Source: Bacillota bacterium (lineage in GTDB: Bacteria > Bacillota > Sulfobacillia > Symbiobacteriales > ZC4RG38). Taken from it: a stretch of DNA of 36,177 nucleotides. A program made the translations under genes and the position numbers. The notes under the pieces are model-generated. The model worked only from the letters and a program-made list of their open reading frames with translations. It had not been told where the DNA came from and made no database searches. Of the stretch, positions 1 to 36,177 are shown piece by piece. How positions within the stretch are numbered: the stretch's first letter is position 1; each line of letters opens with the position of its first letter. The DNA lies in the NCBI GenBank assembly GCA_021890795.1, contig JAKKUO010000019.1, positions 1 to 36,177 of the forward strand, written 5' to 3'.

Positions 1-33
1 GACCGGCCCGGCGCCGCCCGGACCGGGCCGGTC
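1..33 (-). terminator. Hairpin downstream of malate synthase
   Basis: A perfect 10-bp inverted repeat (positions 1-10 and 24-33, 13-nt loop) lies 45 bp past the malate synthase stop codon on the minus strand. The sequence that would hold the U-tract is outside the window, so whether it is an intrinsic terminator cannot be judged. Confidence 0.3.
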
Positions 34-78
34 CCCCGGGGAGTCGAGCGCGCCTGTCCCGGGCGCGCCCCGGGTTTA

Positions 79-1710
79 CTACGCCAGGTACTCGTAGGCC
101 GGCAGGGTGAGGAACTCGGTCAGCTCCTCGCCCAGGGCCACCTGCTCGAAGACCTCCCGGGCAGCGGCAAACCGGCCCGCGGCAAAGGCCTCATCGCCCA
201 CGGCCTGCCGGATCCGGTCGAGTTCCTCATCGATGAGGAGCCGCACCAGGGCCGGGGTCACCTGGGCCCCTTCGTCCTCGGGGTGGTCGAGGCGCACCCC
301 GTGGCGCACCCACTGCCAGACCTGAGCCCGGGCGATCTCGGCGGTGGCGGCGTCCTCCATCAGGTGGTCGATGGCGACGGCCCCCACCCCCCGGAGCCAG
401 GACTCCAGGTAGAGGATGGCGACCCGGATGTTGTTCCGGAGCCCCGCTTCAGTGATCCGCCCGCCGGGGATCCGCACGTCCAGGAGGTCCCGGGCGGTCA
501 CCTGGACGTCTTCCCGCAGCCGGTGGATCTGATTGGGCCGCTCCCCCAGGACCTCGTCGAAGACCGCCATGGCCACCGGGACCAGGTCCGGGTGGGCGAC
601 CCAGGTGCCGTCAAAACCGTCGCCAGCCTCCCGGATCTTGTCCTCCCGCACCTTGGCCAGGGCGACCTCGTTCACCTCGGGGTTCTTCCGGCTGGGGATG
701 AAGGCCGCCATGCCGCCGATCGCGTGGGCCCCCCGCTTGTGGCAGGTGCGGACCAAGAGTTCGGTGTAGGCCCGCATGAAAGGAACGGTCATGGTCACCT
801 GGTTCCGGTCAGGCAGGACGAAGGTCGGGTCGTTCCGGAACTTCTTGATGACGCTGAAGATATAGTCCCAGCGCCCGGCGTTCAGGCCGGCGGCGTGATC
901 CCGCAGCTCGTAGAGGATCTCCTCCATCTCGAAGGCGGCGAGGATGTTCTCAATCAGAACGGTGGCCTTGATGGTCCCCCGGGGGATGCCCAGGGCGTCC
1001 TGGGCGAACTGGAAGACCTGGTTCCAGAGCCGGGCCTCCTTATGGCTCTCCAGCTTGGGCAGGTAGAAGTAGGGGCCGCTCCCCTTCTCCAAGAGCCGGT
1101 GGGCGTTGTGGAAGAAGTAGAGGCCGAAGTCCAGGAGGCTGGCGGAGATGGGCTCGCCGTCCACGGTGATCTGCTTCTCCACCAGGTGCCAGCCCCGGGG
1201 ACGGACCATCAGCACCGCGACCTCGTCCTTCAACCGGTACTCCCGGCCGTCGGGGCTGGTGTAGGCGAGGGTGCCGGCCACCGCGTCCTTGAGGTTGACC
1301 TGCCCCTGGATGACGTTCTCCCAGGTGGGGGCGCAGGCGTCCTCGAAGTCGGCCATGAAGACCCGGGCCCCGGAGTTGAGGGCGTTGATCATCATCTTCC
1401 GGTCCACGGGCCCGGTGATCTCCACCCGGCGGTCCTGCAGCTCCCGGGGGACAGGAGCCACCCGCCACTCCCCCTCCCGGATCGCCCGGGTGGCGGGAAG
1501 GAAATCCGGCCGCTCGCCGGCATGGAGCCGGGCCTGCCGCTCCGCCCGCTCCTGCAAAAGCTGGCGGCGGGTCGGGTTGAACTCCCGGTGGAGCCTGGCC
1601 ACAAAGGCCAGGGCCTCGGGCGTCAGGACCTCGGCAAACCGGCCCTTCAGGGGGCCCCAGACCTCAACCCCCTCCAGGCGAATCGTCCCTGTCCCACGTC
1701 CTCCGTCCAT
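79..1710 (-). CDS. aceB: Malate synthase A
   Basis: 543 residues, the usual length of the malate synthase A family. The enzyme condenses glyoxylate with acetyl-CoA to give malate, the second step of the glyoxylate shunt, in the cytoplasm. The family signature [16 protein letters not shown] is at residues 270-285. An acidic MEDAAT segment near the C-terminus corresponds to the region of the catalytic aspartate, and the VLIEN and MVRPRGWHL motifs are present. The ATG at 1710 is chosen because GGAGGGGG lies just upstream and the preceding in-frame residues look non-coding. No isocitrate lyase is in the window. The fatty-acid degradation genes at 7.5-15 kb supply a natural acetyl-CoA source. The gene has its own promoter region and follows a terminator at 1903-1929. 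Confidence 0.95.
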
Positions 1711-1814
1711 CGGACCCCCTCCATCCCTGCCGTTGGTTCCGGACGGCGGAGGCCCGGACCAGGCCCGCCGGCAGACCCCGGCCGGACCCGTGCCGAGCCC
1801 GCCGCTTACCTCCC

Positions 1815-1843
1815 TGTATACCGGGGCAACCCGGCCGGGGCAA
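1815..1843 (-). promoter_or_regulatory. Putative sigma-A promoter of malate synthase
   Basis: Read on the minus strand, TTGCCC (1843-1838) and TATACA (1820-1815) are separated by exactly 17 bp. Each matches the consensus hexamer at four of six positions. The site is about 105 bp upstream of the malate synthase ATG and is more A/T-rich than its surroundings. Confidence 0.45.
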
Positions 1844-1882
1844 CGAAGGTTCGGCGAATTGCCGTAATCCAGAGATGAACGT

Positions 1883-1892
1883 GACAATTGTC
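1883..1892. promoter_or_regulatory. Palindromic operator candidate GACAATTGTC
   Basis: A perfect 10-bp palindrome, GACAATTGTC, is flanked by GAAC on the left and GTTC on the right. It lies 40 bp upstream of the proposed -35 hexamer of malate synthase, between that promoter and the terminator at 1903-1929. It could bind a dimeric regulator of the glyoxylate shunt. Which regulator is unknown. Confidence 0.35.
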
Positions 1893-1902
1893 TGTTCAAA
1901 TG

Positions 1903-1929
1903 AAAAACCGCCGCCCGGCAGGGCGGCGG
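1903..1929 (-). terminator. Intrinsic terminator after comA
   Basis: A perfect 9-bp G+C stem (1908-1916 with 1921-1929, loop GGCA) is followed on the minus strand by TTTTTCATTT. It terminates the minus-strand transcript carrying the beta-lactamase-like gene and comA, and insulates malate synthase. Confidence 0.8.
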
Positions 1930-2078
1930 TGAACCGTCGGGATCCGGGGGCGAGTGGCGGCCGGCGATGCCAGGCCCCGACGGGGCCTGGCGACGGGCGC
2001 CACCGGACCGGCGAAGAGCCGCTTTGGGGCGATGAACGGACGGCAAGGGCCGGCGGTCGCCAGCCCTCCCGGCGGGGC

Positions 2079-2906
2079 TCAGTCCGCCGGGACACCCCCG
2101 GGGGCAAGCCCCCGACCGAGGGTGACCGCCAGGGTATCTCCCCGGAGGCCCACCCGCAGGGCCTCCAGGGCCATGGCCTCCTCCGGCGGGATGTTGCCCA
2201 GGTTGACGTTGGGGCCGAACCGGAGGATTAGCGCCTGCTGCTGCTCCTTCCGGGGCGCCTCCCAGATCACCTTCTCCACCGGGAGGCTGGCCACCAGGAT
2301 CTCCACCCACTCCTCCCGCACCTGGCCGGCAGGGCCGTAGATCCCAACCCCCCGGCCGCTCTCCCGTCCCTCAATGATGACGTACTCCGCCCCGGCCTCC
2401 AGGTCCGCCAGGGCCTGCTCCGCGAGGGCCTCCGGGCTGGGCTGGGCCGCCGGGTCCTTCTTGCCCACCTCCGCCAGCACCCGCAGCCCTAGCCCCCGGG
2501 CGGTGGCGATCAGCTCCCGGCGGCGCCGGGGCGAGAGGGGAATCGTGCCTTCGGAGACCTCCGCGGCTCCGAACCCCAGGATCCGGGCCCGTTCGAGGAA
2601 GGCCTCCGCCTGCCCCTGCACCTCTGCGGCCTCCAGCAGGGTACCGCCGGGGTACGGGCAGACCCCCGCCGCCCGGATGGCCCCGAGCTTCTCCGCCAGC
2701 CGGGCCGGCGGATGGAGCTGAGCGGTGCCAAAGCCGAACTTCCAGAAGTCGATATGTGCGCCGCTGACCGCCAAAAGGTCCTGGCAGGCCGCCGGGCCGA
2801 GCCCCTTGTCCATCACCACCGTGACCCCCACCTCCCGGGGCCGCGGGGCCCGGCCGGGGATCGGCGGGGCGAGAATGCCGGTCCACGGAGCGCCATGCGG
2901 TTCCAT
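2079..2906 (-). CDS. comA: Phosphosulfolactate synthase (ComA family)
   Basis: 275 residues. The family adds sulfite to phosphoenolpyruvate to give (2R)-phospho-3-sulfolactate. Methanogens use this for coenzyme M; Bacillus relatives (YitD) use it for the sulfolactate stored in spores. Family features include VVMDKGLG near residue 30, the [10 protein letters not shown] strand, [12 protein letters not shown], the [10 protein letters not shown] segment and the [16 protein letters not shown] loop. The ATG at 2906 is preceded by AGGGGGG at a 7-nt spacing; the 38 in-frame codons upstream look non-coding. It lies 82 bp after the beta-lactamase-like gene on the same strand and ends at a good terminator. 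Given the sporulation genes nearby, a role in spore sulfolactate is the likeliest inference. Confidence 0.88.
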
Positions 2907-2988
2907 CGTGCAACCCCCCTCGGGGGTCCAGGGTATGCGCCCCGGGTCTCTCCGGCCCCCGCCGGGCCCCCGCCGGATCTTGTCCTTC

Positions 2989-4020
2989 TCACCCTCCGGA
3001 TCCGGCTGCCGGGCCGGCAAAGGTCTGCCACGCCCCGCGGGTGATGGCCACGATGACCTTGTCGGCCTCCCCGGGCTTGCCGTCCCCGGTGTAGACCACC
3101 AGCAGGAAGGGGCGGGGCCCCAGGACGATCCCCGTATCGTGCTCGTAGCCCAGGTACGACCCGTACTTGTGCCAGACCTCCACCCCCGGGGGCACCGCGG
3201 CGGCGATCCGCCCCCGGTAGGTCGCCTTCCGCAAGGGGGCCACGAGCAACTCCGCCTCCTCGGGCGCCGTCTGTCTCAGTTTCCACAGGTAGAGCCACCA
3301 GGCCGCCGCCGCCCGAGGGGTGGCCAGGGGGCCGCGGTCAAAGCCGCCCCCGATGGACCGGGCGAACTCCCGGATCCGCCCCCATCCCAGGTGACGGCCC
3401 AGGGCGTTGACCGCGGTGTTGTTGCTCTCCCGCAGGGCCAGATCCACCAGCCGCCCCACGGGAACCGCGGTGCCCGGTGAGACGTCGGCCAGGGCGCCGA
3501 GGGGCGGCTCGAAGTCCGCCTCGGCAAGCTGCACGGGGTCGTCCCACCGGAGCCGGCCGGCCCGCGCTTCTGCCAGGGCGAAGAGGGCCACAGGAACCTT
3601 GATGGTGCTGGCCGGATGGTAGGCGTCCGTGGCCCGGTACTCCCACCGGTCACCGGTCTCCAGGTCCACCGCCACCACGCTCAGCCGGCCGGAAAAGCCG
3701 CTCCGGGCCCGGGCTACCGCCTCCGCCAGGGGCCGCCAGCGGGGCGCCGCCGGCAGCGTCCCGGGCGGCGCCGGAGGCCGCTCTGCCGCCGGCGGGGACC
3801 CTTCCCCGCTCCCGCCGGCCGTCCCGCCTCCGGCCTCCGGCGCCGGTTCCGCCTCGGCAGAAGGCTCCGGGGCCCCCTGCGGCCCGGGCGCTTCGGCCCC
3901 GCCGGTCTCCGGTGGCGGCGGCACCTCGGCCGGGCCGGGGGACCACGGGGCCTGGCATCCGACCACCGCCACCACCAGCCAGGGCACGATCGCGGTCAGC
4001 CGACGGATCCTCTGCGGCAT
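2989..4020 (-). CDS. Lipoprotein class A beta-lactamase-like serine hydrolase
   Basis: 343 residues. A short signal sequence ends in a lipobox (VVAVVGC), predicting a lipid-anchored extracellular protein. A Pro/Ala/Gly-rich linker of about 70 residues follows, then a penicillin-binding serine hydrolase domain. The active-site STIK motif is at residues 138-141 (nucleophile Ser138, Lys141), an SNN triad (199-201) replaces the usual SDN, and KYG (285-287) replaces KTG. These substitutions make true beta-lactamase activity uncertain; a cell-wall-directed function is possible. The ATG at 4020 has GAGGTGA upstream. It is the first gene of a probable transcript with comA. Confidence 0.85.
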   Translation of the reverse strand: MPQRIRRLTAIVPWLVVAVVGCQAPWSPGPAEVPPPPETGGAEAPGPQGAPEPSAEAEPAPEAGGGTAGGSGEGSPPAAERPPAPPGTLPAAPRWRPLAEAVARARSGFSGRLSVVAVDLETGDRWEYRATDAYHPASTIKVPVALFALAEARAGRLRWDDPVQLAEADFEPPLGALADVSPGTAVPVGRLVDLALRESNNTAVNALGRHLGWGRIREFARSIGGGFDRGPLATPRAAAAWWLYLWKLRQTAPEEAELLVAPLRKATYRGRIAAAVPPGVEVWHKYGSYLGYEHDTGIVLGPRPFLLVVYTGDGKPGEADKVIVAITRGAWQTFAGPAAGSGG

Positions 4021-4380
4021 TGCCCATCACCTCAACGGGTCCTGAACCCAAACCTCAGCCGGGCACTCCCACGGGACACCCTTCATCTTACCGCAACTGC
4101 CGGCGGGGACTGAAGCCGCGCCGAGCCACCGCCGGCAGGCCCGCTGCAACGGCCAACGGGAGGGAGGCGCCGGCGAACCGCCGCCGGCGGTCGGCGAGCC
4201 GCCGGATCGGGGCGGCGAACCGCCAGGGGCCGGCGCTGCCGGGGGGAGGCCCACGGCTCATCCCCCCGTCTGCCCCCATCCATCGCCCCAACCGTGCCGC
4301 TGGTCGCCCTCCGCCCCCGCCGGCTGCCGCCCCGGACTACAATGGAGCCACACCCGATGCCCTGGGAGGAGGCCCCGGCA
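4021..4380. other. Divergent intergenic region with 21-bp tandem units
   Basis: This 360-bp spacer separates the minus-strand hydrolase from the plus-strand gamma-subunit-like gene. At 4172, 4193 and 4214 the core GGCGA(A/G)CCGCC recurs exactly 21 bp apart, with a decayed copy starting at 4151. TACAAT at 4338-4343 resembles a -10 box for the plus-strand gene but lacks a recognisable -35. I see no gene in it. Confidence 0.5.
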
Positions 4381-4941
4381 ATGCTGCCCATGCAGAAGCC
4401 TGTCGCAGACCTGATCGGCGACTTCCGGCTGCGGGTTCTTGGCGGCGAAGGCGACCCGGAGGTAGAGACCGCCCTCGCCATCCTGGCCGAGACCCTCCGC
4501 CGGCAGGGGTACCAGAGCGCCGCCAGGGGGAGGGAGATGGAAGCCCGGCGCTGGAGCCGCGTGCCCCCGGCGGTGCCCCAGCCCGGGGCCGACCTGCTGA
4601 TGGTGCTGGACGAAGGGCTCCTGGACCGGAAGGAGGCCCTGGCCGGCGTCAACCCTGACGGGATCCTGGTGGTGGCCACCCGCCGCGCTCCGGGCGCGGT
4701 GCGCCGGCAGCTCCGGTGGTACTCCGGCACCGTCGCGACCGTGGACGCCCAGGCCCTGGCCAGCACCCACGGGGGGGCCCCAGCCCTTGCGGCGCTGGGG
4801 GCGGCGGCCCGGGTGGCCGGGTTTGTCGACCCTGAGACCCTGGGCATCTGCACCTGGGTGGCCTACGACCGGGAGCTGCCCTACGCCGCCATGAGCGCGG
4901 TCCGCACCCTGGACGCCGGCTGGGAGCAGGTGGCGTACTGA
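4381..4941 (+). CDS. Orphan 2-oxoacid:ferredoxin oxidoreductase gamma-subunit-like protein
   Basis: 186 residues. The fold pattern resembles the gamma (POR_N/POR-gamma) domain of pyruvate/ketoisovalerate:ferredoxin oxidoreductases: a GGEGDPEVETALAILAE start where the family has GxGGQG..TAA..LAE, then PGADLLMVLDEGLL, a PDGILVVATRR strand, a VDAQALA segment and ALAALGAAARVAGFVDPETL. The glycine-rich loop is altered. No alpha, beta or delta subunit is adjacent, so it cannot act as a normal oxidoreductase subunit from this locus alone. GGAGGAGG eight bases before the ATG at 4381 decides the start; 29 in-frame codons upstream are rejected. A gamma-subunit paralogue with a changed role is the likeliest reading. 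Confidence 0.65.
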   Translation: MLPMQKPVADLIGDFRLRVLGGEGDPEVETALAILAETLRRQGYQSAARGREMEARRWSRVPPAVPQPGADLLMVLDEGLLDRKEALAGVNPDGILVVATRRAPGAVRRQLRWYSGTVATVDAQALASTHGGAPALAALGAAARVAGFVDPETLGICTWVAYDRELPYAAMSAVRTLDAGWEQVAY

Positions 4942-4970
4942 TCGGCCTGCGGCCCGCAGGAAGCCCTGCC

Positions 4971-5001
4971 AGGCCCCCGGCTGCCGGAGAGCCGGGGGCC
5001 T
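4971..5001 (+). terminator. Terminator-like hairpin without U-tract
   Basis: A perfect 11-bp stem (4971-4981 with 4991-5001, 9-nt loop) starts 29 bp after the stop of the gamma-subunit-like gene. There is no T-run after it, so intrinsic termination is plausible but unproven. Confidence 0.45.
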
Positions 5002-5082
5002 AGCCGCGCCGTCCGCCGGCTTTCCGGCTCCTCCTGCCGCCACCGGGCGGGTATGGGAATGGGTAAGGCAGGACTGATGTGG

Positions 5083-5088
5083 TAAGAT
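5083..5088 (+). promoter_or_regulatory. Possible extended -10 element for the MscS gene
   Basis: TAAGAT at 5083-5088 is preceded by TGTGG, giving an extended -10-like context about 60 bp upstream of the channel gene. No convincing -35 was found. Confidence 0.3.
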
Positions 5089-5145
5089 GGTGGATACCGG
5101 TGCGAAAATCGGGCCAATCCCACGCAGTACAGGGAGGAAGCCGGA

Positions 5146-6213
5146 TTGCCTTCCTTTTCTGTCCTCTTGGAGAACGGCTGGGGCCGCTGGGCCACAGCTC
5201 TGGGCATCGCCGTCCTGGTGCTGGGAGCGGGGCAGATCCTGCAGCGGGTGGTGCTTCACCGGCTCCGGCGGGTCGCGGAGCAGACCGAGACGGACCTGGA
5301 CGACGCCCTGGTGGACCTCTTGCAGCGCACCCGCTGGTTCTTCTTCCTCGCGGTGGCCCTCTGGGCCGGGTCCCAGGTCCTCTGGCTCGATCCGTGGGTG
5401 AAGGATGCTCTGCGCAAGCTTCTGGTCACCGCTTTCTTCTTGCAGCTCGCCCTCTGGGGCAGCGGGCTCATCACCCACCTGGTGGACCGCTACACCCAGC
5501 GGCTTCTCGAGGAGGACGCGGTTACCGCCACCACCATCTCCGCCCTCGGGGTGGTCGGCCGGATTCTCCTCTGGATCCTCATCGCCCTGCTGGCGCTGGA
5601 AAACCTCTTCACGGGCCTCAACCTGAGCGCTCTCATCGCCGGTCTCGGCATCGGTGGCATCGCGGTCGGCCTTGCGGTCCAGAACATCCTCGGCGACCTG
5701 TTCGCGTCCCTCTCCATCGTCCTCGACAAGCCCTTCGTCATCGGGGACTTCATCGTCGTCGACAACCTGATGGGCACCGTAGAGCACATCGGCTTGAAGA
5801 GCACCCGGATCCGCAGCCTGACCGGGGAGCAGATCATTTTCGGCAACAGCGACCTCCTCAAGTGCCGGATCCGGAATTACAAGCGGATGCAGGAGCGGCG
5901 GGTGGTCTTCCACCTCCGGGTGCCCCACCAGACCCCGGTAGAGAAACTCGAGGCGATCCCCGGGATCCTGCGGGAGATCATCTCGGCGCAGCCCCACGTC
6001 CGGTTCGACCGGGCGCACTTTGCCTCCTTCGGCAACGACGCCCTGCTCTTCGAGGTCGTCTACTGGGTGACAGTGCCCGACTACAACGTCTACATGGACG
6101 TGCAGCAGGCCATCAACCTGGCCATCTGCCGGCGGTTTGCCGCCGAGGGGATCAGCTTCGCCTACCCCACCCAGACGGTGCACCTGGAGCCGCCGGGGAT
6201 GCGGCAGTCCTGA
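5146..6213 (+). CDS. MscS-family mechanosensitive ion channel
   Basis: 355 residues with hydrophobic segments around residues 14-35, 63-80, 88-108 and 138-158. The pore-lining TM3 region (GLGIGGIAVGLAVQN, about residues 166-180) is followed by the LFASLSIVLDKPFVIGDFI segment and a cytoplasmic beta/alpha domain. The family opens under membrane tension to release solutes on hypo-osmotic shock. The start is TTG at 5146, with GGGAGGAAG five bases upstream; no ATG/GTG with a better ribosome site exists. The stop codon lies inside the first copy of a 21-bp tandem array (6201-6284). Confidence 0.92.
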   Translation: MPSFSVLLENGWGRWATALGIAVLVLGAGQILQRVVLHRLRRVAEQTETDLDDALVDLLQRTRWFFFLAVALWAGSQVLWLDPWVKDALRKLLVTAFFLQLALWGSGLITHLVDRYTQRLLEEDAVTATTISALGVVGRILLWILIALLALENLFTGLNLSALIAGLGIGGIAVGLAVQNILGDLFASLSIVLDKPFVIGDFIVVDNLMGTVEHIGLKSTRIRSLTGEQIIFGNSDLLKCRIRNYKRMQERRVVFHLRVPHQTPVEKLEAIPGILREIISAQPHVRFDRAHFASFGNDALLFEVVYWVTVPDYNVYMDVQQAINLAICRRFAAEGISFAYPTQTVHLEPPGMRQS

Positions 6214-6284
6214 CCCGGCCGGCGGCAGTCCTCATCCGCGGTGGGGCACTCCTGACCCGGCCGGCGGCAGTCCCGAGCCGTGTG
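6201..6284 (+). repeat. 21-bp tandem array, four copies, across the mscS stop
   Basis: Units begin at 6201, 6222, 6243 and 6264. The core is G(C/G)GGCA(G/C)TCCTGACC, with unit 2 carrying TCATCC and unit 4 CGAGCC. A 24-bp segment is repeated perfectly at 6208-6231 and 6250-6273. The first unit encodes the last codons and stop of the channel gene, and the others fill the spacer before the sporulation lipoprotein gene. Confidence 0.85.
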
Positions 6285-6425
6285 AGCCCGGGCCCTTCGA
6301 ACCCCTGGGAGATTGGCGCCGGCGCCCTTCTCCGCCGGTGGCTGGCAGGTTCCTGGGATAGAATCCCGGCGGTGGGAAGCAAACTAGCCGGTGTAGCCCA
6401 GTGGGCGAGAAGGGAGAAATGGCCC

Positions 6426-7202
6426 GTGCTACGACCGTACCGTCGATGGCTTGGACTGCTGGCACCCGTGCTGGTGGTCGGCTGCACCGCAATGCCGCAG
6501 CGCCAGGGCGGCTCTCCGATGAGCCCCCCACCCATGGGCGCGGCCCCCGGCACCGACAACCGGGGGGCGACCACGGACCCGTCCGTCGCGCTGGACGCCG
6601 CCCTGGCCGGCCACAACGCCCTGGGCGGCGCGCCGGTCCACACCCTGGTCCTCGGCAACACCGCCTTCATTGCCCTGAGCGGCCCTGAGGGCAGCGCCGG
6701 CACCGAGGGTACAGCCCCCGGCCCGGGCGGCGCCACCACCCCGCCGGCGGGCCAGGCGCCGGGGCAGGGGGCCGGGGCGGAGCCCGGTCCCGATGTGGCC
6801 GGCGCCCCGGATGCCGGCCTGCCGTCGGGGATGGCCGGGGCCGCGATGGAGCCCATCCCCGGTGCGATGCTGGCTGGCACCCTGGACTCCGCTGCCCTGA
6901 GCGACCGGGTCGTCGCCGCCCTGCCCTGGGTCCGGGAGATTCGCATCGCTACCGAGCCCCGGGCTGCGGACCGGCTGGCGGAGATCAGCGCGGAGGTCCG
7001 GGCCGGCCGGCCGGTGACCGACTTCCTCGATGAGCTCTCGGACCTCGCCGCCGCCATGACCCGGGTGCCCGTGGCCCCGGCCGCGCCCGGTGCCGCCCCC
7101 GGGGCCGGCGGAGCGCCGCCGGAGGGCCCGGCGGGGGCTCCCGGCGGGCCGGCGGGCCCCTCTGGCGGGCCAGCCGGCGCCCCCGGCGCCACCACCCCCT
7201 GA
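6426..7202 (+). CDS. YhcN/YlaJ-like sporulation lipoprotein
   Basis: 258 residues. The N-terminus is a lipoprotein signal with lipobox LVVGC (Cys20). The conserved parts of the YhcN/YlaJ family are split by a Gly/Pro/Ala-rich insert: an early strand (VHTLVLGNTAFIALSG), then LSDRVVAALPWVREIRIATE and a C-terminal helix with a GRPVTDFLDELSDLAAAMT motif. A Pro/Gly/Ala-rich tail follows. In spore formers the family is found in the spore inner membrane or cortex region and affects spore properties; its biochemical role is unclear. The GTG at 6426 fits because AAGGGAG lies nine bases upstream and the signal peptide starts there. Confidence 0.72.
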   Translation: MLRPYRRWLGLLAPVLVVGCTAMPQRQGGSPMSPPPMGAAPGTDNRGATTDPSVALDAALAGHNALGGAPVHTLVLGNTAFIALSGPEGSAGTEGTAPGPGGATTPPAGQAPGQGAGAEPGPDVAGAPDAGLPSGMAGAAMEPIPGAMLAGTLDSAALSDRVVAALPWVREIRIATEPRAADRLAEISAEVRAGRPVTDFLDELSDLAAAMTRVPVAPAAPGAAPGAGGAPPEGPAGAPGGPAGPSGGPAGAPGATTP

Positions 7203-7260
7203 GGGGCTTCAACACCATCCCTTGCGGGGTTCCCGGCGCGGGGCCCGAAAACACGAAGGA

Positions 7261-7296
7261 GCGAGCCCCTGGGCCTGCCACAGCCCAGGGGCTCGC
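7261..7296. terminator. Bidirectional terminator hairpin between convergent genes
   Basis: A perfect 14-bp stem (7261-7274 with 7283-7296, 8-nt loop) is followed on the plus strand by TGCCCCTTTCCC and on the minus strand by TCCTTCGTGTTTT. It lies between the plus-strand sporulation lipoprotein gene and the minus-strand acyl-CoA dehydrogenase gene and could stop transcripts from both sides. Confidence 0.7.
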
Positions 7297-7478
7297 TGCC
7301 CCTTTCCCGGGCGACACCTGGCCGCCGGCCCCGGGGCCCCCCGGGGCCCAGTGCGGACCCGCCCTAGGCAGCGCCGGGCCACCGACCCCAGCGGGGAGCC
7401 GGTGCCGGCCGCCCCAGCCGGCGCCTGACCACCGGCCCCGGCGCCCCGCCCGGCGCCGGCCGCCCCCGGGTGTCTCGG

Positions 7479-9251
7479 CTACACCGCGTACCCGCCCGCG
7501 TCCAGCACCCGCTGGGCGATCCGCCGGCCGAGGGCCACCCGGTTGATGGGATCCCGGCGGCCAAGCTTCCGGAGGATGGCCAGCTGGGTCCGGAGTTCCT
7601 CCCCCTCGGAGAGGGAGGCCAGGAGGTTCCGGGCGGTCTCTTCCACCCGGGCAAAGGCGGCGTGGACGTAGAAGGTCGCCAGGTCCACCTTGGCCGCCGC
7701 CTCGGCCCCGTCCCGGTCCAGGGCCTTGAGCGCCCGCAGGAGGCTGCTCTCCATGGCGAAGGTCTCGATGATGAGATCCGCCACCCCCGCCAGGAACTCC
7801 TGCTCCCGCTCCACCTGCTGCTGGTACTTCTGCACCCCGAGGCCGGCCACCATCAGGGTGATCTTCTTGGCCGCCTCCACCAGCCACTTCTCCTGCTCCA
7901 GGGGCTCGGCCCCCTCGAAGATGGGCGGCATCAGCCCGAGAAGCTCGTCCTGAAGCCCCATCACCGCCTGCATCAGGGGCAGCTGCCCCCGGAGGGCCTT
8001 CTTCAGCAGCTCCCCGGGGATGAGGAGCCGGTTGATCTCGTTGGTCCCCTCGAAGATCCGGTTGATCCGGGCGTCTCTCCAGGCCCGGGCCACCTCGTAC
8101 TCCTCCATGAAGCCGTACCCGCCGTGGATCTGGACCGCCTCGTCGACGACGAAGTCCAGCACCTCGGAGCCGAGGACCTTGTTGATGGAGCACTCCACCG
8201 CGTACTCGTGGATCGCCCGGGCGGACTGCTGCCCGGCGTCCTCCGCGGTGTGGTCGATCTCCGCCAGCCCCTCCTCCAGGAGCCCCGCGGTCCGGTAGAC
8301 CACGCTCTCCGCCGCGTAGGTCCGGGCGGCCATCTCCGCGAGCTTCTGCTGGATCAGGGGGAACTGGGCGATGGGCCGGCCGAACTGGTGCCGCTCCTGG
8401 GCGTACCGGGCGGCGATGCCCAGGAGGTACTTGGCCGAGCCGGTGCAGCCGGCCCCCAGCTTGAACCGGCCGATGTTCAGGATGTTGAAGGCGATGACGT
8501 GCCCCTTGCCCACCTCGAAGAGCAGGTTTTCCACGGGCACCCGGGCGTCCTCGAGGATCAGGGTGCGGGTGGAGGAGCCCCGGATGCCCACCTTGTGCTC
8601 CTCGTTGCCCGTGGAGACCCCGGGGAAGCCCCGCTCGACGATGAAGGCGGAGAACCGCTCCCCGTCCACCTTGGCGTAGACGATGAAGATGTCGGCAAAC
8701 CCCGCGTTGGTGATCCACTGCTTCGTGCCGTTCAGGATCCAGTACTTGCCGTCCTCGCTCAGCCGGGCGGTGGTCCGGGCCCCCAGGGCGTCGGAGCCGG
8801 AGCCCGCCTCGGTGAGGGCGTAGGCGGCGATCTTCTCCCCCGCGGCCAGGGCCGGCAGGTACTTCTCCTTCTGGGCCCGGTTGCCGAAGAAGACGATGGG
8901 CAGGGTGCCGATGCCGGTGTGGGCGCCGAAGGTGACGGAGAAGCTGGCCGCGGGCCCCATGTTCTCCATCACCACCGCGGCGGTTACCTTGTCGAGCCCC
9001 AGGCCCCCGAACTCCGCGGGGATCTCGATCCCCGTGAGGCCGAGCTCCGCCGCCTGCCGGAGGAGCCGGACGTTGTGCTCAAACTCGTGCCGCTCCATCG
9101 CGTCCAGGTATGGCCGGACCTCCCGGGCGACGAAGTCCCGGACGGTCTCGGCGATGGCCCGCTGCTCCGGGGTCAGGTCCTCGGGGGTGAAGACCTCCGC
9201 CGCCGGGACGGACTCGATGAGAAAGCTGCCACCTTTGTGCCGCACTGCCAC
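7479..9251 (-). CDS. fadE: Acyl-CoA dehydrogenase (FadE type)
   Basis: 590 residues, the length of the Bacillus FadE class, which carries an extra C-terminal helical domain. The flavoenzyme oxidises acyl-CoA to trans-2-enoyl-CoA and passes electrons to electron-transfer flavoprotein. The first family signature is ALTEAGSGSDALGA; the second region, QIHGGYGFMEEYEVARAWRDAR, is followed by IFEGTNEINR with the likely catalytic base Glu401. The start is GTG at 9251: AAGGAGG lies eight bases upstream, while the ATG at 9293 would add 14 non-conserved codons. It is the third gene of a fadN-fadA-fadE order, 140 bp after fadA. No ETF genes are in the window. Confidence 0.95.
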   Translation of the reverse strand: MAVRHKGGSFLIESVPAAEVFTPEDLTPEQRAIAETVRDFVAREVRPYLDAMERHEFEHNVRLLRQAAELGLTGIEIPAEFGGLGLDKVTAAVVMENMGPAASFSVTFGAHTGIGTLPIVFFGNRAQKEKYLPALAAGEKIAAYALTEAGSGSDALGARTTARLSEDGKYWILNGTKQWITNAGFADIFIVYAKVDGERFSAFIVERGFPGVSTGNEEHKVGIRGSSTRTLILEDARVPVENLLFEVGKGHVIAFNILNIGRFKLGAGCTGSAKYLLGIAARYAQERHQFGRPIAQFPLIQQKLAEMAARTYAAESVVYRTAGLLEEGLAEIDHTAEDAGQQSARAIHEYAVECSINKVLGSEVLDFVVDEAVQIHGGYGFMEEYEVARAWRDARINRIFEGTNEINRLLIPGELLKKALRGQLPLMQAVMGLQDELLGLMPPIFEGAEPLEQEKWLVEAAKKITLMVAGLGVQKYQQQVEREQEFLAGVADLIIETFAMESSLLRALKALDRDGAEAAAKVDLATFYVHAAFARVEETARNLLASLSEGEELRTQLAILRKLGRRDPINRVALGRRIAQRVLDAGGYAV

Positions 9252-9315
9252 AGCGGTTCCCTCCTTCTGACCTGCGTAGCCGTCTGTGACCAAAGCTCCT
9301 GGGGGCGCCGGTTCG

Positions 9316-9400
9316 CGGACGAAGCCGCCAGTTAGCGGACAAGGCCGCCGGGTAGCGGACGAAGCCGCCAGTTAGCGAACCCAGCCGCCCCTTACCGGAC
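9316..9400 (-). repeat. 20-bp tandem array across the fadA stop
   Basis: Units start at 9316, 9336, 9356 and 9376, with a partial fifth at 9396. Units 1 and 3 are identical (CGGACGAAGCCGCCAGTTAG). The array covers the last codons of fadA and most of the spacer before fadE. Confidence 0.85.
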
Positions 9401-10570
9401 GAACTCGAAGACCCCGGCAGCCCCCATGCCGCCGCCGACGCACATGGTCACCAGGCCGTACCGGGCCCCCCGGCGGGCGGCCTCGTAGGCGAGGGTGATC
9501 ACCTGCCGGGCCCCGGTGCACCCCAGGGGATGGCCCAGGGCGATGGCGCCGCCGTTGGGGTTGACCCGGGCGGGGTCGAGCTCGAGCTGCCGGATGACCG
9601 CCAGGGACTGGGAGGCGAAGGCCTCGTTGAGCTCGATGAGGTCGATGTCCTGAAGCCGCACCCCCGCCTTGGCCAGGGCCTTGGGCACCGCGGCCACCGG
9701 GCCGATGCCCATGATCTCCGGGTCCACCCCCGCGGTGGCGTAGCTCCGGTAGATGGCCAGAGGCTTCAGGCCCAGAGCCTCCGCCTTCTCCGCGGCCATG
9801 ATCACCACCGCCGCGGCGCCGTCGGACATCTGGGAGGCGTTCCCGGCGGTCACCACCCCGTCCACCGCGAAGGCGGGCTTGAGCCTCGCCAGGGCCTCCA
9901 TGGAGGTGTCAAACCGCACCCCCTCGTCGGTCTCCACCACCCGGGTCGAGGTCACCACCTTCCCCTTCTCGTCCAGGGCGGAGGTGGTGACGGTGACCGG
10001 GACGATCTCCTCCCGGAACCGGCCCTCCCGGATGGCCGCGGCCGCCTTCCGGTGGGACTCCAGGGCGAAGGCGTCCTGGTCCTCCCGGCTCACCCCGTAC
10101 CGCCGGGCCACCTGCTCGGCGGTGTGGCCCATGCTGATGTAGTACTGGGGGGCGGTCTCCATCAGCCGGGGGTTGGGGGCCACCTTGAACCCCTGGAGGT
10201 AGACCCGGGACATGCTCTCCACCCCGCCGGCGATGGCCACGTCGATCATGCCGGTCTGGATCCTTTGGGCGGCGATGGCGATGGCCTCGAGGCCGGAGGA
10301 GCAGAAGCGGTTGACGGTCATCGCGGAGACGGTGCTGGGGAGCCCCGCCAGGGCCCCCACCAGCCGGGCCAGGTTGAGCCCCTGCTCCCCCTCGGGGATG
10401 GCGCAGCCGAGGATCAGGTCCTCCACCTCCCGGGGGTCGAGGCCGGGCACCCGCTCCAGGGCCGCCCGGACCGCCAGGGCCCCCAGGTCGTCGGGCCGGA
10501 CCTGGCTCAGGGACCCCCGGGCCTTGCCGATGGGAGTGCGGGCACCGGCGACAATGACCGCGTCACGCAC
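9392..10570 (-). CDS. fadA: Acetyl-CoA acyltransferase (thiolase)
   Basis: 392 residues, standard for the family. The enzyme cleaves 3-ketoacyl-CoA with CoA to give acetyl-CoA and a shortened acyl-CoA. The nucleophile Cys90 sits in [11 protein letters not shown]. The NEAFASQ motif, [16 protein letters not shown] (catalytic His) and the C-terminal [12 protein letters not shown] (second Cys) are all present. The start is GTG at 10570, with AAAGGAGG ten bases upstream. It lies 185 bp after fadN and 140 bp before fadE. Its 3' end forms part of a 20-bp tandem array. Confidence 0.95.
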
Positions 10571-10755
10571 GGGGGAGATACCTCCTTTGCGCACACAACT
10601 CGGGTGGTCGGCCGGCCGCCGGGGCTCCAGGGCGCCCGGGGGCCGGTGGGTACAGGTGGGAATGGGACGACGGCATCGGGTGACCGGGCACCGTGGGACC
10701 GGATAGCGGATGCGGACCGGGCCGGCCGGGGCCGGGCGGCCCCGGCCGGCGCTCC

Positions 10756-13116
10756 TCAGTTCCGGAGGGGCTTGCCGGTCTTCAGAAGGTGCATCATCCG
10801 CTGCTGGGACTTGGGCTCGCCGCAAAGGCTGACAAAGGCCTCCCGCTCCAGGTCCAGGAGGTACTGCTCCGGCACCAGGGTCCCGGCGGGGAGGTTGCCG
10901 CCGGTGAGGACGTAGGCCACCTTCTTGGCGATCTTGACGTCGTGCTCGGTGGCGTAGCCCCCCTGCTGCATCGACCAGGCGGCGAGTTCCAGCACCGCCC
11001 GGGCGTCGGCCCCCAGCACCGGCACCTTGGCCGGGGCCGGCGGCCGGTACCCCGCGGCGTCCAGTTCCAGCACCGCCCGCTTGGCCTGGGCCAGCAGGTG
11101 GTCCCGGTTCATCACGATCTGGTCCGTCGGCCGCAGGTAGCCGTACTGCATCGCCTCGTGGGCGGAGGTGGCCACCCGGACGGTGGCGATGTTCTCGAAG
11201 GCCCGGTTGATAAAGGCCTGGGGGTCCAGGGGCCCGGGCACCTGGCTCGGGGTCCGGGGCACCTGGGCCATGGCCCGGAGGGCCATCTCCTTGGTGCCGC
11301 CCCCCGCGGGGATGAGGCCCACCCCCACCTCCACCAGCCCCATGTAGGTCTCCGCCGCGGCCACGGTCCGGGCGCAGTGCATCGCGATCTCCGCGCCGCC
11401 CCCCAGGGTCATGCCGAAGGGGGCCACCACCACCGGCCGGGAGAGGTACTTGAGGGTCATGTTCGCCTGCTGGAAGACCCGCACCGCCAGGTCGATCTCG
11501 TCAAAGGCGTGCTCCTGGGCGTACATGAGGATGAGCATCAGGTTGGCGCCGACGCAGAAGTTGGGCACGCCCTCCGCGGAGATCACCAGCCCCCGCCAGT
11601 TCCGCTCCACCTCCTGGGCCGCCCACTTCACCGCGGCGGCAAAGTCCTCGCCGATGGCCTGCTTGGGCGGGTGGAACTGCATCCCCAGGACCTCGTCCCC
11701 CAGGTCTACGAAGGTTGAGCCGCTGGTCTGGCGGACGATCCGGGTCTTCTCGGACTTGAGCACCGTAAAGGACAGGGGCATCTCCGCCGGCCGCCCCTGG
11801 GGGTCGAAGCCCCCGGCCGCGGCCCGGTCCTTGACCCACTGGGGCACCCTGAGCCCCTCGGCCTCCATCCGGGCGATGGACTCCTGGAGCCCGATGGCCT
11901 CCCAGGTCTCGAAGGGGCCGAGCTCCCAGCCAAAGCCCCAGCGCATCGCCTGGTCGATGGCCGCCACGTCGCCGCCGGCGATCTCCTCGGCCTTCTCAGC
12001 GCAGAAGAGGAGCACCTGCTTGAGCACCGCCCAGGCAAAGCGCCCGGCGGGGTCCTGGGCACTCACCAGGGTCCGGATCCGCTCCCGGAGGTCCGGGATC
12101 TGCCGGGTCTGGGCCAGGGACGGGAAGTCGGGCTTGCGCCGGGGCCGGTACTCCAGGGTGGCGAGGTCCAGGGCCAGGATCTCGCCGTTCACCTTCTTGT
12201 AGAAGCCCTGGCCGGCTTTCTCCCCCAGCCACCCCCGGCGGACCATCTCCTCCAGGGCCGGGGGCACCTGGAGCATCCGGGCCTCCTCGGGGTCCGAGGT
12301 GGTCGCGGCGGTGTTCCGGGCCACGTTGAGGAAGGTGTCCAGCCCGACCACGTCCAGGGTCCGGAAGGTGGCGCTCTTGGGCCGGCCCATGGCCGGGCCG
12401 GTGATGGCATCGACCTCGTCCACCCCCAGCCCCATCTCCGTCATCACCTTCAGGGTGACGGCCAGGCCGTAGACGCCGATCCGGTTGGCGATGAAGTTGG
12501 GGGTATCCCGGCAGATCACCACCCCCTTGCCCAGCACCCGCTCCCCGAAGTCCTTCATGAAGGCCACCACTTCCGGGTCGGTCTCGGGGGTGGGGATGAC
12601 CTCCAGGAGCCGCAGGTACCGGGGCGGGTTGAAGAAGTGGGTGCCCAGGAAGGTCCGGCGCAGCTCCGGCGGCAGCACCTCCGCCTGGGCGGCGATGGAG
12701 AGGCCGGAGGTGTTGGAGCTGAGGAGGGTCCCCGGCCGGGCATGCTCCGCCACCCGGGCCCAGAGCTGGCGCTTGACCTCCAGGTTCTCCACCACCGCCT
12801 CCAGGACCCAGTCCGCCTCCCGCACCGCCTGGGCCAGGTGGTCCTCCAGGTTGCCGGGGGTGATGAGGTTCAGCACCTCGGTGCTGAAGATGGGGCTGGG
12901 CTTCATCTTCGGCAGCCGCTTGAGGGCCTCGTTGGCCAACCGGTTCCGGACCTGGGGGCTCTCCCGGGTGAGCCCCCGGGCCTCCTCCTCCGGGGTCGGC
13001 CGGGGGACGATGTCCAGGAGCGTGACGGGGATACCGCAGCCGGCCAGGTGGGCGGCAATCTGGGAGCCCATCAGCCCGGCGCCCAGCACCACCGCCCGTC
13101 GGATGGTCCTCGGCAT
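10756..13116 (-). CDS. fadN: 3-hydroxyacyl-CoA dehydrogenase/enoyl-CoA hydratase (FadN)
   Basis: 786 residues, matching Bacillus FadN. The N-terminal half is an NAD-dependent 3-hydroxyacyl-CoA dehydrogenase with the Rossmann motif GAGLMG at residues 12-17, the SSNTSGLSIAA and THFFNPPRYLRLLEVI motifs, and a helical second domain. The C-terminal third is an enoyl-CoA hydratase/isomerase-like domain (GVPNFCVGANL, then FGMTLGGGAEIAMHCAR with the oxyanion-hole glycines). It catalyses the hydration and second oxidation steps of beta-oxidation. The ATG at 13116 has AAGGAGG 12 bases upstream, a slightly long spacing. First gene of the fadN-fadA-fadE order, 121 bp after the ligase gene. Confidence 0.95.
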   Translation of the reverse strand: MPRTIRRAVVLGAGLMGSQIAAHLAGCGIPVTLLDIVPRPTPEEEARGLTRESPQVRNRLANEALKRLPKMKPSPIFSTEVLNLITPGNLEDHLAQAVREADWVLEAVVENLEVKRQLWARVAEHARPGTLLSSNTSGLSIAAQAEVLPPELRRTFLGTHFFNPPRYLRLLEVIPTPETDPEVVAFMKDFGERVLGKGVVICRDTPNFIANRIGVYGLAVTLKVMTEMGLGVDEVDAITGPAMGRPKSATFRTLDVVGLDTFLNVARNTAATTSDPEEARMLQVPPALEEMVRRGWLGEKAGQGFYKKVNGEILALDLATLEYRPRRKPDFPSLAQTRQIPDLRERIRTLVSAQDPAGRFAWAVLKQVLLFCAEKAEEIAGGDVAAIDQAMRWGFGWELGPFETWEAIGLQESIARMEAEGLRVPQWVKDRAAAGGFDPQGRPAEMPLSFTVLKSEKTRIVRQTSGSTFVDLGDEVLGMQFHPPKQAIGEDFAAAVKWAAQEVERNWRGLVISAEGVPNFCVGANLMLILMYAQEHAFDEIDLAVRVFQQANMTLKYLSRPVVVAPFGMTLGGGAEIAMHCARTVAAAETYMGLVEVGVGLIPAGGGTKEMALRAMAQVPRTPSQVPGPLDPQAFINRAFENIATVRVATSAHEAMQYGYLRPTDQIVMNRDHLLAQAKRAVLELDAAGYRPPAPAKVPVLGADARAVLELAAWSMQQGGYATEHDVKIAKKVAYVLTGGNLPAGTLVPEQYLLDLEREAFVSLCGEPKSQQRMMHLLKTGKPLRN

Positions 13117-13149
13117 GGGGAAGGATCGCCTCCTTCGGTCGGATTCTGA

Positions 13150-13179
13150 GGGATCTTGGGGGAAGGGATCTTGGGGAAA
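13150..13179. repeat. 15-bp direct repeat between ligase and fadN
   Basis: Two adjacent near-identical 15-bp units, GGGATCTTGGGGGAA and GGGATCTTGGGGAAA, start at 13150 and 13165. They lie in the spacer between the acyl-CoA ligase stop and the fadN start. Confidence 0.7.
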
Positions 13180-13237
13180 GGGGAGATGGGTTGGGGAGGT
13201 GGGCCGCGGGGGCAGAGGGAGGTGCGGCCGGCCCGGC

Positions 13238-14989
13238 TCAGGCCCCGGCCCCGCCCGGGGCGCTGCCCTCGCCGCCCAGGGCGCCGCCCTCGGCCGCCAT
13301 GCGGCTGGCGGCCACGACCTCCCGGGCCTGCCGCTCCCCCTCCTCCTCCCGCAGGACCCGGCGGAGCACCTTGCCCACCAGGGACTTGGGGAGGCTCTCC
13401 CGGAACTCCACCAACCGGGGCACCTTGTAGGGGGCCAGGTGCTGGCGGCAGTAGGCTTCCAGCTCCTCCTGGGTCAGCGTGGCCCCGGGCTTCAGCACCA
13501 CGAAGGCCTTGACCGTCTCCCCCCGGTAGGGGTCCGGCACCCCGACGACCGCCGCCTCCTGGATGGCCGGGTGGGCGTAGAGGACCTCCTCCACCTCCCG
13601 GGGGTAGATGTTGAAGCCGCCGGCGATGATGACGTCTTTCTTCCGGTCGACGATGTAGAAGTAGCCCTCCTCGTCCATCCGGGCGATGTCCCCGGTCCGG
13701 AGCCAGCCGTCGGGGGAGAGGACCTGGGCGGTCTCCTCGGGCCGGTTCCAGTACCCCTTCATGACCTGGGGTCCCCGGATGACCAGTTCTCCGGCCTCCC
13801 CCACCGGGACGTCGTCCCAGCCGTCCGGGGTGACCACCCGGGCCTCGGTGTCCGGCCAGGGCAGGCCGATGGATCCGGGCTTGCGCCGGCCCCAGATGGG
13901 GTTGGCGTGGGTGACCGGGGAGGTCTCGCTGAGGCCGTAGCCCTCCACCAGCCGGCCGCCGGTGACGGCCTCAAACTTCTCCTGCACCTCCAGGGGCAGG
14001 GGGGCCGCGCCGCTGATGCAGGCCTCAATCCCGGAGAGGTCGTATTCCCGGAGCCTGGGATGGTTGAGGAGGGCGATGTACATGGTGGGCGCGCCGGGGA
14101 AGAGGGCGGGCCGGTACTTCTGGATCAGCTTCAGCACCTCGCCGGGGTCGAACCGGGGCACTAGGACCACGGTGGAGGCCGAGGCGACGCTGAAGTTCAT
14201 CACCGCGGTCATGCCGTAGACGTGGAAGAGGGGCAGGGCCCCGATGGTGACCGCCCGGCGGCCCCGGAACTTGTAGAGCCACGCCCGGATCTGCCAGCAG
14301 TTGGCCACCAGGTTCCGGTGGGTGAGCATGCACCCCTTGGCCAGCCCGGTGGTGCCGCCGGTGTACTGGAGGAGGGCCAGGTCGTCGGGCCGTCGGTGGT
14401 GCCGTTCGGCCAGGGGCGGCTCCCGGAGCAGCGCCTGGAACCGGTGCACCCGAGGGCCGTAGGGAATCCGGGGCCGCTGCCGGCGCGCCTTGAGGGGGTA
14501 GAGCCACCGCAGCGGCAGGCCCATGTACTCCCCCAGGCCGGTGACGATGATGTGCTCGACCTGGGTGTCCGGCCAGACCTCCGCCACCCGACCCCAGACC
14601 AGGTCCAGGGCGACCAGGACCCGGGCCCCGGAGTCGACCAGCTGGTGCTTGAGTTCCCGGGGGGTGTAAAGGGGGTTGACCATCACCACCACCCCGCCGG
14701 CCATCAGCACCGCATAGTAGGCAATGACCACCTGGGGGCAGTTGGGCAGCAGGATCGCCACCCGGTCCCCCTCCGCCACCCCCAGCCGGCGCAGCGCCCC
14801 GGCCAGCCGCCGGGCCTGGTCGTAGACCTGCCGGTAGGTCTGCCGGCCGCCGTAAAAGATGGTCGCGGTCACCTCCCCGTGCTGCCGGGCCGCCTCCTCG
14901 AGGAAGTAGTCCAGGGTGACCTCCGGGTACTCCAGGGTCGGCGGCACCTCTGGGGGGTAATGGGCCAGCCAGGGTTTCTCCGCGTACAT
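13238..14989 (-). CDS. lcfA: Long-chain fatty acid-CoA ligase
   Basis: 583 residues, a class I adenylate-forming enzyme that activates fatty acids to acyl-CoA through an acyl-AMP intermediate. The ATP-binding loop YTGGTTGLAKG is at residues 209-219. GYGLSETSP, the hinge region GWLRTGDIA...YIVDRKKDVIIAGGFNIYP and the catalytic lysine Lys540 (VGKVLRR) follow in order. The ATG at 14989 is chosen because GGGGAGG lies six bases upstream and the protein begins as homologues do (MYAEKPWLAHYPPEVP). The gene follows a terminator at 15080-15116, so it has its own promoter, and probably leads the transcript of fadN, fadA and fadE. Confidence 0.94.
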   Translation of the reverse strand: MYAEKPWLAHYPPEVPPTLEYPEVTLDYFLEEAARQHGEVTATIFYGGRQTYRQVYDQARRLAGALRRLGVAEGDRVAILLPNCPQVVIAYYAVLMAGGVVVMVNPLYTPRELKHQLVDSGARVLVALDLVWGRVAEVWPDTQVEHIIVTGLGEYMGLPLRWLYPLKARRQRPRIPYGPRVHRFQALLREPPLAERHHRRPDDLALLQYTGGTTGLAKGCMLTHRNLVANCWQIRAWLYKFRGRRAVTIGALPLFHVYGMTAVMNFSVASASTVVLVPRFDPGEVLKLIQKYRPALFPGAPTMYIALLNHPRLREYDLSGIEACISGAAPLPLEVQEKFEAVTGGRLVEGYGLSETSPVTHANPIWGRRKPGSIGLPWPDTEARVVTPDGWDDVPVGEAGELVIRGPQVMKGYWNRPEETAQVLSPDGWLRTGDIARMDEEGYFYIVDRKKDVIIAGGFNIYPREVEEVLYAHPAIQEAAVVGVPDPYRGETVKAFVVLKPGATLTQEELEAYCRQHLAPYKVPRLVEFRESLPKSLVGKVLRRVLREEEGERQAREVVAASRMAAEGGALGGEGSAPGGAGA

Positions 14990-15048
14990 CGCCACCCTCC
15001 CCTTGCCGCGGGCCGATTTGTGCCATCCGATGATTCCATGCGACACTT

Positions 15049-15064
15049 CCCATTACACGTTCCA
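15049..15064 (-). promoter_or_regulatory. Weak -24/-12-like element upstream of lcfA
   Basis: Read on the minus strand, TGGAAC-GTGTA-ATGGG resembles a sigma-54 promoter (TGGCAC-N5-TTGCA). The spacing of the GG to the -12 dinucleotide is correct, but the -12 GC is GG. It would give a leader of roughly 50 nt before lcfA, with the 8-mer sites at 15156-15225 about 100-180 bp upstream. Confidence 0.2.
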
Positions 15065-15079
15065 TTAGCAAAAGAAATG

Positions 15080-15116
15080 CCAAACGGCCGGTCGCGGCTT
15101 CCGACCGGCCGTTTGG
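15080..15116 (-). terminator. Intrinsic terminator after the sigma-54 activator
   Basis: A perfect 15-bp stem (15080-15094 with 15102-15116, 7-nt loop) is followed on the minus strand by CATTTCTTTTGC. It ends the activator transcript and separates it from lcfA. Confidence 0.8.
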
Positions 15117-15155
15117 TCACTCCCGGTGGCGGCAGCAGGTGCCGCGGGCCACCTT

Positions 15156-15225
15156 GTGTTGCATTATGAAACCCTAGCTGGGTCCCATCTGTTCAGTTTT
15201 GCAACACATCCCGTCTCTGCAACAC
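15156..15225. promoter_or_regulatory. Three GTGTTGCA sites, candidate activator enhancer
   Basis: The 8-mer GTGTTGCA occurs at 15156-15163 on the plus strand and at 15200-15207 and 15218-15225 on the minus strand. The second and third are direct copies 18 bp apart and encode part of the activator's C-terminal residues; the first forms an inverted repeat with the second. They lie 167-236 bp upstream of lcfA, the typical distance of enhancer sites for sigma-54 activators. Confidence 0.45.
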
Positions 15226-17250
15226 GCCCCGGTGCTCCCGGAGGCGGCGCCAGACGGTGGTGCGGCTGATGCCCAGGATCCGGGCCACCCGGGCCCGGTC
15301 CCCCTCCCGAGCCTCCAGGGTCCGGAGGATCTCCCGGATCATCTCGTCCAGGGGGCCGACGCGGACCGGGATCCAGTCAGCCCCGGCGGGCGGAGCCGGG
15401 GGACTGGCCGATGGCGCCGGGGGGCTGGCCGGGCCGGCCGGGGGCACCGGGGCGCCGGCGGCCAGCGGCGGCTCCGCCGCCACCGCCGCGGCCCTCTGCG
15501 GCTCCGGCGGGGAGGCTGCCCCGGGCCCGGCGGCCTCCTCGGCCAGAAGCCGCCGGAGCAGGGCCGCGCCGTCCCCCCCGGGGGTGGCCAGGACCGCGTA
15601 CCGGAGCAGCACGTTCCGGAGCTGCCGGACGTTCCCCGGCCAGTGGTAGCTCCGGAGCACCGCCAGCTCCGCCTCCCCCAGGTGGTGCCGGGGCGCCCCG
15701 GCCCGGGCGGCCTCGGCCAGGAACCGGGCCGCCAGGTGGGGGATGTCCTCCAGCCGCTCCCGGAGCGGGGGAATCACCAGGGTGAGGACGCTCAGCCGGA
15801 AGTAGAGGTCCTCCCGAAACCGGCCCTCCTGCACGGCCTGCTGCAAGGGCCGGTTGGTCGCGGCCAGGACCCGGACGTCCACCGGGATCACCCGGTCCCC
15901 GCCCACCCGCCGGACCTCCCCGGACTGGAGGACCCGGAGGAGCCGGGCCTGGACGGAAAGGGGCAGCTCCCCCACCTCGTCCAGGAAGAGGGTGCCGCCG
16001 TGGGCCAGCTCGAAGAGGCCCGGCTTGCCGCCCTTCCGGGCTCCGGTGAAGGCTCCCTCGTCGTAACCGAAGAGCTCGCTCTCCAGAAGGCTCTCCGGGA
16101 TCGCGGCGCAGTTGACGGCCACAAAGGGCCCGCTGGCCCGGCGGCTGGCCTGGTGGATCGCGTGCGCGAAGAGCTCCTTGCCGGTACCGGTCTCCCCGGT
16201 GATGAGCACCGTCAGGTCGGTGGCCGCGTACCGGAGGGCGGTCTCCCGGGTCGCCGCCAGGGCGGGGCTGCGGACGATCAGGTCGTCGAAGTTGTACCGG
16301 GCGGTCAGCCCCCGGCTGTGGAGCTGGCGCCGGATCTTCTGCTCGATGTCGACGATCTGGGCTGCCGGCTGGCAGGTGATCACCAGCCCCGTCACCCCAT
16401 CCCCCAGGTGGACGGGCATCCGGCTGACCACCCACTCCCGCCCCCGGATCCGCACCGGCTCCCCCACCGCCTCGGCTCCGTCGCCGTACAGGGCAGCGAA
16501 AGCGGGGTAGCGGGCGGCCAGCTCCCGGGCAGGCCGGTCCAGGAGCTCCTCCGCGGGCAGCCCCAGGATCGCCTCCGCCGCAGCGTTGCAGACCGTCACC
16601 TCGCCCCGGCGGCCCAGGATCACCACCCCGTCCCGGGACCGGGCCAGGACCGCCCGGGCCAGCCGGCTCTCGGCCTCGGCCCGGCGGGCCCGTCCCACCG
16701 CGTCGATCACCCGGCGGACCGCCGCCTCCACCGCCGGCCGGGTGGCGGTCACCGGTACCGCGGGCAGCCCGAGTTGCTGGGCCAGGCGGATTCCGCTCCC
16801 GGCGGCGGTCACCAGCGCCTGGGCCCCCTGCCGGATGGCCCGGAGCACCTGCCGCCGGAGGCCGAACTCGTTCCGGAAGAGGTAGAGCCGGAGCTCCACC
16901 CCCAGCATTGCGCCGATGCGCTCCGGGAGGTAGCTCCGGGGCTCCGCCTCGTGGTCCACCAGGGCGATCCGGCTCCCGTGGGACCGGGCCGCGTAGACCG
17001 CCTCGGCCACCTCGTAGCCCGAGACCTCCACGGTGATCACCGGCAGTCCCACCGAGAGCCGGCTGGCCCAGGCCCCCCGGGCCAGGATCACCTCCACGCG
17101 GCCCTCTGCTTCCCAGCGCCGGGCCACCGCCTGGGCCCGACCCAGGATCGCCTCCTCGCATACCGGCTCAAGCCCGTGCTCCTCGGCAACGGTGCGGGCC
17201 AGGGCGGTGAATTCCGGTTCGTTGGAGAGGATGCCGATCCGGCAGCGCAT
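15193..17250 (-). CDS. Sigma-54-dependent transcriptional activator with PrpR-type sensor
   Basis: 685 residues. Residues 1-190 resemble the PrpR_N sensor domain ([42 protein letters not shown]); a PAS-like segment covers about 195-305. The AAA+ domain has Walker A GETGTGKE (Lys358), the sigma-54-contacting GAFTGA loop (about 399-404) and [10 protein letters not shown] Pro/Ala-rich linker of about 70 residues precedes a Fis-type helix-turn-helix ([20 protein letters not shown]). The family responds to small metabolites and activates sigma-54 promoters with ATP. ATG at 17250 is preferred over GTG at 17259 because GAGGGG lies eight bases upstream. Position and class suggest control of the adjacent fatty-acid genes; the ligand could be an acyl-CoA-derived metabolite. 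Confidence 0.92.
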
Positions 17251-17292
17251 GGCCTGCACCCCTCGTTAGCCGCTGTGACCCGGCGGATCGCC

Positions 17293-17392
17293 GCGCTGCC
17301 TCCCCGCCGCCCGGGCCCCGGTCACGCCCGGCGCCAGGGAAGGCGCTGCCTCCCCGCCGGCCCGGGACCCCCTCAGGCCCGACGCCAGGCAA
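17293..17392. repeat. 50-bp imperfect tandem duplication across a stop codon
   Basis: Two units beginning GCGCTGCCTCCCCGCCG start at 17293 and 17343. The second unit contains the last codons and stop (17373) of the small membrane protein gene; the first lies in the spacer before the activator gene. Confidence 0.8.
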
Positions 17393-17654
17393 GGCCGCCC
17401 CGGATGAGCCCCACGAGCAAGGCCAGCAGGAGGACGCCGGCCTTCAGCTCGACCCCCCAGTCGCCGCCCGGGCCGCCCAAGGAATAGGTCACCACCGGAA
17501 TCGGGCCCAGGGACCACGAGAAGGACGGCGTTCCTACCTGGTTCAGCACCACCGCCAGGAGCACCCCCACCCCCAGCATCAGGAGGTAGCTCAGCGCCGT
17601 AGCCGTGGCCGCAGCCCGGACAAACCCCATCACCCGCTGGTCCGTCGACACCAT
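17373..17654 (-). CDS. Small two-helix membrane protein, unknown function
   Basis: 93 residues, not assigned to a family. Two hydrophobic segments are visible, roughly residues 14-38 and 69-87, separated by a polar loop with PSFSWSLGPIPVVTYSLGG. The ATG at 17654 has AAAGGAG followed by AAGGAAAC, a strong ribosome site, so it is very probably translated. It lies upstream of the sigma-54 activator (123-bp gap, same strand) and downstream of the MFS gene. Its 3' end is part of a 50-bp duplication. Confidence 0.7.
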   Translation of the reverse strand: MVSTDQRVMGFVRAAATATALSYLLMLGVGVLLAVVLNQVGTPSFSWSLGPIPVVTYSLGGPGGDWGVELKAGVLLLALLVGLIRGGLAWRRA

Positions 17655-17766
17655 GTTTCCTTCTCCTTTCCGGTGCGGCCACCCCGGCGTCGGGGTCGGC
17701 GCACAAATCTCCTTTTTACCCTTTATTCAGATCGCGGGCGGAATTCCTGCCGGCCCCGGCGGCTTC

Positions 17767-19122
17767 TTACCGCACCCGGGTGTCCCCGTCCTCCAGGGGC
17801 GGCGGCTCCCAGACCGGAATCGGCTCCTCCCAGGCCGGCGCGCCGGCCCGGGCCCCGTCGGCCCCGGACTGGGCGGGGTCCCAGCCACCGGCACCTCCCT
17901 GGCCCATGAGCTGCACCGGCGAGAGGAAGAAGAGGCTGGTGGCCGCGGCCACCCCCAGGACCGCCGCAGAGAAGAAGAAGGGCCAGGCCCGGCCGACGCC
18001 CATGAGAAAGCCGTAGACCGGCGGGCCCAGGGCCACCCCGAAGAACCGGGTGGCGTTGTAGGCGGCGGTCAGCATCCCTCGCTCCTGCTCCTTGGCCGCG
18101 GAGGTGATGAGGGTGTTCAGGGCCGGCAGGACCAGGCCGGTCCCCACCCCAAGCACCACCAGCCCGGCAAAGAAGACCCAGTCCCCTGTCCCCCGGTCCG
18201 GCCGGGCTCCGCCCAGGAGAGGCACCCCCAGGGCTCCGGCTGCACCCAGGGCGAGGCCGGCCACCACCGCGGGCTTGAGGAGCTTCTGGTTCCGCTGTAG
18301 CCGGCTGCCGGTGAGGTAGGAGGTGACGGACATGGCCAGAACCGGCACCGCCAGCACCGCGCCCTTGGGGATGCCGTCCAGGCCGTACTTGGCCTCCAGG
18401 GTCTCGGAGAGATAGAAGAGCACCCCGAAGAGGACCGAGAGGGCCACGGTCCCGGCCAGAAACCCGGCAGCAAGGGACTGGGCCTTGCGCCGGAAGAGGG
18501 CCCACACGTCCCGGAGGTAAGCCCCTGCCGGCTGCTCCTGGGGCTGCCGGAGGGACTCCCGGGTAAAGAGCCAGATGAGCCCGGCCACCGGCAGGGTGAG
18601 GGCCGCATAGCCGGCGAAGACGGCATACCAGCCCAGAAGCCCCAGGGCGGATCCGAGGATGGGGGAGAGCACCTTCCCCATCCCGTTGGCGGCCTCCAGG
18701 ATCCCCAGGGCCCGGGCCCGCTCGCTGGACTGGAAGATGTCCCCGGCCATGGCCATGGCCACCGGCGCGGTGCCGGCGGCCCCGATCCCCTGTACGACCC
18801 GGCCGGCCAGCACCAGGGGGAAGGCCCGCTCCTTGAGGACCAGGGCGGCCAAGAGGGCGATCCCCCCGCCGAGGGCGTAGGTCAGCAGGGCCGGGATGAG
18901 CACCTTTTTCCGCCCGTACCGGTCCGCGAGGTACCCGGCCAGGGCGATGGCGATGCCGGCGGGTACGGAGAAAGCGGTGATGGCCAGCCCGGACTGGGCC
19001 CGGCCCAGGTGGAGAGCGGTGCGCATGGCCGGAAGCACGGGAATCAGCATGGAATTTCCCAACACCATGATGAACGGGACTGTGGCCAGGGCGGCCAGTT
19101 GTAGGCCGGTCCGCGCCCGCAC
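17767..19122 (-). CDS. MFS transporter, drug/proton antiporter-like
   Basis: 451 residues with about 12 hydrophobic segments. The MFS loop 2-3 motif is GYLADRYGRKK (about residues 63-73), and the motif C-like region (GRVVQGIGAAGTAPVAMAMAGD) typical of drug/proton antiporters follows. The C-terminus is a Pro/Glu-rich tail (EEPIPVWEPPPLED). The substrate cannot be told from sequence. The start is GTG at 19122, with GGGAGGGG five bases upstream; longer in-frame versions lack a ribosome site and would put a non-conserved basic/Pro-rich stretch before the first helix. Divergent from the DUF441 gene. Confidence 0.88.
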   Translation of the reverse strand: MRARTGLQLAALATVPFIMVLGNSMLIPVLPAMRTALHLGRAQSGLAITAFSVPAGIAIALAGYLADRYGRKKVLIPALLTYALGGGIALLAALVLKERAFPLVLAGRVVQGIGAAGTAPVAMAMAGDIFQSSERARALGILEAANGMGKVLSPILGSALGLLGWYAVFAGYAALTLPVAGLIWLFTRESLRQPQEQPAGAYLRDVWALFRRKAQSLAAGFLAGTVALSVLFGVLFYLSETLEAKYGLDGIPKGAVLAVPVLAMSVTSYLTGSRLQRNQKLLKPAVVAGLALGAAGALGVPLLGGARPDRGTGDWVFFAGLVVLGVGTGLVLPALNTLITSAAKEQERGMLTAAYNATRFFGVALGPPVYGFLMGVGRAWPFFFSAAVLGVAAATSLFFLSPVQLMGQGGAGGWDPAQSGADGARAGAPAWEEPIPVWEPPPLEDGDTRVR

Positions 19123-19337
19123 GGCGACCCCTCCCGAGGGATGTCTTGGGTAAGGCACTGCCATTAGGGTGCACCGGGACTCCTGTACCATGCTCTTCCC
19201 CCGGGCTCTGCCCTTCGTCCCCGGCGGCCGGGGGTGCCCGCCCTCCGGCGCCGGCCCCGCCCGGCACCGGCCTGTCCCGCTGCATGCCCGCCCCGGGGCC
19301 GCCATAAGTTTGAGCGCGGGGACCGGGGGGTGGGGCG

Positions 19338-19790
19338 GTGGCGGAAGAGCGGCTGATCATGCTGGCGATCCTGATCCTGGGAGTCCTGGCCCGGAATCCC
19401 CTCATCGTCAGTTCCGCGGCGATCCTGCTGGTGGTGCAGGCCCTGGACCTCCACCTGGTTTACCGGCATATCCAGACCCGCGGGATCGACCTGGGCCTGA
19501 TCCTGCTTCTGTTGGCGGTGCTGGTCCCCTTCGCCGCCGGCCGGGTCGGGGTGGCCGCGATCCGGGAGGCCTTCACCTCCGTCGAGGGCCTGGCGGCGGT
19601 GGCCGGGGGGATCCTGGCCTCCGCCATCTCCGCGCCGGGGGTGGCCCTGCTCCAGGACCGGCCGGAGGTGATCGTCGGGCTGGTGGTCGGGTCGATCCTC
19701 GGGGTGCTCCTGCTTCGGGGGATTCCCGTGGGCCCCCTGGCCGCCGCCGGCTTCGCCGCGGTGCTGCTGCGGCTCATCGGCAAGTGGTAG
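19338..19790 (+). CDS. DUF441 (YtwI-like) membrane protein
   Basis: 150 residues with four or five hydrophobic segments. The pattern RNPLIVSSAAILLVVQAL, the GIDLGLILLLLAVLVPFAAGRVG segment, a GVALLQDRPEVIVGLVVGSILGVLLLRGIPVGPL stretch and a short basic end match the DUF441 family of integral membrane proteins of unknown function found in Bacilli. The GTG at 19338 follows a G-rich stretch; an ATG at 19359 is an alternative. It is first in a plus-strand group with the YqhV-like gene 38 bp downstream. Confidence 0.85.
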   Translation: MAEERLIMLAILILGVLARNPLIVSSAAILLVVQALDLHLVYRHIQTRGIDLGLILLLLAVLVPFAAGRVGVAAIREAFTSVEGLAAVAGGILASAISAPGVALLQDRPEVIVGLVVGSILGVLLLRGIPVGPLAAAGFAAVLLRLIGKW

Positions 19791-19828
19791 CGCCTGCCGG
19801 ACGGCGGGATCGATGCGGAGGGAGTCCG

Positions 19829-20098
19829 GTGGAGCAGCGGCTGATGCAGGGGATGGTGTTGCTCCGGGGGATCTCCGCCTGCATGGAGGTGGCCGCGGTC
19901 CTCCTCATGCTCCGGGCCACCCGGCTGGAGTCCCTCCTGCGGCTGAACGCGGTCCTGGGGCTGGTGGGGCCGGCGACCTTCCTGGCGGTGAGCGCCCTGG
20001 GGCTGGCAGGCCTCAGCGGGCGGCTTCACCCGGGCCGATTTCTCCTGGTCGCCCTGGGGGTGCTGCTGGTGCTCCTCGGCACCCGGCCCTCCTCCTGA
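19829..20098 (+). CDS. YqhV-like membrane protein (DUF2619)
   Basis: 89 residues with three hydrophobic segments. The arrangement GMVLLRGISACMEVAAVLLMLR, then RLNAVLGLVGPATFLAVSALGLAGLSGRLHP and a final hydrophobic helix, matches YqhV, a small protein of spore formers whose gene lies near spoIIIA in Bacillus. Its function is unknown. The GTG at 19829 has GGAGG seven bases upstream; an ATG at 19844 is possible but would remove conserved residues. Confidence 0.75.
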   Translation: MEQRLMQGMVLLRGISACMEVAAVLLMLRATRLESLLRLNAVLGLVGPATFLAVSALGLAGLSGRLHPGRFLLVALGVLLVLLGTRPSS

Positions 20099-20232
20099 GC
20101 CGCCGGCCTTAGGCCGGGCCCCCAGCACGCCGGCCCTGAGAACCCGGGGGTGCCGTGAAGGGTTTCGGGGCGCCGGCGGCGTCTAACCTCCCCGGCAGGC
20201 CCCGGAAGGGGCCGGCCAGGGAGGGAGCGTCG

Positions 20233-21402
20233 ATGCAGAGCAGACGGGTGGGCCGGGTCACCGTCGCCCTGTCCCTGATCGTCCTGGGGGCTGGCCTCCT
20301 GGCGGACAACCTCCTGGGCACCGGGTACAGCGACTGGCTCTGGCGGCTCTGGCCGGTGGTGCTCATCGGCTTGGGGGTCGAGTACTTGGTCCGGTCCCGC
20401 ACCGCCGCCGACGGCACCGGTGGCCTTTCCCTGGACGTGGGAGCCATCGCCGTCCTGCTGGTGGTGGTGCTGATCCTGGGCACCCTCCGGCTGGCCCGGG
20501 GGATCGCCCTCTGGCTGCCGCCAGGTGGATCCTCTCTCTCCGTCGCGGCGGAGAAGACCGCGGTGCTGGACCTGGGGGATGTCCGGGCCCTGCAGGTAGA
20601 GCTGGACGTCGGGCGGATGGTGGTCACCGGAGACAGCCCCGATGGCCGGGTCCACGCACGGGCCCGGGTGTTGACGCCGGTCCTGCTGCCGGCTGAAGCC
20701 GCAAGACTGGCCGAGGACCTGGCGCTGGAGGTGCAGCAGGCACCGCTCCCCACCATCCGCGCGAACCTGGACCCGGCCCGGGGCCCGGGGCCCTTCCGCT
20801 GGTGGGCCGTGAAGTTGGAGCTGACGGTCCAGGTGCCCCCCGGGGTAGACCTCACCCTCAGCGGCCACGCCGGGTCCATCGCCGCCTCGGACCTGGAGGG
20901 CAACGTCTCCGTCCGTCTGGACGCGGGGGAGGTCGTCCTCGCACGGATCCGGGGGAACGCAACGGTCCGGACCGATGCGGCCACCATCACGGCGGAGGCG
21001 ATCACCGGCACCCTGGAGGCCTCCACCGGCCCCGGTTCCATCCGGGCGGTCCGGTTCGGCGGCGGCCGGCTGACGTCGGAGGTGGGCCGGATCCAGGCGG
21101 AGGACTGGCAGGGTCCCCTGGCCCTCTCCAGCCAGACCGGGTCCATCACCGCCAGCACCGGCTTCCCCGTCACCGGCGACCTGGAGGTCCAGACCCGGAT
21201 CGGCAGCGTGGAGCTCGTCCTGCCGGAAAGCTCCCGGGCCGCCTTCGACCTGCGGACCCGGGTGGGCAGCCTTGAGGTGCCGCCCCAGCTGACGGTGGTC
21301 CGCCACGGCACCGGCGGCGAAGCCCGGGGAACCCTGGGGGATGGCCAGGCCCGGGTGTGGGTGGAGACCGACACCGGCCGGATCGCCCTCCGGCTGCGGT
21401 AG
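20233..21402 (+). CDS. LiaF/DUF4097-like membrane protein
   Basis: 389 residues. Three hydrophobic segments in the first 105 residues (AL SLIVLGAGLLADNLL, WPVVLIGLGVEYLV, VGAIAVLLVVVLILGTLRL) resemble the LiaI/LiaF-type N-terminal module. The rest is repetitive short beta strands with recurring GSI/GNV/GRI turns (about residues 205-389), as in DUF4097 beta-helical domains. In Bacillus, LiaF-type proteins restrain cell-envelope-stress two-component systems; no histidine kinase or regulator gene is adjacent here, so that role is not supported by context. The ATG at 20233 has AGGGAGG eight bases upstream. Confidence 0.8.
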   Translation: MQSRRVGRVTVALSLIVLGAGLLADNLLGTGYSDWLWRLWPVVLIGLGVEYLVRSRTAADGTGGLSLDVGAIAVLLVVVLILGTLRLARGIALWLPPGGSSLSVAAEKTAVLDLGDVRALQVELDVGRMVVTGDSPDGRVHARARVLTPVLLPAEAARLAEDLALEVQQAPLPTIRANLDPARGPGPFRWWAVKLELTVQVPPGVDLTLSGHAGSIAASDLEGNVSVRLDAGEVVLARIRGNATVRTDAATITAEAITGTLEASTGPGSIRAVRFGGGRLTSEVGRIQAEDWQGPLALSSQTGSITASTGFPVTGDLEVQTRIGSVELVLPESSRAAFDLRTRVGSLEVPPQLTVVRHGTGGEARGTLGDGQARVWVETDTGRIALRLR

Positions 21403-21428
21403 GGGCCGGGGCATGCGAAAATGGCTAG

Positions 21429-21456
21429 AGGGCCGCACCCTAGCGGGTGCGGCCCT
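21429..21456 (+). terminator. Terminator-like hairpin after the LiaF-like gene
   Basis: A perfect 12-bp stem (21429-21440 with 21445-21456, loop TAGC) starts 26 bp after the stop codon. It is not followed by a T-run on the plus strand. Confidence 0.5.
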
Positions 21457-21530
21457 GCCTCGGCGGGCCTTCCGCGGCCCGCGGCCCCTGCCGCGGGCAT
21501 GCCATCGGCCGCGGGGGAGTTGATGCTGAT

Positions 21531-21567
21531 TTGCAACAGGCTGTGGGAGAATATACAATGTTGTATA
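21531..21567 (+). promoter_or_regulatory. Arginase promoter with overlapping operator
   Basis: TTGCAA (21531-21536) and TACAAT (21554-21559) are exactly 17 bp apart, a good sigma-A promoter. The inverted repeat TATACAA-TG-TTGTATA (21552-21558 with 21561-21567) covers the -10 box and the expected start point, the position of a repressor operator. The half-sites resemble those of GntR-family regulators, but no regulator gene is adjacent. Confidence 0.75.
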
Positions 21568-21587
21568 CGCGACCGTGCGTACCCGCC

Positions 21588-21640
21588 GTGCCGGGGCGCA
21601 CCGGCACGCTGCCGGCCCGGGCCCGCCGGGCCGGCAGCGT
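21588..21640 (+). promoter_or_regulatory. Tandem hairpins in the arginase leader
   Basis: Within the roughly 130-nt leader, a 7-bp hairpin (21588-21594 with 21601-21607) abuts a perfect 15-bp hairpin (21606-21620 with 21626-21640, 5-nt loop). The two share two bases, so they compete slightly. There is no U-tract after the larger stem, so a pausing or stability element is as likely as an attenuator. Confidence 0.45.
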
Positions 21641-21693
21641 CTAGCGGGCGGCGACCCCGCCGGCCGAAGCTGCAGCAGAAAGGGTGCTACCCG

Positions 21694-22560
21694 ATGGCCA
21701 TCGCCCTCCTCGGCGTTCCCACCAACCTCGGCATTCCCCGGCCCCAGGCCCGGCCGGCGCCGGCGGCGCTCCGGGCCCAGGGGCTTCTTGAGCGGCTCCA
21801 GGCCACCGGCGAGACGGTCCAGGACCTGGGTGACCTCCCTGTTCCCCGGGGCGAGGACCTGGAGCGGGGTGAGCCCCTGCTCCGGGCCGTCCTTCGGGTC
21901 GCCCGCCGCCAGGCGGGGATCCTGCGCCGGGTGCTCCGCACCGGCGCGCTGCCCCTCACCCTCGGCGGCGACCACAGCACCTCCCTCGGCACCCTGCTGG
22001 GCCTGGCCGGGGCCGGCCTGGAGTTCGATGTGGTCTGGGTCGATGCCCATGCCGATTTCAACACCCCGGAAACCTCCCCCACCGGCAACCCCCACGGGAT
22101 GGTGCTGGCCCTCGCCGGAGGCCTGACGCCGTACCTTCCCTGTGCGGTGCCCCCGCGCCGGGTCCACATCCTGGGGGCCCGGGACCTGGACCCGGGGGAG
22201 CGGGAACTGATCGCCCGGCACGGCCTGAACGTCTACACCCCGGAAGAGACCCTGAACCGGCTGGAGGCCATCGTGGCCGGCCTCGGCCCCCGGGTCTTCC
22301 TCAGTTTCGACGTGGACTCCCTGCGGCCGGAGGTGGCCCCCGGGGTGCGAACGCCGGTGCCCGGCGGCTTCACCCTGGAGGAGGCTCTGGCGGTGGTGAC
22401 CGCGGTAGTCCGCTCCCGGGAGCTGGTGGCCGTCGACCTGGTGGAGTACGACCCGGACCTGGACCAGGAAGGCCGCACCGGGGCCACCGCCCTGACGGTG
22501 CTGGAGCGGATCTTTGCCGCCCGCCGGGCCGCCCTGGAGACCTCCGCCGCCAGCGACTGA
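21694..22560 (+). CDS. rocF: Arginase
   Basis: 288 residues of the ureohydrolase family, hydrolysing arginine to ornithine and urea with a binuclear Mn centre. Metal ligands visible: His94 (GGDHS), Asp117, His119 and Asp121 (DAHADFN), Asp206 and Asp208 (SFDVDSL). The loop NTPETSPTGNPHGM is that of true arginases rather than agmatinases, and VAPGVRTPVPGG closes the active site. The ATG at 21694 has AAAGGGTG upstream. The gene is monocistronic, driven by the promoter/operator at 21531-21567, with a structured leader. No other urea or ornithine genes are in the window. Confidence 0.93.
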   Translation: MAIALLGVPTNLGIPRPQARPAPAALRAQGLLERLQATGETVQDLGDLPVPRGEDLERGEPLLRAVLRVARRQAGILRRVLRTGALPLTLGGDHSTSLGTLLGLAGAGLEFDVVWVDAHADFNTPETSPTGNPHGMVLALAGGLTPYLPCAVPPRRVHILGARDLDPGERELIARHGLNVYTPEETLNRLEAIVAGLGPRVFLSFDVDSLRPEVAPGVRTPVPGGFTLEEALAVVTAVVRSRELVAVDLVEYDPDLDQEGRTGATALTVLERIFAARRAALETSAASD

Positions 22561-22581
22561 GCCCCCAGGAGGTCCCCGGGG

Positions 22582-22611
22582 TTTACCGGGGCCCTTCCGG
22601 AACGCTATACT
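22582..22611 (+). promoter_or_regulatory. Possible promoter of the GIY-YIG-like gene
   Basis: TATACT (22606-22611) is a strong -10 match. TTTACC (22582-22587), 18 bp upstream, is a weak -35. The pair lies 45 bp before the gene's ATG. Confidence 0.45.
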
Positions 22612-22656
22612 GGGTTGGAGAAGCAATGGTTGAACGGTTCGGAGGAGGCTCTGCAG

Positions 22657-23034
22657 ATGCCGGTCAAGATCGTCGGCCTGGATTGGCGGGGCGGCCCGTA
22701 CACCCACCCCATGGACATCGTCAACGTTCCCCAGCGGCCGGGGGTCTATAAGATCCACTACCGGGAGCCCAGCGGCGAGTGGAGAGTCATCAAGGTTGGC
22801 GAGGCCCAGAACCTCTACGAGGCGCTGGTGGGGCACCTTTCGTCCAGCGAGACCGACACCCGCCTGCGGGCCCGGATTGCCACCGGCAACTGCGCCTATT
22901 CCTATGCCGAACTCCCGGACGAGGGGGAACGGAAGGCGGCCCTCCGGGCGCTGTACGACCACTTCCAGCCGGAGCTGAACAACCCCGCGGAACTGCCGGA
23001 GCCCCAGCCCGACCTGCAGTTCAACCCCAACTGA
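22657..23034 (+). CDS. Degenerate GIY-YIG domain protein
   Basis: 125 residues. The core resembles the GIY-YIG nuclease fold: PGVYKIHYR (about residues 27-35) in place of GIY, and KVGEAQNLYEALVGH (47-61) in place of the YVGKAKNLRKRVSSH of UvrC, followed by a helical region ending PELNNP. The arginine essential for cleavage is replaced (Ala in LYEAL) and the second tyrosine is missing, so nuclease activity is doubtful; a binding function is an inference. GGAGGAGG eight bases before the ATG at 22657 sets the start. It has its own promoter candidate and a terminator, so it is a single-gene unit. Confidence 0.7.
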   Translation: MPVKIVGLDWRGGPYTHPMDIVNVPQRPGVYKIHYREPSGEWRVIKVGEAQNLYEALVGHLSSSETDTRLRARIATGNCAYSYAELPDEGERKAALRALYDHFQPELNNPAELPEPQPDLQFNPN

Positions 23035-23041
23035 GGGCTGG

Positions 23042-23074
23042 AACCCCGGCGGCCTCAGCCGCCGGGGGTTTCTT
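23042..23074 (+). terminator. Intrinsic terminator after the GIY-YIG-like gene
   Basis: A perfect 10-bp stem (23044-23053 with 23058-23067, loop CTCA) is followed by GTTTCTTG, eight bases after the stop codon. Confidence 0.85.
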
Positions 23075-23158
23075 GTCCCTCTGCAGCAGGAACCGCTCTC
23101 CTTTTGTAGAACGTTTTTCCGTAAACCGCTTCGTCCCACGAGGAGATGGAGGACTCGG

Positions 23159-24400
23159 ATGGCGGCCCGACCGTCTGCTCCTTCTTACACCACCGGTACC
23201 CCCGACTTCGTGCTCCTGCTGGCCGTGGCAGGGCTCCTTGGCATCGGCGTGGTGATGGTCTACAGCTCCAGCTTCTACCTGGCCGAGGAGCTGACCGGTG
23301 ACCAGCTGCACTTCCTGAAACGGGAACTGCTCAACCTGGCCCTGGGCCTGGTGGCCATGGGCGGGGCGTACCTCCTGCCGCCCCGGTTCTGGGCCCGGCG
23401 GCTCGGCCTGCTCTTTCCCCTCGCCCTGGGCCTCCTGGTGATCCTGATCCTCCCCTCCTGGCTGGTGGGGCCGCTGGTGCCGGTCTGGCAGGGCGCCCGG
23501 CGGTGGCTCAACCTCGGGGTGATCAGCCTCCAGCCCTCCGAACTGATGAAGCCGGTGCTGGTCATCTTCCTGGCCCGGCTGATGGACCGGCCCGGGGCCC
23601 ACCGGGACCCCTGGCGGCGCATCACCCTGCCGGGGCTGATCATCATCGGCCTGGTCTTTCTCCTGATCTTCCTGCAGCCCAACTTCTCCACCGCGGCGAT
23701 TATCGCCATGACCGGCTTCCTGATGCTGCTGGTGGGGGGCGCGCCGTGGTACCACCTCCTCCCCCTGGCCGCCCTGGCCCTGCCGGTAGGGTATTGGCTG
23801 CTGGTCTCCGAGGACTACCGGGCCCGGCGGCTGGAGGTGGCAAGCTGGCTCAACCCGTGGCTCGACCCCACGGACAGCGGCTACCACGTGATCCAGGGGC
23901 TGTACGCGATCGGCACCGGCGGCTTGTTCGGCGTCGGCCTCGGCCGGAGCCGGCAGAAGCTGGGGTGGCTGCCGGAGCAGTACGGCGACTGGATCTTCGC
24001 CGTCCTGGCGGAGGAGCTGGGGTTCGTGGGGGCGGTGACGGTCATCCTGCTCTTCGCGATCTTCGTCTGGCGAGGCTACCGGGTGGCCCTCCGGGCCCCG
24101 GACCGGTACAGCCAGCTGGTCGCCTTCGGCCTCACCACCTTTATCGGCCTCCAGTCCCTGATCAACATCGCGGTGGTCACCGCCACCTTCATGCCCACCG
24201 GGGTGCCGCTGCCCTTCATCACCTACGGCGGCTCCTCCCTGGCCATCACCCTGATGGACGTGGGCATCCTGCTCTCCATCAGCCGGCTGCGGGCCCAGGC
24301 CCCGGCCACCGCCCCGGAGCCCATCTACCCCCCGGGCGGTTACCCCATCGGCACCGGGGGATTCGGCAGCCCGGTCTCCGCCGGCCTCCGGCGGCGGTAG
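23159..24400 (+). CDS. SEDS peptidoglycan glycosyltransferase (FtsW/RodA/SpoVE)
   Basis: 413 residues with about ten membrane segments. SEDS features include QGARRWLNLGVISLQPSELMKP, the QPNFSTAAII helix, the PEQYGDWIFAVLAEELGFVGA loop containing the catalytic aspartate (Asp277), and a final ATFMPTGVPLPFITYGGSSL. These proteins polymerise lipid II glycan strands, working with a class B penicillin-binding protein. Division (FtsW), elongation (RodA) and spore cortex (SpoVE) members cannot be separated from sequence alone. No PBP or mur genes flank it, unlike most ftsW and spoVE loci. The ATG at 23159 follows GGAGATGGAGGA. Confidence 0.9.
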   Translation: MAARPSAPSYTTGTPDFVLLLAVAGLLGIGVVMVYSSSFYLAEELTGDQLHFLKRELLNLALGLVAMGGAYLLPPRFWARRLGLLFPLALGLLVILILPSWLVGPLVPVWQGARRWLNLGVISLQPSELMKPVLVIFLARLMDRPGAHRDPWRRITLPGLIIIGLVFLLIFLQPNFSTAAIIAMTGFLMLLVGGAPWYHLLPLAALALPVGYWLLVSEDYRARRLEVASWLNPWLDPTDSGYHVIQGLYAIGTGGLFGVGLGRSRQKLGWLPEQYGDWIFAVLAEELGFVGAVTVILLFAIFVWRGYRVALRAPDRYSQLVAFGLTTFIGLQSLINIAVVTATFMPTGVPLPFITYGGSSLAITLMDVGILLSISRLRAQAPATAPEPIYPPGGYPIGTGGFGSPVSAGLRRR

Positions 24401-24411
24401 CACGGCCGCAG

Positions 24412-24455
24412 AAGATACCGGCCCTGGCGCAGGCCAGGGTCGGTATCTTTGTTTG
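24412..24455 (+). terminator. Strong intrinsic terminator after the SEDS gene
   Basis: A 17-bp stem with one G-U pair (24412-24428 with 24433-24449, loop GCAG) is followed by TGTTTGC. Confidence 0.88.
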
Positions 24456-24469
24456 CATGCCCTCCTGGT

Positions 24470-25444
24470 TTACACGCCCTCCTCGTAGATCCGGGCGATG
24501 ATCCCCTCGATCTCCGGCTCCTCCAGGGTCAGGTCGACGATGTTGTACCGCTGGCCGACCCGGTGAATGAGTTGTGCCGCCGAGATCTCGTCCCGGTTAA
24601 ACCGGAGCCAGACCCGGCCGTTCTCCCGGCGGATCACCTCGGCCCCCTCCACCGAGACCTCCTCCGGCGCCCCTTCCAGGTCCACCACCAGGATCCGGTG
24701 CTGGCCAAAGCGGCGCTTCACCTCCTCCACCGGGCCGTCGTAGACCACCCGGCCGTGGTCGATGAGGATCATCCGCTCGCAGAGCTTTTCGATGTCCTGC
24801 ATGTCGTGGGTGGTCAGGATAATGGTGACCCCCCGCTCCCGGTTGATCTCCTTGATGAACCGGCGGATCCGCTCCTTGGCCACCACGTCCAGGCCGATGG
24901 TCGGCTCGTCCAGGTAGACCAGCCGGGGGTTGTGGAGCAGCGCCGCGGCCAGGTCCGCCCGCATCCGCTGCCCCAGGGAGAGCTGCCGGACCGGGGTGTT
25001 AAGGAACTCGCCGAGGCCCAGGAGGTCCGTGAACAGCTCCAGGTTCTGCTTGTAGACTCCGGCGGGGATGCGGTAGATATGCCGGAGCAGTTCGAAAGAG
25101 TCGATGGTGGGCAGGTCCCACCAGAGTTGGGTCCGCTGGCCGAAGACCACCCCGATCCGCCGGGCGTTCTCCACCCGCCGCTCATAGGGGACCAGGCCGT
25201 CCACCACCACCCGGCCGGAGGTGGGGACCATGATCCCCGTCAGGATCTTGATGGTGGTGGACTTCCCGGCGCCGTTGGGGCCGATGTAGCCCACCAGTTC
25301 CCCCCGGCGGATGGTGAAGGAGATGCCGTCCACCGCGGTGCGGACCTCGTACTCCGGGGAGAGGAGGCTCCGCAGGGTTCCAAGGAAGCCGGGCCGCCGC
25401 CTGAGGATCTTGAACTCCTTGCGCAGGTTCTCGACGGTGATCAT
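24470..25444 (-). CDS. ABC exporter ATP-binding protein
   Basis: 324 residues. The nucleotide-binding domain has Walker A GPNGAGKST (Lys61), the signature LSLGQRMRADL, Walker B LVYLDEPT (Glu180) and the switch histidine (TTHDM). About 90 C-terminal residues form an accessory domain. The long N-terminal insert between EFKILRRRPGFLG and VRTAVDGISF is typical of the COG4586 class, which works with COG4587/COG3694 permeases, as here. Such exporters have been linked to drug or lipid-like substrates, but the substrate is unknown. The ATG at 25444 gives the usual MITVENLRKEFK start. A TTG at 25456 has AAAGGAG 11 bases upstream and is a real alternative. Confidence 0.9.
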   Translation of the reverse strand: MITVENLRKEFKILRRRPGFLGTLRSLLSPEYEVRTAVDGISFTIRRGELVGYIGPNGAGKSTTIKILTGIMVPTSGRVVVDGLVPYERRVENARRIGVVFGQRTQLWWDLPTIDSFELLRHIYRIPAGVYKQNLELFTDLLGLGEFLNTPVRQLSLGQRMRADLAAALLHNPRLVYLDEPTIGLDVVAKERIRRFIKEINRERGVTIILTTHDMQDIEKLCERMILIDHGRVVYDGPVEEVKRRFGQHRILVVDLEGAPEEVSVEGAEVIRRENGRVWLRFNRDEISAAQLIHRVGQRYNIVDLTLEEPEIEGIIARIYEEGV

Positions 25445-25500
25445 GACGTCTTCCAAGGGCTCACTGGCTCCTTTCCGAACGGCACTGCCCGCTCCCGGCC

Positions 25501-26301
25501 CTAGCTACCCGCCCCGACATAGGACCGGAGGCCGAGGCACCACAGGCCGTAGGCCGCGGCGAAGGCCACCACCCCCACCAGGGGGGTGAGGTAAGCGAGG
25601 AGCGGCCACGGCAGGTCGGCGGCCCGATCCAGGAGCACGTGGGCCGGGTAGTAGTTAATGAAAGCGAAGGGGAGGCCCACCGTCAGCAGCCACTGCACCA
25701 CCTGGCTGTAGATGTTGAGGGGGTAGTGGACCAGCTGTCGGGCCGGGAAGACCAAGGACCAGTAAAAGGTGTAGGTGCGCCGGGTAAAGAATCCCAGGGC
25801 GCTGACGGTCACCAGGGCCGCCCCCAGGATCAGGGCGCTGCCCACCGCCACCCCCAGCAGGTAGAGAAGCTTCAGGGGTGTCCAGACCACCCCGGCCCGC
25901 CCGGTGGCCCAGAGGAAGGCGGCGATGGAAAAGACCAGCTGACCGGTACCGGCGATGGGAGACTGGCCGGCGAGGAGCTGGACAAAGGGATTGAGGGGCC
26001 GGACCAGGGCCCGGTCGAAGAGCCCTTCCCGGATCTGATCCTCAAAGGAGACCAGGTGGAAGAAGAGGCTGACGGCAAACCCCCAGGCGAGAATCGCCAG
26101 GGCGTAGAAGAGGATCACTTCCTCCAGCTTCCAGCCGCTGATGGAGCCGAACCGGTCGGTGAGCCAGGAGAGGGCGATGAACTGCCCCATGTAGGTGGCG
26201 ATCATGGAGAAGACCTGGGCGAAGAAGTTGAACCGGTACTGCATCTGCGCCCGGGCCTGGGCACCGACCAGGAGAAGATAGCACCGCAGGGCGTGGAGCA
26301 T
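25501..26301 (-). CDS. ABC-2 type permease (COG3694-like)
   Basis: 266 residues with six hydrophobic segments. QMQYRFNFFAQVFSMIATYMGQFIALSWL starts the first membrane region, and a conserved cytoplasmic segment (FEDQIREGLFDRALVRPLNPFVQLLA) is characteristic of the family. It forms the membrane channel of the exporter with the permease encoded four bases upstream. The ATG at 26301 follows GGGAGGGTAGGGGG. It ends about 45 bp before the ATPase start. Confidence 0.88.
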   Translation of the reverse strand: MLHALRCYLLLVGAQARAQMQYRFNFFAQVFSMIATYMGQFIALSWLTDRFGSISGWKLEEVILFYALAILAWGFAVSLFFHLVSFEDQIREGLFDRALVRPLNPFVQLLAGQSPIAGTGQLVFSIAAFLWATGRAGVVWTPLKLLYLLGVAVGSALILGAALVTVSALGFFTRRTYTFYWSLVFPARQLVHYPLNIYSQVVQWLLTVGLPFAFINYYPAHVLLDRAADLPWPLLAYLTPLVGVVAFAAAYGLWCLGLRSYVGAGS

Positions 26302-26305
26302 CCCC

Positions 26306-27076
26306 CTACCCTCCCATCACCGTCATCTTCCGGACGCCGCCCAGCCAGATCCCGTACAGGATGAGGAGCGAACCCCCCGCCCACAGGGCCTGCACCGCCA
26401 GGGCGGAGAGGGCCTCGGCCCCCTGGAGCCCGCCGGAGAAGATGGCCGCCGGGGTGAAGAACATGCCGGGGAAGGGGGTGTACGTGGCGATGGCAGCCAG
26501 GGCCGGGGGCATGTACCAGAGGGGGACATAGAAGCCGGAGAAGACACCCTCGAGGAAGTCGAGGATCTGGTGGGCCTGATCAAAGTAGGTGGTCCACAGG
26601 GAGATCAGGGTGATGCCCACGTAGAGGGATGCGTTGATGACCCAGGCCAGCCCCGCGCTGAGGAGAAAGAACCCGAACTGGGGCCAGTCCGGAAGCCGGA
26701 TGCCCATGAGAAATCCCACCGCCGCAAAGGCCGGCAGGGCCCGGAGCACCCGGACGATGTTCCGCCCCAGGAAGTCCCCCAGCACCCGCACCGGGAGCGA
26801 CAGGGGCTTGGCGAGCTCCAGGGCCACATCCCCCATCCGGAACCGGCCCGCCAGTTCCCAGGTGGGCGTAAAGGTCCAGTTCTGGAGCAGCTGGCCGATG
26901 AAGACGTAACTGAGCATCCGGGCCTGGGCTTCGGGGTCTCCCCGGAGGAGGGCAGACCACAGCGCGCTGAAGAGGAGCAGGAAGGCAAAGTTCCCCACCA
27001 GGCCCATGTAGTTCTCCCACTGGTAGGCCAGCATGACTTTCATCCCTTGCCGGACCAGAGCGGCAAAGACCCGCAA
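26306..27076 (-). CDS. ABC-2 type permease (COG4587-like)
   Basis: 256 residues with six hydrophobic segments and the family pattern LAYQWENYMGLVGNFAFLLLFSALWSALL near the N-terminus and MGDVALELAKPLSLPVRVLGDFLGRN in the cytoplasmic region. First gene of the exporter operon; its stop codon is four bases before the next permease start. The start is TTG at 27076 because AAGGAGG lies seven bases upstream; the in-frame codon at 27112 has no ribosome site. Confidence 0.85.
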   Translation of the reverse strand: MRVFAALVRQGMKVMLAYQWENYMGLVGNFAFLLLFSALWSALLRGDPEAQARMLSYVFIGQLLQNWTFTPTWELAGRFRMGDVALELAKPLSLPVRVLGDFLGRNIVRVLRALPAFAAVGFLMGIRLPDWPQFGFFLLSAGLAWVINASLYVGITLISLWTTYFDQAHQILDFLEGVFSGFYVPLWYMPPALAAIATYTPFPGMFFTPAAIFSGGLQGAEALSALAVQALWAGGSLLILYGIWLGGVRKMTVMGG

Positions 27077-27364
27077 CCGCCACCCTCCTTGCGTCCGGAG
27101 CCGCCCCGGCACCGCCGCGGGCGCCCCGCTTGCCCCGCGGCCGCACCGGTCCGGTCCCAGAAATTGAGTTATCGGTTCGAAAGACGCCGCAGATCGGGCG
27201 AAAGTTCCACTGCCCCGGGGCAGCCCCGGTGCGGGGGAGGGGCGGCTGGGGGCGAACCCCGGCCCACAAGAAGACCGGCGGGCGCCGTTTCCGAGGAAAA
27301 CGGCGCCCGCCTGCGGTCTGCCGGTGGGATCGGCAAGGGCGGTGGACGGAGCCGGCGCCTCCGG
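27077..27364. other. Spacer between the exporter and YgjP operons
   Basis: The A/T-richer part at 27159-27190 probably holds the exporter promoter, though no clean hexamer pair was found. A terminator for the upstream minus-strand operon lies at 27279-27310. I see no gene in it. Confidence 0.4.
27279..27310 (-). terminator. Terminator of the thioesterase-to-metallopeptidase operon
   Basis: A perfect 13-bp stem (27278-27290 with 27298-27310, 7-nt loop), extended by a further outer AGACC/GGTCT pairing, is followed on the minus strand by TCTTCTTGT. It lies about 55 bp after the metallopeptidase stop codon. Confidence 0.7.
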
Positions 27365-28084
27365 TCAGCCTGCCCCCATGGCGGCGAGCCAGAGGCCGTA
27401 GCGCCGGAGCCGGGCCCGGCGCTCCCAGTAGTCGGGGCAGGCCCGGGCCACCAGCCGCCAGAACCGGGGGCTGTGGTTCATCTCCTTCAGGTGGCAGATC
27501 TCGTGGATCAGCACGTACTCCAGGAGGTCCCGGGGACCATCCCGGAGCCGGTCGGAGATGTAGATATTCCGGGTCCGGCCGCTGCAGGAGCCCCACAGGG
27601 AGCGCTGGGCCTTGAACCGGACCGCCCCCATGGGAAAGCCGTAGTACCGCTCGTTCAGCTCCCGGGCCCAGGCGGCCAGCTCCTCGTCGGTGCGAATCCC
27701 CGAGGGCGGGCCCCAGGCTCCCGCAACCGGCCCGCGCCCGGCTCCGGAGACGACTCCGGCCGGCTCTCCGGTCCCGGGGGCGACTCGGGCCGGGTCCCCG
27801 GTACCCGGGGCGACTCTGGCTGCCTCCCCGGCCCCGGGGCCGACCCTCACCGGCTCCCCGGCCCCGGGGTCCATCCCGGCGGCTGGCGCCGGCGTGGCAA
27901 GGGCGGCGACCCGGGCCACCTGGGCCCGGAGCCGCCGGGTGAGAACGGCGATGTGCTCCTCCTGCACCGCCCGGGGGAGACGGCTGGAGATGTAGAGCAC
28001 CAGGGTGCCGCCCTCCACCTTGCCGGAGGAGTGTTTCTTGTCCTTGTAGACGATTCGAACGGGCAACTGCTCCGGACTGACCAT
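27365..28084 (-). CDS. YgjP-like M48-family metallopeptidase with repeat insert
   Basis: 239 residues. The zinc motif HEICHLKEMNHSPRFW gives His194, Glu195 and His198 with a third histidine in NHSPRF. RSLWGSCSGRTRNIYIS and the preceding RYYGFPM match the YgjP (DUF45) family of SprT-like metalloproteins. Residues about 65-120 form a Pro/Gly/Ala-rich insert built from four or five 10-residue units (PGAGEPVRVG type, 30 bp in DNA), absent from ordinary family members. The ATG at 28084 follows GAGGTGA. Last gene of a tightly packed operon; the family's physiological substrate is not established. Confidence 0.85.
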   Translation of the reverse strand: MVSPEQLPVRIVYKDKKHSSGKVEGGTLVLYISSRLPRAVQEEHIAVLTRRLRAQVARVAALATPAPAAGMDPGAGEPVRVGPGAGEAARVAPGTGDPARVAPGTGEPAGVVSGAGRGPVAGAWGPPSGIRTDEELAAWARELNERYYGFPMGAVRFKAQRSLWGSCSGRTRNIYISDRLRDGPRDLLEYVLIHEICHLKEMNHSPRFWRLVARACPDYWERRARLRRYGLWLAAMGAG

Positions 28085-28092
28085 GGCTCACC

Positions 28093-28536
28093 TCATCGGC
28101 TTAGAAAAATGCCCAGGCCCAGCACCACCGGGTAGGAGAGCAGGAGGATCGCTGCGAGCCGGCGGAGCTGGGGCCCCTCGACCCGGAAGACCCGCCGGAG
28201 CATCACCCACCAGACCGCAGCGAAGGCGACCAGCCCGGCGGCGCCGACAGCCACGAGCCCACCGGTTCCCCGGGGGCCCTGGCCGCTGGCCACGGTCCAG
28301 CCGACCATCAGCAGCGCCCAGAGGAGGTCCCCGGTCAGGCCGGCGAGAAAGCCGAGCCACGCCCCCCGTCCGGGGGAGATCCGGGGCGCACCGGCTGCCC
28401 CGGCCTGCGCATCGGCTCGCCCCCCGGCGGCCGGGTCCCCTTCGCGGCCGGTCCCGGCTGCCGGGTCGGCCATGGGGGTGGCTGCCACGTACCCCACCAG
28501 GGCACTTACAAGGGCAAACCAGAGAAAGAGGGTCAC
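28093..28536 (-). CDS. Four-helix membrane protein, unknown function
   Basis: 147 residues with hydrophobic segments at about 2-20, 52-78, 85-108 and 118-140, and a polar Ala/Gly-rich loop after the first. No family recognised. The GTG start overlaps the upstream gene's stop codon in a GTGA arrangement, with GGGGGAG just upstream, which points to translational coupling. It ends eight bases before the metallopeptidase ATG. Confidence 0.72.
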   Translation of the reverse strand: MTLFLWFALVSALVGYVAATPMADPAAGTGREGDPAAGGRADAQAGAAGAPRISPGRGAWLGFLAGLTGDLLWALLMVGWTVASGQGPRGTGGLVAVGAAGLVAFAAVWWVMLRRVFRVEGPQLRRLAAILLLSYPVVLGLGIFLSR

Positions 28537-29258
28537 GGCCGCTCCCCCTCGTCCAGCCCCTGCCGGGGACAGAGGTCTGCCAGGGGGCACTCCCTGCACC
28601 GGGGCCCGCGCTTCAGGCAAATCCGGTTGCTCACGGTCACAATCTGGGCATGGAAGTCGTTGAAGAGCCCCGTGTCCGCCGGCAGGTGGCGGTGAAAGAA
28701 GGCCTGCATTTCGTCGTAGGAGATATCGGTCCGGGTGAAGGCGCCGAGCCGGTAGAAGAGCCGGCGGGTGTAGGCGTCCACCACCATCACCGGGTAGCCG
28801 CCGGCGTAGCAGAGGATGGAGTCCGCGGTCTCCGGCCCCACCCCCTTCAGGGCGAGAAGCTCGGCCCGCACCTCCCCGAGAGGCCGGGCGAAGAGGGCGT
28901 CGAGGCTCCCCCCGTACCGGGAGAAGAGGTAGTCGCAGAAGATCTTCAGCCGCTCCGCCTTCTGCCGGTAGTACCCCGCCGGCCGGATGCAGGCGGCTAC
29001 CTCCTCCACCGGGGCAGCATGGAGGGCCGCCGGGGTCAGCAGCCCCGCCGCCCGCAGGTTGGCGATGGCCTTCTCCACGTTCACCCAGGCGACGTTCTGG
29101 GTGAGGTACGCCCCGACGATCACCTCGAAGGGGCCGTCCTGGGCGGGCCACCACTGCCGGTGGCCAAAGCGCTCCCGGAGCCGCCGGTAGACCGCGCCGA
29201 GCCACGGCCCCCAGCCGCCGGCCGGAGGTGGCGCCACCGACGGCAACTCAGCCGCCAT
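28533..29258 (-). CDS. Endonuclease III-related DNA glycosylase (COG2231-like)
   Basis: 241 residues of the helix-hairpin-helix glycosylase superfamily. The HhH motif LKGVGPETADSILCYA is followed by the catalytic aspartate Asp161 (VVDAYTRR). The lysine that gives endonuclease III its lyase activity is Glu143 here, as in the MagIII/COG2231 group, so a monofunctional base glycosylase acting on alkylated bases is the best guess. Four cysteines in a C-x6-C-x2-C-x5-C pattern near the C-terminus form a 4Fe-4S site. ATG at 29258 is chosen over 29264 because GGAGGAGG is then six bases away. It overlaps the end of the thioesterase gene by 11 bases. Confidence 0.9.
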   Translation of the reverse strand: MAAELPSVAPPPAGGWGPWLGAVYRRLRERFGHRQWWPAQDGPFEVIVGAYLTQNVAWVNVEKAIANLRAAGLLTPAALHAAPVEEVAACIRPAGYYRQKAERLKIFCDYLFSRYGGSLDALFARPLGEVRAELLALKGVGPETADSILCYAGGYPVMVVDAYTRRLFYRLGAFTRTDISYDEMQAFFHRHLPADTGLFNDFHAQIVTVSNRICLKRGPRCRECPLADLCPRQGLDEGERP

Positions 29259-29724
29259 GGCCATCCTCCTCCCCGGCCGCCGCCTCGTCATGCCCGACGG
29301 CCCGGTCCGGCCCGCTGGCAGCCGTGCCCTCCCGCCGGCCCGTCCCGATGGCGAAGGTCGAGAGCACCCGGGCCACCGGTGCGCCGGCGGCATCCACCAC
29401 GTCTGCCTCCACCACCGCCAGGGTGCGGCCCTGGTGGAGGACCCGGGCCCGGGCCTCCAGGTCCCCCCGGGCGGGTCGGAGGTAGTTGATCTTCAGTTCC
29501 ACCGTTGCCAGCCGGGTCCCGGCAGGCAGGGCAGCCCGCACCGCCCAGCCCAGGGCGAAGTCCGCCAAAGTGGCGATGGCGCCGCCATGGATCGTCCCGT
29601 GGATGTTGTCGTGTTCCGGCCGATAGCGCATCCGGGCCCGAGCCTCGCCGCCTCCGGCCGCGACCAGTTCGCAGCCGACGAACTCCGCAAAGGGACTCCG
29701 GGGCCGCTGGGGTTCCACAGACAA
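29248..29724 (-). CDS. PaaI-type hotdog thioesterase
   Basis: 158 residues. The hotdog core has the family motif NIHGTIHGGAIATLADFALGWAV and a following TVELKINYLRPARGDLEARARV strand. The family hydrolyses aryl- or acyl-CoA thioesters. The start is TTG at 29724, with GGAGG eight bases upstream; the in-frame ATG at 29757 has no ribosome site. A polar tail of about 25 residues follows the domain, and its DNA overlaps the glycosylase gene. First gene of the four-gene operon. Confidence 0.85.
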   Translation of the reverse strand: MSVEPQRPRSPFAEFVGCELVAAGGGEARARMRYRPEHDNIHGTIHGGAIATLADFALGWAVRAALPAGTRLATVELKINYLRPARGDLEARARVLHQGRTLAVVEADVVDAAGAPVARVLSTFAIGTGRREGTAASGPDRAVGHDEAAAGEEDGHGG

Positions 29725-29960
29725 GAAGGACGCCTCCTGTCCAGGTGACCTGTCCATGTGATGGGAAGGGCTCTGCGGCTTGAGATGGCCCCTCTCCGAA
29801 TCGCTCTTTCGATTTCGGATTACCGTTGTTCGGTGAGGGCTCCCGGCATTCCTTCTCCGGAGCGGTGCCCGCTCCGGGCCGACCCGTCTCCCCGTCGGCC
29901 TTCGGGATCAGCTCCTGGACATGACAAACGCGATGGAGTCTCATGACAGGCCGCGATGGA

Positions 29961-30005
29961 GCCTCCGGGCATACCGGGCCCGGAGGCTTCATTATTGTTA
30001 TTGTT
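29961..30005 (+). terminator. Orphan plus-strand terminator
   Basis: A perfect 10-bp stem (29961-29970 with 29978-29987, loop ATACCGG) is followed by TTCATTATTGTTATTGTTA. It has the form of an intrinsic terminator on the plus strand, but the nearest upstream plus-strand gene ends more than 5 kb away, so the transcript it would end is unknown. Confidence 0.6.
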
Positions 30006-30164
30006 ACCAGGGGATCGTTGCCAGGGGTCCCTCACCCCTCCCGCCGGGCGACCACCAGCGGGTCTTCCTCCTCCTCCTCGTCCCACCGGAGGCCGAGGGC
30101 GGCCGGGGTCGTATGCCGAGCATCCCGCAGTCCCACAGGCCGGTGGCCGGCCTTCTCCCGTCGT

Positions 30165-30205
30165 GACAAATCCTATACTATATGCTTGACAGAATAAATA
30201 GAGTC
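30165..30205. promoter_or_regulatory. A/T-rich promoter island upstream of the acylase
   Basis: This stretch contains TATACT (30174-30179) and a consensus TTGACA (30186-30191). The two are in the wrong order to form one promoter, and neither has a good partner at 16-18 bp, so the actual promoter, or an alternative sigma factor, cannot be fixed by eye. Confidence 0.35.
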
Positions 30206-30235
30206 CTACTCCCAGTCTGAAAGGAGCGGCCGAAG

Positions 30236-32731
30236 GTGTCTGGAGTCTCCTCCCTGGCCCGCCGGGTTTACCGGCCCGTGCCCCGGCGCCGGCCCCGGTG
30301 GCTGCGGCTGCTGCTCGGGCTGATCGCCCTTCTCCTGGTGGTCAGCGGGACCGGGACCACCGCCGGGTACCTCTACCTCCGCCGGGGGCTACCGGTCACC
30401 CGGGGGGAACTGGTAGTCCCGGGGCTGCGGGAGCCGGTGACGGTGATCCGGGACCGGTGGGGCGTGCCCCACATCTTCGCCCGGAACCGGCACGACCTCT
30501 ACTTTGCCCAGGGGTACGTGACCGCCCAGGACCGGCTCTTCCAGATGGACGTCTCCCGCCGGGCCGCGGCGGGCCGGCTGGCCGAGGTCTTCGGGGAGGC
30601 ACTGGTGGAGACGGACAAGTTTCTCCGCACCTTCGGGCTCTGGCGGGCCGCGGAGGCGATGGAGGCCGCCCTCAGCCCGGAGGCCCGGGAGGTCGCGGAG
30701 GCCTACGCCGCCGGGGTGAACGCCTACATCGAGGAGGCGATCCGCTCCGGCAACCTGCCGCCGGAGTTCCGGCTGGCAGGGTATACTCCCGAACCCTGGC
30801 GGCCGGTGGACACCGCCAGCATCGCCAAGCTCATGGCCTACGACCTGAGCGACAACTGGTCCGCGGAGGTCTGGTACCTGCAGATGGCCCAGAAGGTGGG
30901 CCTGGAGAAGGTGGCGGAGCTGATGCCGGCCTACCCGGAGACCGGGCCGGTGGTCATGCGCTACAGCGCCGGCCTGCCTCTCGGGGAACTCCTGGCCGCG
31001 GCCCGGCCGGTGGCCGAGTGGACCGGGAGCAACAACTGGGTCCTCTCCGGCCGGCGCACCGCCAGCGGCAAGCCCCTGCTGGCCAACGACCCCCACCTGG
31101 GCATGGGGGTGCCGGCGATCTGGTACCAGACCCATCTGGTGGTCCCTGGGGAAGTCAACGTCATTGGCGTCACCTTCCCCGGGGTGCCCGGTATCGTCCT
31201 CGGCCACAACGAGCACATCGCCTGGGGCGTGACGAACCTCGGGCCGGACACCCAGGACCTCTACCTGGAGGTGCCCAACCCGGCCAACCCCCGGGAGTTC
31301 CTCTACGACGGGCAGTGGGAGCCGGCTCGGGTGATCGTGGAGGAGATCCGGGTGAAGGGCCGGGCCGAGCCCGTCCGGCATGAAGTGCTGATCACCCGCC
31401 ATGGCCCCATCATCACCCCGGTGGCGGGCAGCCAACAGAACCGGCCCACCGCCGCCCTGGCCCTCCGGTGGACCGCCCACGACCCTTCGAGCGAGCTGGA
31501 CGCGTTTCTGAAGATCAACGCCGCCCGGAACTGGCAGGAGTTCCGGGAGGCCCTCCGGCACTTCACCACCCCCACCCAGAACTTTGTCTTCGCGGCGACA
31601 GATGGCACCATCGCCTACCGGGGGAACGGCCGGATCCCCATTCGGGCCAAGGGGAACGGCCTCTTCCCGGCGCCGGGATGGACCTCGGAGTACGAGTGGC
31701 AGGGGTTCATCCCCTGGGAGGAGCTGCCGGAAGTGGTCAACCCGCCGGAGGGGTTCATCGCCACCGCCAACGCCAAGGTGGTGGACGACCGCTACCCCTA
31801 TTTCCTCACCGCCGCGTGGGCCCCGCCCTACCGGCACGCGCGCATTGAGGAAGTGCTCCGACAGGCGGAGAACTGGACGGTCAAGGAGATGCAGGCCCTG
31901 CAGAACGACGTGGCCAACCTCCAGGCCCGCACCCTCTGGCCGGTGCTGGAGCGGCTCCTCATCCAGGGGCTGGAGCGGGCCCCGGCGCCGGAGCCGGACG
32001 GGGACGGGCGGGCAGCGGAGACGGCCGCGGCCCTGGAAGCCGCCGCGCTGGCAGCCCTCCGGCAGTGGGACCAGCAGGACACGCCGGAGAGCGTCGGCGC
32101 CACCATCTGGCACACCTGGTACCGGCACATGATGGAAGCGACCTTCCTGGACGAGATGGGGGAGGACCTCTACCGGCGGATGCCCCACGGGGTCCTCACC
32201 TTCGACCGGCTGATCCTGGCGGCCGGCGAGGGGAAGGAATCCGGCTGGTTTGACGACATCAACACCCCGGAGGCCGAGGACGCGGCGGCCATCGCCGCCC
32301 GGAGCTTCCGAAGCGCGGTGGCCGAGCTCGCCCAGACCCTGGGGCCGAAGGTGGAGAAGTGGCAGTGGGGCCGGCTCCACCGGCTGCCCTTCGAGCACCG
32401 GCTGGGGGCGGTGCCGCTGCTGCGGCCCATCTTCAACGTGGCCGGTGCCCCCGTCGGCGGCAGCGGGGTGACCGTGAACGCCAACGCCTACGGGCGGACC
32501 GGACCGGGGTTTACGGTGACCCTTGGCCCTGTCTGGCGGCAGGTGGTGGACCTGGGGGACATCGCCGGCAACTCCTGGGATGTGGTGGCCCCCGGCCAGT
32601 CGGGCCACCCCCTCAGCCCCCACTACGACGACCAGTTCGAACTCTGGCGCCAGGGGAAGTACCATCCCCAGCTCTTCTCCGAAGCGGTGCTCTCCGGCGG
32701 CCGCCGGCTGGTCCTGCAGCCGGCGAAGTGA
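30236..32731 (+). CDS. Penicillin acylase-family Ntn hydrolase
   Basis: 831 residues, made as one precursor with an N-terminal membrane anchor (about residues 22-50), so the enzyme is extracytoplasmic. The autocatalytic site EWTG/SNNWVLSG puts the new N-terminal nucleophile at Ser265. LANDPHLGMGVPAIWYQTHL follows in the beta chain, and the C-terminus has the family end GQSGHPLSPHYDDQFELW. The family cleaves amide bonds of penicillins, acyl-homoserine lactones or acylated amino compounds; the substrate here cannot be told. The start is GTG at 30236, with AAAGGAG nine bases upstream. Confidence 0.92.
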   Translation: MSGVSSLARRVYRPVPRRRPRWLRLLLGLIALLLVVSGTGTTAGYLYLRRGLPVTRGELVVPGLREPVTVIRDRWGVPHIFARNRHDLYFAQGYVTAQDRLFQMDVSRRAAAGRLAEVFGEALVETDKFLRTFGLWRAAEAMEAALSPEAREVAEAYAAGVNAYIEEAIRSGNLPPEFRLAGYTPEPWRPVDTASIAKLMAYDLSDNWSAEVWYLQMAQKVGLEKVAELMPAYPETGPVVMRYSAGLPLGELLAAARPVAEWTGSNNWVLSGRRTASGKPLLANDPHLGMGVPAIWYQTHLVVPGEVNVIGVTFPGVPGIVLGHNEHIAWGVTNLGPDTQDLYLEVPNPANPREFLYDGQWEPARVIVEEIRVKGRAEPVRHEVLITRHGPIITPVAGSQQNRPTAALALRWTAHDPSSELDAFLKINAARNWQEFREALRHFTTPTQNFVFAATDGTIAYRGNGRIPIRAKGNGLFPAPGWTSEYEWQGFIPWEELPEVVNPPEGFIATANAKVVDDRYPYFLTAAWAPPYRHARIEEVLRQAENWTVKEMQALQNDVANLQARTLWPVLERLLIQGLERAPAPEPDGDGRAAETAAALEAAALAALRQWDQQDTPESVGATIWHTWYRHMMEATFLDEMGEDLYRRMPHGVLTFDRLILAAGEGKESGWFDDINTPEAEDAAAIAARSFRSAVAELAQTLGPKVEKWQWGRLHRLPFEHRLGAVPLLRPIFNVAGAPVGGSGVTVNANAYGRTGPGFTVTLGPVWRQVVDLGDIAGNSWDVVAPGQSGHPLSPHYDDQFELWRQGKYHPQLFSEAVLSGGRRLVLQPAK

Positions 32732-32840
32732 CAGCCTAAGTACCAGCCAAGGAAAGGATGGCCGCTGGGAGAAGAAGAAGGATCTGGGTCGGACCCCCAG
32801 TTCGGGGGGCACCGCCGGCAGATCGGGGGTGAGGCATCGG

Positions 32841-33008
32841 ATGAATGGGCAACTCGGCATCGGCGAAGGACTCTTGCTGCTCCTGCTCATCCTGCTGCTC
32901 CTGCGCTTCCTCTTCCGGCTGGCGCTGAAGGTCCTCTTCTGGGTCATGGTGGTGGGCCTCGTGTACGTCCTCTGGACGACGGGCACGCTTCAGAAAGTCC
33001 TGTCCTGA
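32841..33008 (+). CDS. 55-residue hydrophobic membrane protein
   Basis: 55 residues, almost entirely hydrophobic: a Leu-rich segment (about 10-30) runs into a second (about 31-48) with basic residues between. No family recognised. GTGAGG lies six bases before the ATG at 32841. It is 109 bp after the acylase gene on the same strand, so it may be co-transcribed. Confidence 0.6.
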   Translation: MNGQLGIGEGLLLLLLILLLLRFLFRLALKVLFWVMVVGLVYVLWTTGTLQKVLS

Positions 33009-33341
33009 CCGGTTTGCAACCCGTTTAGAGTCTCTGGTCGACGACCGGGGGCTCCTTCTTTTCTGGCTTCTGGCCGCTCACCCCTGGGCCGTCTGCGAGA
33101 TTCCCCGCCGGCCCCGAAGGGGCACGCCCCTGAGCGGAGGAGCAATTTGGAACACGAACTCACCGGCAGCCGCCGGCTGATCCGGCGGTCGGTCAACCGA
33201 AGGGCACCGGCGGGGCCCTTAGGAACGCCCGGGGCGCGGGAGGGGTGCCTCCTCTCCGGAGGCACCCCTCCCGCGCTACGGTTCCGATAGCCGTCGACCG
33301 CGGATGCGCCGCGGCGCCCCCCTGCCGCACTGGACGGCCGG
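33009..33341. other. Convergent spacer
   Basis: This stretch separates the plus-strand 55-residue gene from the minus-strand peptide gene. Its main element is the perfect hairpin at 33234-33276. I see no coding sequence with a ribosome site. Confidence 0.5.
33234..33276. terminator. 19-bp perfect hairpin between convergent genes
   Basis: The stem pairs 33234-33252 with 33258-33276 without mismatch (5-nt loop), the longest perfect stem in the window. It lies 66 bp past the stop of the secreted-peptide gene (minus) and 226 bp past the plus-strand gene. There is no T-run on either side, so it may block read-through or protect a 3' end rather than act as a classical terminator. Confidence 0.6.
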
Positions 33342-33470
33342 CTACCGATCGTAGCCAACGGTGTGTACGGTCTCCTCGGGCCAGATGGGGCCGTTGGGGT
33401 AGGCGATCGCGGTGCCCGCCAGCAGCCCCAGGACCAGAGCTGCCAGCAGTAACGCCAGCCAGCGCCTCAC
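33342..33470 (-). CDS. Secreted mini-protein, Phr-like peptide precursor candidate
   Basis: 42 residues. The first 23 form a textbook signal peptide: MRRW, then a Leu/Ala/Val/Gly core, ending TAIA. Predicted cleavage leaves the 19-residue peptide YPNGPIWPEETVHTVGYDR. GTG at 33470 is preceded by AAAGGAGG at a spacing of eight, one of the best ribosome sites in the window. An in-frame ATG at 33512 would give a 56-residue version with 14 more residues (MKAMLIGLRKEVVR) and a weaker site. It is the next gene after the all-TPR protein gene on the same strand, the order of rap-phr cassettes. That link is inferred from architecture; no sequence match to a known pheromone is claimed. Confidence 0.65.
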   Translation of the reverse strand: MRRWLALLLAALVLGLLAGTAIAYPNGPIWPEETVHTVGYDR

Positions 33471-33639
33471 TCGGACCACCTCCTTTCGCAACCCAATCAG
33501 CATTGCCTTCATATCCCTCACCCCCCACTGTAGCGGGAGGCGTTTCCACGCACCCGACCGCCGTACACATCAGTGCCGGGCCGCCCTGTCACGAGGCGGC
33601 AGCCCTGGGCGGCCCTAAAGGCCGCCGGCGCCTTCTTGC

Positions 33640-34515
33640 TCAGCTTCTTGTTCGGTTTCGCCTTGGATGCACCAGCGAAGGTCGCAACCGCTCTCTTTCC
33701 CGGAGGGTCCGCAGCAACCGCTCATCCCCGACCGCCCGGGCAAAGCGCCGGGCGTGACGGGCGAAGAAGGCCGCCATCTCGGGCTGTCCCTGGCGGGCCG
33801 CAGTCTCGCTGACCACAAAGGCCGCCACGGCCCGGTCCCAGTCCGTCGCCCATCGATGCCCCGGCTGCAGGATCTCCTCGGCGTTCTGTAGGGCCTCGGC
33901 GTGGCGGTCAGCAAAGAGGGCAGCCAGGGCCTCCAGAGCCAGTTGATGGGTACGCTGCGCTTCGCCGACCCGGGAGACGAACTCCCCGGCCCGGCGGACA
34001 AGCTCCGCTCCCTCCTCGAGGCCTTCGCTGAGGGCCAACCAGGCCGCGTTCTGAAGGGCCATCACCGCATCCTGGGTCGAGTCCGCGTCCAGCATGACCC
34101 GGGCAGCCTGCTGATACGCCGCCAGGGCCAAGTCGACCTTGCCCTGCCTCTGGTAGACCCACCCCAGGTTGTACAGGGCCTGCCCCCGGAGGGGCGGGTC
34201 CAGCATCTCCTCGGAGAGCAGGCGGAGGAGGAACTGCTCCGCCTCAGACAGCCGCCCGCACTCCCCCAGGGCGTTCGCCAGCCAGATGGTGGCCCGGTGG
34301 ATGCGGGGGGCAGGCAGGTCTTTGGCGGACAGCAGCATGGTCAGGAGCACCACCGCCTGTTCCCAATCCCCCAGGTGGCAGGCCGCCCGACCTGCCAGCC
34401 ACAGGAGTTCCTCCCGATTCCCTGCAAAGCCATCCCGGAGCAGCCGCTGTGCCTCCCGGAGTACTGTCAGATATCGCCCGGATCTGTACGCCCTCTGTAC
34501 TGCCTCCAGGTCCAC
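33640..34515 (-). CDS. All-TPR protein, possible Rap/RRNPP-like peptide receptor
   Basis: 291 residues made of helical tetratricopeptide-like repeats from end to end. The clearest TPR is ALYNLGWVYQRQGKVDLALAAYQQAARVML near the middle; weaker ones have LAGRAACHLGDWEQAV, LANALGECGRLSEAEQFLLRLL and ALAALFADRHAEALQNAEEIL. No helix-turn-helix or signal peptide is visible, so it is cytoplasmic and would act by protein contact. Rap proteins have this all-TPR form but are usually nearer 375 residues, with an N-terminal three-helix bundle. The start is GTG at 34515, with GGGGTGAGG upstream; a TTG at 34566 is a weaker alternative. It precedes the secreted-peptide gene by 169 bp. Confidence 0.75.
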   Translation of the reverse strand: MDLEAVQRAYRSGRYLTVLREAQRLLRDGFAGNREELLWLAGRAACHLGDWEQAVVLLTMLLSAKDLPAPRIHRATIWLANALGECGRLSEAEQFLLRLLSEEMLDPPLRGQALYNLGWVYQRQGKVDLALAAYQQAARVMLDADSTQDAVMALQNAAWLALSEGLEEGAELVRRAGEFVSRVGEAQRTHQLALEALAALFADRHAEALQNAEEILQPGHRWATDWDRAVAAFVVSETAARQGQPEMAAFFARHARRFARAVGDERLLRTLRERERLRPSLVHPRRNRTRS

Positions 34516-34610
34516 GGTGCCCCTCACCCCTCTTACCCCGAAGGGCCGCTCAGACCACCTTTGCACACGAAAAGCAATTCGCGATAAAGCGGAAACACCA
34601 TTCTAATTTG

Positions 34611-34620
34611 TTTAAACATT
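34611..34620. promoter_or_regulatory. TGTTTAAACA palindrome upstream of the TPR gene
   Basis: A perfect 10-bp palindrome lies in an A/T-rich stretch about 95 bp upstream of the TPR gene. TAGAAT, a possible -10 box read on the minus strand, is a few bases further toward the gene. No matching -35 was found. Confidence 0.3.
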
Positions 34621-34943
34621 TTCCGACTCCATTCCGGTTACCTGCTGGGCACCCGGAACCGTGGCCGGAGACAACCGGCTCCCGGCCTCCCGTTCCCGGG
34701 ACGGGGGGCTCATCCGCCACTCCTTTCCGGAGACCTTCCGGTCGATGGTTTGCTCCAGGTATCGGGCCCAGACCTGTGGCCACTCCTCCGGCAGGTCCAT
34801 GTGCGGCCGACCCTCGTACGCCTCCCGGACCCGGGGTCACCACCTCCCGGTCGGAGGAGGGCAGCACCACCACTCCCCAGGTGCAGGCCTCCGCCTTGCT
34901 GGTGGCCGCATGAGCCGAATGACCGCCACTCTCAACAATGCTT
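34612..34943 (-). pseudogene. Decayed coding remnant, frameshifted
   Basis: On the minus strand one frame reads ...TSKAEACTWGVVVLPSSDREVVTP up to about 34838. A second frame then continues sensibly from REAYEGRPHMDLPEEWPQVWARYLEQTIDRKVSGKEWRMS to a stop at 34612. The join needs a single-base shift in an ACCCCGGG run, and no start with a ribosome site precedes it. The later part alone could be a 62-residue ORF from ATG 34800. I cannot name the family. Confidence 0.3.
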
Positions 34944-34951
34944 GTTCACAA
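34934..34951. promoter_or_regulatory. Overlapping AACAA/TTGTT inverted repeats
   Basis: AACAATGCTTGTT (34934-34946) and TTGTTCACAA (34942-34951) overlap and share a half-site in an A/T-rich stretch. They lie just downstream of the MEMO gene terminator and upstream of the remnant and TPR gene. A regulator site is possible but unsupported by any known partner. Confidence 0.25.
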
Positions 34952-34987
34952 CTATTCGCCGAGAAAGAAAAAGATCCTTCTTACCTA

Positions 34988-35022
34988 TTGAAAAAATTGT
35001 GCAGGTCCGCTCCAGGACCTGC
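34988..35022 (-). terminator. Intrinsic terminator after the MEMO gene
   Basis: A perfect 8-bp stem (35001-35008 with 35015-35022, 6-nt loop) is followed on the minus strand by ACAATTTTTTC, 58 bp after the stop of the MEMO-domain gene. Confidence 0.85.
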
Positions 35023-35079
35023 CTTCGACAGGGGGACGTCGTCCGCAGCCCGGGGGGCTGGCTCGGGCCAGGGCGGCGT

Positions 35080-36171
35080 TCACCGTGGGCCCCGGCGGAA
35101 CTGGAAGACCAGGTAGCTGGTGGTCTCCACCCCGTCGCTGCCCACCAGGGCACCGGAGTTGGTATGGGCCACCAGTTCCGGCTCCCCGGCCCCCGCCGCG
35201 GCCATGGCCATGAAGACCACCGCCACCGTGGCCGGGGAGTCGAGGTGCTCGTTCCCCATGGCCAGAAGGGTTTCCCAATCCCGCCGGCCGATGACCGCCA
35301 GGGTCTCCCGGTCCCGGGCTTCGGCCTCGTTCCGGGGAAGGTAGTGGGAGAAGTCGACGGAACCGACCAGCACCGCCTCGGGGCCGATGCGGGTTGCCAG
35401 GGCCCCGGCCAGCCGCCGGGCCTCCGCCGCGGTAACGCCCCGGTGGAGGATGATGGGCACCACCCGGGCCCCGGGCAGGTGGTAGGCGATGTAGGGCATC
35501 AGCCCACACACAGAGTGCTCCGGGGCCAGGGCGGCGTCGTCCTCCGCCGCCAACCCCTCGGCTGCCAGCCAGTCGACCCAGGCCGGGTCGGCGGCCACTA
35601 CCCCGAAGGGGGTGGACCAGCCCCGGCGGCTCGTGGCCACCCGGGGACCCCGGTTCTCATGGTTGGGACCGATGACGACAACGGTTCGGGGCGGCGCCGC
35701 CGCCAGGTCCAGGAAGAAATCGCTAATCAGGTGGCCGGGGAGCAGGTGATGGGGCACCACCCCGCCCAACAGGGGAGCGGCGGCCGCCCCGGTAGCCGGA
35801 GCCTCCCCCATGGCGGCGGTCGCCCCCTGGCGGGCGGCCCGCTCCGCCAGGGCCCGGCGGAGGCCGCCATAGAAGGCCATGGGCTCGAAGTAGGCCTGGA
35901 AAGGCGGCCGGTCGAGGAGGGCCGGCAGGGGGGTTTCCGGCCCGGCCTGGGCCCCCAGGGCCGGCACACGGCCTTCCGGCCCGGCCTGGGCCCCCAGGGC
36001 CGCCGGGGCCCCGGTCCCTCCGGTCCCCGGCGACAGGGAGGCGGGCGGCGGGGGCGCCCTCCGACTTGCCCCCGCCGCCATGGCCACGGCGGCCGCTGCG
36101 ATGGTCGCCGCGACCGCACAGAGGAGGACCATCCGGCGGCTCTGGTTCCACGGGGCCGCACCTCGGTTCAC
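35080..36171 (-). CDS. Extracytoplasmic MEMO-domain protein (AmmeMemoRadiSam protein B-like)
   Basis: 363 residues. An N-terminal hydrophobic segment (about 14-34) predicts export or anchoring. A Pro/Ala/Gly linker follows with a 13-residue repeat (ALGAQAGPE twice). The MEMO domain then has GVVPHHLLPGH (His141, His142), VVVIGPNHENRG (His171), EHSVCGLMPYIAYHLPGARVVPIIL and GSVDFSHY (His276), the last corresponding to metal-site histidines of the family. MEMO proteins relate to class III extradiol dioxygenases; their reaction is unsettled. The GTG at 36171 is the first start seen, but the frame stays open to the window edge, so the true start may lie outside. No AMMECR1 or radical-SAM partner is in view. 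Confidence 0.82.
   Translation of the reverse strand: MNRGAAPWNQSRRMVLLCAVAATIAAAAVAMAAGASRRAPPPPASLSPGTGGTGAPAALGAQAGPEGRVPALGAQAGPETPLPALLDRPPFQAYFEPMAFYGGLRRALAERAARQGATAAMGEAPATGAAAAPLLGGVVPHHLLPGHLISDFFLDLAAAPPRTVVVIGPNHENRGPRVATSRRGWSTPFGVVAADPAWVDWLAAEGLAAEDDAALAPEHSVCGLMPYIAYHLPGARVVPIILHRGVTAAEARRLAGALATRIGPEAVLVGSVDFSHYLPRNEAEARDRETLAVIGRRDWETLLAMGNEHLDSPATVAVVFMAMAAAGAGEPELVAHTNSGALVGSDGVETTSYLVFQFRRGPR
35935..36002 (-). repeat. 29-bp direct repeat in the MEMO linker
   Basis: A 29-bp segment starting TTCCGGCCCGGCCTGGGCCC on the plus strand occurs at 35935-35963 and 35974-36002 without mismatch. The 39-bp period keeps the reading frame and gives the two ALGAQAGPE units. Confidence 0.9.
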
Positions 36172-36177
36172 CGGAGC

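Follow-up and report, generated by a model that had tools for sequence, protein, structure and literature searches.

RRNPP signalling, in which a receptor built of tetratricopeptide repeats (TPRs) is paired with an exported propeptide, has mostly been described from Bacilli and Clostridia. Among the families surveyed in one study, the Rap proteins are the only RRNPPA members without a helix-turn-helix (HTH) domain (PMC9765709); the N-terminal three-helix bundle of Rap carries the catalytic Gln, and Asn225 of RapJ, which is kept in every B. subtilis Rap, holds the peptide backbone (PMC3601965). The Rap protein RappLS20 binds the Xre-type repressor Rco directly and the peptide Phr* releases Rco (PMC7430634), while a loss of the HTH has been reported for subfamily 17 of Anoxybacter fermentans (PMC12700828). 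Symbiobacterium is mentioned in the text of neither PMC9765709 nor PMC12700828, and searches of the literature on quorum sensing and pheromones in Symbiobacterium turned up no account of such systems, an automatic listing of the S. thermophilum pair in RRNPP supplementary tables being possible.

Here, we describe a gene pair resembling these systems that lies in a window of 36,177 nucleotides, the whole stretch of DNA analysed, from a GC-rich genome of the order Symbiobacteriales. An earlier note on this DNA had reported an all-TPR gene followed on the same strand by a 42-codon gene, and both open reading frames are present on the minus strand, at 33640-34515 and 33342-33470, respectively, with 169 bp between the stop codon of the first and the second. 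The first gene, starting with GTG at 34515, encodes a putative peptide receptor of 291 aa, which falls within the range of RRNPP receptors (250-500 aa with tetratricopeptide repeats). Pfam assigns TPR families only to this protein, NCBIfam gives weak generic TPR matches below the cut-off (and none for the peptide), and Foldseek against viral models finds generic TPR proteins only. The AlphaFold model, built with 24 family sequences as input, has a pLDDT of 95 and consists of 15 helices, making up seven TPRs and a cap helix; as modelled, the protein opens directly with TPR1, with no preceding domain. The absence of a DNA-binding domain proposed in the earlier note is borne out, as no HTH was found in any of 24 family receptors by Pfam or in the model of the window receptor.

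The second gene starts with GTG and encodes a predicted propeptide of 42 aa, the orthologue of which in a genus-mate (G001, the MAG ZC4RG38) is 73% identical at the protein level, the receptors of the two genomes being 89% identical. The features first attributed to this small gene are all there: a strong ribosome binding site, AAAGGAGGT (33478-33486, minus strand), recognized in the sequence, by our detector and in the orthologue comparison; a predicted Sec signal peptide, VRRWLALLLAALVLGLLAGTAIA (33402-33470, minus strand), with a positively charged start, a hydrophobic core of mean Kyte-Doolittle value 3.1 and an AIA cleavage site, identified by rules; and a predicted exported remainder of 19 aa, YPNGPIWPEETVHTVGYDR (33345-33401, minus strand), which follows from putative cleavage between AIA and Y. 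A longer version of the gene, starting at 33521 (59 aa), was ruled out by an in-frame TGA at that place in the G001 orthologue, and because this codon blocks the upstream in-frame extension in the genus-mate, the GTG start is right or nearly so. The pair carries the gene-level signature used by the program RRNPP_detector, an adjacent propeptide of 10-100 aa with a ribosome site and, by rules, a Sec-type signal; since the program takes only ATG starts by default (PMC10075063), it would miss the mini-gene in that mode. Our own detector was rule-based, combining a ribosome site, a Sec-type signal and a length of 25-80 aa, and its single match on both strands of the window was the open reading frame at 33342-33470, while Markov shuffles of the local 660 bp gave a match in only 5 of 3000 cases. 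The propeptide gene is followed on its 3' side by a perfect 19-bp hairpin (33234-33276, minus strand; -55.6 kcal/mol, z -6.1), which has no T-run, is probably a terminator and keeps its stem in G001. Neither Rfam nor tRNA scans gave a match in the window.

The two genes recur together across the order, which we sampled with eight Symbiobacteriales genomes, including the window genome (G000) and its genus-mate. A receptor profile search of these genomes gave 32 matches, most of them in open frames of 280-340 aa, and the expectation that TPR homologues in relatives should be followed by a signal-peptide gene held for about 22 of the 32, which have a Sec-type mini-ORF of 33-52 aa downstream. Near receptor stop codons (the surrounding and following 600 bp), detector matches reached a density of 1.17 per kb, compared with 0.017 per kb in the rest of these loci (19 vs 8 matches; about 68-fold, Poisson P ~2e-28); of the 8, one is the peptide gene belonging to a Symbiobacterium-type receptor that a contig end has cut off. 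The pairing of receptor and mini-ORF is not chance. Moreover, it persists in several genera and at different genomic places, beside receptors that are only 19-40% identical. Both genus genomes contain a paralogous pair (C58 in G000, C97 in G001) with a receptor about 40% identical to that of the window, G001 has a third pair (C143), and the complete genome G003, which we take to be that of Symbiobacterium thermophilum, has at least two, a receptor gene of this genome lying at ~2997849-2998718. The gene calls in these loci are heuristic and mostly unannotated, and pair counts depend on the detector rules: no mini-ORF was detected at about ten family receptors (G004:C26, G006:C136, G006:C212, two in G006:C2, both in G007:C763, G003:3165108, G000:C18 and G000:C47), some of whose peptides may have been missed by those rules (GTG start, overlap beyond 60 bp), and a mini-ORF at G003:1133244 was initially missed and later found.

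In a class-wide search of 154 genomes, the close family was confined to this order, plus one more distant match, and a single-protein scan of a collection of named genomes returned the ZC4RG38 orthologue alone. Searches with tblastn gave only generic TPR proteins in plasmids and nothing in phages, so that these collections lend no support to a phage or plasmid source for the close family. Third-position GC is lower in receptor genes than in the genes around them (median 0.73 vs 0.84, Wilcoxon P = 1.5e-4; L100 to L115, nearly all loci), which fits horizontal spread, fast turnover or evolution, or low expression. Some loci are more elaborate. At G006:C2 (L111, 3.7-7.6 kb), a tandem cluster holds three receptor genes of the family together with two precursors that resemble each other and end in CGPAYPGDAPC and CTGAAYPGDVPC, their paired cysteines suggesting a disulphide or a different type of peptide. 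A second peptide type in the genus of the window, ending in GIECT-STWRTYGSC, is encoded at G000:C10 (~2499-3575; L055, L101), where its gene overlaps the end of a TPR receptor gene of 358 aa, and at G001:C74 (L027); in the two genomes, this type is conserved as far as its C-terminal Cys.

The earlier note suggested aligning the C-terminal residues for a conserved pentapeptide-like core, and this point probably needs correcting. Between the window precursor and its G001 orthologue, PNGPIWP is unchanged and the C-terminal tail differs (TVHTVGYDR vs AVQSVGSPR); because the last residues vary between these two closest orthologues, the mature core is likely, as judged from the alignment, to be internal, with NGPIWP (33378-33395, minus strand) the probable signal. 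The motif NG[PTS]IWP is shared across genera: it is found in the window precursor and in those of G001:C187, G006:C37 and G006:C204. The G006:C204 precursor (52 aa) has two copies, NGTIWP and NGSIWPF. More broadly, WP is found in 6 of 19 mature regions, a count reached by 7 of 20000 within-peptide shuffles, although this P is a guide only, because the motif was picked after looking. Internal and duplicated pheromone cores have experimental precedent in Phr3T, a pseudo-repeat form, and Phr105 (PMC11343458). Receptor similarity also tracks peptide similarity (Mantel r 0.61, p 0.0001; r 0.25, p 0.017 when only one of each orthologous pair is kept).

The mature regions are otherwise very diverse, as they are in bacteriocins, and the mini-gene could alternatively specify a small secreted or membrane-anchored effector, either bacteriocin-like or an envelope peptide, with the TPR protein as its cytoplasmic chaperone or immunity partner. 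The gene pairing and the export signal would fit such a system as well, and paired cysteines occur in two of the peptide families (those of G006:C2 and the C10 type). However, the neighbourhoods examined, where gene calls are heuristic and mostly unannotated, show no recurrent gene for a transporter, a modifying enzyme or a membrane protein conferring immunity. Several mature regions measure only ~10 residues (e.g. EPRSGGPSSF), a hexapeptide core repeated within the precursor is a typical pheromone trait, and the sole PHROG matched by the receptor is that of Rap; we regard an effector role as unlikely.

The likeness to Rap itself lies in the TPR region, the TPR half of Rap being the best non-generic match of the receptor. 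The PHROG in question, phrog_5208, is the only one matched by three family receptors and was identified as Rap by its full-length match to RappLS20 (7e-81). Residues 1-263 of the model align on RapI 105-372 (Z 21.2, rmsd 4.0, 257 residues), but a TPR superhelix is generic, the eukaryotic protein LGN scoring as high (Z 23), and at the sequence level the link to Rap is weak. An hhalign comparison of the window receptor with RappLS20 (E 3.5e-6, prob 88) pairs Asn116 with an Asn of that protein, in the YHNLG repeat; Asn116 and Asn156 lie on inner helices of successive repeats, are each kept in 16 of 23-24 aligned members and may be equivalent to Asn225 of RapJ. These matches, Rap being the best structural and profile hit among bacterial regulators, could be taken to mean that the receptor is a divergent Rap-family phosphatase dephosphorylating Spo0F or another response regulator, as could the Spo0A gene of the window genome and the NarL-type response regulator that adjoins the pair in one relative. 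We find this improbable, as Pfam RapH_N is detected in RappLS20 (5e-13), which served as the positive control, but in 0 of 24 family receptors, and the model starts at TPR1, aligned at Rap residue 105. The receptor thus has neither of the N-terminal effector domains of RRNPP proteins (the HTH or the three-helix bundle of Rap), and with neither RapH_N nor an HTH detected, it is not classed as a Rap. The original designation as a Rap-Phr-like cassette holds for the presumed working of the pair, the peptide-signalling reading being supported by recurrence and coding constraint, and does not extend to membership of the Rap family.

The coding constraint, a further expectation of the earlier note, is clear in pooled data and indecisive for the window pair. 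Four orthologous mini-ORF pairs are, when pooled, under purifying selection (Sd/S 35/132.6 vs Nd/N 35/320.4, pN/pS 0.41, Fisher P = 9e-5); the window pair alone (synonymous 8/36.3 vs non-synonymous 12/86.7) has a pN/pS of 0.63, which is not significant in a gene too short to decide, and the three others give 9/37 vs 5/80, 6.5/33 vs 7.5/84 and 11.5/26.3 vs 10.5/69.7. A housekeeping TPR adaptor beside a non-functional or unrelated small ORF, paired by lineage inheritance of one operon, would be in keeping with the commonness of TPR proteins and with the window ratio, but is very improbable, being largely refuted by the 68-fold enrichment and also at odds with the pooled constraint and the retention of the mini-ORF beside such divergent, scattered receptors.

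We consider it probable that the pair is a member of an order-wide family of RRNPP-like peptide-signalling cassettes with output through a separate regulator. Export, processing, import, binding and target are all steps that we infer. The mini-gene precursor would be exported through Sec, after which signal peptidase and further proteases would free a short peptide with NGPIWP as its core. Re-import would be by an oligopeptide permease, and the peptide would then bind in the groove of the TPR receptor, the product of the gene immediately upstream. The output of the receptor would be the binding of a separate regulator, either an Xre-type repressor or a response regulator where these are nearby in relatives, and the peptide would change that interaction. 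A separate regulator is proposed because the receptor has no DNA-binding domain and no Rap three-helix bundle: with only the sensor domain present, it must act on another protein, and we infer that receptors across the family act on partner regulators in this way. The window genome has eight Opp-type binding-protein genes and a Spo0A gene, so that re-import and a sporulation context are possible.

Candidate partners are encoded beside some members of the family. An Xre regulator gene lies near the pair at about seven loci and is absent at many, the window locus included. At four of them (G003, G004, G007:C233 and G006:C57), the Xre-type gene (220-242 aa) is convergent to the receptor-peptide pair, and the four proteins are homologous to each other, the HTH of the G007 protein being seen only via this homology, with no match from Pfam. 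In G005, where the contig ends, the peptide gene has an Xre gene beside it, and Xre relatives are found within ~2.5 kb of two pairs in G006, those at C92 and C296. At C58 and its orthologue, an operon encoding a histidine kinase and a response regulator of the NarL type lies directly upstream of the receptor and peptide genes on the same strand; ComA, the target of RapF, belongs to this class of regulator. No regulator adjoins the window pair, which has a Memo-like gene upstream and a penicillin amidase gene downstream; in this genome, the nearest Xre relative is at C101, with no linkage to the pair on the available contig. Synteny between the window and the genus-mate (L020) ends just past the hairpin (window 33159 and below), where L020 has another gene in place of that for penicillin amidase; the spacing between the Memo-like gene and the receptor is also ~1.1 kb longer in L020.

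The family places candidate peptide-sensor pairs, several per genome, in the Symbiobacteriales, an order in which cultured members rely in part on partner bacteria, and its receptors are cut down to the sensor domain. We see about an even chance that the order harbours a large, diversifying 'bare-sensor' RRNPP-like family, with the TPR domain alone in the receptor and the output supplied by separate Xre or two-component regulators. If true, this would be split RRNPP signalling, having arisen either as another way, besides Rap, of making receptors that lack an HTH or as a relic of a stage before sensor and output were fused. The family bears on the origin of Rap proteins. It also supplies ready peptide and receptor sequences for asking whether a lone TPR sensor can act on a regulator in trans.

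Among described systems, NprR, QssR, AloR, PlcR and other HTH-TPR receptors of the RRNPP group share with the window pair a cytoplasmic TPR sensor and an adjacent predicted exported propeptide, but fuse an N-terminal HTH into the same protein, where Pfam and the model find none in the window receptor. The same architecture appeared in a phylum-wide search, in which three mini-ORF-bearing matches outside the order (L077, L081 and L089) start, as read by eye, with an Xre-type HTH. Two of these, L077 (G261:C95) and L089 (G319:C114), are long proteins of 678 and 705 aa. Each combines a putative Xre-type HTH at the N-terminus with TPRs and is followed by a signal-peptide mini-ORF ending in QWPT-G (...GDQWPTGGGSTGGSIG and ...SEEQWPTNGHSG), and the two may represent a peptide-signalling family of their own, whose receptors exceed the length usual for RRNPP. 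By description, subfamily 17 of Anoxybacter fermentans differs in its nine-TPR fold of clan B (PMC12700828). The closest likeness is to the Rap-Phr systems of Bacillus, especially RappLS20-Phr*-RcopLS20 of plasmid pLS20, which likewise have an HTH-less TPR receptor with a short Sec-type precursor directly downstream in the same orientation; the pLS20 order of rap, phr and convergent rco is mirrored by the convergent Xre genes at G003, G004, G007:C233 and G006:C57. The seven TPRs of the window receptor match the C-terminal repeats HTH3-HTH9 of Rap, but the three-helix bundle and linker (~80-95 N-terminal residues) are missing, the protein is 291 aa long vs 368 in RappLS20, with identity about the noise level, and, unlike in Rap-Phr, the peptide core is internal and Trp-Pro-rich and no regulator adjoins the pair. 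On this comparison, we file the window pair as a variant of the RRNPP kind, Rap-Phr-like in its presumed working but not a Rap.
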